Positions 1-64,000 of a DNA stretch of 64,000 nt are shown here, piece after piece. Both the position numbers and the translations under genes were made by a program. Source of the DNA: Candidatus Kapaibacterium sp. (GTDB lineage: Bacteria > Bacteroidota > Ignavibacteria > Kapaibacteriales > HRBIN21); assembly GCA_938084565.1 (NCBI GenBank), contig CALKEU010000008.1, positions 1 to 64,000 of the forward strand, in the 5' to 3' direction. Each line of letters begins with the position of its first letter. The stretch's first letter is position 1. Under the pieces are notes generated by a model that was not told the origin of the DNA, did not search any database, and saw only the letters and a program-made list of their open reading frames with translations.

Positions 1-148
1 CCGGGATCTCTGTGTCGACCTTGTCCGTGGAAATCTCCAGCAATGTCTCGTCCTGCTCAACGCGCTCCCCAACCCGCTTCACCCACCGGATGATCTTCCC
101 CTCTTGCACCGATTCCCCCATCTTCGGCATCACAACATCGACCCGCAT
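1..148 (-). CDS. 2-oxoacid dehydrogenase E2 component, N-terminal lipoyl domain (partial)
   Basis: Only the first 49 codons are in the window; the gene continues past the left edge. The translation is a biotinyl/lipoyl-attachment domain: it opens [13 protein letters not shown] and contains [16 protein letters not shown], where the Lys of STDKVDTEI is the residue lipoylated in dihydrolipoamide acyltransferases. The E2 subunit forms the core of the pyruvate, 2-oxoglutarate or branched-chain dehydrogenase complex in the cytoplasm. Which substrate class applies cannot be told from this domain. The start is the ATG at 146-148. The gene is divergent from the peptidase MA/TolB gene at 296, with a 147-base gap. 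Confidence 0.88.
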
Positions 149-295
149 AATACCATTCTAGCTAGCCGCTCTACACACCCAGCACGCAACTTACGAAATT
201 CACAGCGGCCGAAACCGTGACCCAGATCCCAACCTAAACGGAATCCCACTGCCATTCGTCTTGCCTGCCTAGTCCACTTCGCTCTATGCTGTGCA
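149..295. other. Divergent intergenic region
   Basis: This region lies between the E2 gene (minus) and the gene at 296 (plus) and must hold promoters for both. I see no exact TAnnTTTG box here, no strong hairpin and no RNA gene. Confidence 0.5.
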
Positions 296-3200
296 ATGCC
301 TCGGCGAACGTTGACCACCGTTCTTTGCTTGAGCGTGGCTTTGACCTCTCCAGTAGCGTACGCCCAGTTCGGCAAGAACAAAGTGCAATACCAACGCTTC
401 AAGTGGCAGTACTTCCAGTCTCGCCACCTGGATGTCTACTTCAGCGACGGAGGTGAGTACCTTGCTCGCTTTGCTGCTCTGGTGGGCGAACGAGCGCTTC
501 GCTCCATCCAGCAGACAGTAGGACACCGCATAACACGGCGGATTGCCCTCATTGTCTATAATTCCCACTCGGAATTCCAGCAGACTAACGTCATCTGGGA
601 ACTCCTCCCACAGGGAGTCGGCGGAGTGACGGAGCTCTTTAAGAATCGCGTCGTTGTCCCTTTCGAAGGGAACTACGAACAATTTCGCCATGTCATCCAC
701 CATGAGCTCGTCCATGCTGTGCTCAACGATATGTTCTACGGAGGAAGTCTGCAGAACGCCCTCATGCGAGGGGTGAGCATTGAGCTCCCTCTGTGGATGA
801 ACGAAGGGCTCTGCGAGTTCGAGAGCCTGGGGGGCTATGATACGCGGACGGACATGTTCATGCGCGACTTGGCGCTGAGCGAGGAGCTGCGCGGTCTTGA
901 AGCCTTAGAGGGCTATCTGGCCTATCGCGGCGGGCAAGCATTCTACTGGTATGTCGCGCGCAAGTACGGTCGTGAGAAAATCGCAGAACTCCTCCAGCGG
1001 CTGAAAAACCAACGCAGTTTGGATGCAGCCTTTCAGAGCGCTTTTAAAATGAGCTTCGAGGACTTCTCTCGAGAGTGGGCCTGGGAGATGAAAAAGTTCT
1101 ACTGGCCCGATATTGGGCGTTTTGAGGACGTACGCACTTTTGCCCAGCGCCTTACCGATCGAAGCCGAGAGGATTATTTCTACAACACCTCCCCAGCCCT
1201 CTCCCCTGACGGCTCAAAACTTGCATTCATCTCCGATCGGACGGGTACGTTTGCCCTCTACGTCATGGATCTGCAACGGCCTCGGCAACGTCCTCGCCTC
1301 CTGGTTACGAGTGGACGAGAACGAGATTTCGAGGAGCTCAACCTTCTCACTCCAAGTATCGCCTGGGATCCCCAAGGGAAGCAGCTTGCCGTAGCTGCTA
1401 AAGCAGGGGGAGAAACCGCCATTTACATCTTGGATGTCACCACTGGCGCATACCGGCGTTTGCTCTTAGGCTTCAAGACTCTCTCTTCGATCGCATGGTC
1501 CCCCGATGGCTCCCGACTCCTATTCAGCGCCACTCGTACTGCATGCCCTGACGTGTGGCTGTATGATTTGCAGAGCGGACGTCTAGAGAATCTCACCGAT
1601 GACGTCTTCACCGATCTTGTCCCAATATGGTCGCCTGATGGACAGCGCATCTACTTTGTCTCTGACCGAGCCGACGTGATCCAGCTGGGGCTCCAAACGC
1701 AACCCCGGATGTGGGAACATCCCCTGCCGAGCAGTGACATTTACGAACTCGAGCTGAGCACACGTACCCTCCGCCGCCTGACCTATACCCCAGAGGCCGT
1801 GAAGACCTCTCTGGCTGTCTCCCCCGATGGCTCCCAGCTCCTCTTTGTCTCCGACGCCAACGGCATTGGTAACGTCTACGCCCTGGACCTGCGTACTGGT
1901 CACATTCGCCCACTGACAAATTCTGCCTACGGCATTCTCCAGATTTCGCTCTCAACCGATGGCTCTCTCTTGGCTATGGCTGTTCAAATCCAGGGGGGCT
2001 ACGATCTTTTCCTCCTCCGCTTCCCTCTAGAGCGGCGCTTGAGCGATACACTCCCTCTGACCGCCCTCCGCCGAGAACAACGCCAGCGGGATCTTCCTCA
2101 GCCCCCTACACCTGTCGACACCCCAGCCATGGAACAGCCGTACGCAACTTTTGCCCTCCACTTCCATAACCAACGCATGGTCCTGCCAAACCCAGATGCT
2201 TTTACCATGCCCGCACGCGACTCTGAATCTCCAGGCGCTGACACCCCCCTCGGGCCACGCCCATACCGACTCACCTTCTCCCCCGACATTGTCATTGGCA
2301 GCGCCGGCTACAGTACCTTCTTCGGGCTGCAGGGTATTACCCAAATGCTCTTCAGCGACGTTCTCGGCGACCACCAAATCTACGTAGAAGCCAACCTCGT
2401 GCTGGATCTCAAAAACAGCAATTTCGTGCTCACATACGCCTACCTCCCCGAGTTGATCGACTATCAGGCAACCGTCTTCCACCAGGTTGGGTATGTCATC
2501 CGCAGCAACGACTCTCTGTATCGCTTCCGCGCCTACGGCCTCTGGGGTGATGCGTTTTATCCCTTCGACCGCTTTAACCGGCTTGAGTGGGGGCTGGGCC
2601 TGTTGCGAGCAACGCGAGAAAATCTCGACAATCTCGAACCCCCTTTTGAATCTCCGATGGGGCGAACGCTGCTCGTACCTAGTGTGCGCTACGTTCACGA
2701 TGATGTGCTCTGGGGCTTTCTCTCACCTGTAGACGGGAGCCGTTACTACATCGGTGTTCAACTCGTCCCCAAGTTCTCCCAGAGCGGCATCGGCTTCGTC
2801 ACCCTCCAGGGGGATTACCGTCGCTATTTTCGGTTGGGTCGTTGGAGTAGCCTTGCCGTGCGGGTTGCCGGAGGCGCCAGTCTAGGCCCCAATCCCCAGA
2901 AGTTCTTTGCCCTGAGTACGGACAACTGGCTTAACCCCTCCTTCCCAACCCGACAGTTGCCTTACGACCTACCAGAAGACTTCCTCTTCGCTCAGGCTGT
3001 CTTTCCTCTCCGCGGTAGTGGCGTCTCCGAGCGTATTGGGTCACGGTTCTTGCTCTGCAACACTGAGCTGCGCTTGCCTATTCTCTTCGCTCTGTGGACC
3101 TCTCCCACCCCCCTGTTGGTACAGGCTATCACTCCGGTGGTGTTCCTCGATGCCGGCCTCCTCTGGTCGACAAAGCCCCAACCGTTCGTCACAACTGTTT

Positions 3201-3358
3201 CGGGAGCTCGACAGGCTCGAGACCTTCTGCTCAGTACAGGAGCAGGGCTACGCTTAGTACTCTTCGGTTTTCCCTTCCGGTTCGACGTTGCGTGGCGCTA
3301 CTTGGGGGAAAGCTTTTCTAAGCCCGCCTATGTTTTCTCGCTCGGTCTGGATTTCTAG
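296..3358 (+). CDS. Secreted peptidase MA-like / TolB-type beta-propeller / outer-membrane barrel protein
   Basis: 1020 aa with a signal peptide (about residues 1-23, ending SPVAYAQ). Residues 30-280 resemble a gluzincin (peptidase MA-like) domain: the zinc motif HELVH is at 136-140, and WMNEG at 167-171 gives a candidate third ligand Glu170. The middle (about 290-600) has repeated [27 protein letters not shown] and SPDGSQLLF blades, as in TolB/WD40-like propellers. The last ~350 residues are rich in alternating aromatic/hydrophobic strands and end in the terminal Phe-containing strand FSLGLDF, typical of an outer-membrane barrel. Similar three-part proteins in Bacteroidota and Chlorobiota are annotated 'biopolymer transporter Tol'; substrate and role are unknown. 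The stop overlaps the stop of convergent mreB within one CTAG. Confidence 0.82.
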
Positions 3359-4380
3359 AGCCGCCGAGGCTTGAGGAGCACAGATTGATACGCCTCGAAC
3401 TCTTCAAGCACTTTTCCCCCACCGCGGACGACAGCCGTCAGAGGATCCTCGGCAACGTGAACGGGTAGCTCCGTAGCTTCTTCAAGACGCCGGTCCAACC
3501 CCTTCAAGAGAGCCCCTCCGCCAGTGAGCACAATGCCGCGATCGTATATGTCAGCAGCTAACTCCGGTGGCGTTCGCTCTAAGAGAGACAACACAGCCTG
3601 CACAATCACGGTAATAGGCTCCTCAAGTGCGTGCCGAATTTCTTCCGACGTTACCCGAATCATCTGAGGAATGCCAGTCACCAAGTTGCGCCCGCGCACT
3701 TCGATTTCATATTCTTCCTCCAGAGGTACCGCTGAGCCGATCTGGCACTTAATCGTTTCCGCTGTGCGCTCACCGATGAGCATGTTGTGCTGACGGCGAA
3801 AGTACTGGATAATGGCGTTGGTCATTTCGTCGCCTGCGATGCGGACGGATTCTTCAGCGACGATGCCGGAGAGTGCAATAACAGCAATTTCCGTTGTGCC
3901 TCCCCCAATGTCCACAATCATATTCCCCGTCGGTTCATGCACATCGATACCAACCCCAATGGCCGCCGCCATAGGCTCTGCTAGCAAATAGACATCTTTG
4001 GCTCCAGCTTGCTCGGCGCTGTCCCGGACAGCCCGCTTCTCAACTTCGGTAATACCAACGGGAACGCAGACAATCACCCGCCGAGGCGGAAGCATCCCAT
4101 TGGTGACCCGGCGGATGAAAGCCCGCAACATGCTCTCAGCAATCTCGAAATCGGCAATGACACCATCCTTGAGGGGGCGAACAACCCGGATGTCACGGTG
4201 TGTCTTTCCAATCATCGCGTGGGCTTCATGCCCAAGGGCAATGAGTTGACGCGTCGTCCGATCGTAGGCGACAACCGATGGCTCATTCAATACAATACCA
4301 TGCCCTTTCGCCCAGATCAGCGTATTCGCTGTTCCCAAGTCAATTGCGATATCGCTCGAGAAGAGGCTCCATGCGACCAT
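3355..4380 (-). CDS. mreB: Rod shape-determining protein MreB
   Basis: 341 aa, normal length for MreB. This is a bacterial actin homologue that assembles under the cytoplasmic membrane and directs lateral wall synthesis. The phosphate-1 loop [14 protein letters not shown] is at the N-terminus. The middle contains [17 protein letters not shown] (phosphate-2) and the C-terminal third contains [14 protein letters not shown] (adenosine motif). The gene stands alone here; mreC/mreD are not adjacent on either side, which is unlike the common mreBCD operon. A TAnnTTTG box lies 45 nt upstream (4426-4433). The 3' end overlaps the stop of the convergent gene by 4 nt. Confidence 0.97.
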
Positions 4381-4425
4381 TGAGCGGGAAAAACCGTCCC
4401 TTCGCCGTGACTACACCAACAGCTA

Positions 4426-4433
4426 CAAAAGTA
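4426..4433 (-). promoter_or_regulatory. Putative -7 box (TACTTTTG) for mreB
   Basis: On the minus strand the box reads TACTTTTG and matches the Bacteroidota sigma-ABfr -7 consensus TAnnTTTG, 45 nt before the mreB ATG. No convincing -33 TTTG at the usual spacing. Confidence 0.5.
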
Positions 4434-4442
4434 CGGAAAAGC

Positions 4443-6353
4443 TCAAAGGCGCCACTCGGCCGTTATGCTTACAGTCCCTATTGCTGTCCCCCGGATTGGA
4501 GCTCCCCATAGCTCAAGAGGCGAAGGCCTACGCCGTTGCAGACGGGTTAGCGCCACTTCTAAGGCCCGCCCTTCTATGGGCTCCCACCGCATGTAGAGGG
4601 TTCCATAGTTACCGGAGCCCGCTATGAAATGGAGCTGCGGCAGTCGTGCAGCGACTGTTTCATAGACCCAAAATCCCAAAGCGGCTGTAGGAACTCCATA
4701 CACGCCAAACCACGCCCGCATCCGCCACTGCCGCTCTCTTCCTTCAATGCCTGTGGCAAGGAGTACAGCGGAGGCGGGTGTAGCCGGAGCGCCACGGCGG
4801 CGCATATCACAGCGCAATCGCCAGCGCCAGCGCTGATTGAGCCCAATGAGGAGATCGGTACGCAAACGGATAATAGGGTGCTCAAGGATCTGCCAGCCCC
4901 CTTCGGAGCGCTCTGCTTCCAGCCAGCTCCGATACGCGCTATGGAACCAAACCTCCCAGCCCTTCTGCAGACGCCACAACCATCGCGCAGCGATCTCAGT
5001 GCCGTAACGTGGCACCGGCATACCATACGGAGCCACCTGCGTCCGGAAGAGATCCCCATAGACTTGCCAGCGATGCCCCCGCCTGCCCCATGCAAGCCCG
5101 AGAAAGATCCCCGCCTCATTGCTGGGAGCCACACCACGGCTGACAATACTCCCGTAAGGAGAGCGAAAACTATCCGGCAGGCTCCGGAATGCCCACGTCA
5201 GCTGCAGCCCCTCCCAACGGAGTCCAACTCCCCCATGCCACGCCCACCAGCCACGAGCATCGCGGGCACACTCGAACGCTATCGCCCCATCCTGAAGTTC
5301 CCACCGGGCCGCGGCAGCAACGAGAACGCCCTCCCTGCCGATAAACTGTCGACGACTCTGCGTCATGAGCGGATTCGAATACCTCAATCCCAGCGCACCA
5401 ATGGCTACCCGCCCTGCTGCCCATTCCAGCTCGGCGATACCACCGGAAGCAAACTCTCGAAAGCGATCCCGAGTAGACCGCTGCAGAACTGTAGCGAAAA
5501 TCCCATCGGTAATAACGCTCCGTACCACTCCAGCTGTGTCAACTCTCCCACTGCGTGGTACCGAGGAAATCCAGCCTACCACACGCCCCCGAAGACCCAG
5601 CCACTGCGGCTCCCACTGGAGCCCTATACCACGGAGAAAGCCATATTCGGAAGTCGATAACCACGGCGCAAGCTCCGTTCTCCACTGCAATGCTTCACCG
5701 AGCCCGAAGCTAGGATAGCGCCACCCCCCTCCGCCCCAGCTCAGGAGCCCCATGGCCGCATACACACGAAAATCGCCTATAATACAGCGCACTCCGCGCC
5801 AGGGTAGCGCCAGGAGCGACATGCTCACAAAATCTGCAACTCGTGGCTCCCCTGCATCTTTGTCCCATACAGCTCCAAGCTGCACTCCCCGCCACCGTAC
5901 CTCTCCCCATCCGCGATGGCGAATGAATCCTCCTACGTACCCACTGTCTTCCACTCGAGTGAGCAGCGGCGCGGTCAACGAGGAGCGCACATATCCGCTG
6001 TAGTCCAGCTGCGGTAAGCAGTGCAGCGTAGTCGCCTGTTGCAATACCCAGCATTGCTCCGGTGTCAGCCCAATGCTGTCGCACATCTCTGCATACGAGA
6101 GCTGAGGATACCGCCGTAGGAGCTCCCGAAGAGCCCGCGCTATGCTTATCGTCATGCCAGGAAGACGACCTAACTCAGCGACCGAAGCTTGCTGGAGGCA
6201 GAGCGGATGGCTGCGATAGTATTCAAAATACTCCAGCCGTGTCAACGGGGCCTCCCCATCCTCTGCCTCTTCCCAGAGGAGCTCCATCTCCTCCCACACC
6301 TGTGCCTCGGCCAGCGAGAAGACTATCCCGATACCTGCAATCCACCTCCACAT
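4443..6353 (-). CDS. Secreted helix-hairpin-helix protein with predicted outer-membrane barrel
   Basis: 636 aa. A signal peptide (about residues 1-18, ending SLAEAQ) is followed by a helix-hairpin-helix pair at about 45-110: HPLCLQQASVAELGRLPGM followed by LSYAEMCDSIGLTPEQ, the same layout as the ComEA DNA-binding HhH (NxxTAxxEELxxLPGI). The remaining ~520 residues are Trp/Tyr/Arg-rich alternating strands ending in TITAEWRL, consistent with an outer-membrane beta-barrel. Proteins of this type occur in Bacteroidota and Chlorobiota as 'helix-hairpin-helix domain-containing protein'; the function is not established. It lies 1 nt downstream of the secreted protein at 6355-7134, so the two are probably co-transcribed. 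Confidence 0.75.
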   Translation of the reverse strand: MWRWIAGIGIVFSLAEAQVWEEMELLWEEAEDGEAPLTRLEYFEYYRSHPLCLQQASVAELGRLPGMTISIARALRELLRRYPQLSYAEMCDSIGLTPEQCWVLQQATTLHCLPQLDYSGYVRSSLTAPLLTRVEDSGYVGGFIRHRGWGEVRWRGVQLGAVWDKDAGEPRVADFVSMSLLALPWRGVRCIIGDFRVYAAMGLLSWGGGGWRYPSFGLGEALQWRTELAPWLSTSEYGFLRGIGLQWEPQWLGLRGRVVGWISSVPRSGRVDTAGVVRSVITDGIFATVLQRSTRDRFREFASGGIAELEWAAGRVAIGALGLRYSNPLMTQSRRQFIGREGVLVAAAARWELQDGAIAFECARDARGWWAWHGGVGLRWEGLQLTWAFRSLPDSFRSPYGSIVSRGVAPSNEAGIFLGLAWGRRGHRWQVYGDLFRTQVAPYGMPVPRYGTEIAARWLWRLQKGWEVWFHSAYRSWLEAERSEGGWQILEHPIIRLRTDLLIGLNQRWRWRLRCDMRRRGAPATPASAVLLATGIEGRERQWRMRAWFGVYGVPTAALGFWVYETVAARLPQLHFIAGSGNYGTLYMRWEPIEGRALEVALTRLQRRRPSPLELWGAPIRGTAIGTVSITAEWRL

Positions 6354-6354
6354 C

Positions 6355-7134
6355 TTACCTCCAGCGGTAGAGTACCGTTACAGCATATCGCCATCCGAGT
6401 ACAGTATGGAAGCGCACTGCAAGCTCCAACCCGATATCTCCAAGCTGCCCTACGACACATAGATGCACCTGTGGGAGTACCCCGCCGAGCCGAACGGTGG
6501 CAACAATGAAATCCGACACGGAGGCAGAGAAGGAAAGAAAGCCCTCTGCAGGCATAAGATCTGACAGCACCGCATCAACACCCACACCCCATCCCTGGCT
6601 CCTCCATCCCACGCCCACCCCCAGCCGGACTGGGAGTACCTCTAGATTCCCCAGCGCTGGGAGAACATTGTGTAGCGTGACTCCCCCGCGAAGGCTTCCT
6701 CCATCGATAGCAACACCTACATCCACCGTCCCCCACCACCGTGTAGGCAGACCAGAGACGGCAAACCGATATCCCTCCACTGCGATACCCACAGCGAAGA
6801 AGTCCGTAATCGGCCTTGCACCAAGGCAGCGAAGGTGCACCTGAGAAAACACCTCTGTGCTCCGTCCCCCGAATTCCACAGCTCCCCACCATGCCCGAGC
6901 TAGTGCTATAGCCCCACCTATATGCACCCACGAGAGCTCCGGAAGCCCAAATCGGTTCGGCTCATAGCCCGCCCACAAACACTCACACAGCCTCTCGACC
7001 AGAAAAGCAGGATTAGCAAGGCGCACAGGTGTGGAGACTCCAACCCCACTGTACTGGGCTTCCACGCAGCACAGCCCGCTGAGAAATCCCACCGCAACGC
7101 CGAGAGACCGTATTTTTGAGAGCGGGTGAAACAT
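6355..7134 (-). CDS. Secreted protein of unknown function, probable small outer-membrane barrel
   Basis: 259 aa. The start is the ATG at 7132-7134, giving a clean signal peptide (MFHPLSKIRSLGVAVG... to CCVEAQ). A more upstream in-frame start at 7161 would lie inside the predicted promoter box at 7159-7166, so it is rejected. The mature protein is Gly/Val/Leu-rich with alternating hydrophobic stretches and ends in YAVTVLYRWR, like a small outer-membrane barrel. No family recognised. It is the first gene of a two-gene unit with the HhH protein and is divergent from porD. Confidence 0.65.
   Translation of the reverse strand: MFHPLSKIRSLGVAVGFLSGLCCVEAQYSGVGVSTPVRLANPAFLVERLCECLWAGYEPNRFGLPELSWVHIGGAIALARAWWGAVEFGGRSTEVFSQVHLRCLGARPITDFFAVGIAVEGYRFAVSGLPTRWWGTVDVGVAIDGGSLRGGVTLHNVLPALGNLEVLPVRLGVGVGWRSQGWGVGVDAVLSDLMPAEGFLSFSASVSDFIVATVRLGGVLPQVHLCVVGQLGDIGLELAVRFHTVLGWRYAVTVLYRWR
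7111..7118 (+). promoter_or_regulatory. Putative -7 box (TATTTTTG) for porD
   Basis: Exact TATTTTTG, 36 nt before the porD ATG at 7155. It lies inside the 5' coding end of the divergent minus-strand gene. Confidence 0.6.
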
Positions 7135-7154
7135 GCTCGTAGCCCCAAGTGGCG

Positions 7155-8042
7155 ATGACAAAGATACAAGTCCTTGTGCTTGCTGCCGCTGCCTATGTCT
7201 CTACCGCAATAGGCCAAGAACTCGATGCACGGGTAACAGTGGTTACCGATGCTGTGCCAGCAGAACACCGTCACGATATTGCCACGCTGCAGCAGGAGCT
7301 GGAACGGTATCTCAATACCCAACGCTTCGGCGATCGGGAGTGGGAAGGAGATCGGATCCCCGTGGAGGTCACCATCGTCGTCACGGGTAAAAGTGGGGCC
7401 TGGTACTCAGCCCGCCTCATCTTTCAATCCTCCCGCCGCCTGCTCTCCGGTGGTACCACTCCCTTACTGCGGATCATTGACCCCGCCTGGCGATTCTCTT
7501 ACACCCACGGGGCTCTCCTGACCTACCAATCCCTCCGCTACGACCCCCTGTTGACTCCTATCGATTTCTACGCCCTGTTGGCTATCGGACTTGATGTGGA
7601 TACTTACGAGGAACTCGGTGGTACTCCCTACTTTCGGAAGGCCCATCAGCTAGCCCAATTGGCGGCCGCTCAGAATGCTCCCGGCTTTGAGCCCTTCACT
7701 GAACCTGGGCAATTTAGCTGCTTTGCCCTCAGCGCTGAATTGCTCCATCCTCGGCTTGAGCCCTTTCGCCGGTTCCTCTTTGCCTACCATGTTGATGGCC
7801 TTGAACAACTGGCCGAGCACCGTCTACAGGCACTCCACACACTTGATAGCCTCCTTGCTGAGCTCCTATCTTTCGCCCAACAACTCGGCACACCGAGCCT
7901 TGCACTTCAGCTCTTCTTCGACGCCAAGTACCAGGAGCTCATAGAGCTCTTCCGCAACTGGCCCTCGCCAACCCTCCTCCAGCGCCTCCGCACACTCGAT
8001 CCGAAACACGGTACTGACTACGAACGCGGCCTCAGCCGCTAA
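7155..8042 (+). CDS. porD: Type IX secretion system PorD-like protein (DUF4835)
   Basis: 295 aa. The ATG at 7155 is preferred over the GTG at 7149; it starts a signal peptide (MTKIQVLVLAAAAYVSTAIGQ). The mature part matches DUF4835 (PorD): an N-terminal segment with short strands (VPVEVTIVVTGKSGAWYSARLIFQ), the middle motif FYALLAIGLDVDTYEELGG followed by YFRKA, and the C-terminal LFFDAKYQELIELF that is characteristic of the family. PorD is a periplasmic or envelope protein needed for T9SS function in Porphyromonas; its molecular role is unclear. The T9SS cargo-type proteins in this window fit this call. It is convergent with the TonB-receptor-like gene, 4 nt apart. Confidence 0.8.
   Translation: MTKIQVLVLAAAAYVSTAIGQELDARVTVVTDAVPAEHRHDIATLQQELERYLNTQRFGDREWEGDRIPVEVTIVVTGKSGAWYSARLIFQSSRRLLSGGTTPLLRIIDPAWRFSYTHGALLTYQSLRYDPLLTPIDFYALLAIGLDVDTYEELGGTPYFRKAHQLAQLAAAQNAPGFEPFTEPGQFSCFALSAELLHPRLEPFRRFLFAYHVDGLEQLAEHRLQALHTLDSLLAELLSFAQQLGTPSLALQLFFDAKYQELIELFRNWPSPTLLQRLRTLDPKHGTDYERGLSR
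7159..7166 (-). promoter_or_regulatory. Putative -7 box (TATCTTTG) for the 7134 gene
   Basis: On the minus strand the box reads TATCTTTG (TAnnTTTG), 24 nt before the ATG of the gene ending at 7134. It overlaps the first codons of porD, so the two divergent promoters are interlocked. Confidence 0.5.
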
Positions 8043-8046
8043 TGCA

Positions 8047-9900
8047 TCAGTCAGTGAAACTCCACGTCACAGCAAAGACAATACCCCGCCCAGGCTGGGG
8101 ATACCAGGGCATGCGGTACCATGCCGTATTGAGTAGATTGCGAAAACTTATCCGAACGTAGGCTGCCCCAAGTTGAGCAGCCAGACGCAGCTCCCCACCC
8201 GAATGCTGGAAGGGTGGAACGTCCTGAAGTGCCTGAAGCTCCCATCGCACCGGCGAGATTCGAAGTGCTGGTGCTCGGAGGACCTCCCATCGAACTTCCC
8301 CCCGAACGTCACCTCTCCCTAACCGCCGCTCACCGCCGAAGGCAATAATGAGCCGCACATGCCGCCAAGGAGCCTCCGCCAGTGGCGTTCCTATAGCCGA
8401 CAATTCCATCCACTCTTTACGGGTACGATAGCCAAGAGTGAGGTAGCTGAGGAGTGCTTGTCGGTATGGCGTGTGGGAGGGTTGAGAGGAGTTTGCAATA
8501 ACGGCACTATCCAATCGCTGCCCGACTATGCCTATCCTTGCCTGATACTGCTCCCCCTGCCACCCTAGCTCCCCCCAGAACTGTACAAGCCCCTCTACCA
8601 ACGTAGACTGCCCTGCCTGCCGGACTCGAACACTGCGCGACAGATCGGCCCACCACTGGGCTCCCCACAGTAGTCCGCATGCCCCAGCACCGCCACTACC
8701 GTACACTCGTCCCCCTTGCGCGATCACACGCCCACCCAACCAGGCCCGAATCCCTCCGATGGAGAACCGATGGAAGAGATACCCCACCGCTGCTCTCTGC
8801 TGTCCAGCAGGTGCAAGTGCTGTCTCAGGCCCTTCCCCACCGAGCGCAGCAAGCCCTCCAGCCCACAATCCTGTACGCCCTTGGAGCTCGCCACGGAGTC
8901 GTATTCCCCCACTCCAACTGCGCCATTGAACATGTGCGGGAGCTTCCAGGCTCTGGCGTATGGCTTCCCCTATGTGGTATTCCCACAGCACGGGGGCATA
9001 CCAGACTTGTACTGAGAGCAACCGTGTAGAATCCGGCTGCCACATGGCTGTGAGCGTCACATCATGCCGGTAGCATCGTCCATCAAACTCCTCCCACACA
9101 GGGCGCGCATTGAGTTCATCCCACCACATCGGGGTCGCACGGACATCAATGCCTCCATTGAGCCCCGCAACCCAATGCGTAAAGAGGTCGCTCACAGACA
9201 CAAGCATCTGAGCCGAGGGCGCCCACTGTAGCCGTCCCCACGCATTCCATCCATTACTCCACCCATTGCGAAAACGCCCATCTGAGCTGAGACGTCGGTA
9301 CCCTCCACTAAACTCCCACGCTGCCTGCGGACTGAAGGACACCAGGCCACTCGATCCCCCCACCCCAGAAGTGGCATTCAAGTACCACAGCCGAGAATAG
9401 ACGGCTTCCGTCCGCCAGAGGGGTTCAACGCAGTTCAGAGCAGCTCCAAGGGCGTCCCAGCCTAAGACAGCAGCCTCTGTCCCCCGTAAAAGCTCGACAG
9501 ACTCTACCCACTCCGGGGGATAGAATTCCAGCGGTACCACCCCGACTGTGAGCTCTTGCCACGGATGGCCACTCAGGCTCTTCCCCACCCCGTAGGGAGG
9601 AACTCTTCCAAACCCCAGCTGGTGCCAGCCAGCAGCCTCGCCGGTATGAAAAAATGTGAAGAGCGGCGTACGCAACAGCAGCTCCGAGAGCCCGATGAAA
9701 GGTTCCCAGGGAATTTCGTCCTTGGCCAGCACCCGTACAAGGGTATCTCTCCACAGGGTCCAGCCGGCATGCAACGTTCGTCTCATGGTTGATTTCGTCA
9801 CCGAGGAGTCACCGTGGGCGCCTTCAGCAGCTCCCACAGCCGCCGCTATCCAGAAAAGCCCCTGTGCCAGACCAATGTGGAGGATACGACTTGCTGCCAT
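8047..9900 (-). CDS. TonB-dependent receptor-like outer-membrane protein
   Basis: 617 aa from the ATG at 9898-9900. The in-frame start at 9948 lies inside the terminator hairpin of the upstream gene and is rejected. A signal peptide precedes GAAEGAHGD. Residues ~60-150 resemble a plug domain (LSELLLRTPLF ... EWVESVELLRGTEAAVLGWDALGAALN, compare VERIEVLRGPASALYG). The rest is barrel-like, ending ISFRNLLNTAWYRMPWYPQPGRG and then a final aromatic strand, as in TonB-dependent receptors. No carboxypeptidase-like N-terminal domain or TonB box was recognised, so substrate and energisation are unknown. Confidence 0.75.
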   Translation of the reverse strand: MAASRILHIGLAQGLFWIAAAVGAAEGAHGDSSVTKSTMRRTLHAGWTLWRDTLVRVLAKDEIPWEPFIGLSELLLRTPLFTFFHTGEAAGWHQLGFGRVPPYGVGKSLSGHPWQELTVGVVPLEFYPPEWVESVELLRGTEAAVLGWDALGAALNCVEPLWRTEAVYSRLWYLNATSGVGGSSGLVSFSPQAAWEFSGGYRRLSSDGRFRNGWSNGWNAWGRLQWAPSAQMLVSVSDLFTHWVAGLNGGIDVRATPMWWDELNARPVWEEFDGRCYRHDVTLTAMWQPDSTRLLSVQVWYAPVLWEYHIGEAIRQSLEAPAHVQWRSWSGGIRLRGELQGRTGLWAGGLAALGGEGPETALAPAGQQRAAVGYLFHRFSIGGIRAWLGGRVIAQGGRVYGSGGAGACGLLWGAQWWADLSRSVRVRQAGQSTLVEGLVQFWGELGWQGEQYQARIGIVGQRLDSAVIANSSQPSHTPYRQALLSYLTLGYRTRKEWMELSAIGTPLAEAPWRHVRLIIAFGGERRLGRGDVRGEVRWEVLRAPALRISPVRWELQALQDVPPFQHSGGELRLAAQLGAAYVRISFRNLLNTAWYRMPWYPQPGRGIVFAVTWSFTD

Positions 9901-9912
9901 CTGCTTTCTACA

Positions 9913-9949
9913 CAAAAATGCCGTCCTCCTACTCGAGGAGAACGGCATT
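9913..9949 (-). terminator. Rho-independent terminator of the 986-aa cargo gene
   Basis: On the minus strand an 8-bp outer stem (AATGCCGT/ACGGCATT) with a 5-bp inner stem (CTCCT/AGGAG) is followed by a T-run (TTTTTG). It lies 23 nt after the stop at 9972. The T-run continues into CATTTTTG, one mismatch from the promoter box, 12 nt before the next gene's ATG at 9900. Confidence 0.85.
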
Positions 9950-9971
9950 CAGAGGGGGAGTTATACCACAC

Positions 9972-12932
9972 CTACCGAAGCAAGATCAGGCGGCCTTCCG
10001 ACCGCAGCCATTGTCCATCCTCGGTGCGGAGGTAGACCACATACGAGTACCCGCCCTCGGCAATATGAGCCGCTACTGGGATCCTAATCTCCTCCTGCCC
10101 AAGGACTACCCGTGGGTGGGAGCGCCATACCTCACGCCCTATAGCGTCGTAGAGCCGCAGCTCCACTGTCGCATGCAATGGAACCGATACATGCAAAGAC
10201 ACTTCCCTGCCGTCGGAGACAGTAGGAAGAACGAGTGCTCGAACAGCATCCTCGTAGTCATAGAGCACGGTTACCGAGCGTAAGAAGTGGACAGTTCCAT
10301 CCTCATCGACGCTCTCCAGGACGTACGTGTACGTATGCCCTCGTTGGAGTTCCCGGCGGTCACTGTAGGAGTAGTCGCGCCCGATCGGGGAAGATCCGGC
10401 TCCCCGCAATTCCGGCTGCGTCTCGTATGAATCCAGCAAGAGGAAAGGATCATCCCCCATGGTATCATCTCGGCGCCAGAGCCGGAAGCCGAGATTCTGA
10501 TATTCGGAAGCCGTACGCCATGTCAGCAGCACGGCCCCGCGCAAAGGTTGGACTCGGAAGAACTCCAACTGCACTGGCAGAGCAAAATCCCCACTGCGAC
10601 CGTTGGAGAAGTAGAACTCACCGTTGATGTTACCGTAGGCCGCATCGATCGGTGTCTGCCCGACGCCCTGGAAAGTGGACAGCGCAACCGTCACCGAGCT
10701 CGCTGACCCCATGGGATACCCAAACGAACTCAGATCACTCGCACGGGGGAAGAGATCGGTGAAGCCATGCCCTACCCATCGGTAGACCCGCATGGCATTG
10801 CTATTCTGACCGTTGAGCTCTACGCTATTGGCAGGATTATAACTCAGCGTGATGTTGTGCTCGGCAGTGTTTCCCTGGTTCGTCGCTATCAGTTTATACC
10901 CTCGCAATACGTTGCCGGGGACACCAGGACCGAGCACATTTGAGAAATCCCGCACGAAGGGTGCGCCGAGGTACCGCGTCACCGTCGTTGAGCCCAGGAA
11001 GTTCGTGGCGTTTGCAGTCGTCGTAATGCTCAGCCCTATATTGCCGAACGAGTATGTTGTACTGGCTGCGTTGATATTCTCCGTTGCCTCCACCGTACCG
11101 TAGAGTTTTCCGTCATCGTCAGAGACGGTCTCATCAAGCGTAGCACCCGTTGTGCGATCGAGGATGACCTTGTACGATCCTTGGGTGGTACCCTTGGCAC
11201 CGGTACCTACGGTGAGCGTACCCTTGACCGTAACATCAGCTTGGGGAAAGGTCTTGGTTCCACCGGTAGTCAGCTGCAGGTTGTAGTAGGTGGTATTGAA
11301 GATATTCTGATTGCCGTTGCGGTTGTAGATCACCGTCGAATTTGGCTCCGCAGTCAAGCTGGTAAAGCCAACACCCGGCAAATCCGGGGCTGCAGCAGGA
11401 GCATTGGGAATTCTGAGGGTCGCTCCTGATTTGACGGTGACGCTATTTGAGCCGCCGACGGGGTTGATCTTGTATCCATTCATGTTCAGCACGGGGTTGT
11501 CCGTGCCTGTCCCAACAATAACTGTTGCGGCCGAAAAGTCGCCTGTCATTATCTTAGTTGTGTTGTTCCCCTCCAGCGTGACCGTCCCGTTGAATGTATA
11601 GCCGCTCGGCAAGTTCTGATTTGCGTTAGAGGCAATAAAACGTACGGTGCCATCCCACGTTGTGGGAAAGCCATTGTAGTTAGTGCCAATCCAACCGCGA
11701 ACGATGTACGTATTATTCGGCTGGGTCGTGGGAGTATTTGTCACGCTGAAGCCACCGTTGTTGATTGCCATATCCAGCGCGAAATTGTCGTTATCGAGTA
11801 CGAGAGTGGTCACCGGAGCCGTGCCAGATGCTAATGTCTTCGTCCCCGATCCACTGAAGCGCAGAGTCTGGTAACTGGCACCATCGAAGAATCCTGTGGC
11901 GACGGACTGGTTTCCATTCCGGCGATACCAGACCGTAGTTGAGCTATACGTATAGGTTGAGCTCGCATTGAAGACATAGTTGCTGCCCGCGACATTGTAG
12001 AAGGTTGTCCCCCGAACCTCAAAGGTCACCGTGCCGAAGTTATGCGTTGCGTTGTTGCCGCCGAACGTAAAGCGTCCTAAAGCGTTGTCCGCTGCTTGGG
12101 TAAAGGTGACAGAGGAGTTTGTGCCGGTACCATAGTTGTGGGCAGTACCCCCAGCATTGAACATGAGGAAGTAATTGTCCGTAGCGTCCATACTGAGGGT
12201 CACGTTTACATTGTTAGCAGTAGCGATGTTGTTGGCTCCACCGTTGAGAGAGACAGTAGCTGCCAGGTTGACATTAATGGTTACGCTCGTGTTAATAGTG
12301 ATGTTATCGCCATTGATGGGCACACCATCAGGATTCCAATTAGCAGCATCATTCCAGTTGTTTGTTCCAGCTCCACCGTCCCACGTGCGCAACGTAGCGA
12401 TTCCTTCAGAGATGCGAACTTTGCGCCAATCTTTCAACGGGGCATACCCGGGGATACCAGCATATTCACCCCCATCGGCGGCAGAGAAGACAACCCCCAG
12501 ATCACCCACGACCAAGCGATTAGGAGCAATGCGGTAGCATGCCTCAAACGGGCGCTCTTCCGGCACGAGGAGGGTTCCATTGAGCTCCGTCGTGCCACGA
12601 ACCTCAAAATAGGAGCTGGCCGAGTGGGGATGGATGAGGGCGAAATTCGTCAGTACTGCATCCCCCCAGACAGTTAAGGGAGCATCCAATGTCACAGTGG
12701 CCCGGGATACGGTCAAGTGACGGCATTCGGCTGGTTGCGTGATGAAGATCCAGGTGTGGACGACAACGTCATCGTCTCGTGTGGGAACACCGTACGGACG
12801 CCAATTAGCTGGATCATGCCACTGTTGGAATTCGGGACGGACCTCGTTGAGAACGGGTGGAGACCAAATCTTTTGCCCTCCAAATGCTGTGGCGGAAAAT
12901 ACAAAGAGCCCAATAGCGACGACACGTTGCAT
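9972..12932 (-). CDS. Secreted T9SS cargo with autotransporter-like repeats and C-terminal sorting domain
   Basis: 986 aa from the ATG at 12930-12932, which starts a signal peptide (MQRVVAIGLFVFSATAFG). The motif DPANWRPYGVPTRDDDV near the N-terminus and WNDAANWNPDGVPINGDN at about 200 are the repeated 'W-N-x-x-x-N-W-x-P-x-G-V-P' units of large Bacteroidota surface proteins. Residues ~210-640 are rich in Asn, Thr, Val and Gly, consistent with a beta-solenoid. Near the C-terminus PVQLEFFRVQPLRGAVLLTW and TASEYQNLGFRLWRR form the usual domain preceding the sorting signal. The last ~75 residues (LRLYDAIGREVW ... GGYSYVVYL ... RLILLR) look like a T9SS type A sorting domain. Base composition in the repeat body is visibly less GC-rich than in neighbouring genes. 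Confidence 0.82.
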   Translation of the reverse strand: MQRVVAIGLFVFSATAFGGQKIWSPPVLNEVRPEFQQWHDPANWRPYGVPTRDDDVVVHTWIFITQPAECRHLTVSRATVTLDAPLTVWGDAVLTNFALIHPHSASSYFEVRGTTELNGTLLVPEERPFEACYRIAPNRLVVGDLGVVFSAADGGEYAGIPGYAPLKDWRKVRISEGIATLRTWDGGAGTNNWNDAANWNPDGVPINGDNITINTSVTINVNLAATVSLNGGANNIATANNVNVTLSMDATDNYFLMFNAGGTAHNYGTGTNSSVTFTQAADNALGRFTFGGNNATHNFGTVTFEVRGTTFYNVAGSNYVFNASSTYTYSSTTVWYRRNGNQSVATGFFDGASYQTLRFSGSGTKTLASGTAPVTTLVLDNDNFALDMAINNGGFSVTNTPTTQPNNTYIVRGWIGTNYNGFPTTWDGTVRFIASNANQNLPSGYTFNGTVTLEGNNTTKIMTGDFSAATVIVGTGTDNPVLNMNGYKINPVGGSNSVTVKSGATLRIPNAPAAAPDLPGVGFTSLTAEPNSTVIYNRNGNQNIFNTTYYNLQLTTGGTKTFPQADVTVKGTLTVGTGAKGTTQGSYKVILDRTTGATLDETVSDDDGKLYGTVEATENINAASTTYSFGNIGLSITTTANATNFLGSTTVTRYLGAPFVRDFSNVLGPGVPGNVLRGYKLIATNQGNTAEHNITLSYNPANSVELNGQNSNAMRVYRWVGHGFTDLFPRASDLSSFGYPMGSASSVTVALSTFQGVGQTPIDAAYGNINGEFYFSNGRSGDFALPVQLEFFRVQPLRGAVLLTWRTASEYQNLGFRLWRRDDTMGDDPFLLLDSYETQPELRGAGSSPIGRDYSYSDRRELQRGHTYTYVLESVDEDGTVHFLRSVTVLYDYEDAVRALVLPTVSDGREVSLHVSVPLHATVELRLYDAIGREVWRSHPRVVLGQEEIRIPVAAHIAEGGYSYVVYLRTEDGQWLRSEGRLILLR

Positions 12933-13139
12933 GGGACTCTCCCTCCGTTGGGCTACTGGTACATACACACCATCCACCGCAGATGCACTGAAGCATATGC
13001 AAACTTACAACGTCTGCGGTAATCTACCCCTCCTTGCTCCCCGAGACACCCTGCTAATGCAAAAATACACCGCCGAACTCTTCCTACTACCTCATTCCCC
13101 TGTTCGTCTCTGGACCGGTAGCAGAGCGGAGCAGAATCG
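12933..13139. other. Divergent intergenic region
   Basis: 207 bases between the 986-aa cargo gene (minus) and the aldehyde dehydrogenase gene (plus). It contains one minus-strand TATTTTTG box at 13060-13067. No small ORF, RNA gene or clear plus-strand promoter was recognised. Confidence 0.5.
13060..13067 (-). promoter_or_regulatory. Putative -7 box (TATTTTTG) for the 986-aa cargo gene
   Basis: Exact TATTTTTG on the minus strand, 127 nt before the ATG at 12932. If used, it would give an unusually long leader for this window. Confidence 0.5.
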
Positions 13140-14507
13140 ATGGAGTTTGTCAGCATCTCCCCATTAACAGGAAAGGTGCTGCGGCAGTATACAGAGCATC
13201 CCCCTGCGGAAGTGGAGCGGCGTCTCCAGCAGGCTGTCCGGGTCCAACCCTTATGGGCAGCGATGAGCTATGCCGAGCGGGCTACCCTCCTACGCCACCT
13301 CGCTATGCACCTACGAGAGCGTGCTCAAGAGTATGCCGAGCTCTTTGCCGAGGAGATGGGGAAGTTGCTTCCACAGGGAGTAGCGGAAGTGGAGAAATGT
13401 GCGTGGGTCTGCGATTACTATGCCGATAACGCTGAGCACTTCCTGGCGCCAGAGCCAGTTGCAACGGAGTTTACTCGTAGCTACGTTGCCTTCCAACCTC
13501 TCGGATGTATTCTGGCCATCATGCCATGGAATTTTCCCTTCTGGCAGGTTTTTCGCTTTGCAGCCGCCGCACTGATGGCGGGTAACGTGATCGTGCTGAA
13601 GCACGCGCCTAACGTGACTGCCACAGCTCTCGCTCTCGAAGGTCTTTTCCGAGAGCTGTCGTTCCCTGAAGGGGTCTTCCAAGTACTTCTTGTTCCCGTT
13701 GAGCGGATTGGGGCTGTCATCGACCACCCGGCCATCGCTGCGGTGACTTTTACTGGCAGCACGCAGGCCGGCCGTGCTGTAGCTGCCCGCGCAGGGGCTG
13801 CACTCAAGAAAACCGTGCTTGAACTCGGGGGGAGCGATCCATACATAGTGCTGGAGGATGCCGAGCTGGAAGCGGCGGTTGAGACGTGTGTGGCTGCACG
13901 CCTTATCAACAGTGGACAGAGCTGCATTGCCGCCAAGCGCTTCATTGTCTGTGAGGCTCTCCGGCCGGCTTTCGAGGAGGCATTTGTAGAGGCTATGCGT
14001 CGCCAAGTCATGGGCGCTCCTCATGATCGCTCAGCTACTCTTGGCCCCCTTGCCCGAGAAGACCTCCGGCAGAAGCTCCACGAGCAAGTCCATACCAGTC
14101 TCCGGCTCGGAGCTCGGCTCCTCTTGGGTGGAGAAGTCCCGGATCTGCCCGGATGGTTTTATCCCCCGACGGTGCTCACTGACGTTCGACCCGGCATGCC
14201 GGTCTTCGATGAAGAGACCTTTGGTCCTGTTGCAGCCATTGTTCCAGCACGAGATGAGCGGGAAGCCATCGCGCTGGCCAATGAGTCTCCCTACGGGTTG
14301 GGGGCGGCTGTCTTCACACGTGATCGAGACCGGGGCGAGCAGATAGCACGGGAGCTTCTGCACGCTGGCTCCTGTTTCGTGAATGCGTATGTCCGCTCCG
14401 ACCCACGTTTGCCCTTCGGCGGTATTAAGCACTCCGGCTGGGGCCGAGAACTGTCGGTGTTTGGCATACGGGAGTTTGTCAACGTCAAGACCGTGTGCGT
14501 GGCCTAG
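13140..14507 (+). CDS. NAD(P)-dependent aldehyde dehydrogenase, succinate-semialdehyde type
   Basis: 455 aa, cytoplasmic. Aldehyde dehydrogenase superfamily: PWNFPFWQ (Asn131), Lys154 in VLKHAP, FTGST at 204-208, general base Glu228 in LELGGSDP, and catalytic Cys262 in NSGQSC. The C-terminal PFGGIKHSGWGRELS is also typical. The overall pattern is closest to the short GabD/Sad-type succinate-semialdehyde dehydrogenases, which oxidise succinate semialdehyde to succinate; close relatives accept other aldehydes. A partner transaminase is not adjacent. The stop overlaps that of the convergent cytochrome-like lipoprotein gene within a CTAG. Confidence 0.85.
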   Translation: MEFVSISPLTGKVLRQYTEHPPAEVERRLQQAVRVQPLWAAMSYAERATLLRHLAMHLRERAQEYAELFAEEMGKLLPQGVAEVEKCAWVCDYYADNAEHFLAPEPVATEFTRSYVAFQPLGCILAIMPWNFPFWQVFRFAAAALMAGNVIVLKHAPNVTATALALEGLFRELSFPEGVFQVLLVPVERIGAVIDHPAIAAVTFTGSTQAGRAVAARAGAALKKTVLELGGSDPYIVLEDAELEAAVETCVAARLINSGQSCIAAKRFIVCEALRPAFEEAFVEAMRRQVMGAPHDRSATLGPLAREDLRQKLHEQVHTSLRLGARLLLGGEVPDLPGWFYPPTVLTDVRPGMPVFDEETFGPVAAIVPARDEREAIALANESPYGLGAAVFTRDRDRGEQIARELLHAGSCFVNAYVRSDPRLPFGGIKHSGWGRELSVFGIREFVNVKTVCVA

Positions 14508-14923
14508 TTATTCCGGGCGCCCTCGGTAATCCAACGCCGGACGCCCCGACGCTGGTTCTCCGTACTGAGCTGTCGCGGGTCGGGCTGGTGCAGGAGACGC
14601 CCCTCGAGAATCTGCTGGAGCACACTGGCGTCGGGGTTGCCCGGCACAATTAGGCCCGGTCGTTCCCAGAGCTGCCCATATTCCTCGAGCGCAACATTGC
14701 CAGCCCGCGCTGCCCCACTGTGGCAAGCAGCTAGCGCACAGCTCTGGTGCAAGAAGGGGCGTACGTGCAGCCGAAAGCTCACATTGCTATCGGGGAAGAC
14801 AATCGATGGCGGGGTTGGCTCCACAAAACTCCCCCCACACCCGCCCAGCACCACACCAATGGCAAGCGCACAGCTGAGCTCAATAGCTCTCTTCCTCCGA
14901 CGGAAAGCGCTGCATGCGGACAT
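14504..14923 (-). CDS. Lipoprotein with cytochrome-c-like CX4CH motif
   Basis: 139 aa if it starts at the ATG 14921-14923, which overlaps the end of panB by 44 nt. This start gives a textbook lipoprotein signal: basic FRRRKR, a hydrophobic core and lipobox VLGGC. The mature part has [23 protein letters not shown], where CALAACH (CX4CH) matches the variant heme-binding motif of PSCyt1-like cytochrome c domains. It continues [18 protein letters not shown] and ends [11 protein letters not shown], also as in that family. Predicted to be lipid-anchored in the envelope. Heme attachment to a CX4CH site is inferred, not shown. It is the last gene of the minus-strand run behind panB. Confidence 0.7.
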
Positions 14924-15731
14924 CATCGGCATAACGAGCCACGGCCTCGCGAATTCGTTCGTAGAGATGTTCGTAACGCCGGACGAAGCGAGGTTGGAAC
15001 TCAACGGTAAGCCCGAGCATATCGGTGTAAACCAGAATCTGGCCGTCGCAGTGAACACCAGCTCCGATTCCAATAGTCGGGATGGCAACCGATTCGGTCA
15101 CCCTGCGGGCCAGTTCAGCAGGGATTTTCTCCAGGACAATGGCAAAGGCACCTGCTTCTTCCAACAGCTGAGCATCGCGCACGATCTGCTCTGCTTCCTT
15201 CGGATCTGTTCCACGCGCTCGATAGGACCCAAATTGGTGGATACTCTGCGGGGTTAACCCGAGATGTCCCATGACAGGGATTCCAGCAGCCGTCATGCGG
15301 GCAACGGTTTCAACAATGTGCGCACCGCCCTCCACTTTGACTGCCGCTGCGCCTCCCTCTTTGAGAATCCACCCAGCATTGCGGAATGCCTCTTCGGTGG
15401 AGACTTGGTAGCTCATAAACGGCATGTCGGTTACCACTAAGGCGCGGCGAACACCACGGACGACAGCCTTCGTGTGATAGATCATCTCCTCAAGTGTGAC
15501 CGGGATCGTCGTTTCATGGCCCTGGACCACGTTGCCGAGCGAATCCCCCACAAGGATGACATCCACCCCGACTTCGTCGAAGATACGGGCCATGAGAGCG
15601 TCATAGGCGGTCAGGCACACGATCTTTTGCCCCGCCTGTTTCATCTGGCGTAGTCGAAGGGTGGTAACCCGTCGTGGACGCTCTCCTTCAGCTTGTCTTC
15701 CGGCAGATCCCCCGCGCTGAGTCGGGTCCAT
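14880..15731 (-). CDS. panB: 3-methyl-2-oxobutanoate hydroxymethyltransferase
   Basis: 283 aa. PanB transfers a hydroxymethyl group from 5,10-methylene-THF to 2-oxoisovalerate to give ketopantoate, the first step of pantothenate synthesis. Visible motifs: [39 protein letters not shown] (metal-binding Asp), [34 protein letters not shown] and [25 protein letters not shown]. The start is the ATG at 15729-15731; the N-terminus carries a ~30-residue basic extension before the barrel. It begins 13 nt after the stop of the subtilase gene, so it is probably co-transcribed with secreted-protein genes, an unusual context. No panC or panD is nearby. Confidence 0.95.
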
Positions 15732-15744
15732 TATCTCATGCAGC

Positions 15745-18700
15745 TTACGGGACGACCACCGAACCGCTGTGGCGAGAGCCCTGCGTGCGCACGCGCCAGA
15801 GATAAACTCCCGGGGGAACCCTGCCGAGAGAATGCCGCAAGATCCCCGCCGATGCCCAGATGTGGCTCCAAAAGAGCCGGCGCCCCAAGAGATCGAACAC
15901 CTCCAGCTCCACCCACTGTGGCTGTAGCATGGAGATGTCCGCGACAAGTCCGGCCCCGTCCACCACTGAAAAGCGCACGGAGAGCTCATGTGCCCACCCC
16001 GCCACCGAAGAGATCTGCCGACCTATGCCCCGTAGGAGGACCTGCGTCGGTGAATTCGCAGCCGTACTGAGCACGCGGAGCGCAGCCGTACGCTCTCCCG
16101 ACTGCGCCGGCGTAAAGCGGATACGCAGCGTCAGCGTCGCATTGGGCGGCAGCTCTAGCGGCAATGTCGGAGGGTTGAGAAGCTCATATTCGCCCGTTGC
16201 TGCCGTTCCTGGAACAAGCTCTATGTTGGTCAGCTGGAGCACGGTGTCACCCGTGTTCTGCAGGGTCAGCAACCGCGTTCGGGAAAAGCCCACATCGACA
16301 CTGTCGAACTCCACTACTGGCGGAGCCGTCAGCTCCTTGCGAACATTCGTTCGGGCGTAATCGAAGTCAAGATAGCCCACCACAGTGCCGACCGTCCACA
16401 GCCGTGCTCGTGGCTCGAGCGCAACACCGGCCCCCGTTGCTATCTGCGCCCCGGTCTCTAGAGTCAGGACCGGACGCCAGTCCCGTCCGAGATTGGCCGT
16501 CCCAACGACAGCTCCGTTGACCCCCAGCAGAAAAATCTCCCACGAATTCGGCGGAGCATAGCCGTAGACGGGCACAATGCCAAGGCTTGTCAGATTCGCT
16601 ACGTTCGTCCGCCATGTCGCCCCACCATCGGTTGATGCGGCTACCATGTAAGGTGCATCTCGGGCCGTAGTTGGGCGATAGACCGCAATGCCTTCGCGTC
16701 CGTTGCAGAAGATAACTTGCGTGACGTAGCCCGATACCCCCGGCAATTGACTGACCGCCCAACTCTGCCCCCGATTCGTACTCCGGAAAACCCGCCCCAT
16801 CGTGGTACCAAACCAGCAAGTATCCCCCACCCACCATACAGATCCGACAAGGCCAGCCTCGCCACTGAGCGGGGGCGGGACAGCCGTGATACGCTGCCAC
16901 GTTTGGCCTCCATCGCTCGTACGTCCGATGCCCCAAACAGAACCGAGCGGATCGCCCAGGAAGATCCCTTCGGCATCGCTAAAGAAGCGAATCTCGTTGA
17001 CAAAAGGCGTGATGGAAGCCACCGAGATCCTCTGCCAGGTGGCACCCCCATTCTGGGTGCGGTATATGGCTGCTTGCCCGTCCGAAGGAGCACTCCCCGC
17101 AAAGGCGCGCTGATCATCTAGCGCAAAGATGGCGTAGGTCGGGACCGTAGCAATCTGGCCCACCACGGGGTTGCTGCCCAACACCAAGCGGAGAAATACC
17201 CCCTGCTGCCGGTTGTATACCCCAGCAGCCCAGAGCAGGTTCGGCTGCGGAGCATGTGCAGACGAGAAAAGATACGCCCCCGGTACGCCAAAGAGGGCTG
17301 TATACTGGCTCTGGCTCGGCAGCTGGATAGGCAAGCCGACGTAGAAGTAATTCACGTAGCCAGACCCCCCATCCTGCACCGTCACCAGGAAGTCAGCCGT
17401 TCCGGCATACCACGGATTTATCGGCCGGAGCTGAACCGTGAGAGTAACCTCTTTGGTCTCTGCATTTCCCAAAGCTCCTAGCGCAACCGTTGCAGGAGCT
17501 ACCGTGGCATAGCCATCGACAGATTGGACCTGCACAGTAACATTTGTGGCGGGCCCGAGGTAGTTCTTGAGCCGTAGCACAACTGTGTGGGGCTCATAGC
17601 TACTGAGCGCTCCGCTCGGAGAGTTGATCAAAATGGCATCATTCTCAGCCAGACCGATTCCGGGAAGGCGCACACCTTGGTCGAAGCGCCGATTAATCGC
17701 CACAGCCCGTTGTGCGTTGAGCCGTCCGTAGTAGAGGGGGCGCAACCTCGCATCGGTGGCCAACACATTGTCCGTCGTGCTACGGATCTGGTGAAATATC
17801 TGCTGGACAGTCCAGTCCGGATGGAGAGTTCGGACAAGGGCAGCCACTCCTGCGACAAGAGGGGAGGCAAATGAGGTGCCCGTGGTTGCGCCGTAGCGGT
17901 TATCTGCCCCTGTCGAGAGGATGCTCTCGCCCGGGGCATACACTTGCACAGTCACTCCGTAGTTGCTCCAACCGGCGACGCGATCGGATTGATTGGTCCC
18001 TCCGACACTGATCACACCAGGATAGGAAGCCGGGTAGAAGGGGGTGACATCGATATCTCGCCCATCGTTCCCGACACCGGCCACAATCACCGAGCCCAAC
18101 GCCAAAGCTTGCTGGATGACCTGATACTCCGTTGCGCTCCCCCCAGCACCCCCCCAACTGAGGTTGATGATGTGTGCACCCAGACGCGCAGCGTACAGGA
18201 TAGCTTCGTAGCCACGCCACACCCCAGGCGTCTGGGGGTTGTCGGAAGCACACTTGATGGGGATAATGCGACACCGGAAGCCAGGGGCAGCAACACCTAC
18301 AGCATTATTGGTCACAGCACTGGCGGCACCCGCCGTCTGCGTCCCGTGCACCAAGACGCCAGAGGCTGTCGGCCGCACCTTCGGATCATTATCCTCCCGA
18401 AACTGCCCGTTAAGGGCCTCCTGTAAACTCACATTGCCAACGAAATCCCAGCCTCGGACATCGTCGATTTTGCCATTACCGTCGTCATCAATCCCATTGC
18501 CAGGGATCTCGCGTGGATTGGTCCAGATGTTTGCGGCAAGATCTTCATGCTCCCAATCGGTTCCAGTGTCAATGATGGCGATGGTTACCGTGGTGTCGCC
18601 TCTCGTGATATCCCAGGCTCCCGGTGCAGCTATTTGGGGCAGATGCCACTGGTTGGGAAATCGAGGATCGTTGGGCGTATAGAGAGGATAGCGCCAGTAG

Positions 18701-19149
18701 AGCGGCTCAGCGTATTCTACCTCTGGGTTGTCCCAAAGGGCTCGGCATACATCATAGGGATCAATCGGCGCAGCGTAAGAGACTTCGTAGATCCGCCCAA
18801 GGCCGAAGAGATCCTGGCTTTGCATAGCCCCAGCCGCATACTCTGGGAAAACCTGTCGGATGGAGCGAATCTGAAACGGCTCCAGCACCCGCATGAGAGC
18901 CGAGGAGGCAAAACCTCGAGCACCTTGCGGCACGATGAAGCTCCGCCGCGTCTTGAGCAGCACAACTCCCGGTACAGTATGGCTTGGATCACGACGGACC
19001 CAGAATACTGCTGGCACTGTTGTCATACCTGTCGGCAGCGTTCGAGCCCCAATAAAGATGGGTAAGCCCCGCCCATCGTCTATCGGGTGTTCCGGAGGCA
19101 CAGCTGCCTGCAAACCAATAGCGGCAAACAGCATTCCAAGCGCAACCAT
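15745..19149 (-). CDS. Secreted subtilisin-like serine protease with T9SS C-terminal domain
   Basis: 1134 aa. The signal peptide (1-~15) is followed by a propeptide-like region to ~170. The S8 catalytic domain has Asp194 ([15 protein letters not shown]), His268 ([10 protein letters not shown]), oxyanion Asn361 and Ser426 ([17 protein letters not shown]), so it should be active. Residues ~600-900 hold WD/Ycf48/BNR-like segments ([36 protein letters not shown]). A choice-of-anchor/Ig-like domain follows ([20 protein letters not shown]). The C-terminus ([15 protein letters not shown] ... PPGVYLWRV) fits a T9SS type A sorting domain. It lies 20 nt downstream of the DUF4397 lipoprotein gene. The substrate is unknown. 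Confidence 0.9.
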
Positions 19150-19169
19150 CTGCCTTCCACCGCTCGGTC

Positions 19170-21071
19170 CTACAACTCCTGATGGATCAGCACAGCATAG
19201 CCCGATGTACGGGTGCCCACGAAAATAACAGAATACCGTCGCCCGAGCGGAAGGGAGATATTGTCCGCCCGCGCCAGTATGGACCCAGTGCGGCTGTCGC
19301 GAAAGCGAAAGCTGAAGCGGTATTCCAGGGCAAGGACTTCAAAGTCCGAGGCCCCTCCTCGAGGGAGCCCGGCAATGTGGACAAACTCGCTACGCTGCCC
19401 TGCAATGACGGTGTCCAGAAGGACATCGACAGCGGCAACATCACTCACATTGATGAAGCGCCGCTGTGCACCCCATGGCCCCTCCCAGTTGCGCGAAGCC
19501 GAGAAGCGAAAGAGCTCTACACCGGCTTCCCCACCCGATAACACCAAGAGTGCAAGCGAATCCGGCCGAGGGACAACCGTCCACTGCTGTGCTCCAAGTT
19601 GGAGGATTCCCCCCTCTTGCGGCAGAGCTGTTGCCAGAACTGTCCGATAGGGCATAGTCACAGTCGTCAGAACAGGCGTTAGGGTCACTGCCGGCGCCTG
19701 CTCGGGAAGCCCCTGGACGAGCTGTACCGGGATTGCCTCGGGCAGGAGCGTTACGGATACGCCCTCAGCGCGGTCACCGATCCATGCCAGACCAAGGCCG
19801 AAGCTCCACCTCGGCTCTGTCAAGAGGCAGAGGAGCCCACTCGTAGAGGGCCCCCCCTGCAATAGCGCTGCTGCCGGGAGGAGGTTTGGAAAGCTGACTG
19901 TCTGCACCATCAGAGGCACCATCCCTAGAGGCAGCTCCTGTGGCTCGGTAACATAGCCAAAGGAGATCCCCTCCGCAAGGACGGAGCCGCTCCGCAAGCG
20001 CCCGCTTCCCATAGCTCCGAGTACAACTCGCACCGCCGGCTTGTCCGGTGCAGCATGTACCAAGCGCACTCGCGCCTGCCCCGATGACTCCGTCGTGCCG
20101 ACCCACCCCCGGAGATTCCCTGCCGAGTCCATGACGATAACCGTGTAGCGCCGAAACGGCTCTAAGCTCGTCACAAGCGTCAGCGTATGTCCTGATGCAG
20201 AGCGCACGTACAGGGTATCCCCGAAGGCGGCCTGGCATACCCGCAGGCGTTCATAGGTCCCTACCCACCGAGGGGCAATATCGGCAGCAACCATATCCTG
20301 CCCATGGAAGAGCATCAGCGCTTCGGTGCTGAGATTAACAACACGCACCATCGCTGTGGCATCGACCACACGCTGGGGCTCTTCGAGGTACCCTCCTACG
20401 GATTGCTCTTCGGTGAGCACGCCTATCCGCAAAGCCCCTGCACGCCCCCACACGAGGAGCGATCGAGCTTCCCTCCCCTCAACAAGCAGTTGCCAGCTAC
20501 CCATAAGCTGCCCCTCTCCCCCTGCAGAGCGCACGACAGAGAAGACCACTTCACCCGAGGGAAGCTCCATTGGACCCGATTCCAGGAGAGGGCTCACCCA
20601 TCCAGAGGTTGGGGTTGGAGCAGGGCAGCCCAGCTGCAGTCCGTAGAGCGCATCATCATCGGCTACGTGCAGCAGACGCATCGTGCTATGCTGCCGCCGC
20701 TCACCCAGGGGCTGCAGAAACACAGCCACCGTATCCTGCCCACGGTAACTGGCAACAACGATGACATGCACCATTCGGCGCAAGAGTCCAAGAGAAAACC
20801 GTTTCCTCAGCTCCGAACCACGCCACAGCTGCAGATGCACAGAATCTCGCGACAGGAGCAGCCAGCCCGTTCGCTCCCCCGGCTGCACCTCTACACTCGT
20901 ATCCCCCAGCACGATGCGCCGGCCCTGACCATCGGCTACTACCGAGAGACACACTACAACCATGCTATCTGCTACCGCCGGTGGCTGTACGAGCAGGGGA
21001 TTCTCCGAAGGGCATCCTACCAGCAGCCCTGCCACAAAGAGCAGTACGCTATGCGTCTGAAGCGTCTTCAT
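19170..21071 (-). CDS. DUF4397-containing lipoprotein
   Basis: 633 aa with a lipoprotein signal (lipobox LLVGC at about residue 19). The body contains segments such as [19 protein letters not shown] and [17 protein letters not shown], which match the DUF4397 pattern (VRVVHASPDAPAVDVYV). These beta-rich repeats are found in envelope proteins; their ligand is not known. It is the first gene of a minus-strand run with the subtilase, panB and the cytochrome-like lipoprotein, and is divergent from prfA. Confidence 0.72.
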
Positions 21072-21113
21072 CCGTCTTTGAGCCCTGAGGGAAGTAGCAA
21101 ATTACGAAGCACC

Positions 21114-22208
21114 ATGGAGCCGACTCTCGAGCAGGCAGCCCAGGCCGTCATTGAGCATTTCCAGCAGCTCCATGCCCAACTGAACGAGCCGCAGTGTGCA
21201 GCCGATCCGCAGCAAGCTGCAGCGCTTGCCCGTGAACTGAAACGGCTGCGGCCAGTCGTCGAGTGTGCCGAGCGCTACCTCAGACTATTCCGCGAACAAC
21301 GCTCTCTGCAGGAGCTCATTGCCACGGAGTCCGATTCGGATTTACTCCAGCTGGCTACGGAAGAGCTCCAGCGCCTCGAAGCTCAGTTAGAACAAGCCGC
21401 TGAAGCACTGCGTCTGGCGCTCTTGCCATCTGACCCGGATGATAGCCGAAACTGCATTGTGGAAATCCGAGCCGGAACGGGAGGGGAGGAAGCAGCCCTC
21501 TTTGCTGCCGACCTCTTCCGCATCTACCAGCGCTATGCCGAGCGCAAAGGCTGGACGGTTGAGCTCGTCGACGTCAGCCCCAGCGACTTGGGGGGATTCA
21601 AGGAGATTATCTTCACCCTCAGCGGTGAGAACGTCTACGGCACGATGAAGTACGAAAGCGGCGTACACCGTGTCCAGCGCGTACCTATCACCGAATCGAG
21701 CGGACGCATCCACACGTCAGCTGCCACCGTTGCTGTCCTGCCTCAGCCGGAGGAGATCGATGTAGAAATCCGCGAAGAGGATCTCCGCATCGATGTCTTC
21801 CGGGCTAGCGGTCATGGGGGCCAGAATGTCAACAAAGTGGAAACAGCTGTGCGCATTGTGCATATCCCCACGGGTATCGTCGTCCAGTGCCAGGACGAGC
21901 GCTCCCAGCATCGAAACCGGGAGAAGGCGCTTGCCGTCCTCCGAGCCCGTCTGTACCAGCTCCAGCGGCGCCAGCAGGAAGAACAGCGTGCCCAACAGCG
22001 CCGCAGCCAGATCCGCACCGGTGACCGCTCCGAAAAGATTCGCACTTACAACTTCCCGCAAAATCGCGTCACCGATCACCGCCTCCCCAGCGAGCAGAAG
22101 AACTTCCCCTTGAGTGAGGTCCTCGAAGGCAAACTCGACCCCATCATCGAGCAGCTCAAGCTGCTCGAGCGGACAGCTCAGCTGCAGCAGTGGCAGCACT
22201 CACTCTAG
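21114..22208 (+). CDS. prfA: Peptide chain release factor 1
   Basis: 364 aa. RF1 recognises UAG and UAA in the ribosomal A site and triggers peptide release. Evidence: the GGQ motif in [14 protein letters not shown], the RF1-type PxT anticodon element ([12 protein letters not shown]), [15 protein letters not shown], and the C-terminal [15 protein letters not shown]. The start is the ATG at 21114. Upstream in-frame codons back to 20304 lie antisense to the DUF4397 gene and do not look like protein. Of the two stop-dependent release factors only this one is in the window; prmC is not adjacent. Confidence 0.97.
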
Positions 22209-22271
22209 GATGAAGCACCTCCCGCGACACGCCAAATCGCCTCTAGGGGGTCTTGCACCGTTCAGCCTCCC

Positions 22272-22288
22272 GAAGTGCCGTGCACTTC
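22272..22288. other. Short perfect hairpin downstream of prfA
   Basis: 7-bp inverted repeat GAAGTGC-CGT-GCACTTC. No T-run follows on either strand, so it is not a clear terminator; its role is unknown. Confidence 0.4.
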
Positions 22289-22312
22289 CCGAGTCCACCA
22301 GAGGGAAATACA

Positions 22313-22342
22313 AACGGGCATCCCCCGCACGGGATGCCCGTT
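22313..22342 (-). terminator. Terminator of tRNA-Pro
   Basis: Perfect 12-bp stem (AACGGGCATCCC/GGGATGCCCGTT) with a 6-nt loop, followed on the minus strand by T-rich TGTATTTCC, starting 7 nt after the tRNA 3' end. Confidence 0.75.
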
Positions 22343-22348
22343 CTGAGG

Positions 22349-22422
22349 TCGGGGTGAGAGGATTCGAACCTCCGGCCCCTGCGTCCCGAACACAGTGCTC
22401 TACCAGGCTGAGCTACACCCCG
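22349..22422 (-). tRNA. tRNA-Pro (anticodon CGG)
   Basis: 74 nt, full cloverleaf. The acceptor CGGGGTG pairs with CACCCCG, and the C1-G72 pair plus discriminator A73 are proline identity elements. The anticodon stem is CTGTG/CGCAG with loop TTCGGGA, giving anticodon CGG (reads CCG). The T-arm contains GGTTCGAATCC. The CCA end is not encoded. It has its own promoter box (22431-22438) and terminator (22313-22342). Confidence 0.97.
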
Positions 22423-22430
22423 ACGTACCG

Positions 22431-22438
22431 CAAAAATA
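22431..22438 (-). promoter_or_regulatory. Putative -7 box (TATTTTTG) for tRNA-Pro
   Basis: Exact TATTTTTG on the minus strand, 8 nt before the tRNA 5' end. A TTG lies 16 nt further upstream as a possible -33 element. Confidence 0.65.
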
Positions 22439-22473
22439 GGAAGCCTGTTGCGAACAACCTGCCAACATGACCG

Positions 22474-24648
22474 ATGAACGCTTACACTGTTGACATTGCC
22501 ATACCGTGGTGGATGGCCCTCTGCAGCCTTGCTCTCGCCGTGGGTGTGAGCTTCTGGGCATACGGGCGTCCGTTTCCGACTCTTTCGGCTCGGCAGCGCC
22601 TTCTGTTGGGCATTCTCCGCTTCTTGGCCCTCGGCAGCCTCATCCTGGCTCTCTGGCAGCCCGTCATTGGCATGTTCACAAGCCACCGTGAGCCCCCGCT
22701 TCTGGCTGTACTCTTGGACAACTCCGCTTCCATGCGCCTCCGGGATGCCTCCGGCCCCCGAGATGAGCAATACCGGAGAGCTCTCGGCTATCTCTCCGAG
22801 CTCCTCTCGAGCCCCTCGGTACGCCTCCTGCGCTTCGACGCCCGACTCCGGCCCTTGGAACGGTGGAGCCCCGACTCCCTCACACTCGATGGCCCAGCTA
22901 CTGACTTAGCCCAGGCCTTCCGCTGGGTAAGTTCGCAAGCACAACGGAGCAATATCGCTGCAGTCCTTCTTCTCAGCGACGGCGTTGCCACCACGGGCGA
23001 ATCCCCCTTGCCAGAGGCAGAAGCGCTCGGACGTCCTGTCGTAACCGTCCTCATTGGCGATACAACTGCTCTTCCCGATCTGGCTGTCCACACCGTACTG
23101 GTCAATGAGCGCATTCCTCTCGGCAGTGCCACCGCTGTCCATGCCGTGCTCTCGGCTGAAGCCCTCCCGGAGCAGCAGCTCCAGGTTGAATTCTGGGAAG
23201 ATGGACGCCGTCTCAGCACGCAGGCCCTCCGCATCTCCCCAGCGCAGAGGTTCTACACTGTCTCCTTCCGCTACCAGCCCCAAACCGAGGGCATACACCA
23301 GCTCCAGGTTCGGGTCAATCCGGTACCGGGAGAAGTGTCCCTACGCAATAACGAAGCACGAGCCGTTGTGGAGGCCGTCTCCCTCCGACACCGCATTGTG
23401 CTCTTTGCTGGCTCTCCCAGTCCGGACCTTGCCTTCCTGCGCCGCGAGCTACAGCGCAATCCGCTCCTCGAGCTCTCCACCTTCATCCACAAGGATGCCA
23501 GCTCATTCTATGAGGGGGCCCCTCCTCCATCACTCTTAGCGCAGGCCGATGCTGTGATCCTGCTGGATTTTCCCCTGCGTTCGACCCCCGAGGCTGTGCT
23601 CAGCAGCATAGCGGGAGCTCTTGCTCGAGGATGTGCCGCCGCCGTGCTCTTTGGTCCACAGACCGATTGGACAAAGCTCCGCCTCCTGGAGCCCTGGCTT
23701 CCCATTACTCAGCCTCCCACGAGCACAGTCCAGGAGGTGCTGGCCACATTCTCTCCTACCCCGAGCGGTGCTCTGCATGCGCTGCTGCGCTCCACCGCCG
23801 AACAGGGCGCCCAAGCCTGGCATACATTACCGCCGATCTTTGCTCTCCGCAATGCCGCACTTCCCAAGCCTACGGCAGAGCTACTGGCCGTGGGAGTGTC
23901 GGGCACTCAGCGCGAGCCTTTGGTAGTCGTACAGCAGCATCCCGTCCGCAGTGTAGCTCTGCTCGGCTACGGTCTCTACCGCTGGAAACTCATCGGATAC
24001 GCTGCCGAGCAGATGCGCCAGACCACCCCACCAGTTGATTACCTTGCCACCTTTGTCACCTCCACTGTGCAGTGGCTCTTAGAGCCCAAGACGCTGGAAC
24101 GCCGTGTGCGCATTCGCCCGCTGCGGCGCTTCTATGCCGCCGGAGAGCCCGTTCACATTTGGGCATCGGTCACAGACGCAGCGGGAAACCCTGTCGAAGC
24201 AGCCGTGGTACGGCTGCGTGTCACCTCATCGGATGGAGAGGTGCGCCAGCTTGTACTCTCCCCGGCTGAAGCGGGAATCTACCGAGGCCAGCTCCCCGGC
24301 CTACCAGCTGGCCAGTATACCTTCACCGGCGAGGCTATCCGAGGGGAACAGCTCCTCGGACGGGACTACGGTCTCTTCAGTGTCGGGGATGTCTCACTCG
24401 AGGAACGCTCCCTGCGAGCCGACGCTGAGCTCTTGCGCACGATCGCTCAGCGTACCGGGGGTGCCTTCTTCACTGCCGACCACATCCACGAGGTGGAATC
24501 CTGGATCGCTCGCCTCCCGAACTGGCGCCCGATTGTGACGACACTCACCCGCGAACTCCGCCTCTGGCACTCCCTTTGGCTATTGCTCCTGGCCTTGGTC
24601 AGCCTCAGCGTTGAATGGACCCTCCGCCGACGGTGGGAGCTGCTGTAG
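22474..24648 (+). CDS. Membrane-anchored VWA-like protein
   Basis: 724 aa. Two N-terminal membrane helices (about 12-30 and 43-65) precede a von Willebrand A-like domain with the MIDAS start LAVLLDNSASMRL (DxSxS) at about 79-90, VRLLRFD and VLLLSDGVATTGE. A long periplasmic part includes an Ig-like segment (FYAAGEPVHIWASVTDAAGNPVE). The C-terminus has one helix (LWLLLLALVSLSVEW) and a short basic tail. The layout resembles Bat-type/glutamine-amidotransferase-like VWA membrane proteins of Bacteroidota; a specific function is not known. Its 3' end overlaps the convergent troD gene by 69 nt. Confidence 0.78.
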   Translation: MNAYTVDIAIPWWMALCSLALAVGVSFWAYGRPFPTLSARQRLLLGILRFLALGSLILALWQPVIGMFTSHREPPLLAVLLDNSASMRLRDASGPRDEQYRRALGYLSELLSSPSVRLLRFDARLRPLERWSPDSLTLDGPATDLAQAFRWVSSQAQRSNIAAVLLLSDGVATTGESPLPEAEALGRPVVTVLIGDTTALPDLAVHTVLVNERIPLGSATAVHAVLSAEALPEQQLQVEFWEDGRRLSTQALRISPAQRFYTVSFRYQPQTEGIHQLQVRVNPVPGEVSLRNNEARAVVEAVSLRHRIVLFAGSPSPDLAFLRRELQRNPLLELSTFIHKDASSFYEGAPPPSLLAQADAVILLDFPLRSTPEAVLSSIAGALARGCAAAVLFGPQTDWTKLRLLEPWLPITQPPTSTVQEVLATFSPTPSGALHALLRSTAEQGAQAWHTLPPIFALRNAALPKPTAELLAVGVSGTQREPLVVVQQHPVRSVALLGYGLYRWKLIGYAAEQMRQTTPPVDYLATFVTSTVQWLLEPKTLERRVRIRPLRRFYAAGEPVHIWASVTDAAGNPVEAAVVRLRVTSSDGEVRQLVLSPAEAGIYRGQLPGLPAGQYTFTGEAIRGEQLLGRDYGLFSVGDVSLEERSLRADAELLRTIAQRTGGAFFTADHIHEVESWIARLPNWRPIVTTLTRELRLWHSLWLLLLALVSLSVEWTLRRRWELL

Positions 24649-25485
24649 GTGAGCCCGTAAGCGCTTCCACCCAACAGCTAGAACATACTGCATCCCCGCC
24701 ACCAGAGCCATCCACCCGGCGATGGATCCCTGCACAATGGTGGCAAGACCGTAGCCTCCCACGGCACTCCCCATCCCACAGAGCATGGCTACCAGGAACA
24801 TTCCCGGCAGCCGTATACGGAAAACGCGCGCCGTTGCTGCTGGTAGAACTAGCAGTGCCACAATGAGAATAACGCCGACCAGCTCGAATCCCACCACCGT
24901 CACTACCGCTGTCACACCGAGCAGCACCACCTGCCACAGATTCGGAGCAAGCCCAATGGTTGCCGCAAACGCTGGATCGAAGGCACTGGCCACCAGCTCT
25001 TTGTACGCTACCATTCCCAGCAGAGCAACTCCCAGGAGCACCCCCGCTGACACAAGCAGCGCCTGTGGGAGCATGATGCCGAGAAACGGGACCATCTGTA
25101 GCGGAACGTAGGCAATCTCGCCATAGAGGACGCATTCCACATCCAGATCCACCGTGTCCCCGAAAAAGGACAGCAGGAGAAGCCCAACGGCGAAGAAGCT
25201 GCTCAAGACGGCCGCCAGCGCCGTCTCACTCGGCCAACCAAACCAACGCTGCAGTCCATACAGTGCTGCCATGGCCAGTAGCGCACTCACCAAAGCCCCC
25301 GCAAACATTACCGGCAATTCCCGTACCCCGCTCCAGAGGAACGCAACGACAATCCCCGGCAGCACTGCATGGGAGAGAACGTCTCCAAGCAGCACCATCC
25401 GGCGCAGGAGCAGCAACGAGCCCACCCATGAGCACACCACTGCCAGCAGGAGAGCTGTAGCGACAATCCACACCCCACCGCTCAT
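24580..25485 (-). CDS. troD: Manganese/zinc/iron ABC transporter permease (second subunit)
   Basis: 301 aa, about eight or nine hydrophobic segments. ABC-3 family permease: VVCSWVGSLLLLRRMVLLGDVLSHAVLPGIVVAFLW at the N-terminus is the family's conserved region, and YKELVASAFDPAFAATIG is the cytoplasmic coupling motif. It forms a channel with TroC and is driven by TroB. The start overlaps the troC stop by 4 nt (ATGA). The last ~25 residues are hydrophilic (Gln/Glu-rich) and are encoded opposite the end of the VWA gene; they may be a recent extension. Confidence 0.92.
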   Translation of the reverse strand: MSGGVWIVATALLLAVVCSWVGSLLLLRRMVLLGDVLSHAVLPGIVVAFLWSGVRELPVMFAGALVSALLAMAALYGLQRWFGWPSETALAAVLSSFFAVGLLLLSFFGDTVDLDVECVLYGEIAYVPLQMVPFLGIMLPQALLVSAGVLLGVALLGMVAYKELVASAFDPAFAATIGLAPNLWQVVLLGVTAVVTVVGFELVGVILIVALLVLPAATARVFRIRLPGMFLVAMLCGMGSAVGGYGLATIVQGSIAGWMALVAGMQYVLAVGWKRLRAHLQQLPPSAEGPFNAEADQGQEQ

Positions 25486-26759
25486 GGCTGACCTGGCGGA
25501 ATGGGACGTCCGTGAGGATCCTTCTGCGGATGCTCCAACAGTGCCTCCAGACGCTCCTCGAGCTCAGGGGTAAGGACATGCTCGATGAGCTCTGCCTCAG
25601 CATGCACCTGCTCTGGGGCAATCCCGACGCAGCGTTCTAGATAGAGCTCCCAGAGTCGATGGCGCCGTGTGATGTAACACGCCTTCTCCCGTCCCCGAGC
25701 TGTCACCGACCATCGTTGGAGCCTCTTGTGGCGGATAGAACCTACCATCCACAGCCAGAGGACAATACCGACCGCTCGCGCTCGGCTACCAACCTCGGCT
25801 GCCACAAGCTCCTCGATGGACCAGTCCTCCCAGCGTCCTCCCGTAGAGCGCTCGGCAACTCGATAGAGCACCTTGTGCGCATCCTCATCCCAGCGCCGTA
25901 CCTTGACCCGGAGCTCTCTCCAGAGGCGAGCCAATAGGCCTCGATGTGGGGCACATAGGTGCGCACACACCACCAACACCGCCGCCGCAGTTACAATGGC
26001 TGGACCCGTCGCCACTCGAGGGAAGGCCACCGAGAAGGCAATCCCGGCCATGACAGCAACAACAGCAACCAGGACCGCCCCGACAGCCATTGCCCCCACA
26101 CGTCGGACAAAGAGTCGTGCGGCCATAGGCGGCAAGACCACAAAGGCCCCCATGAGGAGCGCCCCAACGCTGTAAACCCCCACGATGACAATGGCCGCAA
26201 GCACCACACGATAGCCGAATTCAACCCAGCGTAGTGGCAGCGGAAGAGTTCGCACAAATTCAGCATCGAAGGCCAGCGCCACTAATTCCTTGAAGGCAAC
26301 TGCCACGAAGAGGCTCGCCGGTACCACAACCCCTCCTACCAGCGCTACATCCGACCACGTCATCGCCGCGGCTTGTCCGAAGAGAATGCGCCAGATTCCC
26401 GCCTGCTGCACCCCACCGCCCCGCTGGAGGGCCGTCAGCAGGACAATCCCTGCACCGAAGGCTATCGAAAGGAGGATGCCGAGCCGAGCATCCTCCCGCC
26501 CTTCCCGCCGTAGGACATTGAGGGCCAGGAGCGCTCCACTCACAGAGAGCACAGCACCCCATAGCAGCACTGAGAGTTCAGTCCGAGAAAGGAGCGCATA
26601 CGCAAGCCCAATACCCGGCACCGTCGCATGTGCCAGGACATCGCCCACCAGAGCCTCACGCCGCAAAACCGCAAACGTCCCCACGAGCGCACTCCCTACG
26701 GCGATCAGGAGATTGCCCAGCACAACTCCGCCCACAACCGGATGGAGAAGCACTTCCAT
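25482..26759 (-). CDS. troC: Metal ABC transporter permease fused to a DtxR/MntR-like regulator domain
   Basis: 425 aa. Residues 1-~270 are an ABC-3 permease (GTFAVLRREALVGDVLAHATVPGIGLAY; FKELVALAFDAEFVRTLP). Residues ~285-425 are a DtxR-type module: a winged-helix-like part (~290-360, TARGREKA wing end), then the metal-binding dimerisation part RHRLWELYLERCVGI, QVHAEAELIEHVL and KDPHGRPIPPGQP. Aligned by eye to MntR, candidate ligands are Asp293, His367, Glu371, His386, Glu390, Glu393 and His394, so the site appears complete. The FeoA/SH3-like third domain is absent. Chlamydia YtgC-YtgR has the same permease-regulator fusion and releases the regulator by proteolysis; whether that happens here is unknown. 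It starts directly after troB and overlaps troD by 4 nt. Confidence 0.92.
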   Translation of the reverse strand: MEVLLHPVVGGVVLGNLLIAVGSALVGTFAVLRREALVGDVLAHATVPGIGLAYALLSRTELSVLLWGAVLSVSGALLALNVLRREGREDARLGILLSIAFGAGIVLLTALQRGGGVQQAGIWRILFGQAAAMTWSDVALVGGVVVPASLFVAVAFKELVALAFDAEFVRTLPLPLRWVEFGYRVVLAAIVIVGVYSVGALLMGAFVVLPPMAARLFVRRVGAMAVGAVLVAVVAVMAGIAFSVAFPRVATGPAIVTAAAVLVVCAHLCAPHRGLLARLWRELRVKVRRWDEDAHKVLYRVAERSTGGRWEDWSIEELVAAEVGSRARAVGIVLWLWMVGSIRHKRLQRWSVTARGREKACYITRRHRLWELYLERCVGIAPEQVHAEAELIEHVLTPELEERLEALLEHPQKDPHGRPIPPGQP

Positions 26760-27527
26760 TCACTGACCCTCTCGCACGATGGACCTCCGCTCGAGGAGCG
26801 CACGCTGCACGACCTCATCGAGCACAGAGCGGCCCCCATACGCCTCACGCACTCTCTCTGCCGTCAAAACCTCCTCAACCGGGCCAGCTGCAACCAGACG
26901 CTGATTCAACAGCAGCACCCACTCAAACAAGCGCGCCACGGTAGAGAGATCATGGTGGACCACCACGACCGTTTTGCCTTCCTCTTGGAGCTGTCGCAGC
27001 ACATCGAGCAGCACTCCCTCCGTTGCAGCATCGATGCCAGCAAAGGGCTCATCCATGAGGTAAAGTTCTGCATCCTGTGCCAAAGCCCGGGCCAGGAAAA
27101 CCCTCTGCTGCTGTCCCCCAGAGAGCTCATTGAGCTGCCGTCGTGCAAGATGCTCCAACCCCACCTGTACCAGCGCTTGCCAAGCACGTTCTTCATCGGA
27201 TGGGCGCGGCCGCCGAAAGAGCCCTACATGCCCATAGCGCCCCATGAGGACAACATCGAACACCGTCAGTGGAAAATCCCAATCCACGCTCTCCCGCTGC
27301 GGCATGTAGCTAATACGCCGCCGAACGGCCGCAAGGCGGTGCCCCCAGAGACGTATCTCGCCTTGCTGCAGCGGAACCAACCCCATGATAGCCCGTAGAA
27401 GGGTCGATTTCCCTGCCCCATTCGGCCCCACAATAGCTGCTAGCACCCCCGAGGGAAGCTCAAAGCTAATGTTCCACAGCGCTATCCGACGCCCGTAGCT
27501 GACTGTGACTCCTCGACACTCGATCAT
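26760..27527 (-). CDS. troB: Manganese/zinc/iron ABC transporter ATP-binding protein
   Basis: 255 aa. Walker [10 protein letters not shown] at 34-42, signature [15 protein letters not shown] at ~136-150, Walker [13 protein letters not shown] at ~155-166, and switch His in [10 protein letters not shown]. The stretch [26 protein letters not shown] is diagnostic of TroB/MntB/SitB-type metal transporters. It energises import through TroC/TroD. The start overlaps the troA stop by 4 nt, and the stop abuts the troC start. Confidence 0.95.
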
Positions 27528-28429
27528 GGGTGCACCTCCCCGCGGAGGCCATCGACAATGCGTTGCACATTCACCCGCATCATCCCCTCGTACGTCTCTG
27601 CCCCACTGCCTGGAGCCCCTAGGGCATCGGAGTAGAGCTCCCCGGCCAGACGAACCGATGCACCCTGCTGACGTGCCATCTGTACGACATTCTCCATGAA
27701 CCGTGCCGGGATCGTGCTCTCGACAAAGACAGCCGGAAGGCGCCGGCGGACTATCACCTCTGCAACCCGCATCATATCACGGAGGCCAAGCTCTGCGGCC
27801 GTCGAAATACCCTGCAGGCTGAGTGTTTCCACCCCATACTCTCGTCCGAAGTAGGCAAAGGCATCGTGGACGGTCACGAGCACCCGTTGCTCCTGGGGTA
27901 TCTGCTCGACCTGCGCCCGAATCCATGCATCGAGCCTCTCCAACCGCTGCCCATACTCCTGAGCCCGCTGTCGCCACTGCTGCCCCCAGTGGGGGAACAA
28001 CACAGCCAGCGTATCAGAGAGGCGCTCTACAACCATTCGCCACAGCCGTACGCTATGCCAGAGGTGCGGATCGTACTGCCGCTCCCCAAGCTGCCGGAGC
28101 ACATCCGGCGGCACGAGCTCTGCCGCAAATATTAACGCCCTCCGATGGGCCATCGCTCGGAATACCTCCTGCATTCTCCCCTCCAGACGGAGTCCATGGG
28201 CAACGATGCAGCGGGCCTGCTGCAAAGCCTCGACATCCTGTGGCGTCGGCCGGAAAAGATGCGGATCTACTCCTGGCCCCATCAGGACTCGCACCGGCAC
28301 GTCCTCCCGGACAATCTCTCGCACAGCATCTCCGAGAATGCTCGTGGTGACAACAATTTCCACCCTTTCCCCTGCCGAAGGCCTCGAACAGCTACAGAGC
28401 ACACAGAGAGCAAGAGCAATCCCTCGCAT
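27524..28429 (-). CDS. troA: Metal-binding lipoprotein of the Tro/Znu/Mnt ABC system
   Basis: 301 aa from the ATG at 28427-28429, 2 nt after the regulator's stop. Lipoprotein signal [14 protein letters not shown]. Cluster 9 (A-I) solute-binding protein: metal ligands by position are His57 ([11 protein letters not shown]), His122 ([13 protein letters not shown]), His188 ([16 protein letters not shown]) and Asp268 (ELYSDALG), the same His/His/His/Asp set as Treponema TroA. It binds Mn(II) or Zn(II) in the periplasm and delivers it to TroCD. Ligands alone do not settle which metal. Confidence 0.94.
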
Positions 28430-28431
28430 CT

Positions 28432-29085
28432 CTACGCTTCCAGGGGCTCTACATACACTGCCCCGAGCACAGCTTCCGGCAGCGCGAAAAGCTCCCCGCA
28501 CACGGCAATCAGGTATTCTCCGCCGACATGCCGGCGCCCACACAGCCAGCAGTGAGCCTGCGGGAGCAAACCACAGGCAACAAGCTGCCGGACGACAGCA
28601 CTATCGCGATCGCACACACGCCGCACCACCGCTCTCTGCCCTAAGGCCAACGACAACAGCGGAATTGCTCGCAGCGGTGGCACATACCCACTACGGCTCG
28701 GGATCGGATCCCCGTGCGGATCGTACAACGGCTCCCCGAGGCGCTGCGCAATGCGATCCTCAAACTCCTCGGAAATCGCGCTCTGCAGCCGCTCCGCCTC
28801 TGCATGGACACCCTCCAAGGGATACCCCAAGCAGTGGTAGAGATACGCCTCCAAAAGCCGATGATGGCGAACAACCTCGAGCGCTCGTCGCCATCCTTCT
28901 GCCGTCAGTACAACACCGCGATAGGGGCTATACCGCACTAACCCACGCTGCTCGAGACGCTGAAACATCTCCGTCACTGTGCTCGCTCGCAGCCCAAGGT
29001 GTGCAGCCACCGCTGTCGTCGTCACCGGCTGCCCGTGTTCCTGGAGCTCGTAGAAGAGCTTGAGGTAGCGATCGATCTTGCGCAT
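28432..29085 (-). CDS. DtxR/MntR-family metal-dependent regulator, altered primary site
   Basis: 217 aa: N-terminal winged helix (~1-65; ASTVTEMFQRLEQRGLV recognition region), dimerisation/metal domain (~66-130), and a FeoA/SH3-like C-terminal domain (~136-217). It heads the tro operon. By alignment to DtxR and MntR the ancillary ligands remain (His75, Glu79, His94) and Glu98 fills the Cys102/Glu99 position. The other primary ligands are replaced: Gln101 for Glu105/Glu102, Ser102 for His106/His103, Arg6 for Met10/Asp8. It may therefore sense metal differently or not at all. Alternating half-sites at 29094-29115 are a likely binding site. Confidence 0.9.
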   Translation of the reverse strand: MRKIDRYLKLFYELQEHGQPVTTTAVAAHLGLRASTVTEMFQRLEQRGLVRYSPYRGVVLTAEGWRRALEVVRHHRLLEAYLYHCLGYPLEGVHAEAERLQSAISEEFEDRIAQRLGEPLYDPHGDPIPSRSGYVPPLRAIPLLSLALGQRAVVRRVCDRDSAVVRQLVACGLLPQAHCWLCGRRHVGGEYLIAVCGELFALPEAVLGAVYVEPLEA

Positions 29086-29093
29086 GCAGTGCT

Positions 29094-29115
29094 ACCGAAT
29101 TTCGGTTTACCGAAA
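29094..29115. promoter_or_regulatory. Candidate operator of the tro operon: three alternating half-sites
   Basis: Plus strand reads ACCGAA-t-TTCGGT-tt-ACCGAA-a. The right pair, with flanking T and A, is a perfect palindrome (TTTCGGT-TT-ACCGAAA, 29100-29115); the left pair is a second palindrome sharing the middle half-site. It lies 9-30 nt upstream of the regulator ATG. Form and position fit DtxR-family operators (TTTAGG-type arms), so autoregulation of the operon is likely. Confidence 0.65.
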
Positions 29116-29157
29116 CGAAGGACGCCCCGCTTTCGTGTCTGTGCCGAGGGCATGCAC

Positions 29158-30306
29158 TCAGCCGCGGCAAGCATATGCCTGATGGAGCGCCTCTAGGAAG
29201 CCTTCTGCTGCCCGCTCAATGCCGAAGTGGCGACAAGCATGTTCGCTGATCGCCTCGCGGCGCTGACGGAGTTCCAGATGCCGTTCTGAGACCTGCTGAA
29301 TGAGTGCAGCCAGAGCCTCTGCATCACCGGGATCGAACAGTGCCCCATTCCAGCCTGGCTGGAGCAGATCGTAGGCCGCCCCGACAGCCGTAGAGCAGAG
29401 CACATAGAGCCCTGCTGCAAGAGCTTCGTTGACCACCAATCCCCATACCTCCCGCAGCGAGGGCAACACCAATACATCGGCCAAAGCATACCACCAGGGG
29501 AGCTCCTCCGGCTGCCGATGGCCTTCGAATACAACTACATCCTGCAGCCCATACTCCCGACTCAGTCGGGCCAGGGTTTCTCTCTCAGGACCCTCGCCGA
29601 CCACAAGGAGGCCAATGCCTGGATCCTGCAAGAGCCGGAGTGCCTCGAGCAGAAGGACCACATTCTTCCGAGGAATCAGACTCCCGACATACAAGAGCAA
29701 CAATGGCGGGTACTGAGCGCGCCGGCTTGCAAACTCGGCCGTCTGCCGAATTTGCCACACACTGCGTCGGAAGAACTCCATGTCCACTGTATTCGGTATG
29801 ACTACCGTGGGCAACTCCCCGCCGTGGATGCGCTGGAGCCACCGTGCGGCAGGATTGCCATATGCTAAACCCAGCCTAACCTGCCGGACGAAGGCGCGCT
29901 TGAGCGCAAAGAGCATTCCGCGCCGTATCTGCGCACTCCCCTCCCAGGATTCATACCACAGAACTGTCGGAATACCTCGCCGGCGAGCATAGTGGAGTCC
30001 TTGCCAATAGAGCAGCTGCTCATACCCACCGAGTACGAGGACATCGGGGCGCAGAGCGCGGAGGGCTCGCCCTAAACCCCAGTTGAGGTGTATGTGCCAC
30101 TCCCGTTGCATCCATGAGAAATGCACCCCAGGAAGCACGCGGTAGCGGAAGCGCAGCTGTCGGGCCTCAGGTGTACCCCATAGGCGCAATGGCTCTGACC
30201 GTGCCGCGCACAGCACGGTGAGCTCCCCTTGGAGCTGTTCGGCAACAGCATTGAAGAGGGACACTCGATAGGGGCTCAAAATATTGGTCAGCACCACAGC
30301 GCGCAT
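29158..30306 (-). CDS. Glycosyltransferase, family 4 type
   Basis: 382 aa from the ATG at 30304-30306. GT-B fold: N-terminal VVLTNILSPYRVSLFNAVAEQL acceptor-binding region; C-terminal LLLLYVGSLIPRKNVVLLLEAL, GEGPERETL, and PSLREVWGLVVNEALAAG (E-x7-E donor-binding motif). It probably transfers a sugar to a lipid-linked or surface glycan; donor and acceptor unknown. It has its own TAATTTTG box 21 nt upstream and lies 72 nt upstream of the tro regulator on the same strand. Confidence 0.88.
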   Translation of the reverse strand: MRAVVLTNILSPYRVSLFNAVAEQLQGELTVLCAARSEPLRLWGTPEARQLRFRYRVLPGVHFSWMQREWHIHLNWGLGRALRALRPDVLVLGGYEQLLYWQGLHYARRRGIPTVLWYESWEGSAQIRRGMLFALKRAFVRQVRLGLAYGNPAARWLQRIHGGELPTVVIPNTVDMEFFRRSVWQIRQTAEFASRRAQYPPLLLLYVGSLIPRKNVVLLLEALRLLQDPGIGLLVVGEGPERETLARLSREYGLQDVVVFEGHRQPEELPWWYALADVLVLPSLREVWGLVVNEALAAGLYVLCSTAVGAAYDLLQPGWNGALFDPGDAEALAALIQQVSERHLELRQRREAISEHACRHFGIERAAEGFLEALHQAYACRG

Positions 30307-30327
30307 GCCCACCACACCGGAAGGGCA

Positions 30328-30335
30328 CAAAATTA
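30328..30335 (-). promoter_or_regulatory. Putative -7 box (TAATTTTG) for the GT4 gene
   Basis: Minus-strand TAATTTTG, 21 nt before the ATG at 30306. It supports the downstream start over one at 30330. Confidence 0.55.
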
Positions 30336-30392
30336 GGGCCCTCGAAACCTACACCCGCACTACGCATCACGAAAAACGACCGCTGAAGCGAC

Positions 30393-30400
30393 TATTTTTG
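30393..30400 (+). promoter_or_regulatory. Putative -7 box (TATTTTTG) for the BNR protein gene
   Basis: Exact TATTTTTG followed by C, 27 nt before the ATG at 30428. It supports that start over an earlier in-frame codon at 30284. Confidence 0.65.
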
Positions 30401-30427
30401 CAGCGTACAAGTAACCCCTCTGCCTCC

Positions 30428-31777
30428 ATGTGGCGTCCACTCTCCCTAGCAGCTATCGCAGCTACCATCTGCGTGCTCGGGCAAGAACGACAGTGGGTGC
30501 GCCTCCTCGAGGAGCCAGTCTTCACAGTTGTTCCAAACCCCCAAAATCCCCGAACGCTCTATGCGGGAGGGCTCGGGCACCGACTCTATCGCTCCTTCGA
30601 TGGCGGAGAGACGTGGGATACCATTGTCATCGACTTCCCAGGGGGCGCAGCGCAGTTTCTGGATGTCTTCGTTCACCCCCGAGACACCTCTGTCCTCCTG
30701 GTTGGCGGTTCGGGCTTTGGGAAGCTGGTGCGGAGCTCGGATGGTGGAGGGACATGGCAGGACGTCCTCGTACCCGAACATGCGTTTCTCCTACCCAGTG
30801 GAGCCTCGATCATTGCGCATCCACTCCATCCGGACACGCTCCTTGTAACCGAGTACATCGGTCCGGGCTGGAACCCGCCGCGACTTTATCGCAGCACTGA
30901 CGGAGGGCGGACGTGGGATACCTTGGTCCCTTTTACCGAAGCCATCCCGAACTGCGCTATGGCTATCCGCTGGGACAGCCTCTGGGTGGTTGTTGCCCGC
31001 TGCGATGGAGCCATCTTTGCTTCCGCCGATTGGCAGACATGGCGTCTCATGAGCCACTTGCACCTGCCAGGCTATCCGCAAGAGTCGGAAATTCCTGACC
31101 TACTCTTCGTTCCAGACCAGCCCCAGCTCGGCTTCCTTGCCGTTACCTTTCTCTTCGACACCACCATCGCTGGGCGTCCCAACGGCGGGCTGTACCGGAC
31201 AACGGATGGCGGTATAACGTGGCATCTGTTGGCTTTCTCCGACACCAGCCTTTGGGCAGTGGCTATCCATCGTTGGGGAACAGCCCTCGAGATAGCCGTG
31301 GGAGGCTTCACCCTCTATCCCGACACCGTAGGTCGTCCCCTTGTGCCAGGGTCCGGTATTGTCCGAACTTCTCCCGATGGAGGCTCCACCTGGCTCAATC
31401 ACGATGCGGTGCTTCCCTGGGGACCTGCCGATCCCCTCCTGCGCCGAGTCTGGCGCATGCGCTATGCGCCCTCGGGCACTCTGTATGTTGCTACCGAGGC
31501 CGGTCTCTACGCATGGCGTTCCCCTCTCAGCGTACCGGTATCTGCCACCGTAGAAGAGGCAACCGTATCTCTCCTCCTCCCCCGCCGGCAGTGGCATCTG
31601 CAGGCACCGTGTTCGGGGATGCTCTCCCTCTTCTCTCTTACCGGCCACCTTCTACTCCAGCAATGGATTGCCGCAGGGGATCACTGCATAGAAGTCCAGC
31701 ATCTGGCTGCAGGCACTTATGTTGCCGAGCTCCGCAGCCCGATCCTCTGCCGGCGCTGGCTACTCCTTGTACCATAA
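30428..31777 (+). CDS. Secreted BNR/sortilin-like repeat protein with T9SS-type C-terminus
   Basis: 449 aa from the ATG at 30428, which starts a signal peptide (MWRPLSLAAIAATICVLG). Asp-box repeats recur: SFDGGETWDT, SSDGGGTWQD, STDGGRTWDT, TTDGGITWHL and SPDGGSTWLN, implying a beta-propeller of the BNR/Vps10-like type. The C-terminus (MLSLFSLTGHLLLQQW ... LAAGTYVAEL) resembles a T9SS sorting domain. Binding partner or enzymatic activity cannot be inferred. It is convergent with the pseudouridine-synthase homologue, 4 nt apart. Confidence 0.78.
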   Translation: MWRPLSLAAIAATICVLGQERQWVRLLEEPVFTVVPNPQNPRTLYAGGLGHRLYRSFDGGETWDTIVIDFPGGAAQFLDVFVHPRDTSVLLVGGSGFGKLVRSSDGGGTWQDVLVPEHAFLLPSGASIIAHPLHPDTLLVTEYIGPGWNPPRLYRSTDGGRTWDTLVPFTEAIPNCAMAIRWDSLWVVVARCDGAIFASADWQTWRLMSHLHLPGYPQESEIPDLLFVPDQPQLGFLAVTFLFDTTIAGRPNGGLYRTTDGGITWHLLAFSDTSLWAVAIHRWGTALEIAVGGFTLYPDTVGRPLVPGSGIVRTSPDGGSTWLNHDAVLPWGPADPLLRRVWRMRYAPSGTLYVATEAGLYAWRSPLSVPVSATVEEATVSLLLPRRQWHLQAPCSGMLSLFSLTGHLLLQQWIAAGDHCIEVQHLAAGTYVAELRSPILCRRWLLLVP

Positions 31778-31781
31778 GGGC

Positions 31782-32837
31782 TCAGCGGGGGAACCACCGC
31801 TGCGAAAACTGCTGCCAGGCTGGCATGGTCTGCGCCGTCACCTCCGGCAGCCGCGGTGTCTCCTCTTCGAGCTTTGCGAGTTCCTCTGCACGGAGACGCC
31901 GCCAAGCCCCGACGGGCAGTTCATCACTGGTGAGGAAGCCCAAGCGATAGCGGTGCAAGTGCAGAATCTCTAGCCCTTCTTTCTTCAGAAGGCGGTGGAG
32001 GAAGCCCAGTGGAAGCTGGCGTGCAACGATACGGAGCCAGCACGTGTGCGCGTTCTCCTGGAGTAGCTCCACGCGAGCCTCAAGGTTATGCTGCGACATA
32101 CGGCGCAGCTCCTGCGTCAGGCGCTCCAACTCCTGGTGCGTGACATGGCGGTGCACTTTGATGTGGTACTCCTTCTCCACAAGGCTCAGGGTCGAGCGCT
32201 CAGGATTCCGATAGGCGGGATCAGTGCTGAAAATGACTATCCCGCTGGCGAACTTCGTCAACCGTCCGCAGGGGAAATAGCCCCCTTTGCGCTTGGGGAG
32301 ATACTCGTAGACGGTGGGAGTCCCGAGCTCCTTGGAGGCTGCGACACGGCGCGGCTTATGGAAGACCAGCGTATAATGCTCCGCCGGCGGGAAGAGCAGC
32401 TCGATGCCATCGGCGAGGATAGTATCTCGGTGGACGAGAACCCGGACATTGGGTTCCACAACCGTTACTCCATTGACTTGGACACGCCCCTGGCGGATGA
32501 GAGCCAGAGCGGCAGCGTGAGAGGCGTACTTGAGCCGATTCAAAGCTCGAGCTAATGACATCAGATGTGGCTCGGGCGGGGCCTTCTTTGGGCGCCTTCG
32601 CTGAGGGGTGGTCAAACGCCGCCGGCGGTACATCCGTTTCCGACGCGCTTGGAAATCCCCGCGCCGCTTCCACACCGGCGGACCAGCCCTACGGGCAGCC
32701 GGTGTTCCACGCTCTCCAGAAGCCGGTTCTGCTTCACGACGGAACTTCTTCCGATGGCGGAAGTACCGTTGCGGACGCTGTCCCCCACCGGTATTTCCGC
32801 CATTTCCCCCTGCGGCATTCCACGGTGGTTGTGTCAT
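31782..32837 (-). CDS. RsuA/RluB-family pseudouridine synthase homologue lacking the catalytic Asp
   Basis: 351 aa from the ATG at 32837, chosen over 32867 because GGGGAG lies a few bases upstream. Residues 1-~90 are a Gly- and then Arg/Lys-rich extension. An S4 RNA-binding domain follows (~94-140, LNRLKYASHAAALALIRQGRVQVNG as seen across 99-123), then the synthase-like domain (YTLVFHKPRRVAASKE, PTVYEYLP). The universal catalytic motif GRLD reads GRLT here (YFPCGRLTKFASGIVIFS): Thr194 (codon ACG) replaces the Asp essential in all known pseudouridine synthases. It may bind rRNA without modifying it. It is the last gene of the operon that starts at 38622. Confidence 0.85.
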   Translation of the reverse strand: MTQPPWNAAGGNGGNTGGGQRPQRYFRHRKKFRREAEPASGERGTPAARRAGPPVWKRRGDFQARRKRMYRRRRLTTPQRRRPKKAPPEPHLMSLARALNRLKYASHAAALALIRQGRVQVNGVTVVEPNVRVLVHRDTILADGIELLFPPAEHYTLVFHKPRRVAASKELGTPTVYEYLPKRKGGYFPCGRLTKFASGIVIFSTDPAYRNPERSTLSLVEKEYHIKVHRHVTHQELERLTQELRRMSQHNLEARVELLQENAHTCWLRIVARQLPLGFLHRLLKKEGLEILHLHRYRLGFLTSDELPVGAWRRLRAEELAKLEEETPRLPEVTAQTMPAWQQFSQRWFPR

Positions 32838-32891
32838 CGTCTCCCCTTCATGACGACTGTGGAACATGCTTGGCTGCGAAACATACTACGC

Positions 32892-33497
32892 TCAGCCGAT
32901 GGAGCGCACGACTACAAAGCCGAGCAGTAGGAGGATGACAAAGCCCAACGCCAGCCAATCGAAGTAGCGCTCCATAAGGCGCTGGATTCCTGGTCCAAAA
33001 GCCCACAGAAGTGTTGCAACGGCGAAGAAGCGCAGAGCACGCCCTACCAGCGACACCCCCATGAAGGGAAGGAGCGGCAAGGCAACGGCCCCTGCAGCAA
33101 GGGTTGCCACCTTATAGGGGATGGGCGAAAAAGCCGCTGCAAAGAGGAACCACACCCCAGCCTCACCCCGGTAGAGCTCCACAACATGCTGCCACGCTGC
33201 CTGGGCTTGGTAGAGGTGCACGATCCGATACCCCACTATGTCCATGAAGCCGTGCCCAATTGCATAGCCGAGCAGCCCCCCGAGCACAGAGCCAAGAGTA
33301 CACACAGCAGCAGCCACAAAGGCTCTCTGGCGATGCAGGAGCACCAGCGGTATGAGCATCACATCGGGCGGAAGGGGAAAGACCGACGCCTCGGCTGCAG
33401 CAACACCAAAGAGTATCCAGAGAGCTTCTCGCCGTGCCGCTGCCGCCTCCAGCCGGGCCTTCTCGCGCCACAACCACTGACGGACCGCTCCAATCAT
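32892..33497 (-). CDS. VTT/DedA-like membrane protein (YqaA type)
   Basis: 201 aa, about five hydrophobic segments. Features of the SNARE-associated/VTT family: [33 protein letters not shown], and [25 protein letters not shown] (the F-P-x-P-x-K loop). DedA/VTT proteins are linked to lipid flipping and envelope homeostasis; the function of this member is unknown. It overlaps accA by 4 nt and belongs to the same operon. Confidence 0.85.
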
Positions 33498-34441
33498 TCA
33501 GCCCACACCCCCATGCGGTAGAACTTCTGCCGACGGCGCTGCACGAGCTCCTCCACAGGTACCCGGGCCAGTTCCTCTAACTCCTCTCGCAGCACCGCAC
33601 GCATGATCTCATACATCTGCGCCGGATCCCGATGCGCCCCACCGACTGGCTCGGGAACAAGTCGATCGACAACTCCGAGCCGCACCAGATCCTCAGCGCA
33701 CAGCTCTAACTCTTCAGCCGCTTGCTCCTTGAAATCCCAACTCCGCCAGAGAATGCTTGAACACGACTCAGGTGCAATGACCGAATACCAGGCATACTGC
33801 AGCATGAGCACTCGATCACCCACCCCGATCCCGAGCGCTCCACCCGATCCCCCCTCGCCAATGACTACCACGAGAATGGGCGTACGCAGACGGGCCATCT
33901 CAAACAGATTCCGGGCAATGGCCTCGGCTTGCCCTCGTTCCTCCGCCTCAATGCCCGGAAAGGCACCCGGAGTATCCAGAAAGGAAACAACCGGTTTACG
34001 GAACTTCTCCGCAAGCCGAAAGAGCCGTAAGGCCTTACGGTAGCCTTCGGGATTGGGCATGCCGAAATTGCGGCGCAGATTCTCCTGTGTCGTACGGCCC
34101 TTCTGATGCCCGACCACAACGAGTGTCTTTCCCTCAAAGCGTGCCAGCCCGCCAATGAGGGCAGGGTCATCCCCCCCGCATCGGTCGCCGTGCAGCTCGA
34201 CGAAATCCGTGAACACATTCTGGACGTAGTCCAGCGTCGAGGGACGCTCGGGATGGCGTGCAATCTGGACGCGCTGCCACCGCGTCAGATTCGCATACAC
34301 GTGCCGCCGCAACTGCTCGAGCTGTTGCTCAAGCTTGGCCACCTCCGAAGCAATTTCGAGCTGGTCCGACAGGGCCCGCAGTTCGGCCACCTTCTGCTCC
34401 AGTTCGATGAGGGGTTTCTCAAAGTCGAGGACGTATCTCAC
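33494..34441 (-). CDS. accA: Acetyl-CoA carboxylase carboxyltransferase subunit alpha
   Basis: 315 aa, typical length. It pairs with AccD to move the carboxyl group from biotin on AccB to acetyl-CoA, making malonyl-CoA. The N-terminus [18 protein letters not shown] is characteristic. Core motifs: [81 protein letters not shown] and [20 protein letters not shown]. The start overlaps the glycosyltransferase gene by 23 nt. accD and accBC are not in the window. Confidence 0.97.
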
Positions 34442-36437
34442 GGCGGAGCCTCCGGATGCAGTATGTCAGCACAATGTCCACATCAAGCCCAAGCGAGTAG
34501 TGGCGCATGTAGTAATGGTTGAGCTGCCGCACGACGGCCGGCGACAGCTCCTCCGCACCCCCCAAACGGGCCAACGTAAGCAATCCGGGTTTGGCCACTG
34601 CATGTAAGTGCTCCCCACTCTGGGGCTCAATCCCGACCACACTCCAATGACCTCGAAGCACGAGCCACCACCGCCGCAGCAAGCTCCAGCGGTGGGCACT
34701 CAAAAATACAAGTGGCAGCCCCAAACTGAGGGCAACGACGGCGCAGATAAGATCGAGAGTGCGCTTGAGCAGTCGTAGCCGCGGATGCAGCAGAGGGTAT
34801 TCAACCCATGCCGGCTCATGTCCCAAGAGCTCTCGCACGAAGCGTTGTACCCAGAGCTCGTCGGAGTTCTGTGCCAGGGATAGCCGCACACGCCAGCGGG
34901 CCAATCGTTCCGCCACGGCCACCAACTCTCCGGGAGGCAGCTCCGGCGTTGCAACAACGAGCTCGTGAATGCGCCATTGCGCTACCAGTTCAGGCAGCTC
35001 TCCATAGCTCCCGAGCACCGGTATCCCGTCATCGTGCGCATACGGCTCATCGTCGTAGCGGACAACACCCAGGAACAGAACGCTTGCATCCTGCTGGCGC
35101 TGCAGAGTTACCGCCAGAGCATGGGCTACAGCTCCCCTCCCAAGTACGGCAACACGGCGCGGCCGCACGCCATGCCGACGCAATTGCTGGATGGCAGCAC
35201 GGGCTCCTATCCCCCAGAGAGCACCCCCAACAGCCGTTCCCACCATGACCCAGCGGCTGAAGGCGTAATCCTTGAAGAAGGCGGCTAACGCGGCCACCGC
35301 AAGCATCGACAAGGCATATGCCATGGCTGCCCGAGCCAGCTGTACCCGCCGCTCTAGGTAATCCCCACAGAAGAGCATCATAGCCACGACAACACTCCCG
35401 ATGGCCAAAAACACGGTTGGATAGGCGTAGGCGGGCAACCCCAGGAAATGCCCGAAACGCAAACGCGTTGCCACCAACAGCGCCACCGTTACCCCGAGCA
35501 AATCCGCTATCCCGAGCAGCCAGAGGTTGGGATACTGGAGCGCTCGAGCCAGGATCTCCCGCAACTTGATGCCAATCTGCAAAAGGGGGACAAGCGGTGA
35601 CCCCTTGTAATAGCGGCGCACAAAGATGCGCATAGCCTCGTAGAAGTGAAAGAGCGCATCCGTGGTCGAACGGCGTGTGCTCTCCCCCTTGAAGTGCAAG
35701 ATGCTGACGGCTCCGACATACCCAATCCGCCAGCCAGCCAGATGCGCCCGGTAGCACAAGTCAATGTCCTCTCCGTAGAGGAAGTACTCCGGATCGAACC
35801 CCCGGAGCTCTCGCAGCACTTCGCGACGGCAGAACATGAAAGCCCCCGAAATGACCTCCGCATAGCCTATCTCCTGCTCATCCCGAAAACCCTGCGAATA
35901 CCGGGCAAAGATCCGAGAGCGGGGGAAAAGCCGCTCCAACCCAAATAGCCGTGTGAAGGCCACCCATGGGGTCGGAAAGCCCCGGCGGCACGTCTCCTGA
36001 AAGGAACCATCCCGATTCAACACCCGGCAGCCTGCAATGCCGACCTCGGGGTGCCGCTCCATATAGGCCAGCATTGTGCGAAAGGTGTCCGGATGGACAA
36101 GTGTGTCAGGGTTCAGCAGCAGAATGTAACGCCCGCAAGCTTGCGCAATTCCGATATTGTTTGCCCGCCCAAAACCAACATTAGTCGGCAAGGGTATCCA
36201 GCGAACCTGTGGAAAAGCCGGCATGAGGGTGGCTACAGTACCGTCATCCGAAGCATTGTCCACTACGAGCACTTCACCCTCGATCCCTTGCAAGGCTTGG
36301 AAGACGGAGCGCAGACACTGCGCCAACACGTCTTGCACATTGTGGCTGACAATGACAATAGAGAGCTCTAGCGTGGGCGATTCAGCCAGGAAATCCGCCT
36401 CCAAGACTTCAGCCGTCTGTGTAGTATCGGCGCTCAT
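34419..36437 (-). CDS. GT2 glycosyltransferase fused to a truncated polyprenyl-P sugar phosphotransferase
   Basis: 672 aa from the ATG at 36437. Residues ~25-280: GT2 of rhamnosyltransferase type ([59 protein letters not shown]). Then ~4 membrane helices, a Rossmann-like CoA-binding region ([15 protein letters not shown] ... [14 protein letters not shown]), and a WcaJ-like end. The end keeps the entry helix ([18 protein letters not shown]), [15 protein letters not shown] and [18 protein letters not shown]. It lacks the ~70-residue catalytic middle (QERVG...YKFRTM...DEIPQ) seen in the neighbour at 37150, and VGPRP reads VGIEP. The last half is probably catalytically dead, a membrane or regulatory platform. 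It overlaps the dpm1-like gene by 29 nt. Confidence 0.85.
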
Positions 36438-37146
36438 TCCGCACCAGACTCGACAGGCGTAGTCGCCATACCATCCAGGCTGCTTCGTAGACAATGCCTC
36501 GATTGAGCTTCGACAGCCCGCTGCGGCGGTCCACAAAGATAATGGGCACCTCCACAATCCGGCAGCCCAAACGCCAGAGCCGGTAGGTGACCTCAATTTG
36601 AAAGGCATACCCATTCGAGCGGATCCGTTCCCATCGGAGGCGGCGTAGAACCCGGCCCCAGAAAGCCTTGAAGCCACTCGTGGCATCCGCTATGGGCATG
36701 CCAGTAATGCAGCGGGTATAGCGATTGGCAAACCAGCTCAAAAGGAGCCGTCCAATCGGCCAATTGACTACGTTGACCCCACTGACGTACCGGGAGCCGA
36801 TAGCCACATCGGCTTGGTCGAGTGTTGCCACAAGCCGGGGCACATCGGCCGGATCGTGTGAGAAATCCGCATCCATCTGCACCACAATGTCGTAGCCTCG
36901 CTGGAGTGCCCACTGAAACCCCTGACAGTAGGCCGAACCAAGCCCGAGCTTAGCCGGTCGCTGCAGGAGATGCACCCGTCCGGGAAACTGCTCCTGCCAC
37001 TGACGTACCTCCTCGGCCGTGCCATCGGGCGAGGCATCATCTACGATGAGCACCTCTGCCCCGAGCTCTAACCGGAGAAGCGCCGGAATTAATTCGGCGA
37101 TGTTCTCCCGCTCATTGTACGTTGGAATGACAACGAGGACTCGCAC
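36409..37146 (-). CDS. Polyprenyl-phosphate mannosyltransferase-like GT2 (Dpm1 type)
   Basis: 245 aa. GT-A fold with VVIPTYNERENIAELIPALL at the N-terminus, VLIVDDASPDGTAEEV, VQMDADFSHDP (DxD) and IGSRYVSG, plus the IADATSGFKAF segment typical of dolichol-phosphate mannose synthases. It probably loads a sugar (mannose or glucose) onto undecaprenyl phosphate for surface glycan synthesis. No C-terminal membrane helices, so it is a short Dpm1-type. It starts 3 nt downstream of the WcaJ-like gene's stop. Confidence 0.92.
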   Translation of the reverse strand: MRVLVVIPTYNERENIAELIPALLRLELGAEVLIVDDASPDGTAEEVRQWQEQFPGRVHLLQRPAKLGLGSAYCQGFQWALQRGYDIVVQMDADFSHDPADVPRLVATLDQADVAIGSRYVSGVNVVNWPIGRLLLSWFANRYTRCITGMPIADATSGFKAFWGRVLRRLRWERIRSNGYAFQIEVTYRLWRLGCRIVEVPIIFVDRRSGLSKLNRGIVYEAAWMVWRLRLSSLVRNERRYYTDG

Positions 37147-37149
37147 CCT

Positions 37150-38622
37150 TCAGACTCCTTTGCCGGTCAGCATAACCCAGAGAGTCCGCAGCATAATCTC
37201 AAAGTCGAGCGCCAGCGACTGGTTCTCGATGTAGTAGAAATCTAGCTCCACCCGATGGCGTACGCCTTCCGGGGTGGGATCGTCTAGATCGCGCCGCCGA
37301 CACACCTGCCACCACCCCGTAATACCAGGCTTGACGATGTGCCGGCGTGGGTATTCAGGCACCATAGCGGTAAAGAGCTCAACGTAGTAGGGGCGCTCCG
37401 GCCGTGGGCCCACGATGCTCATCTCCCCCTTGAGCACGTTCCAAAACTGAGGGATTTCATCGAGGTGTGTCTTGCGTAGCCACCGGCCAATGCGCGTAAT
37501 ACGGGGATCGTGGCTGTGCCGCCAGGCTCGGTCTGCATCCTCTTTGGCAACCATTGTGCGGAACTTATAGAGCCGGAATCGCCGTCCATCCTTCCCGACG
37601 CGTTCTTGCACGAAGAGGATCGGCCTACCGCTATCGATCCAAATTGCCAAAGCCACCAGAAGCCACACCGGGGCTCCCCCGACGAGGACGAGAACACTGA
37701 TCCCGACATCGAGAGCCCGCTTGACAAAGGCCTGCCAGGGGCGCAGCAGTTCGGGATTGACCTCCAGAAGTCGCGTCCCGTACAGACGCCGAATACGGGC
37801 TTGCCCCATTGCTAGGCGGTAGAGCTCGGGCAGCATCTTCACCCCCACTCCCGCCTCGGTTGCAACACCGACGGCTCGCCAGAAGGCCTCTAGCCGCGGC
37901 GGATGGAAAGCCACCACGAGCTCCTCGGGGCAGAGTCGGCGTACTAGCTCCGGCAGTTGCTCGAGCCCCCCGACAACGGGCACGGCTCCATTTGCTTTTG
38001 CAGAAAGTTCCTCGGTCGGGCCCTCCTCGAGTACAACCCCCAGCGGCCGATATCCCCAGTGGTCTAGACGCTGCAGCTCCTGCTGGAGACGCTCTATCCC
38101 CCCTTGATTCCCGACGAGGAGCACCGGAATGGTAATCATCCCACGACGGCGCAACCAGCGCTGCACAGAGCGTGCCCCCAGCCGTCCTGCCCCAACTGCG
38201 ACCAGGAGAATTCCTACGTAAAGGCCCGCCACAGCTCGAAAATTGCCGCGGTAGAACTCCCCGCTATCCCCCAGAACGAGCAACAGCAGGATTGCCATAC
38301 CAATCAGGAGCGCCCGCACCACAGCAGCAAGCTCCTCCATCGGCGGGCGAATGTACCAGTTACGATAGAGCCCTAACAGCCAGAATAGCAGAACCCAGTA
38401 CGCCGTTACCGCACCGAGCACGGCCCCCACCTCCCAGCCGCGCGGGGTTGCCACAGACTCAAACCATCCGCTCGCAAAGCGCACCCACATATACAGAGCG
38501 GTCGCCGCTGCAACACTGAGCAGGTCAGCCCCAAGTTGGAACACCAGTGGGCTCCAGCGCCCACTCCTCCAGCGGCGAACCACCGGTCGAGGTTCCTGTA
38601 CGGATATGCGCACGGCTACCAT
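37150..38622 (-). CDS. Polyprenyl glycosylphosphotransferase (WcaJ/WbaP type)
   Basis: 490 aa from the ATG at 38620-38622. About four N-terminal membrane helices, a Rossmann-like region (IPVLLVGNQGGIERL ... VPVVGGLEQLPELV), then the complete sugar transferase domain: VKRALDVGISVLVLVGG, LFVQERVGKDGRRFRLYKFRTM, DPRITRIGRWLRKTHLDEIPQ, FWNVLKGEMSIVGPRPERP, VKPGITGWWQV and LDFYYIENQSLALDFEIML. It transfers a sugar-1-phosphate (often glucose or galactose) to undecaprenyl phosphate, starting a repeat unit. First gene of a minus-strand operon running to 31782. A TAnnTTTG box sits only 9 nt upstream of the start. Confidence 0.94.
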   Translation of the reverse strand: MVAVRISVQEPRPVVRRWRSGRWSPLVFQLGADLLSVAAATALYMWVRFASGWFESVATPRGWEVGAVLGAVTAYWVLLFWLLGLYRNWYIRPPMEELAAVVRALLIGMAILLLLVLGDSGEFYRGNFRAVAGLYVGILLVAVGAGRLGARSVQRWLRRRGMITIPVLLVGNQGGIERLQQELQRLDHWGYRPLGVVLEEGPTEELSAKANGAVPVVGGLEQLPELVRRLCPEELVVAFHPPRLEAFWRAVGVATEAGVGVKMLPELYRLAMGQARIRRLYGTRLLEVNPELLRPWQAFVKRALDVGISVLVLVGGAPVWLLVALAIWIDSGRPILFVQERVGKDGRRFRLYKFRTMVAKEDADRAWRHSHDPRITRIGRWLRKTHLDEIPQFWNVLKGEMSIVGPRPERPYYVELFTAMVPEYPRRHIVKPGITGWWQVCRRRDLDDPTPEGVRHRVELDFYYIENQSLALDFEIMLRTLWVMLTGKGV

Positions 38623-38631
38623 CGTCGTCCA

Positions 38632-38639
38632 CAAAACTA
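38632..38639 (-). promoter_or_regulatory. Putative -7 box (TAGTTTTG) for the WcaJ-like operon
   Basis: Minus-strand TAGTTTTG, 9 nt before the ATG. If real, the transcript would be nearly leaderless. Confidence 0.4.
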
Positions 38640-38681
38640 CTGACGCTCTCCGAGCTCTTCCCCCTTCGGACCCGAGCAGCG

Positions 38682-38689
38682 TATTTTTG
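38682..38689 (+). promoter_or_regulatory. Putative -7 box (TATTTTTG) for the GT2 gene at 38716
   Basis: Exact TATTTTTG followed by C, 26 nt before the ATG. Confidence 0.65.
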
Positions 38690-38715
38690 CAGCCGCATAC
38701 AGCGGCTCCCCCTGC

Positions 38716-39531
38716 ATGCGCATCTCCGTCATCACGGTTGTTCTCAACGACCCGCGCATCGGGCGGGCCCTCCACTCGCTCTTCAGCCAGGAGGTGGAAG
38801 CCGATATCGAATCTATCGTCATCGACGGAGGCTCCCGCCCGGAGACGCTGCAGGTCATTGAGCTCTATCGGGAGCGTCTAGCTGTCTTCATTAGCGAGCC
38901 CGACCGCGGACTCTACGACGCTATGAACAAGGGCTTGCGCTATGCCACCGGTGATATCATTGGCTTCCTCAATGCCGATGACCAGTACGCCGATCGGTTC
39001 GCCCTCCGCGATATTGCCGCTGCCTTTGCCGATCCGACGGTTGAGGCCTGCTATGGGGACGCCGTCTTTCTGACACGACGTCGCGGCCGCATCCTGCGCT
39101 ACTGGCGCGCCGGCCACTACCGACGCTGGAAGTACTACCTGGGCTGGATGCCCCCACACGGCACCTTCTTTGCTCGCCGCCATCTCTACGAGCGCCTCGG
39201 GAACTTCGACCTCTCCTACCCCATCGCTGCAGACTACGAGCTGATGTTCCGCTTCCTCTTTCTGGGCAATATCCGCGTGCGCTACATTCCCCGCATCCTC
39301 CTCTGCATGGATGCCGGCGGCACAAGCAATGCCTCGCTGCGGGCTATCTTTCAGGGCAATCGCGAATGCTGGCAGACCTGGCAACGGCATGGGCTGACAG
39401 CTCACGGCCTTCTTGTCCCCATTGCCAAACCCCTCCGCCGTCTGGGGCAGTTCCTACGCCGCCCCCCCTCGCTGCCAGAGGTGCTCTCGATGGCGCAGCC
39501 CCCTCCCCATCTCAGCGCCGCAAGAGGTTGA
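38716..39531 (+). CDS. GT2 glycosyltransferase
   Basis: 271 aa. GT-A motifs: ISVITVVLNDPRIGRALHSL, SIVIDGGSRPETL, FISEPDRGLYDAMNKGLRYATGDIIGFLNADDQY (DxD-like), then MPPHGTFFARRHLYERLGNFDLSYPIAADYELMFRF. This long pattern is that of WcaA/colanic-acid-type GT2 enzymes that extend exopolysaccharide repeat units. Donor unknown. It is divergent from the WcaJ-like operon and overlaps the convergent SLBB export gene by 20 nt. Confidence 0.92.
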   Translation: MRISVITVVLNDPRIGRALHSLFSQEVEADIESIVIDGGSRPETLQVIELYRERLAVFISEPDRGLYDAMNKGLRYATGDIIGFLNADDQYADRFALRDIAAAFADPTVEACYGDAVFLTRRRGRILRYWRAGHYRRWKYYLGWMPPHGTFFARRHLYERLGNFDLSYPIAADYELMFRFLFLGNIRVRYIPRILLCMDAGGTSNASLRAIFQGNRECWQTWQRHGLTAHGLLVPIAKPLRRLGQFLRRPPSLPEVLSMAQPPPHLSAARG

Positions 39532-41284
39532 AGATCGTCGTAACGACGAAGGTCAGCGTGGAGACAGCCCCAACCAACACCGTGTAGAGCTGGAGTTCAG
39601 CCTGCTGCTGCGCCCAGGCTGGCACATCCAAGCGCCGAGGGACATAGATTTCATCCCCTGGGGCGAGCACCCCCGCCTCTTCGGGCAAAAGCCACATATG
39701 CTGCGGCCCACGGAGGACGCGAACACGCTTCCGATCGGCCCCAACGCCGTAGCCTCCGGCGCGCTGGATGTACCACTCTACCGTCTTGCCCGGCTCAAAA
39801 GGGACAACCCCTGGCATACGCACCTGCCCCCAGATATAGATGCCCTCTATCGCTCGGGGAACGACGATGAGATCCCCATCCTCGAGAGGCACATCATGCT
39901 GGAGCTCTCCACGCTCGAAGAGTGCAGCAAAATCACAGGCAACCAGCGAACGCTGGAGGCGCATGTCGAAAGCGTAGCGGACCGTGTCCTCCAGGCGCAA
40001 GTCGCTGTAGAGAAAGCGGCTGTAGAGGCTAACTTCGGCGGGCAAGCGCGGATCGGCGCTCACCAGCGCAGGAGGCCGGACGCGCCGGATATAGGCCTGT
40101 GCCAGAGCTGCATCAGAGGTAAAGCCGCCAGCGCGTTCGATGACCTCTCGCAGCCGCGTTCGACCAGGCTCGATCACGTATGCCCCAGGACGGTGTACGC
40201 TACCGACAATCCGAACGATACCCTGACGAGACACCCCTGCCAGAGGCCGCTCCGGCACCACAACAACACTGCCCGGAAGGAGCTCCGGATCCCAGACCGG
40301 TTCCCCAGCCGTATCGAGTTCGATCCGTTGTACGGGCCGGTCCGGTGGATAGAGGAGCGCAACTCGTTCGGCCTCACGCTCTCGGACACCACCGGCCAAG
40401 CGCAGCAGGAAGGAAAGCCGATCCCCGTGCCGATAGGCTACTCGCAGTGGCTGCCGTACAGCCCCACCAATGGCAATCGTAGGATAGCCCTCCGGCGGTG
40501 GGGGAGGCACTAAAATTTCCATCCCCTCGCTGAGCATCGGATCAGCAGCACCATCCCCCATAGCTCGCCCCCATTCGAGATCGGCCGTCTGCGTACGGCC
40601 ATCGGCAAACCGGAGTAGAATGTTCCGCGTGCAGTAGCTCGGCAGAGGCCAAAGGGCACTAGCTTCCCATTGGCTGGCTTCCAGCTCCTGGAGTGAGGTG
40701 GCTCCGCTCGGCACGGCTAGCTGCCGGGAGGCGGAAGCCGAGCGCGGAGCCGTTTGCAGCGCCAACTGAATAGCCGTCGACACCCGTAGATTCGCCGGCA
40801 GAATGTACATCCCCGGCGCTCGCACATAGCCCCCAATGGTCACAACAACCTGACGTGGCACCAAGAGATGAAGCTCCACAGAAGCAGCAGCATTGCGCTG
40901 CTGCACCAGCTGCTGTAGGCTGTGGCGCACTTCCGCCAGGCTCATCCCCCGAACAGACAACACGGCAAGACGTGGAATGAAGAGCTCACCCGTGGCCGAG
41001 ACCACCACCCGGTGGGTCTGCACCACCGGCGCCACAATCTGCACCATGAGTACATCACCAGGCCCCAGCCGATAATCCTGCGCTGCAATCACACGGTCGG
41101 CCGGCGGTGTCTCCGGAAGCACTTCCCGACCCAGGGCAGCTCCGGTGAGCTCTTGGTTTTGCAACTGCTGCCACAGCGACTGGGGCAGCAGCGCCCTCTC
41201 CTGGGCCACCACAGAGCTACTCCACAGCCACCCCCAGACAGTGATGCAGAACAATCTGCGCAATGCGCTCGGCTGCATGTCCAT
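39512..41284 (-). CDS. Polysaccharide export protein with SLBB repeats (Wza-like)
   Basis: 590 aa from the ATG at 41284 (41278 also possible); signal peptide ends SSVVAQ. Poly_export domain: VIAAQDYRLGPGDVLMVQIV and ATGELFIPRLAVLSVRGMSLAEV. About four SLBB-type repeats follow: VVVTIGGYVRAPGMY, IAIGGAVRQPLRVAY, RIVGSVHRPGAYVI, and IYIWGQVRMPGVV. The C-terminus has a hydrophobic helix (VLVGAVSTLTFVVTTIF) and a basic end, a plausible membrane anchor. It should form the envelope conduit for capsule or EPS. Its start lies inside wecB (~68-nt overlap). No Wzc-type kinase is in the window. Confidence 0.9.
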   Translation of the reverse strand: MDMQPSALRRLFCITVWGWLWSSSVVAQERALLPQSLWQQLQNQELTGAALGREVLPETPPADRVIAAQDYRLGPGDVLMVQIVAPVVQTHRVVVSATGELFIPRLAVLSVRGMSLAEVRHSLQQLVQQRNAAASVELHLLVPRQVVVTIGGYVRAPGMYILPANLRVSTAIQLALQTAPRSASASRQLAVPSGATSLQELEASQWEASALWPLPSYCTRNILLRFADGRTQTADLEWGRAMGDGAADPMLSEGMEILVPPPPPEGYPTIAIGGAVRQPLRVAYRHGDRLSFLLRLAGGVREREAERVALLYPPDRPVQRIELDTAGEPVWDPELLPGSVVVVPERPLAGVSRQGIVRIVGSVHRPGAYVIEPGRTRLREVIERAGGFTSDAALAQAYIRRVRPPALVSADPRLPAEVSLYSRFLYSDLRLEDTVRYAFDMRLQRSLVACDFAALFERGELQHDVPLEDGDLIVVPRAIEGIYIWGQVRMPGVVPFEPGKTVEWYIQRAGGYGVGADRKRVRVLRGPQHMWLLPEEAGVLAPGDEIYVPRRLDVPAWAQQQAELQLYTVLVGAVSTLTFVVTTIFNLLRR

Positions 41285-42326
41285 CCCACAACGGTGGTAC
41301 TTGCCCGCTCCGGCGCTCCCCACGCCGCAGCGCATCGATGGCGGCTCGTACTGCATCGGGCTCCGGCCGTACGAGCTGGTTCGTCCCCAGCTGGCACGTA
41401 ATCGGGCGCTCCGTCGTCGTCCGCAGTGTCAGACACGGAATGCCCAAGTACGTGGTCTCCTCCTGAATCCCCCCGGAATCGGTCAGCACGAAGTCTGCCT
41501 CTACCATCAGGGCCAGAAACTCCACATACCCCAAGGGGGGCAAGGCACAGATGTGCCGCAAATAATCCCGAAGCCCGAACCGCTCAATGGCTTGCTGTGT
41601 GCGTGGATGCAAGGGGAAGACAACCGTGCGCCACTGCGCCAGCTCGGCCAGCACCTCTAAAAGTCCCCGCAACTGCTCAGGATGATCAACGTTTGAGGGA
41701 CGGTGGAGCGTGACGACAACGTACTGGCCCGGACGCACCCCTAGCTGCTCCCGAATTCGATGTTGACGGGCTTTGGGCAGAGCGTGCACGAGGGAATCAA
41801 TCATCGGATTGCCAACCAAGAAAATCCGCTCGGCGGGCACCCCTTCGCGTCGGAGGTTCTCCACACCGCTCGGCTCAGTCACAAAGAAGTAATCAGCGAT
41901 CGCATCGGTGGCGATGCGGTTGATCTCCTCTGGCATTGTTCGATCAAAGCTCCGAAGCCCGGCCTCTACATGCGCAACCGGAATTCCGAGTTTGACGGCT
42001 GTGAGGGCGCAGGCGAGGGTGGAATTGACATCTCCGACCACCACGACCAGCCGCGGGCGCATCTCCAAACAGACGGGCTCGAAGGCCAGCATAATGCGCG
42101 CCGTCTGCTGTGCATGGGTTCCCGAGCCTACCCCGAGAAAGACGGCCGGTTCGGGAAGCTCCAGCTCGGCAAAGAAGATCTCCGACATCTCTGCATCGTA
42201 GTGTTGCCCAGTGTGGACAATGAGGTGCTCCACCTGGCAATTGTAGCGCGCAAAGGCCCGGTGCAGTGGTGCCACTTTCATGTAATTCGGCCTCGCCCCG
42301 ACGACGGAGAGAATCCGAGCCTTCAT
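41217..42326 (-). CDS. wecB: UDP-N-acetylglucosamine 2-epimerase (non-hydrolysing)
   Basis: 369 aa from the ATG at 42324-42326, overlapping the wecC stop by 4 nt. It interconverts UDP-GlcNAc and UDP-ManNAc in the cytoplasm. Motifs: ILSVVGARPNYMKVAPL, LIVHTGQHYDAEMSEIFF, VVVVGDVNSTLACALTAVKLG, VAHVEAGLRSFDRTMPEEINR (catalytic Asp/Glu region), VTLHRPSNVD, LTDSGGIQEETTYLGIP and LRTTTERPIT. Together with wecC it supplies UDP-ManNAcA. Confidence 0.96.
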   Translation of the reverse strand: MKARILSVVGARPNYMKVAPLHRAFARYNCQVEHLIVHTGQHYDAEMSEIFFAELELPEPAVFLGVGSGTHAQQTARIMLAFEPVCLEMRPRLVVVVGDVNSTLACALTAVKLGIPVAHVEAGLRSFDRTMPEEINRIATDAIADYFFVTEPSGVENLRREGVPAERIFLVGNPMIDSLVHALPKARQHRIREQLGVRPGQYVVVTLHRPSNVDHPEQLRGLLEVLAELAQWRTVVFPLHPRTQQAIERFGLRDYLRHICALPPLGYVEFLALMVEADFVLTDSGGIQEETTYLGIPCLTLRTTTERPITCQLGTNQLVRPEPDAVRAAIDALRRGERRSGQVPPLWDGHAAERIAQIVLHHCLGVAVE

Positions 42327-43666
42327 CGCTTCCCGCCTCCCAGGAGCACGACCCTCGCTCGAGGCCGAGCAACGTGGCGACATGCATTACGCGTGTCGAC
42401 TACGACACGGCTGTGCCGGCACACGAACTCGTAGTCAATGCAGCTGTGGTCGGTCGTAATGACCACGACGTGGTGATGCCGTAAAACCTGCGGGGTCAGC
42501 TCAGGGAGCGAGCTCAATGGTCGTCCCGCAAGCTCGATGGAGCTGATGTAGGGGTCGTAGTAGCTCAGGGAGCGCACGCCGTCCTGGGAAAGCAGCTCCA
42601 TGACCTTCAGCGCCGGCGAATGCCGTAGGTCGTCCACGTCACGTTTGAAGGCAACCCCAAGGAAGAGAATCCGTGCCGCATCTAACCGCACGGGCAAGCG
42701 CGCAATTTCGCCGAGCACCATATCACGTACGTAGAAGGGCATTGCCTCATTGACCTCGGCAGCCAGCATCACGAAGTTTGTCACAAAATCATACCGGCGG
42801 GCTACCCAGGCCAAGTAGTACGGGTCAATCAAGATGCAGTGTCCGCCAATACCCGGGCCGGGATAGAAGGGCAGGAAGCCAAAGGGCTTTGTTGCGGCCG
42901 CCTCTACCACCTCCCACATGTTGATGCCCAGCCGATCACACAGCTGTGCCAGCTCATTGACCAGTGCAATGTTGACACTCCGGAAGATGTTCTCCAGCAA
43001 CTTTGCCATCTCGGCCACCCGCGGAGAGCTGACCGGAATGACCGTCTGGATGGCCAGTCCGAGCACAGCTGCTGCCAGCTCGGTACAGCGCGGGGTAACC
43101 CCGCCTACCACTATCGGCGTGTTAGCCGTTGTCCACACTTTGTTCCCCGGATCCACGCGCTCGGGTGAGAAAGCCAAGAAGAAATCCTGCCCAACACGGA
43201 GTCCACTGCGCTCAAGACGGGGGAGGACATACTCTTCCGTCGTGCCCGGAAAGGTTGTGCTCTTGAGCACAATGAGCTGCCCACGACGGAGTGTCTGCGC
43301 GATGCTCTCGGTTGCCTGGAGAATGAAGGAGATATCCGGATCCTTGTGGGCCGTAAAGGGGGTAGGCACGCAGATGAAGAGGGCATCGCATTCCCCGCAG
43401 CGGCGAAAATCCTGCGTCGGTATGAGGCGCCCGGCCTTGAGTTGTTCCGCCACAGCCTCACTCGGGACATCCCGGAGGTAGGACTGCCCGCGGCGGAGGT
43501 GCTCTATTTTTTCGGCCTTCACGTCGAAGCCGAGGGTGCGGACGCCCGCCCGAGCAAATTCAACAGCCAGCGGCAACCCTACATACCCCATACCCAGGAC
43601 TCCAACGGTGAGGGTTCGGCGTTCAATACGCCGTCGCAGCCTCCTTTCTACCGTTTCGCTTGCCAT
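42323..43666 (-). CDS. wecC: UDP-N-acetyl-D-mannosamine dehydrogenase (WecC/WbpA type)
   Basis: 447 aa from the ATG at 43664-43666. NAD-binding VGVLGMGYVGLPLAVEFARAG at the N-terminus; LIVLKSTTFPGTTEEYVLP; FSPERVDPGN; AEMAKLLENIFRSVNIALVNELA; catalytic region GIGGHCILIDPYYLAW (Cys in GGHC); FLGVAFKRDVDDLRHSPALKVMELL. It oxidises UDP-ManNAc (or UDP-GlcNAc in WbpA relatives) to the uronic acid. It begins 2 nt after the rmlB stop and overlaps wecB by 4 nt, so the three are one transcription unit. Confidence 0.92.
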   Translation of the reverse strand: MASETVERRLRRRIERRTLTVGVLGMGYVGLPLAVEFARAGVRTLGFDVKAEKIEHLRRGQSYLRDVPSEAVAEQLKAGRLIPTQDFRRCGECDALFICVPTPFTAHKDPDISFILQATESIAQTLRRGQLIVLKSTTFPGTTEEYVLPRLERSGLRVGQDFFLAFSPERVDPGNKVWTTANTPIVVGGVTPRCTELAAAVLGLAIQTVIPVSSPRVAEMAKLLENIFRSVNIALVNELAQLCDRLGINMWEVVEAAATKPFGFLPFYPGPGIGGHCILIDPYYLAWVARRYDFVTNFVMLAAEVNEAMPFYVRDMVLGEIARLPVRLDAARILFLGVAFKRDVDDLRHSPALKVMELLSQDGVRSLSYYDPYISSIELAGRPLSSLPELTPQVLRHHHVVVITTDHSCIDYEFVCRHSRVVVDTRNACRHVARPRARVVLLGGGKR

Positions 43667-43668
43667 TG

Positions 43669-44703
43669 CTAGCTCCCTACGGAGTGCAAAAACTCGCCAT
43701 ACCACTGTCGGCGGTACTGTGCATACTCTCCCTGCCAGAGGGGCTCCCACCAGGTGCGATTGTGCTGATACCACGCCACTGTCTGCGCCAGACCGTCTAC
43801 CAGCGACACCTGCGGCCGCCACCCCAGACGGCGGAGCGTAGGCCACCGCAGAGCATAACGCCGATCGTGCCCAGGGCGATCCGGAACTGAGTGTAGCAGT
43901 GTCGTCGGGCGTCCCAACAGCTGGAGAAGGAGCTCCAGGAGCTGACGATTGCTCAGCTCAACCCCCCCGCCAATGTGGTAGATACGCCCAGGTTCTCCGA
44001 CACAGCACACCAGCCAGAGAGCACGGCATACGTCCTCCACATAGAGCCACTGCCGTCGTTGGGAGCCATCCCCGTAGAGCGGAATTGGCTCCCCATGAAG
44101 AGCACACAGGATGCTCATCGGAATGAGCTTTTCCGGGAACTGGTACGGACCGTAGACGTTGCAGCTCCGCACAATGGAGGCTGCCAGCCCGTAGGTCCGC
44201 ACGTACGCCTGCACAAAGCTATCAGCAGCTGCTTTGGAGGCCGCATACGGGGAGCTCGGTGCCAGAGGCGCTCCCTCGGCGCATGCTCCCCGAAGGCACT
44301 CGCCGTAGACCTCATCGGTCGACATCTGCACCAAACGCCGCAGCCGCAGCCGCCGAGCAACTTCTAATAGCACCACTGTCCCGCGAACGTTCGTCTCCAC
44401 GAAGGGTTCAGCATGCACGATGGAACGATCCACATGCGTGTGAGCAGCCAGATTGAGGAGCGTGTCAACCTCGTAGCGCTGGCACAGGGAGTATACCAGC
44501 TCGGCATCCTCGATGCGCCCATGGACAAAGACATAGCGTTCATGCCCCTCCCAGGCAGCCAGATTGTGCCGCTGCCCTGCGTATGTGAGCGCATCGAGGA
44601 CAATAACCCGAGCCTTGGTCTGGCGCAGCACGTATTCGACGAAATTGGTACCAATGAAGCCCGCCCCGCCCGTTACGAGCACCGTTTGTGGCATCTCAGA
44701 CAT
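43669..44703 (-). CDS. rmlB: dTDP-glucose 4,6-dehydratase
   Basis: 344 aa from the ATG at 44703. Extended SDR: VLVTGGAGFIGTNFVEYVL, LDALTYAGQRHNL, LNLAAHTHVDRSIVHAEPFVETNVRGT, MSTDEVYGE (active-site Thr-Asp-Glu), YAASKAAADSFVQAY (YxxxK) and GDGSQRRQWLYVEDVCRAL. It converts dTDP-glucose to dTDP-4-keto-6-deoxyglucose, the precursor of rhamnose and other deoxysugars. RmlA, C and D are not adjacent. First gene of the rmlB-wecC-wecB-export unit; TAnnTTTG box at 44781-44788. Confidence 0.95.
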   Translation of the reverse strand: MSEMPQTVLVTGGAGFIGTNFVEYVLRQTKARVIVLDALTYAGQRHNLAAWEGHERYVFVHGRIEDAELVYSLCQRYEVDTLLNLAAHTHVDRSIVHAEPFVETNVRGTVVLLEVARRLRLRRLVQMSTDEVYGECLRGACAEGAPLAPSSPYAASKAAADSFVQAYVRTYGLAASIVRSCNVYGPYQFPEKLIPMSILCALHGEPIPLYGDGSQRRQWLYVEDVCRALWLVCCVGEPGRIYHIGGGVELSNRQLLELLLQLLGRPTTLLHSVPDRPGHDRRYALRWPTLRRLGWRPQVSLVDGLAQTVAWYQHNRTWWEPLWQGEYAQYRRQWYGEFLHSVGS

Positions 44704-44773
44704 TGTGCCTTCGCTCCGGTACGGCTGCTGCCGTCGTGTGCATAGGCTGGTCTTCCACGGGAAGCCGCTCCGA

Positions 44774-45334
44774 ATGAGCACAAAATTACTGAAAGCCGCT
44801 GCCTACGTTCTGGCCTTCTCCAGTGCGAGCGGGCAATTCTTCGTGGATTTCCACTCTTGTGGGACGCTCGCCTGCCGTTTCGCAACGAGCACGATTGCGG
44901 AGCTCTCCCCTCAGCCAGCCGTTGGCGTAGGCTTAGGAGCGCGGCTGCGCAGTTGGACTGCGCTCAGTCTCGACCTTGTGCTCGCCGGGGGACGTCTGTA
45001 TCGAGAGGGGCACGAGGAGTTCCTCCTGTGGGCTGAGCTGCACTACAGGCTTCTTCTCAACCTGCGTTATCGTCACCGACCCATGGCCACGCCTACAGTT
45101 GCCGTTGAATGGGCCTTCCCCTTTGGCTTACCTGCAGCTGAGGGTATGCGCGCAGACTTCCGCGCTGAGCTCATCACCCCTCGGTTCGGGCTATTCGGTG
45201 GGGCGAGCTTCCCCCTTGCACACTGGGGAGGCCTCCTGCACATGCTCGCCGGAGCTCAGTGGATGTTGCGAGCCCCTACGGCACTCCGCTCAGCTTTTAC
45301 GCCCGAAGTTCGCCTCATCTGGGAAAGTCCCTAG
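44774..45334 (+). CDS. Secreted protein of unknown function
   Basis: 186 aa from the ATG at 44774, which starts a signal peptide (MSTKLLKAAAYVLAFSSASG). The mature part alternates hydrophobic and polar residues (VGVGLGARLRSWTALSLDLVLAGG, TPTVAVEWAFPF) and ends VRLIWESP, like a small outer-membrane barrel. No family recognised. Divergent from rmlB; its stop is 1 nt from the convergent FAD oxidoreductase stop. Confidence 0.6.
   Translation: MSTKLLKAAAYVLAFSSASGQFFVDFHSCGTLACRFATSTIAELSPQPAVGVGLGARLRSWTALSLDLVLAGGRLYREGHEEFLLWAELHYRLLLNLRYRHRPMATPTVAVEWAFPFGLPAAEGMRADFRAELITPRFGLFGGASFPLAHWGGLLHMLAGAQWMLRAPTALRSAFTPEVRLIWESP
44781..44788 (-). promoter_or_regulatory. Putative -7 box (TAATTTTG) for rmlB
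   Basis: Minus-strand TAATTTTG, 77 nt before the rmlB ATG and within the first codons of the divergent secreted-protein gene. Confidence 0.4.
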
Positions 45335-45335
45335 C

Positions 45336-46715
45336 TCACTCAGCCTCCTCTTCCTCCTCCGAGAGCTCCAGCTGCAGTAATTCCTCCAACCTCTTCGGCA
45401 GATGGCGCTGAATCCAGTGCGAATAAGCCCCATCGTAGCCTACCTGCAGACACAGCCGATCCAGCTGCTCCTCAATAGCTCGAATCTGCTCCTCCTCCAG
45501 CAGCGGTCTCCCCGTCAGATGCTCGGCAATTCGTGAAACCTCCTCAGCCACGCGGCTTTCCTGTTGGCGATTGAGGAGCTCATAGAGCTGCGCATCCCAT
45601 CCCAGATAGCGTTCCACAATCCGTTCGACCACCTCCCGGCTGTGGCGGAGGCTCTCTTGGATATTGCCCCGTCCAGTGACAGCATTGCCGACGGCGAAGA
45701 CATTCTCGTAGCCGGCCACGCGGCAGAGTTCAGGGTCGGAGAAGGCGTATGTTTCCCCCTGCATTGGGACATCGGGCAAGGGCTCTGGGACACTGCCAAT
45801 AGAGGAGATCACTACCGGCGCCCGCACCTCGTAATGGCTGCCCTCCACGGGTACGACACGTTCTCCCTCCAAGCGCGTCCGACAGAAGACCAGCCCCACC
45901 ATACGCCCCCCTTCGGCGAGGATGTCCACCGGCATATGGAGCTCTTGCACGTTGAACAGGTAACGGCGCTGGGCTGTCTGGAGCACCTTCAAGCGCACAG
46001 CTTGTGCGCGGGCTAGCCGCTCGGGGGTATCGGTCGGCATCGGAGTCAGCGGCATATCCTGAGCGCGTCGGCGGTAGTAGAGCGTGCAGCCGCGCACGCC
46101 TAACTCCGACAAGCTCAGCCCATGCCGCTGCAGGAGACGGTCGATCCCGCGCTCCATCTCCAACACATGCGTGGTGATGCCCCGCTTCCGCAACGCTTCC
46201 TCTACTGTGAGCATCATGAGAGCCTTGGCCACGTCAATGGAGGCGAGCCCTCCGCCGACAATGATGGCGCCATCGGCAACCTCGCACGGGTCAACCCCGC
46301 TGTCGGGGTCGTGCATCAGGTTGAACCAGTACATGAAAGCGTTCTGGTAGTAGAAGCCGCGCCCAACATAGGCATCGGCTTCCGGTATCGGAAAGGGACG
46401 GTCGCGCCAGGCTCCGTTGGCTAAAATCACTGCGCTGACCCCCCACTGCAAGAGCTCAGGCAAGCGCACATCGCGTCCGAGCCGCACTTTAGGCACGTAG
46501 CGCACTAGCGGGTGTTGCAACTTCGCATCAATGGCCGCCTCTTCCTTGTTGCGTAGCTTAACATGCCACTTCGGCAGCCCGTATTCAATCTTGCCATAGG
46601 GCAGCGCATTCTGCTCGAGCACTGCCACCCGAATCCCCCGCCGAGCTAACTGGAAAGCTGCTTCGGCACCCGCAACTGCTCCACCGACGACGATGACGTA
46701 GTGCCCGCGCTCCAT
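45336..46715 (-). CDS. FAD/NAD(P)-dependent oxidoreductase, ferredoxin-NADP reductase/GltD-like
   Basis: 459 aa from the ATG at 46713-46715. N-terminal FAD-binding YVIVVGGAVAGAEAAFQLARRG with VLEQNALPYGKIEYGLPKWH; second nucleotide-binding motif GAIIVGGGLASIDVAKALM; C-terminal ENVFAVGNAVTGRGNIQESLRHS (FAD-binding Asp replaced by Asn). This is the adrenodoxin-reductase/glutamate-synthase-small-subunit fold. It is divergent from korAB; such genes often neighbour 2-oxoacid:ferredoxin oxidoreductases, so electron exchange between ferredoxin and NAD(P)H is a reasonable inference. The acidic C-terminal tail (SEEEEEAE) is unusual. Confidence 0.82.
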   Translation of the reverse strand: MERGHYVIVVGGAVAGAEAAFQLARRGIRVAVLEQNALPYGKIEYGLPKWHVKLRNKEEAAIDAKLQHPLVRYVPKVRLGRDVRLPELLQWGVSAVILANGAWRDRPFPIPEADAYVGRGFYYQNAFMYWFNLMHDPDSGVDPCEVADGAIIVGGGLASIDVAKALMMLTVEEALRKRGITTHVLEMERGIDRLLQRHGLSLSELGVRGCTLYYRRRAQDMPLTPMPTDTPERLARAQAVRLKVLQTAQRRYLFNVQELHMPVDILAEGGRMVGLVFCRTRLEGERVVPVEGSHYEVRAPVVISSIGSVPEPLPDVPMQGETYAFSDPELCRVAGYENVFAVGNAVTGRGNIQESLRHSREVVERIVERYLGWDAQLYELLNRQQESRVAEEVSRIAEHLTGRPLLEEEQIRAIEEQLDRLCLQVGYDGAYSHWIQRHLPKRLEELLQLELSEEEEEAE

Positions 46716-46744
46716 CGCCTCACCGCAGAGAAGGAAGGACCTCA

Positions 46745-46752
46745 CAAAAATA
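46745..46752 (-). promoter_or_regulatory. Putative -7 box (TATTTTTG) for the FAD oxidoreductase gene
   Basis: Exact TATTTTTG, 29 nt before the ATG, with TTTG 20 nt further upstream, the best -33/-7 pair in the window. Confidence 0.7.
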
Positions 46753-46832
46753 GCCACCCCTTCACACTCACACAAAGAGCTCGTGCGTCTACGCTGTCCG
46801 GACAGCTCTCACGGTACCGATAGGTGGACCCA

Positions 46833-48689
46833 ATGAACCGGCAGCGCCGCGTCGTTCCCGACGTAGTGATCGTCTTTGCGGGGGATTCGGGCGAGGGAAT
46901 GCAAGTGACGGGTATGCAGTTTGCCCATGCCAGCGCTATGCGCGGCAACGACATTGCCACCTTCCCGAACTATCCGGCTGAAATCCGCGCTCCCCAGGGG
47001 ACGCTAGCAGGGGTGTCGAGTTTTCAACTCCGCTTCGGCAGCTTCGATGTGCTCACCCCAGGAGACGAGTGCGATGTGCTGGTGGCTATGAATGCTGCCG
47101 CGCTCAAGACCCACCTCCATTTGCTCAAACCCGGGGGAATTCTCATCGCCAACGAACCAGGCTTCGATCGGCGCTCTCTCCGCCTGGCAGGGTATAGCGA
47201 GGAGCAGAATCCTCTCACCGACGGAAGCCTGTCAGGCTATCAGCTGATCGTGCTCAACATCTCACAGTTGGTCAGTGCCGCACTGGCCGACACTGGCTTT
47301 TCCGTCCGCGAGAAGGAACGCATGAAGAACATGTTCGTGCTGGGATTGCTGGCATGGCTTTTCGACCGGCCTCTGGAAGCACTCGAGCAACTGGTGACGA
47401 CAAAGTTTGCCGCCCGCAACCCTGAGATAGCTGCAGCCAACCTCCGCCTCTTGCGGGCAGGGTACAACTTTGGGGAAACATCGGAGCTCTTCGCTGTCCG
47501 GTACGAGATCCCGCAGGCCCAACTGCCTCCCGGTACATACCGGAGTATTTCGGGCAATGAGGCACTCGTCCTTGGCTTCGTCACCGCTGCCCAGAAGGCC
47601 GGACTCAAGCTCTTCTACGCCGGCTACCCGATTACCCCAGCCTCGGAAGTTCTCCACCAGATGAGTACGCTGCTGCCCTACGACGTCTATCCCTTCCAAG
47701 CCGAGGATGAGATCGCCGCCCTGTGCGCAGCCATAGGAGCGGCTTTCGGTGGGCATCTGGGTGTAACGGCCACTTCAGGACCGGGCTTCTCGCTCATGAG
47801 CGAAGCTCTTGGCCTGGCCGTCATGCTGGAATTGCCCGTTGTTGTCTGCGATATCCAGCGTGCTGGCCCTGCCACCGGGATGCCAACCAAGCCTGAACAG
47901 GCCGATCTACTGCAAGCCCTCTATGGACGCCACGGTGAGGCTCCGCTACCGGTCCTTGCCGCCGCCACCCCGGCTGATTGCTTCCACACTGCCTACGAGG
48001 CTGCTCGTATTGCCGTGCACTACATGACCCCCGTGGTTGTGCTCTCGGACGCATTCCTTGCCAACGGCACTGACCTATGGCGCATTCCGGAGTTGGACAC
48101 CCTGCCGCCGATAGTTCCCCCCTGGGCTTCCGACAGATACAAGCACAATGGCTCTTTTGCCCCGTATGAACGCGATGAGCGTGGCGTGCGCCCGTGGGCT
48201 GTCCCGGGTATGCGAGGCTTCGAACACCGCATCGGCGGCCTGGAAAAGGAGCACATCACCGGCAACGTCTCCTACGATCCGGCCAACCACGAACGCATGG
48301 TCAGCCTCCGAGCAGCTAAAATCGAGCACATCGCCCATGAGCTCCCTCCTCAGACGATCACCTGCGGCGAGCCCAGTGGGGAGTTAGCTCTCGTCAGTTG
48401 GGGGTCCTCTTACGGGGCCGTTCTGAGCGCCGTCCAAGAATGCCGACGCCAGGGCTTATCGGTCTCCCATATCCATCTGCGCTATCTCAACCCCCTTCCA
48501 CGGAACCTCGGCGATGTGCTCCGCGGCTTCCGCCGCATCTTGGTCCCCGAACTCAATAGTGGGCATCTGACACAGGTGCTCCGTGCTCGCTACCTCGTAG
48601 ATGCCCGCCCCTACAGCAAGATCCAAGGGCGTCCCTTGAGCGTCTCGGAATTGGTCGAATACATCCAGAGAGAGCTCCACCATGGCTGA
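46833..48689 (+). CDS. korA: 2-oxoacid:ferredoxin oxidoreductase subunit alpha (KorA type)
   Basis: 618 aa from the ATG at 46833 (a GTG at 46824 is also in frame). The N-terminal gamma-type domain (VVIVFAGDSGEGMQVTGMQFAHASAMRG; FPNYPAEIRAPQGTLAGVSSFQLRFG) is fused to the alpha domain (~245-618: LFYAGYPITPASEVLHQMS, FQAEDEIAALCAAIGAAFGG, TATSGPGFSLMSEALGLAVMLELPVVVCDIQR). It is the KorA arrangement of 2-oxoglutarate:ferredoxin oxidoreductase, which makes succinyl-CoA, CO2 and reduced ferredoxin, reversibly. Substrate is inferred from family layout. It overlaps korB by 8 nt. Confidence 0.93.
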   Translation: MNRQRRVVPDVVIVFAGDSGEGMQVTGMQFAHASAMRGNDIATFPNYPAEIRAPQGTLAGVSSFQLRFGSFDVLTPGDECDVLVAMNAAALKTHLHLLKPGGILIANEPGFDRRSLRLAGYSEEQNPLTDGSLSGYQLIVLNISQLVSAALADTGFSVREKERMKNMFVLGLLAWLFDRPLEALEQLVTTKFAARNPEIAAANLRLLRAGYNFGETSELFAVRYEIPQAQLPPGTYRSISGNEALVLGFVTAAQKAGLKLFYAGYPITPASEVLHQMSTLLPYDVYPFQAEDEIAALCAAIGAAFGGHLGVTATSGPGFSLMSEALGLAVMLELPVVVCDIQRAGPATGMPTKPEQADLLQALYGRHGEAPLPVLAAATPADCFHTAYEAARIAVHYMTPVVVLSDAFLANGTDLWRIPELDTLPPIVPPWASDRYKHNGSFAPYERDERGVRPWAVPGMRGFEHRIGGLEKEHITGNVSYDPANHERMVSLRAAKIEHIAHELPPQTITCGEPSGELALVSWGSSYGAVLSAVQECRRQGLSVSHIHLRYLNPLPRNLGDVLRGFRRILVPELNSGHLTQVLRARYLVDARPYSKIQGRPLSVSELVEYIQRELHHG

Positions 48690-49701
48690 CACGCTTTCCA
48701 CGGCACCGACGGCAAAGGATTACGCAAGTGACCAAGAGGTTCGCTGGTGCCCCGGCTGCGGGGACTATGCCATTTTGAAGCAGGTCCAGACCGTATTGGC
48801 AGATTTGGCCATCCCGCGGGAGAACGTCGTTTTCATCTCCGGCATTGGCTGCTCGTCGCGCTTCCCCTATTACATGGGCACGTACGGCTTACATGGCATC
48901 CACGGGCGCGCTCCGGCCATTGCCACAGGTTTAGCCATCACACGCCCAGAACTCCACATCTGGATTGTCACCGGCGACGGCGACGGGCTTTCCATCGGGG
49001 GCAATCACTTCCTGCACATCCTGCGCCGCAACCTGGATGTCACCATCCTGCTCTTCAACAACGAAGTCTATGGTCTGACCAAGGGACAGATCTCCCCGAC
49101 CTCTCGCCCCGGCCAGCGGACCCCTTCAACGCCATGGGGATCTTTTGAGTACCCCTTCAACCCCGCAGCGCTCGCTTTTGCAGCGGGGGCTACCTTCGTT
49201 GCCCGCACACTCGATCGCGATCAGCCCCACCTCCGTATGATCCTCCACCGTGCTGCCCTCCACCGCGGAGCCGCTTTTGTGGAGATTTACCAAAACTGCC
49301 CGGTCTTCAACGACGGGGCTTTTGCCATCTACACGGACAAGGAAACAAAGCCTGACAATGCGCTCTTCGTCGAGCACGGCAAGCCTCTGCGCTTCGGCTC
49401 TGGGGAGCAGAAAGTTCTCGTCCTCGACGGGACTGCACCACGCGTAGCTGCCCTCACGGACGAGCTCCCTGCCAATGTGTGGGTGCACGACGAGACCGAT
49501 CGCGGGAAGGCAGCTCTGCTGGTCCAACTCTCCGAAGCATTGGGACCGGCATTTCCCCGCCCCTTCGGTGTCCTGTATGCTGATCCCAGCCGTCCCACCT
49601 ACGGGGAGCTCTTAGCTGAACGCCGTCAACGTCTTGCGCAAGAGACCGTACCCGATCTTGCACGCCTCTTGCATGGGAGGAATTTCTGGACCATTCCGTG
49701 A
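48682..49701 (+). CDS. korB: 2-oxoacid:ferredoxin oxidoreductase subunit beta (KorB type)
   Basis: 339 aa. TPP-binding subunit: VRWCPGCGDYAILKQVQ, ISGIGCSSRFPYYMGTYGLHGIHGRAPAIATGLAI, WIVTGDGDGLSIGGNHFLHILRRN (GDGD...N thiamine diphosphate motif), LLFNNEVYGLTKGQISPTS. It lacks the extra ferredoxin-like Fe-S domains of PorD-type subunits, as expected for KorAB. It works with KorA in a two-subunit complex. The stop overlaps a GTG that may start the next gene. Confidence 0.95.
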   Translation: MADTLSTAPTAKDYASDQEVRWCPGCGDYAILKQVQTVLADLAIPRENVVFISGIGCSSRFPYYMGTYGLHGIHGRAPAIATGLAITRPELHIWIVTGDGDGLSIGGNHFLHILRRNLDVTILLFNNEVYGLTKGQISPTSRPGQRTPSTPWGSFEYPFNPAALAFAAGATFVARTLDRDQPHLRMILHRAALHRGAAFVEIYQNCPVFNDGAFAIYTDKETKPDNALFVEHGKPLRFGSGEQKVLVLDGTAPRVAALTDELPANVWVHDETDRGKAALLVQLSEALGPAFPRPFGVLYADPSRPTYGELLAERRQRLAQETVPDLARLLHGRNFWTIP

Positions 49702-50888
49702 GGGCTACAGCCCCATGCATTGGTTTCCTCTCTCTCATGGTGACAGAGCTCTTGACGGGGGCGCTCGGGCTGGTCGATAGCGCCCTGCTGCTTTCGAATC
49801 TGACCTGCTGGCTCAACCTGCGTCGCCTTCCCCGCCTCCGGCAGCAGCGGTGGGAGGGAAGCGACCATGCTCCGTTCATCTCCGTCTTAGTACCAGCCCG
49901 CAATGAGGCACGGCGCATCGAAGAGTGCCTCCACTCTCTCTGCCGCCAGGACTACCCCAACTACGAAGTCCTCGTGCTCGATGATGAGTCCACCGATGCT
50001 ACACCAGCCATCCTGGAGCGTATGCGAACACATTATCCCGAGCGACTTCGCATCCTGCGCGGTGCACCGCTGCCCAGCGGATGGATTGGGAAATCCTGGG
50101 CATGCTGGCAACTGGCACAGGCTGCTCGTGGCGAGTGGTTTCTCTTCGTCGATGCCGATACGAGCTTTCACCCACACGCTCTCTCCTCGATTATGCGCGC
50201 ACGGGATTCCTACGGATGGCACTTTGTCTCAATCCTGCCGAGAGAAGCTGTGGCGACATTCATCGAACGCCTTGTCATTCCGCAGCTGCTCTTGCTCTAC
50301 TTTGCCTACATTCCAGAGAGCTGGCGGCGTTTACTGCCCAGCTTTCACGCTGCCAGTGGTCAGGCACTGCTCATCAGCGCCCAGTTGTATTGGGCCATTG
50401 GGGGCCACGCAGCTGTCCGCACAGAGCTGGTTGAAGATCTCGCACTTGGTCGGCTCATAGGCCGCCGGCTGGGCGCTGCACCCGTTGCCGATGGCACGCA
50501 GGTAGTGGCATGTCGAATGTACGAGAGCTCCGCAGAAGCCTTCGCTGGGTTCTCCAAGAATACGTACCCGGCCACGGGCTATCGTCCTTGGCTGTTGGGA
50601 GCCTTCTTGGCGCACTTGTTCCTCTTCTTCGTCTTTCCCCCGTCTGTGGCCCTTCTCGGGCTTATGGTGGGGGATCTGTTGTGGTGCGCATGGGGTCTGT
50701 TAGGCTACGGCTTGGCAGCGGCGGTGCGGTGGCAAGTCAGCCGAACCTTTCGGCTTCCCCGAGCACAGGTGTGGCTACAACCCATCGCTGTGCTCGTCAT
50801 CACGGCTATTGCTCTCAACTCCTACCGCTGGAGCATCACAGGGCGTCTGCAGTGGAAAGGGCGCCTCTACCGCCAGCCCTCGCCGTAG
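49698..50888 (+). CDS. Membrane GT2 glycosyltransferase, CruC/CrtQ-like
   Basis: 396 aa if it starts at the GTG overlapping the korB stop (GTGA); the ATG at 49737 would give 383 aa, and neither has a clear ribosome-binding site. GT-A motifs: ISVLVPARNEARRIEECLHSL, VLVLDDESTDAT, LRGAPLPSGWIGKSWACWQLA, FLFVDADTSFHP, ASGQALLISAQLYWAIGGH. Three or more C-terminal membrane helices follow. This W-I-G-K-x-W-A pattern is that of CruC/CrtQ-type enzymes that glycosylate carotenoids; other lipid acceptors are possible. No carotenoid genes are adjacent, so the acceptor is uncertain. Confidence 0.8.
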   Translation: MRATAPCIGFLSLMVTELLTGALGLVDSALLLSNLTCWLNLRRLPRLRQQRWEGSDHAPFISVLVPARNEARRIEECLHSLCRQDYPNYEVLVLDDESTDATPAILERMRTHYPERLRILRGAPLPSGWIGKSWACWQLAQAARGEWFLFVDADTSFHPHALSSIMRARDSYGWHFVSILPREAVATFIERLVIPQLLLLYFAYIPESWRRLLPSFHAASGQALLISAQLYWAIGGHAAVRTELVEDLALGRLIGRRLGAAPVADGTQVVACRMYESSAEAFAGFSKNTYPATGYRPWLLGAFLAHLFLFFVFPPSVALLGLMVGDLLWCAWGLLGYGLAAAVRWQVSRTFRLPRAQVWLQPIAVLVITAIALNSYRWSITGRLQWKGRLYRQPSP

Positions 50889-50907
50889 CTGACCTCTGAG
50901 GCTTTTG

Positions 50908-50915
50908 TATTTTTG
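50908..50915 (+). promoter_or_regulatory. Putative -7 box (TATTTTTG) for adk
   Basis: Exact TATTTTTG followed by C, 38 nt before the adk ATG at 50954. Confidence 0.62.
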
Positions 50916-50953
50916 CCCAAACCGGCATGCCCTACTACAGAACTCGAGCTTGA

Positions 50954-51532
50954 ATGGTGCTCGTCTTGTTCGGCGCACCCGGTGTAGGAAAGGGTACCCA
51001 AGCACAGCTGCTGACAGAACGCTATGGTATCCCGACCCTCTCTACCGGGGAGGCCTTCCGGCAAGCAATTCGCGAAGGGTCACCGCTGGGCCAACAGGTA
51101 CGCTCGTATGTAGACAATGGCCTCCTGGTACCCGATGAGCTGGTCACCGCCATTGTGGAACAGGCACTGTCTGCACCTACTTACCAGAACGGGTGTATCC
51201 TCGACGGTTTCCCGCGCACGCTGCCCCAAGCACAGGCACTGGATGAGCTCCTTGCGCGCTCGGGGCGACGTGTCGATTTGGTCATCAATCTCATCGTCGC
51301 TGAAGATGAGATCGTACGCCGCCTCCTCTCACGGGGGCGCCCAGATGATACGGAAACGGTTATCCGACAGCGCTTGCGTGTCTACAGTGAGCAGACCCAA
51401 CCTGTGCTCGACTACTACGCCGAACAAGGTAAACTGGTAAGCGTTGACGGCAATGCGGACATTGAAACCGTTCACCGGCGCATTCTCGAGGCGGTTGCCC
51501 AGAGAGTCCTGCGCGACAATGCAACGACATAA
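50954..51532 (+). CDS. adk: Adenylate kinase
   Basis: 192 aa, the short form. It interconverts ATP + AMP and 2 ADP. P-loop LFGAPGVGKGTQAQLL at the N-terminus; AMP-binding STGEAFRQAIREGSPLG and ILDGFPRTLPQAQALDELL; LID region LLSRGRPDDTETVIRQRL without the Cys4 zinc insertion. Likely heads an operon with the sialidase-like protein (14-nt overlap) and the Bdr-like reductase. Confidence 0.96.
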   Translation: MVLVLFGAPGVGKGTQAQLLTERYGIPTLSTGEAFRQAIREGSPLGQQVRSYVDNGLLVPDELVTAIVEQALSAPTYQNGCILDGFPRTLPQAQALDELLARSGRRVDLVINLIVAEDEIVRRLLSRGRPDDTETVIRQRLRVYSEQTQPVLDYYAEQGKLVSVDGNADIETVHRRILEAVAQRVLRDNATT

Positions 51533-54407
51533 GATGTTCCTCCTGCTCCTACTTCTGGGGCAGGTAGCCTGGGGGCAGTACGACGCCCGGCAACTGCCCC
51601 TCTGTGTGCAAGCCGAGATGGAATTTCGCTCCATACGCTGGGGGGCCATACGGCGAGTCAACCCCCAGGATTACCGCCCCGAGGATTTATTCAAAAGGCA
51701 CGAAGGCCCGCTCCAGCTGCTGAGCCCTGGGGGTATCCCGCTTGTGAACATCTCCCCCTACCCACTCGATCAGTCGGAGACGTGGATTACTATCCACCCC
51801 CACAATCCGAATATCGTGCTTGCCGGAGCTAACGACTCCCGCTACAACTACGGGGGCAACTACCGCATGGTTTCCTACCGCAGCACTGACGGCGGGCGCA
51901 CGTGGAGTGCTGCTCTCACCCCTGCGAACCTGTTCGTCCCCACCGCTACCGGCGCTGCTATTGCCGATCCCGGGCTTGCCTTCGACCGCAGCGGGAACGC
52001 CTACTACTCCCACATTATGGCCCAACTCATCAACGGTGAACCCACCGGCACCAATGGGGTGTTTGTGGCCATCTCCCCCAACGGCGGACAGTCGTGGACA
52101 GAGGTTGTGCCCGTAACACTCAACCAGGGCACCAATGTCCCCTTTGACGACAAGTGCCTGCTGGTAATCGACACCGTTGCCGATTCTCCTTACCGTAACA
52201 CCATATACGTCGCATGGCGGCGCTTTGGAGGGACACCGGGCATTTATGTGGCACGAAGTACCGACGGGGGGCAGAGTTGGAGCCTTCCCATTCTGCTACC
52301 AGGCAGCGGTGGGGATACACAGGCCCCCATTCTCGCCATTGGCCCGCGGGGAGAGCTCTATGTGGCATGGCGCCAACGGGTTGGCATTCTTGAAAACGCC
52401 CTCTTGCAAATCTCCACCGACGGGGGCCGCTCGTGGCGCCCAGTACCCATAGTGGCACAGACTGTCGCACTCCTCGGGGCAATCCATTCGGCTAGCGGAC
52501 GCCAAGTGCTCCCCGACAAGCAGAACATCCGGGTTAGCGCTTACCCAGCTATAGCGGTTGACCTCTCTCCGGGACCTCGTCGCGGCTGGCTCTACCTTGT
52601 GCAAGCGGGCAAAGACAACCTCGGACGCCCTGGTATCTTCTTCACCTACTCCACCAACGGGGGCACCATCTGGGAGCCCTCCCAGCGCATCGATAACAAC
52701 ACTCTCGGCACCGATCTCTTCTTCCCCTCCATTGCGGTTGATCCTGTCACCGGGCTCATTGCGGTGCTCTACTACAGCTCGCAGCATGACCCCCAGAACC
52801 GAGGGGTCGACGCCTACGTTGCTCTTTCCCGAGATGCTCAGACGTGGCGCCATATACGGCTGACTCCCTGGACTTTCTACATCGACGGACCCGAAGACGT
52901 CTCCTACCAAGGCCCGGGTAACTACTACTGGGGCGACTACACCAGTATTGCCGCCTATGGTGGGCGAATCTATCCGTGCTTCTGGATGCCCAATGCCCCC
53001 TATGGCTCTTACAGCACGCTCGATGTCTACGTTGCCCGGCTCAGTACTGCCCCACGTCCACCCGACAGCCTTCGCGTCTTCTTCCCAGCCGTGGAGTCGG
53101 TCCGCCTGTCGTGGCGCGACCCGGTAGAAAATCTCCTGGGTGAACCACTGGCGGACTTCCATATCCGGATCCTCCGCAATGGCTCTCCTATCGCCACCGT
53201 GCCCAAGGGCGTGCAACAGTATACCGACACAGGCCTGCCCGACGGAGCTCCGTTCACGTATACCCTGATTGCCTTCACCCCCGATAGCCTTGAGAGCGAA
53301 CCCATCTCTCTTTCTGGCTTCGTCGGAGGAGCGCGAGAACCGATGCCCCCCACCGACATCGTTGCTCGACCTCACCAGGAGGGGATCCTGCTCAGCTGGC
53401 GTAACCCAGCCCTGCATATTGACAGCAGCGAGTTCTACGACTTCGCACGACTCTTCATCTACGACGCCGCCACCGGTGCAGTGCTCGATAGCCTGGAGCC
53501 CCCAGCCGTGCAAGCCGGGGTCTTCAGCTCTCATCTGCTCCGCCTACCCACAGGACGCTTCTACCAGCTCTACCTCCGAGCAGCTGGGCTGCGGACCAAC
53601 CAGCTCACTCTTAGCCAATCCTCCGACACAGTGCTCGCCTATGCTGGTGCCCCACTGCAGCAGCTGTTGGCTACATTCGACGACAGTCTGGGAACCCCAC
53701 CCATGTTTACCAACGGCACCTGGGGCCTCACCGACAAGGCTGCTGCTTCCCCACCGTACTCGCTGACCGATTCCCCCGAGGGACCATACCCCAATCGTTC
53801 GAATACGTGGGTTGTGCTGGCCCCCGTGGTTGTCTCCGCTGCAACCCCAACTCTGAGCTACGACAACATTGCTCTCGTAGCTGTTGGGGATACCGCCATC
53901 ACCGAAGTTTCCCCTGACTTCGGGCGCACATGGCACATTGTGCAAGCCATCGATATCCGCCGTTCTCCAGGATTTCGAGATAGTGTGGCCCAGAGTACAT
54001 GGGTGACCGAGCATCGGGATCTGCGCCGCTTCATCGGCGATACCCTCTACATCCGCTTTCGACTCCGCTCCAACCCGCTCCGGAACCACGACGGCTGGTA
54101 CATCGATAACGTCCGCCTAGATGCTGCCGAACCGGACTACGTTGCCGAAGCAGCGCTCCCACGCCTCCGCGCCTTCCCACAGCCAGCCACGGAGGAAGTA
54201 TGGATCGAACTCCCAGCCGACCTTCCTGCACCGCCGTATGTTGAGGTTGTGACTTTCCTCGGGCATTCGGTCCGTATCCCCGCTCATGCCACACCGAGCG
54301 CGGGCCATGGCACAATCCTCCGCTGCGACGTGCGTACACTCGCCTCTGGGCTCTACACCGTACGCCTCGGCAACGGCTGGCTCGCAACGATCCTCATCCT
54401 GCGGTAA
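51519..54407 (+). CDS. Secreted sialidase-like (BNR) protein with Fn3-like and T9SS C-terminal domains
   Basis: 962 aa from the ATG at 51519 (MQRHKMFLLLLLLGQVAWG, signal peptide); the ATG at 51534 is an alternative. Residues ~90-480 form a BNR/sialidase-like propeller with repeated Asp boxes (STDGGRTWSA, SPNGGQSWTE, STDGGQSWSL, STDGGRSWRP, STNGGTIWEP). Two Fn3-like domains follow (PDSLRVFFPAVESVRLSWRDP; PPTDIVARPHQEGILLSWRNP), then a jelly-roll-like segment with DGWYIDNVRLDA, and a C-terminal T9SS type A sorting domain (LRAFPQPATEEVWIEL ... LASGLYTVRL). Sialidase catalytic residues were not identified, so enzymatic activity is unproven. Confidence 0.85.
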   Translation: MQRHKMFLLLLLLGQVAWGQYDARQLPLCVQAEMEFRSIRWGAIRRVNPQDYRPEDLFKRHEGPLQLLSPGGIPLVNISPYPLDQSETWITIHPHNPNIVLAGANDSRYNYGGNYRMVSYRSTDGGRTWSAALTPANLFVPTATGAAIADPGLAFDRSGNAYYSHIMAQLINGEPTGTNGVFVAISPNGGQSWTEVVPVTLNQGTNVPFDDKCLLVIDTVADSPYRNTIYVAWRRFGGTPGIYVARSTDGGQSWSLPILLPGSGGDTQAPILAIGPRGELYVAWRQRVGILENALLQISTDGGRSWRPVPIVAQTVALLGAIHSASGRQVLPDKQNIRVSAYPAIAVDLSPGPRRGWLYLVQAGKDNLGRPGIFFTYSTNGGTIWEPSQRIDNNTLGTDLFFPSIAVDPVTGLIAVLYYSSQHDPQNRGVDAYVALSRDAQTWRHIRLTPWTFYIDGPEDVSYQGPGNYYWGDYTSIAAYGGRIYPCFWMPNAPYGSYSTLDVYVARLSTAPRPPDSLRVFFPAVESVRLSWRDPVENLLGEPLADFHIRILRNGSPIATVPKGVQQYTDTGLPDGAPFTYTLIAFTPDSLESEPISLSGFVGGAREPMPPTDIVARPHQEGILLSWRNPALHIDSSEFYDFARLFIYDAATGAVLDSLEPPAVQAGVFSSHLLRLPTGRFYQLYLRAAGLRTNQLTLSQSSDTVLAYAGAPLQQLLATFDDSLGTPPMFTNGTWGLTDKAAASPPYSLTDSPEGPYPNRSNTWVVLAPVVVSAATPTLSYDNIALVAVGDTAITEVSPDFGRTWHIVQAIDIRRSPGFRDSVAQSTWVTEHRDLRRFIGDTLYIRFRLRSNPLRNHDGWYIDNVRLDAAEPDYVAEAALPRLRAFPQPATEEVWIELPADLPAPPYVEVVTFLGHSVRIPAHATPSAGHGTILRCDVRTLASGLYTVRLGNGWLATILILR

Positions 54408-54409
54408 CC

Positions 54410-55393
54410 ATGGACGTCTGGGATACGCTCATCATCGGGGCTGGTCCTACCGGGCTTGCCTGCGGCATCGAGGCTCAGCGTGCCGGCCTGCGCTTCCTCA
54501 TCCTCGAGAAAGGGGCTCTCGTGGAGAGCATCCGCCGCTTCCCTACCACGATGGTCTTCTTCTCCACGGCGGAGAATCTCGAACTCGGAGGCATCCCCTT
54601 TACCACCACTCACCCCCGTCCCACCAGGGCAGAAGCTCTCCAGTACTACCGCCGCGTGAGCGAGTACTTCCGACTCCCAATCCGGCTCTACACCCCGGTA
54701 GTGGCCGTCCGCCGGGAAGGAGAGCTCTTCACCGTTACAACAGCGTATGGGGAGACCTTACATAGCCGCACCGTCATTGTAGCCACGGGCTACTTCGACC
54801 ATCCCAACCCCCTCAACGTTCCAGGCGAAGAGCTGCCGCACGTGACGCACTACTATACCGAGCCCTACGGCTATGTGCACACCCGCGTAGCCATCATCGG
54901 CGGACGCAACTCGGCCGTCGAAACAGCCCTGGAACTCTATCGACACGGTGCCACCGTCTTCCTCATCCATCGCCGTGAGTGGATTGGGGAATCTGTCAAA
55001 TACTGGCTCAAGCCGGACATCGAAAACCGCATTCGCCGGGGAGAAATCCGCGCCTTTTTCCAGACTGTCGTCGAAGAGATCCAGCCCGGGCGCCTCCTCC
55101 TACGAGAGCTGCCCACCGAACGGCGTATCGTGCTGGAAGTAGACTTTGTCATCGCCCATACAGGCTACCGTCCCAACGCTCCCTTCTTGGAGGCCATGGG
55201 CATTGAGCTGCAGCGGCCATCGTTAGTTCCGATCTACCACCCGGAAACCTTCGAGACAACCGTCCCTGGGCTCTACGTTGCTGGCTCTGTGGTCTGTGGG
55301 TGCGAGACGTGGAATGTGTTTATCGAGAATGGCCGCGCTCACGCCATTCCAATTATTGCTGACATCCGGCGGCGCTACACAGGGCATGCATAA
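54410..55393 (+). CDS. YpdA/Bdr-type FAD-dependent disulfide reductase
   Basis: 327 aa. FAD-binding DTLIIGAGPTGLACGIEAQRAGL; IVATGYFDHPNPLNVPGEELPHVTHYY; NAD(P)-binding VAIIGGRNSAVETALELYRHGATVFLIHR; GLYVAGSVVCGCETWNVFIENGR, which contains the conserved Cys of the bacillithiol disulfide reductase family. There is no CxxC, so it is not a thioredoxin reductase. YpdA (Bdr) keeps bacillithiol reduced in Bacillota; here it suggests a bacillithiol-like thiol. It begins 2 nt after the preceding gene. Confidence 0.85.
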   Translation: MDVWDTLIIGAGPTGLACGIEAQRAGLRFLILEKGALVESIRRFPTTMVFFSTAENLELGGIPFTTTHPRPTRAEALQYYRRVSEYFRLPIRLYTPVVAVRREGELFTVTTAYGETLHSRTVIVATGYFDHPNPLNVPGEELPHVTHYYTEPYGYVHTRVAIIGGRNSAVETALELYRHGATVFLIHRREWIGESVKYWLKPDIENRIRRGEIRAFFQTVVEEIQPGRLLLRELPTERRIVLEVDFVIAHTGYRPNAPFLEAMGIELQRPSLVPIYHPETFETTVPGLYVAGSVVCGCETWNVFIENGRAHAIPIIADIRRRYTGHA

Positions 55394-55402
55394 GGGGGGA
55401 AC

Positions 55403-55441
55403 AAAAAAAGAGCCCGGCGGCGTTGGGGGACCCCCAGGCTC
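55403..55441 (-). terminator. Rho-independent terminator on the strand opposite to the neighbouring genes
   Basis: 8-bp stem with one U-G pair and a 16-nt loop, followed by an uninterrupted run of seven Ts on the minus strand. Both flanking genes are on the plus strand. Confidence 0.7.
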
Positions 55442-55484
55442 GAGCATCTGGCGCGCCGCTCAGGGGAGAGAGCAGCGCTCAGCT
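55403..55484 (-). ncRNA. Candidate small RNA, antisense to the bdr-GT4 junction
   Basis: A minus-strand unit of promoter, hairpin and terminator. A TAATTTTG box at 55491-55498 precedes an 8-bp hairpin (CGCTGCTC/GAGCGGCG, loop TCTCCCCT at 55462-55469). A terminator follows at 55410-55441 (stem GAGCCTGG/CCGGGCTC) with seven Ts (55403-55409). The predicted RNA is about 82 nt. It does not match SRP, 6S, tmRNA or RNase P. The C-rich loop could pair with Shine-Dalgarno-like AGGGGAGA. No minus-strand protein gene explains the terminator. Transcription is inferred only. Confidence 0.4.
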
Positions 55485-55487
55485 CAC

Positions 55488-56672
55488 TTGCAAAATTACG
55501 GAATCGGTCCGACATCACCGGAGGTCTCCCATTGGCTCTGCGCCGGACGCTTTCCGCCTCCTGCCGACGGACAGTCTTTGCTCACGCAGGAGCTCATTGA
55601 ACTTCTGAAACCGGAGTTTGCCTTCCTCTGCCTCAACGCCAGCGCACGCCCCCCCGAGGGGCGCATCTTTGCACCCGGACGGCTGCGCCTCGGCCGTCTT
55701 CGGGAGGTGGCAAGTTACCTCTACCGCCTGCGGTATACCGTGCGCCGCTATCCCTTCCCTATTCTGTATGCTCTTCTGTCCGGCACATGGCTCGGCCATC
55801 TGCGGGATTGCGCCGCCTTTGCTTGGGCACTCCCGCCGGAGCGCCCTTTGGTAGTGTGGACCCACAATGCGCTCTTCCAGCTCCAGCGCTCCCCTCTCTG
55901 GCGCCGTACACTGCGATGGCTGGCGCACCGAGCCCATACTATCGTCTTTGCCGGGCACCGTCTCTATGAACCCCTCCGAGAGCTCATCCCGGAAGAGCGC
56001 GTGGCGATCATCCCAAACTTTGTCCGCCGAGCCCTCCTGTGCGCGCCCGAAGAGGTGGAGCGGAAGCTTGCCCATATGGATACTCGCCCCCTGCTCCGGC
56101 TGCTCTTTGTCGGCCATATGCTGCCCGAGAAAGGCGGCTGGCACCTGCTCCGCGCTGCTGCTCTCCTCCACCGCGCCGGTGTTCCCTTTCACATAACGTA
56201 CGTCGGTGGGTGGGTGAGCCCACAGGATGCCTCCGCCTTCGCTGAAACGGTGGCAGAGCTCGGCCTTACACAGTGTATCACCCATCGTGGAAGCCTCAGC
56301 GATGCGGAAACACTACGCCAGCTCTACCTCTCTCACCATGTCGTGCTCCTCCCGACGACATACCCCATCGAAACTCAGCCAATGGCGATACTCGAAGCCC
56401 TCAACGCAGGCTGTGCGGTTATTACCACCCCGCATGCGACGTTGCCGGAGCTCGTGCACACTGGTCTGAACGGTTTTCTCGTCCCCCAAGATCCAGAGCA
56501 GATTGCTGCCGCGGTTGCCCGATACTGGCACGAACCAGGCCTCTGGAGGAATCATGCCCGTGCAGCACGCCAGCTCTTTGTGGAGCGCTTCCATCCATTT
56601 CACCTCCGCCGCCAATGGGTGGAGCTTCTCCGTCGTGTGGAGCACGCAGCTCAGGTATCGACACCCCTCTAG
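55488..56672 (+). CDS. Glycosyltransferase, family 4 type
   Basis: 394 aa if it starts at the TTG 55488, the first plausible codon before HWLCAGRFPPPADGQSLLTQEL. The only ATG near (55386) would run through a hairpin region encoding Gly/Lys-rich, unlikely sequence. GT-B C-terminal half: LLRLLFVGHMLPEKGGWHLLRAAALL, HITYVGGW, HRGSLSDAETLRQLYLSHHVVLLPTTYPIETQPMAILEALNAGCAVITT (E-x7-E-like region), GFLVPQDPEQIAAAV. Donor and acceptor unknown; it stands away from the main polysaccharide cluster. Confidence 0.78.
   Translation: MQNYGIGPTSPEVSHWLCAGRFPPPADGQSLLTQELIELLKPEFAFLCLNASARPPEGRIFAPGRLRLGRLREVASYLYRLRYTVRRYPFPILYALLSGTWLGHLRDCAAFAWALPPERPLVVWTHNALFQLQRSPLWRRTLRWLAHRAHTIVFAGHRLYEPLRELIPEERVAIIPNFVRRALLCAPEEVERKLAHMDTRPLLRLLFVGHMLPEKGGWHLLRAAALLHRAGVPFHITYVGGWVSPQDASAFAETVAELGLTQCITHRGSLSDAETLRQLYLSHHVVLLPTTYPIETQPMAILEALNAGCAVITTPHATLPELVHTGLNGFLVPQDPEQIAAAVARYWHEPGLWRNHARAARQLFVERFHPFHLRRQWVELLRRVEHAAQVSTPL
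55491..55498 (-). promoter_or_regulatory. Putative -7 box (TAATTTTG) for the candidate small RNA
   Basis: Minus-strand TAATTTTG, 50 nt upstream of the terminator stem. Such boxes also occur by chance, so the value lies in its combination with the terminator. Confidence 0.35.
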
Positions 56673-56688
56673 CATCCCTCCCATGCGC

Positions 56689-56696
56689 TAACTTTG
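56689..56696 (+). promoter_or_regulatory. Putative -7 box (TAACTTTG) for the lipoprotein gene
   Basis: TAACTTTG followed by C, 31 nt before the ATG at 56728. Confidence 0.55.
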
Positions 56697-56727
56697 CAGT
56701 GCAAGTCTTACAACTGCCCCACTGTCC

Positions 56728-57429
56728 ATGGTGCTGTATCTCGTGGCAGCCATTGCCCTTCTCTCAGGCTGCGGTACGAATCGGTTGAGCAAATACCCCA
56801 TCTTCAATTCCACCGCTCTCTACGAAACGCGAGTCTCACCGAAAGCTCTCGGTACGGATGTTTGGCTTGCCCCTCTGCCCTCGGATACAGCTCGTCCTGT
56901 GACTGTAGACTGGATTGTGGAGATTGTGCGCATCGGGGGAGAAATCCTCACCGAAGCAGAGGCTTCCCGCAAACTCCAGGAGGCATTGGTGCCGGAAGAG
57001 CTCGCTGCAGCAGCAGGACGTGGCTTCCAGCAGGCAGCCGAACGCTATCTGCGTCTTAGCCCCGTTCGTTCTCTCGAGCAAGAGCCCCCCTTCTTGGTCG
57101 AGACAACGCTGGAGGAGTACACCCTGGTCAGCTCTGCCTTTGGCCTCAGTGCTCGCGTGGCTGTGCGCTCTCGTATTCTGCATCGCTCGAGCGCCGAAGT
57201 GGTGTGGGAGCAGTCGAAAACAGCCACCATCCCGCTGCAACGCACAACGGCTGCAGGGCTCATACCTGGAGCCGCTACTGTAGCGAGCGTTCTGAACGCT
57301 GCACGCCTCCTGTCGCTTTCAACCGACGAAATCCGTCGTGTCCTGGAACACGCTGCCCAACGGGCAGGCGAAGAGCTCGGAGACCATCTGCGGAAAGATG
57401 TAGCCAAGCTGCCCCGCAGGGGTGCTTGA
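56728..57429 (+). CDS. Lipoprotein of unknown function
   Basis: 233 aa. Lipoprotein signal MVLYLVAAIALLSGC with lipobox LLSGC. The mature part has a mixed alpha/beta pattern with strands (FLVETTLEEYTLVSSAFGLSARVAVRSRIL) and a helical C-terminus (TDEIRRVLEHAAQRAGEEL). The strand-rich middle is reminiscent of ABC-transport auxiliary lipoproteins, but the similarity is too weak to assign. It stands alone and is convergent with rsmE. Confidence 0.65.
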   Translation: MVLYLVAAIALLSGCGTNRLSKYPIFNSTALYETRVSPKALGTDVWLAPLPSDTARPVTVDWIVEIVRIGGEILTEAEASRKLQEALVPEELAAAAGRGFQQAAERYLRLSPVRSLEQEPPFLVETTLEEYTLVSSAFGLSARVAVRSRILHRSSAEVVWEQSKTATIPLQRTTAAGLIPGAATVASVLNAARLLSLSTDEIRRVLEHAAQRAGEELGDHLRKDVAKLPRRGA

Positions 57430-57453
57430 ACGAGGTGTATCCGGCTATGGGTC

Positions 57454-58167
57454 CTACTGCGGCTGAAGGAGGGCTATCCCTACAAGCCCGAGGGTAAGAA
57501 TTGCTGCCGTTTCGCTACGCAAGCGTCGACTCCCGAGCGACCACAGGGTAGCACCATTTCTCTGCAGCAGCTGTACCTCCTGCGGGGACCAATCCCCCTC
57601 GGGCCCCACGAGCACAAGAGTCGGCACTGGCGGATGACTCCAGAGCGGTTCTCCTCCTTCCTGCGCCACCAATCGCCGAGGATAGCGGGGAAAGATGTCC
57701 TTACAACACTCCTGCACCGTCATCGGCCCATGGAGGAGAGGAAACCATGCCCGATGAGCCTGCTTGACGGCGGCACGTATTTTGGCTCGTAAGCGTTCGA
57801 GCCGCGGTACCACGGGCTGCGTGCGCTCGGTGCGCAAGAGAACGATCTCGCGCACCCCTAACTCAACGGCTTTTTCGACCGCAAATTCGAGCCGCTCCCG
57901 TTCTCGAACAACTCCGAGCGCAAGCGCTATCGGCACCGGAAGTTCCCCACTGGGTAGGGGGCCCAGAACTCGGAAGAGTGCCGCAGGCGGATGGGCCCGT
58001 ATCCTGCAGAGTTCCGCGACAACGAGGAGACCTTGCCCATTCGTCAACGCTACGGTCTCTCCTTGCCGGAGCCGGAGAGCTCGTACATGGCGGAGCTCCT
58101 CGAGGTCATCCACCTCAACGTAGTCCTGCCCCGATTTGAGCGCTGGGACGTACAGACACTCCATCAC
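57454..58167 (-). CDS. rsmE: 16S rRNA (uracil-1498-N3)-methyltransferase
   Basis: 237 aa. SPOUT-class methyltransferase that modifies U1498 of 16S rRNA using SAM. N-terminal PUA-like part (VRALRLRQGETVALTNGQGLLV); knot motifs KAVELGVREIVLLRTERTQP, LVLVGPEGDWSPQEVQLLQ and LGSRRLRSETAAILTLGLV. The start overlaps the pdxJ stop by 4 nt, so they are co-transcribed. Confidence 0.95.
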   Translation of the reverse strand: MMECLYVPALKSGQDYVEVDDLEELRHVRALRLRQGETVALTNGQGLLVVAELCRIRAHPPAALFRVLGPLPSGELPVPIALALGVVRERERLEFAVEKAVELGVREIVLLRTERTQPVVPRLERLRAKIRAAVKQAHRAWFPLLHGPMTVQECCKDIFPRYPRRLVAQEGGEPLWSHPPVPTLVLVGPEGDWSPQEVQLLQRNGATLWSLGSRRLRSETAAILTLGLVGIALLQPQ

Positions 58168-58907
58168 GAGAGAGCAAGTGGCGGCAGCAGACGCCCATAG
58201 CGGATGAGTTCTACCATCTGCCGCACAGCGCGCTCGAAACCGACGTAGACGGCCCGCGCCACGATGGCATGCCCAATACTGACGTCCTCAATTGCTTGAA
58301 TCCGGCAGATGGGCACGATGTTGTCATACGTCAAGCCATGGCCAGCGGCTACCCGCAGCCGCATCGTGCGAGCAAACTCCGCTGCATTGTGTAACCGCTG
58401 GAGCTCCTGACGAGCCGCTTCCGGTGATGTAGCATTGGCATAGTGGCCCGTGTGCAGCTCCACAATGTCAGCCCCAATATCGGCAGCTGCCTCAATCTGT
58501 TCAAGCACCGGCTCGACGAAGAGACTCACCCGAATGTCGGCCTCGTGCAACATCTCGACCACTGTCTGCAAGTAGTGACGCTGGTGCACTACGTTCAACC
58601 CCCCTTCGGTTGTCCGCTCCTGCCGCCGTTCGGGAACCAGCGTGACAATATCGGGAAGCACCTCCCGCGCAATGGCTACCATCTCTTCCGTCGGAGCCAT
58701 TTCGAGGTTGAGGCGCGTCTTGACCACCTCCCGCAGCAGACGCACATCCCGATCGTTAATGTGCCGCCGATCCTCTCGCAGATGGCAGACAACGCCTGTC
58801 GCACCGGCCAGTTCTGCTACCATTGCCGCAAAGACTGGATCGGGTTGCGTTCCGCCGCGGGCTTCCCGCACCGTTGCAACATGGTCTACATTGACGCTGA
58901 GTTCCAT
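58164..58907 (-). CDS. pdxJ: Pyridoxine 5'-phosphate synthase
   Basis: 247 aa from the ATG at 58905-58907. It condenses 1-deoxy-D-xylulose-5-phosphate with 3-amino-2-oxopropyl phosphate, the last ring-forming step of the DXP-dependent vitamin B6 route. Motifs: LSVNVDHVATVREARGGTQPDP, VCHLREDRRHINDRDV, LNLEMAPTEEMVAIA, VTLVPERRQERTTEGGLNV, SLFVEPVLEQIEAAADIGADIVELHTGHYAN and VAAGHGLTYDNI. Its start overlaps the end of the APC permease gene by 22 nt. Confidence 0.97.
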   Translation of the reverse strand: MELSVNVDHVATVREARGGTQPDPVFAAMVAELAGATGVVCHLREDRRHINDRDVRLLREVVKTRLNLEMAPTEEMVAIAREVLPDIVTLVPERRQERTTEGGLNVVHQRHYLQTVVEMLHEADIRVSLFVEPVLEQIEAAADIGADIVELHTGHYANATSPEAARQELQRLHNAAEFARTMRLRVAAGHGLTYDNIVPICRIQAIEDVSIGHAIVARAVYVGFERAVRQMVELIRYGRLLPPLALS

Positions 58908-60364
58908 GGCTTGTCCCCTCTTGGTTGACGCCGTTGCCACCACTGCCAGAAGATGTAGATGGGAAGTCCCATGGCGACAATGAGCAAACCTGCCACAGTA
59001 TAGCGTGGCTTGACCACAAGCAAATCGATCGCAATGGCCAGCGCTGCAACAATATAGAGGGCCGGCACTACTGGGTATCCTGGCGCACGGTATGGGCGCT
59101 CGGCTTCAGGCATTGTGCGCCGCAACACGAAGATCCCGCCGATCGTGACAGCGTAGAACAGCAGAACGGCAAAGACAATATAGTCGAGCAGATCGCTATA
59201 CCGGCCCGACAGGCACAGCAGACTGGCCCATACTGCCTGCAATACGAGTGCAACCCCGGGCACAGCGTGCCGGTTGAGCTGCCCAGCTGCACGGAAGAAG
59301 AGTCCATCGCGAGCCATTGCATAGTACACTCTGGCCCCTGCCAAAATCAACCCATTGTTGCAGCCAAAGGTGGAAATCATGATGAGCACGGCCATCAGCA
59401 CAGCACCCCATGGGCCAAAGATTGCCTCCGCAACAGCGGCTCCCACACGGTCGTGGAGAGCAAACTGCAGCCCACGCTCCCATGCCGTCGCTCCCTCTGG
59501 ATTGCCCCGGAGGGGGAGAACCGCCAAATAGGCCACATTTGCCAGTAAATAGAGCACTGTCACGATGAGCACCCCGAGGGCCATACTCCGCGGAATAGTG
59601 CGCCGTGGCTCGACAACCTCAGCCGCCGCAAAGGTCACATTGTTCCAAGCATCGGAGGCAAACAGCGAACCTACCATCGCCGCACCCATAGCCGATAGCA
59701 ACCCTACACCCGCTAGCGGTTCTACCCCGCTCTCATGCACTCGCTGAGCTTCCCATAATATTGCCCAATTCTGCGCGACACTCTCTGCATTCAGGCCAAT
59801 GGTCAACCCCACCACGATGATTCCGAAGAGAGCCGCTGTCTTCGTCACCGTAAAGACATCTTGCACGAGCTTTCCCAACCGAACCCCACGGAGATTGAGC
59901 AACGTTAACACCACGATACTCGCTATCGCCAAGAGCTGTCCTGCATTGACCGATAGCCCGCCGAAGCGCATGAGCACATTGCTCTCGGCAAACCACGGGA
60001 CCAGGACTGCAGTAAACTTAGCAAACGCCACCGCAACGGCAGCAATAGAGCCTGTCTGTACGACCGCAAAGAGCGTCCACCCGTAGAGAAAGCCCACCAC
60101 GGGGGAGTAGGCTCGCTGCAAGTACACATACTGCCCTCCGGCATATGGGAAGAGCGCTGCAAGCTCGCCGTAGCTTAGGGCAGCAATCAGCGTCAAGATA
60201 CCCGTTAATCCCCACACCAGTAGCATATAGCCCGGTGCTCCAACCGTACGAGCAATGTCAGCGCTGACAATGAAGATGCCGGAGCCAATCATTGAACCGA
60301 CAACGAGCATGGTAGCATCGAAGAGGCGCAGTTCCCGCCGGAATTCCTTGTGCTCTCGATTCAT
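58886..60364 (-). CDS. APC-family amino acid permease
   Basis: 492 aa from the ATG at 60362-60364, about 12 membrane helices. The first helix contains LFDATMLVVGSMIGSGIFIVSADIAR (GSGIF substrate-binding motif of APC/LAT transporters); LIAALSYGELAALFPYAGGQYVYLQRAYSP and FAAAEVVEPRRTIPRSMALG are also typical. It probably imports or exchanges amino acids; the substrate cannot be read from sequence. The C-terminal tail is basic (WQRRQPRGDKPWNS). First gene of the permease-pdxJ-rsmE unit. Confidence 0.9.
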   Translation of the reverse strand: MNREHKEFRRELRLFDATMLVVGSMIGSGIFIVSADIARTVGAPGYMLLVWGLTGILTLIAALSYGELAALFPYAGGQYVYLQRAYSPVVGFLYGWTLFAVVQTGSIAAVAVAFAKFTAVLVPWFAESNVLMRFGGLSVNAGQLLAIASIVVLTLLNLRGVRLGKLVQDVFTVTKTAALFGIIVVGLTIGLNAESVAQNWAILWEAQRVHESGVEPLAGVGLLSAMGAAMVGSLFASDAWNNVTFAAAEVVEPRRTIPRSMALGVLIVTVLYLLANVAYLAVLPLRGNPEGATAWERGLQFALHDRVGAAVAEAIFGPWGAVLMAVLIMISTFGCNNGLILAGARVYYAMARDGLFFRAAGQLNRHAVPGVALVLQAVWASLLCLSGRYSDLLDYIVFAVLLFYAVTIGGIFVLRRTMPEAERPYRAPGYPVVPALYIVAALAIAIDLLVVKPRYTVAGLLIVAMGLPIYIFWQWWQRRQPRGDKPWNSASM

Positions 60365-60460
60365 CTTGACTTCCCACAGACACACCGACAGCGGGCACAG
60401 AGACGCCACCACCTGCCCTACCATTGCACCGGCCGGGCTCCTCAAGCGCCTGCTTTCTCC

Positions 60461-60468
60461 TAGTTTTG
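60461..60468 (+). promoter_or_regulatory. Putative -7 box (TAGTTTTG) for holB
   Basis: TAGTTTTG followed by C, 27 nt before the ATG at 60496. It supports that start over an in-frame codon at 60424. Confidence 0.6.
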
Positions 60469-60495
60469 CACTCCCAAGGTTCCTCCCATATCCCC

Positions 60496-61677
60496 ATGGC
60501 CTGGAGTTCCATCATCGGACAGGAAGCCATCAAGCGATTCTTCCAACAGGCGGTCCGGCAGCAGCGTATTAGCCCCGCCTACTGCCTCTGGGGCCCCGAG
60601 GGAGTGGGAAAGGATGCTCTCGCTCTTGAATTTGCAAAACTTCTCAACTGTCGTGCCCCGCGCCATACTGATGGCGGCCTCGAAGCCTGTGACACCTGCC
60701 CCGACTGTCGCCAAGCCTCCCGGCTCGAACACCCCGCCATACGCTTCGTCTTTGCCCTCCCACCGCCGAAGAGCAGGACCGAGGGCCCTCCGCTCCTCGG
60801 GCTGAGCGACGACCAGATCGGCATTCTCCGCGAAGAGCTCCGCCGCAAAGCGGACAATCCGTACTACAACATCAGGCTTCCTAACGCACTCCAGATCTCT
60901 ATCGGCCTCATCCGCGATATCCAACGCACCCTGGCAATGGCTCCGCCAGCCCACGGACGCCGCGTCATTATCCTCAGCGAAGCTGACCGCATGACCGCCG
61001 AGGCAGCCAATGCATGCCTCAAAACCCTGGAAGAACCCCAGGATGATGTGGTCTTCATCCTCACTAGCTCCCGCCGCGACTTGCTGCCCTCGACCATCCT
61101 GTCACGGTGCTATCAGCTCTACTGCCCTCCGTTACCTGACGAAGTACTCATTCCAGCCCTGTGCGAGCGCCACGGCATTACGGAAGCAGAAGCCCGTATC
61201 ATTGCTGCGCTGGCACATGGCAGTTACGCCCAAGCGCTCCTCGCACTCGAGACAGAACTTCCCAGCCTCCGCCAGCATGCACTAGATCTGCTACGGGTTG
61301 CCCTCAAACCCCGCCGTTTCCGTCAAGAATTGCTCCACCGCATCGAGGAATTGGCCGGGACAGAGGACCGAACTCGAGTCGAACAATTGCTGAAGCTCCT
61401 CCTCCTGTGGCTGCGCGACGCCTTCGTCCTTCAACATACCGGCAGTACAAACTCCCTTGCCAACGTAGATCACACCGAAACTCTCCGACGCTTCCTCCAA
61501 CGCTTTCCCCAAGCTGATCTTCCAGCTATGATGGCTGCCGTGGATACAGCTCTGTCCCTCCTTCCCCGCTATGTCAATGCTCCCCTCCTTCTGCTGACAA
61601 CACTCCTGCAATGCCGTAGTGCAGCAAACCCGTCTCTCCATCACGGAGCCCCATATGCCCTTCCTGCCACTCTATAA
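60496..61677 (+). CDS. holB: DNA polymerase III delta' subunit-like clamp-loader protein
   Basis: 393 aa from the ATG at 60496. AAA+ clamp-loader: WSSIIGQEAIKRFFQQAV, P-loop-like WGPEGVGKDALALEFAK, zinc-binding cluster LNCRAPRH...ACDTCPDCRQ, VIILSEADRMTAEAANACLKTLEEP (Walker B and sensor region), ILTSSRRDLLPSTILSRCYQLY (SRC motif). It helps open and load the sliding clamp at replication forks. The P-loop GKD replaces GKT/S, common in delta' of this group, so nucleotide hydrolysis is doubtful. The 3' end overlaps ricT by 23 nt. Confidence 0.9.
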   Translation: MAWSSIIGQEAIKRFFQQAVRQQRISPAYCLWGPEGVGKDALALEFAKLLNCRAPRHTDGGLEACDTCPDCRQASRLEHPAIRFVFALPPPKSRTEGPPLLGLSDDQIGILREELRRKADNPYYNIRLPNALQISIGLIRDIQRTLAMAPPAHGRRVIILSEADRMTAEAANACLKTLEEPQDDVVFILTSSRRDLLPSTILSRCYQLYCPPLPDEVLIPALCERHGITEAEARIIAALAHGSYAQALLALETELPSLRQHALDLLRVALKPRRFRQELLHRIEELAGTEDRTRVEQLLKLLLLWLRDAFVLQHTGSTNSLANVDHTETLRRFLQRFPQADLPAMMAAVDTALSLLPRYVNAPLLLLTTLLQCRSAANPSLHHGAPYALPATL

Positions 61678-62734
61678 CGTGAGCATTCCGCCAGCCGAGA
61701 CTCCGAGCGCTGCTGATTCCATTGCGCCTACACTCTTCCACTCTCGGGAAGCCTGCACGGCCTGTACTGCACAGCAGCCTGACCTCCCAGATACCGATAC
61801 CGCTGCCCAGCCCTCCCCCCTTGTGGAGGTAGAGTTCAAAGGACATCGAAAGGCTCTCTTCTCAAATCCACATCAGCTGCCCCTGCAGCGCGGAGAGCTA
61901 GTCCTAGTCTCTGTGCCCTCTGGCATTGATGCCGGGCACGTCAGTGCTCTCGGCCAGATCGCCCAGCGCAAACAGCAACTCTTCTACAACGGCGCTGAAC
62001 CCGATCAGAGAATCCTCCGGAAAGCAACCCCGGCAGACCGAGAGCGCTACCTCAGCAACCGCCACGAAGAACCCAACGTCCTCCGCCTGGCCCGCCAGCT
62101 TGCTACGACCGTACCAGGCCTTGACGGTATGAAGCTCACCGACGCTGAATGGCAGTGGGATCGACGCCGCCTGTTCCTCTACTTTACCGCCCCCAACCGA
62201 GTTGACTTCCGGCAGTACCTGCGCCTTTTGAACCAGCACTTCCGCACGCGCATTGAGCTGCGTCAAATTCAAGCCCGTGATGAAGCCCGTCGGCTCGGAG
62301 GCCTTGGTCCCTGCGGGCGCGAACTTTGCTGCTCTACCTTTCTGCGCACCTGCCAACCGGTCTCTCTCAGCGCCGCCCGCATACAACAGCTACAGTTCAA
62401 CCTCATGCGCCTCAGCGGCCTCTGTGGTCGCCTCAAATGCTGCCTCCTCTATGAACTCGAGTTCTACCGCGATGCCCTCCGCCATTATCCCCCTCTCAAT
62501 GCGCTCGTGCACACTGAGCAGGGGCCAGCCAAGATCGTTAAGCTCGATATCCTCCGGGAACTCCTCTACCTCCAACTCCTTGAAACAGGCCTCCCCTTAA
62601 CCCTTACGCTGGCTGAGATCTCTCAGCTGCGCGAACACGGACGCATCGAGCTTCCTGCAACTACCGAGCTTGCAGAACCGACATTGGGAACAGCCGAAGA
62701 TGAAACTCCCCCGCCAGAGGAGGAACTCTCATGA
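61655..62734 (+). CDS. ricT: PSP1-domain regulatory iron-sulfur protein (RicT/YaaT type)
   Basis: 359 aa from the ATG at 61655. PSP1 domain with the family's Cys cluster: GGLGPCGRELCCSTFL and LSGLCGRLKCCLLYELEFY, plus FLYFTAPNRVDFRQYLRLL. In Bacillus RicT (YaaT) forms a complex with RicA/RicF, binds [4Fe-4S] and affects RNase Y-dependent RNA processing; in Bacteroidota it often follows holB, as here. An N-terminal ~50-residue low-complexity extension (Pro/Ala/Thr-rich) precedes the domain. It overlaps the next gene by 4 nt. Confidence 0.93.
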   Translation: MPFLPLYNVSIPPAETPSAADSIAPTLFHSREACTACTAQQPDLPDTDTAAQPSPLVEVEFKGHRKALFSNPHQLPLQRGELVLVSVPSGIDAGHVSALGQIAQRKQQLFYNGAEPDQRILRKATPADRERYLSNRHEEPNVLRLARQLATTVPGLDGMKLTDAEWQWDRRRLFLYFTAPNRVDFRQYLRLLNQHFRTRIELRQIQARDEARRLGGLGPCGRELCCSTFLRTCQPVSLSAARIQQLQFNLMRLSGLCGRLKCCLLYELEFYRDALRHYPPLNALVHTEQGPAKIVKLDILRELLYLQLLETGLPLTLTLAEISQLREHGRIELPATTELAEPTLGTAEDETPPPEEELS

Positions 62735-63771
62735 GATGGGTCTTGCTGTCCTTGCTCCTCTGCTATATCGGATACGCACAAGAGCCTCTCCACGACCCTC
62801 GAGAGCGTCATCTCCGGAATATCCGCCAGCTCACTTTCGGGGGAAAAAATGCCGAAGCATACTTCTCTTTTGCCGAAGACATGATCTGCTTCCAAGCCAG
62901 CTCTCTGTCGGATCCGTGCGACCAAATCTTCATCATGGACACCGCTGGACAAGGCCTCAAGCGCATCTCACCCGGACTCGGGCGCACCACCTGTGCATAC
63001 TTCCTCCCCGACGGGCGTCTTCTCTATGCAACAACGCATCTCAACGATACCACATGTCCTCCGCCTCCTGATCGCCGCCAGGGCTACGTATGGCCCATTT
63101 ACGCCACCTACGACATCGTGATTGTAGATACCTCCACAGGCGCCATCCTCCACCGCCTGACTACTACCGAGGGCTATGATGCTGAGGCAACGGTATCTCC
63201 TCGAGGCGACCGCATCGTGTTCACCTCCGCCCGTGATGGCGATTTAGAGCTCTACTCCTGCCGCCTCGATGGCACAGACCTCCGCCGCCTTACCTTTACG
63301 CCTGGATACGATGGTGGTGCCTTCTTCAGCTTCGACGGTACGAAGATCGTCTATCGTGCCTACCACCCGACAGGTCCTGATCTGGAAGACTACCAACGCC
63401 TTCTCCGCCAACAACTCGTCCGCCCAAGCCGCACGGAGATCTTCGTCATGAATGCTGATGGCTCCTCCATCCGCCAAATAACGCACAACGGTGCTGCAAA
63501 CTTCGCCCCCTTCTTCCATCCCGACGGGAAGCGCATCATCTTCAGTTCGAATATGCATGACCCATCTGGACGCACCTTTAGCCTCTATCTCGTCAACGAA
63601 GACGGTACTGGCCTCACACGCATCACTTACGGTGCTACCTTCGACGGCTTCCCAATGTTTAATCGCGACGGGACAAAGCTCATCTTCTGCTCCACGCGCA
63701 ATGCTCGCCACCCCGGGGAGATAAACATCTTCATCGCCGACTGGGTAGATGACCCTGAGAGTACCCCCTAA
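62731..63771 (+). CDS. Secreted TolB-like beta-propeller protein
   Basis: 346 aa. Signal peptide MRWVLLSLLLCYIGYAQ. Propeller blades of WD40-like/TolB type: IRQLTFGGKNAEAYFSF, YFLPDGRLLYATTHL, TVSPRGDRIVFTSARDGDLELYSC, FFSFDGTKIVYRAY, FFHPDGKRIIFSSNM, and MFNRDGTKLIFCSTRN. Single-domain envelope propellers of this kind are common in the group; ligand unknown. No catalytic domain. Last gene of the holB-ricT unit (ATGA overlap). Confidence 0.85.
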   Translation: MRWVLLSLLLCYIGYAQEPLHDPRERHLRNIRQLTFGGKNAEAYFSFAEDMICFQASSLSDPCDQIFIMDTAGQGLKRISPGLGRTTCAYFLPDGRLLYATTHLNDTTCPPPPDRRQGYVWPIYATYDIVIVDTSTGAILHRLTTTEGYDAEATVSPRGDRIVFTSARDGDLELYSCRLDGTDLRRLTFTPGYDGGAFFSFDGTKIVYRAYHPTGPDLEDYQRLLRQQLVRPSRTEIFVMNADGSSIRQITHNGAANFAPFFHPDGKRIIFSSNMHDPSGRTFSLYLVNEDGTGLTRITYGATFDGFPMFNRDGTKLIFCSTRNARHPGEINIFIADWVDDPESTP

Positions 63772-63935
63772 CGCAGAGCCTTCCGCTGCTGAACTCCCCC
63801 CTGACCTTTGACCGCATCGGGAGACTCTCTTCCGAATCCCCTCAAGTGTAGCTTCCCGTTGCAAGGCTAATCCGTATATTTGCATCGGAGTCCTATGTAT
63901 AGTGCTCGAAGTTCCACAAACAATGAGGTACTCCC
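63772..63935. other. Intergenic region with promoter box
   Basis: 164 bases between the TolB-like gene and the gene entering at the right edge. It contains TATATTTG at 63875-63882. No clear terminator hairpin was seen. Confidence 0.5.
63875..63882 (+). promoter_or_regulatory. Putative -7 box (TATATTTG) for the right-edge gene
   Basis: TATATTTG followed by C, 53 nt before the ATG at 63936. Confidence 0.55.
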
Positions 63936-64000
63936 ATGAAGCGCTGGCAAGGTATAGGCCTTCTCGCTGCTCTGACCATCACCGTAGCAACCGTATTTCT
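63936..64000 (+). CDS. Unidentified gene, 5' end only (signal peptide or membrane helix)
   Basis: 21 complete codons are visible from the ATG at 63936 and the gene runs off the window. The residues MKRWQGIGLLAALTITVATV form a basic start and hydrophobic core, consistent with a signal peptide or membrane anchor. The product cannot be identified. Confidence 0.6.
   Translation, partial: MKRWQGIGLLAALTITVATVF

Follow-up and report, generated by a model that had tools for sequence, protein, structure and literature searches.

The window, the whole stretch of 64,000 nucleotides that was analysed, comes from a 1.87 Mb genome in 16 contigs whose relatives are Candidatus Kapabacteria. It carries a minus-strand gene for a relative of the RsuA, RluB and RluF pseudouridine synthases in which threonine replaces the catalytic aspartate. 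The features of the locus are as follows.

31782..32837, minus strand: putative pseudo-pseudouridine-synthase gene, 351 residues plus stop, defined by the open reading frame, domain matches and orthologues
32562..32837, minus strand: basic N-terminal extension, residues 1-92, presumably disordered (composition)
32436..32555, minus strand: S4 RNA-binding domain, residues 95-134 (Pfam PF01479, 24.4 bits, cut-off 22.8)
32019..32372, minus strand: PseudoU_synth_2 domain, residues 156-273 (Pfam PF00849; AlphaFold model)
32256..32258, minus strand: Thr194 (ACG) in place of the catalytic Asp, equivalent to Asp110 of E. coli RluB (alignment)
31983..32018, minus strand: degenerate motif III, residues 274-285, ending in Lys285 (alignment)
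31785..31823, minus strand: C-terminal peptide PAWQQFSQRWFPR, of the W-x-x-L/F-Y/S-x-x-W-F type, recurring across families
32892..33497, minus strand: DedA/VTT-like membrane protein gene, between accA and the pseudo-synthase gene (open reading frame, blastp synteny; family named by inspection)
33494..34441, minus strand: accA, acetyl-CoA carboxyltransferase alpha, the conserved upstream neighbour (named by inspection)
34419..36686, minus strand: glycosyltransferase or sugar-phosphate transferase-like gene upstream of accA (open reading frame, synteny)

A gene at 30284-31777 is convergent with the pseudo-synthase gene and ends 5 bases from its stop; by eye, its product has BNR/sialidase-like repeats and a C-terminal domain resembling the type IX secretion sorting domain. 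In almost all of the class, the glycosyltransferase-like gene is kept directly upstream of accA, which links envelope and lipid genes.

The reading frame starts at an ATG at 32837 that is preceded by AAGGGGAGA, and a start in MTQP or MTTQP is also found in four of the five congeners. The order of an S4 domain followed by PseudoU_synth_2, which marks homologues of RsuA, RluB and RluF, is present in the window protein, with PF00849 scoring 26.6 bits in hmmscan (just under the cut-off of 26.8) and 28.6 bits in the genome search. The NCBIfam equivalog models place the protein below their cut-offs for RluB (37.0 against 290 bits), RluF (30.0 against 318 bits) and RsuA (33.5 against 275 bits). The closest sequence relatives in the PDB are RluB, RsuA, RluF and RluE, and the top Foldseek matches to the AlphaFold model of the core (pLDDT 89.7, pTM 0.83) are RluF 3dh3, RsuA 1ksk and RluB 4lgt. 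With PF01479 above its cut-off and these nearest structures, the original prediction that the S4 domain and the fold motifs persist holds. Global TM-scores to the three top matches are about 0.5-0.57 and those to the catalytic-domain entries 2gml, 2olw and 4lab are 0.69-0.73, so the placing of the S4 and catalytic domains relative to each other probably differs in the model.

To our knowledge, the aspartate of the GRLD motif is essential in all pseudouridine synthases that have been studied. Motif II of the window protein reads F-P-C-G-R-L-T-K, and the change from GRLD to GRLT that had been predicted is borne out at the codon. A second loss adds to the prediction, which had named only the aspartate. 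Motif III has the form EG(R/K)NRx(V/I)RR, or E-G-R-N-R-x-V-R-R in RluB, and includes Arg194, whereas the window protein has QLPLGFLHRLLK at residues 274-285 and reads QLPLGFLHR across the motif. The equivalents of the base-flipping Arg108 and the active-site Tyr140 are both kept, and the equivalent of Arg17 in the S4 domain is a histidine. In RluB, Asp110 and Arg194 are the conserved residues of motifs II and III (PMC3919597).

Orthologues occur in all five congeners, which include Bacterium HR21 and SKYG35, at 72-77% identity, and GRLT is found in six of the six genomes of the genus. Eight more families of the order have orthologues at about 27-39% identity, and f13, a family of another order in the same class, also has one. 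Motif III has been lost in 38 orthologues from nine families of the order. The catalytic position is occupied by T, L, R, S, N, G, A, P, V or E and rarely by Asp, which is retained in part of f9 (as GCLD) and in one f7 genome (L026, GRLD); the motif table shows that these members still lack the EGxNRxVRR form of motif III. With ten other residue types found at the position, selection specifically for threonine is unsupported outside the genus and f13. Family f3 and genus g2 still have accA but have lost the gene, which was not found outside the class among 247 genomes of the phylum at a strict cut-off. Genome G058 has, behind accA (L163, 1524-2261), a short relative of the pseudo-synthase gene that is either strongly diverged or decayed; the match is weak, with an E-value of about 2.5e-5.

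The extent of the loss was counted on E. coli RluB numbering in 42 family rows, some of them near-identical, four f13 rows and 50 active relatives. The Asp110 column holds Asp in 50/50 active enzymes, 5/42 family rows and 0/4 f13 rows, and it passes through 19 state changes on the tree. Arg194 of motif III is found in 48/50 active enzymes versus 3/42 family rows. The remaining positions are less depleted: Arg108 is present in all 50 active enzymes versus 20 of the 42 family rows, Tyr140 in all 50 versus 37, and Arg17 of the S4 domain in 49 versus 27. The last count, together with the histidine in the window protein, suggests that the RNA target may have changed.

Constraint on the protein has persisted. 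Between congeners, dN/dS over the S4 domain and catalytic core is about 0.04-0.14, an approximate value since dS is saturated. Among 34 non-redundant family rows, Lys285 is invariant (34/34) and is shared with all four f13 rows, in contrast with 0/50 active enzymes. Lys227 is likewise invariant (34/34) and rare in active enzymes, while Arg298 and Arg264 show little or no variation in the family and are rare in active enzymes, with position 264 being histidine in the window protein. The active-site set lost in the family comprises positions 194 (Asp), 274 (Glu), 275 (Gly), 277 (Asn), 278 (Arg) and 281 (Arg). The window protein thereby shows the hallmarks of a pseudoenzyme, namely lost catalytic residues, a kept fold and purifying selection. 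Judged from the alignment, the lost active-site set together with the new constraints points to changed function, not decay, and the combination of purifying selection with family-specific invariant residues argues for a retained non-catalytic function.

On the maximum-likelihood tree, 38 family members form a clade with support of 100/99, and the split that separates all active RsuA-family enzymes from the family and f13 has support of 97/95. The possibility that the f13 gene is a local duplicate of RluB was rejected by the AU test (p = 1e-5). The gene order of glycosyltransferase-like gene, accA and pseudo-synthase gene is found in every locus long enough to tell, with the DedA-like gene between accA and the pseudo-synthase gene in some families only. 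In f13, the gene lies behind accA in four of four genomes, with the glycosyltransferase-like gene also visible in three. Sixteen genomes from other families of the class all have accA, 15 of them with the glycosyltransferase-like gene upstream, and none (0/16) has the pseudo-synthase gene within 1.5 kb behind accA. The common location, Lys285 in both groups and the tree together speak for one ancient origin. On balance, the gene may well be an old, lineage-specific paralogue of the RsuA/RluB/RluF synthases that has lost catalysis and kept the fold.

Four other PF00849 genes are present in the window genome: two with HRLD of the RluA/RluD type, one RluE-like gene (PVGRLD) and one RluB-like gene. 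The second intact rluB or rsuA gene that was to be looked for is present with a qualification: the RluB-like protein has the Asp and the Arg194 equivalent, but its motif III lacks the Glu and Asn. Across the genus, this protein reads GRLE in G001, G004 and G005 and GRLD in G000, G002 and G003, and its motif III is near-complete only in G002 and damaged in five of the six genomes, so the genus may be losing RluB function as well. The RluB-like gene lies at loci L105 (G001), L134 (G005), L135 (G004) and L003 (window genome), and also at L142 and L143. Three f4 genomes, G051, G024 and G031 (L119, L120 and L121), harbor an extra, apparently active S4-type synthase besides the dead one, with GRLDKASEG and an intact motif III.

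Loss of the substrate was considered as a cause. Helix 93 of 23S rRNA keeps UU at 2604/2605 in two congeners, and hence the substrate has not been lost there; the assembly of the window genome itself has no detectable 23S gene. In G018, G024, G041 and G046 (f5 and f4; for example L149-L151), helix 93 reads ACAGGUCGGUC and not ACAGUUCGGUC, a difference that changes U2604, the RluF target, to G.

The best-characterised counterparts are E. coli RluB, which makes Psi2605 in 23S rRNA, and RluF, which makes Psi2604. The family shares with them the S4 and PseudoU_synth_2 domains, the same fold, the tyrosine, the lysine of the KP motif and several glycines. In contrast to both, it lacks the catalytic Asp and the EGxNRxVRR motif III and has the new invariant Lys227 and Lys285, a long basic N-terminus and, in some families, the C-terminal peptide. 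Dead relatives of pseudouridine synthases are already known from human cells in the RluA and TruB families, namely RPUSD3 and TRUB2 of the mitochondria. Unlike the family described here, RPUSD3 is a vertebrate RluA-family protein of independent origin that has no S4 domain of this type, and TRUB2 is a eukaryotic TruB-family protein. Both are inactive relatives: RPUSD3 has the catalytic Asp replaced by Gly and no detectable activity, and TRUB2 has a diverged catalytic domain, no detectable activity and a possible role in assembly of the mitochondrial large subunit (PMC12716993). A search of mainly open-access literature yielded no report of an inactive RsuA-type synthase or of a lineage-wide dead synthase in bacteria, and no paper that links Kapabacteria with pseudouridine.

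Catalysis-independent roles of rRNA modification enzymes provide a further comparison. Inactive RlmB(E198A) boosts the growth of an E. coli strain that lacks ten modification enzymes, a stimulation independent of catalysis (PMC11194073). A study of METTL15 likewise describes its catalysis as dispensable for mitoribosome biogenesis (PMC11197891). Unlike the family, RlmB and METTL15 are methyltransferases that are naturally active and were inactivated only by experiment. In the same E. coli multi-knockout strain, RluB and RluF had no significant effect and did not rescue assembly (PMC11194073), which counts against an assembly role.

Catalysis has very probably been lost, and the predicted non-modifying character is strengthened by the loss of the Asp and motif III across nine families, by selection and by the invariant residues. 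By analogy with the proteins above, a non-modifying, rRNA-binding factor for 50S assembly has an even chance of being the right description, or slightly better. The S4 domain and the basic groove would still grip a structured rRNA element without modifying it; this element may be the stem-loop of helix 93 close to the peptidyl transferase center, where RluB and RluF act. The basic N-terminal tail would strengthen the binding, and the C-terminal peptide of some families would be a docking point for a partner. The protein as a whole would have a holding or timing function during assembly of the 50S subunit. Such a factor would not need to replace RluB, since the genome has a separate RluB-type gene, and its loss in f3 and g2 indicates that it is not indispensable.

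The N-terminal tail bears on which RNA is bound. A basic, disordered-looking N-terminus is common to the family. In the window protein, its 92 residues contain 27 K+R, 5 D+E, 11 G and 12 P, so that the predicted extension of about 90 residues is correct in length and is Arg/Lys-rich rather than Arg/Gly-rich. The blocks RPQR-x-FRHR-x-KF and W-K-x-R-x-DFQA-x-RK recur within the genus, and in other families of the order the tail reaches up to about 390 residues and is often rich in Gly, Arg, Gln and Asn. Such long tails in many members, resembling the RGG type, would also suit a dead but selected protein that acts on non-ribosomal RNA as a chaperone or as an mRNA or tRNA regulator, possibly of the accA operon, and the stable linkage with accA and the partial loss of the S4 arginine that grips helix 93 in RluB agree with such a role. 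It is nevertheless unlikely: the fold and the nearest relatives are those of rRNA enzymes, and the accA linkage may be plain operon inheritance, because the glycosyltransferase-like gene and accA are conserved class-wide without this gene.

The C-terminal tail raises a protein partner. The WxxLYxxWF-like peptide, preceded by a variable linker, ends the proteins of f1, f2, f4, f6 and f9 and is absent from f5, f7, f8, f10 and f13. A narrow DNA search pattern that covers the strict form of the peptide and misses the window gene itself matched nothing but the pseudo-synthase gene in five genomes, and the peptide may thus be a private docking motif. Its recurrence in five families and this restricted occurrence could indicate a protein scaffold in which the old fold and the peptide bridge partners and RNA binding is incidental. 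A scaffold of this kind is improbable, as four families and f13 lack the peptide and the core is still strongly basic, with a mean net charge of +13.9 in the family versus +11.4 in active enzymes.

The retained Tyr140 equivalent and the few members with Asp or Glu at the catalytic position would be expected if the protein retained isomerase or other RNA-modifying activity by means of an alternative catalytic residue. Such activity is very doubtful, given that no single residue substitutes for the Asp across the state changes of that column, that the Arg and the Glu-Gly of motif III are gone too, and that RluB itself is nearly inactive after single substitutions, with 0.6% of activity left in R108A and 2.8% in Y140F (PMC3919597). 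A recent mutation, a sequencing or assembly error or a decaying pseudogene in one genome, which GRLD in the orthologues was expected to reveal, is excluded for practical purposes by GRLT in six of six separate assemblies, intact frames, the low dN/dS and orthologues without motif III throughout the order.

The assembly-factor reading can be extended to the whole order, with catalysis lost once before the split of the two orders and new RNA and protein surfaces acquired since; this more ambitious version, which would make the protein the first RsuA-family pseudoenzyme described in bacteria, falls a little short of an even chance. For annotation, matches to TIGR00093 or PF00849 in Kapabacteria should not be called pseudouridine synthase by fold alone. 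Whether cells retain rRNA modification enzymes for the chemical change they make or for their binding is a long-standing question, for which engineered dead mutants are the usual test. The family provides a natural experiment, in which the fold without its catalytic residues occurs in nine families of the order and one beyond, with the core under strong selection. Deletion or swap of the gene would directly part a binding role from the chemistry.
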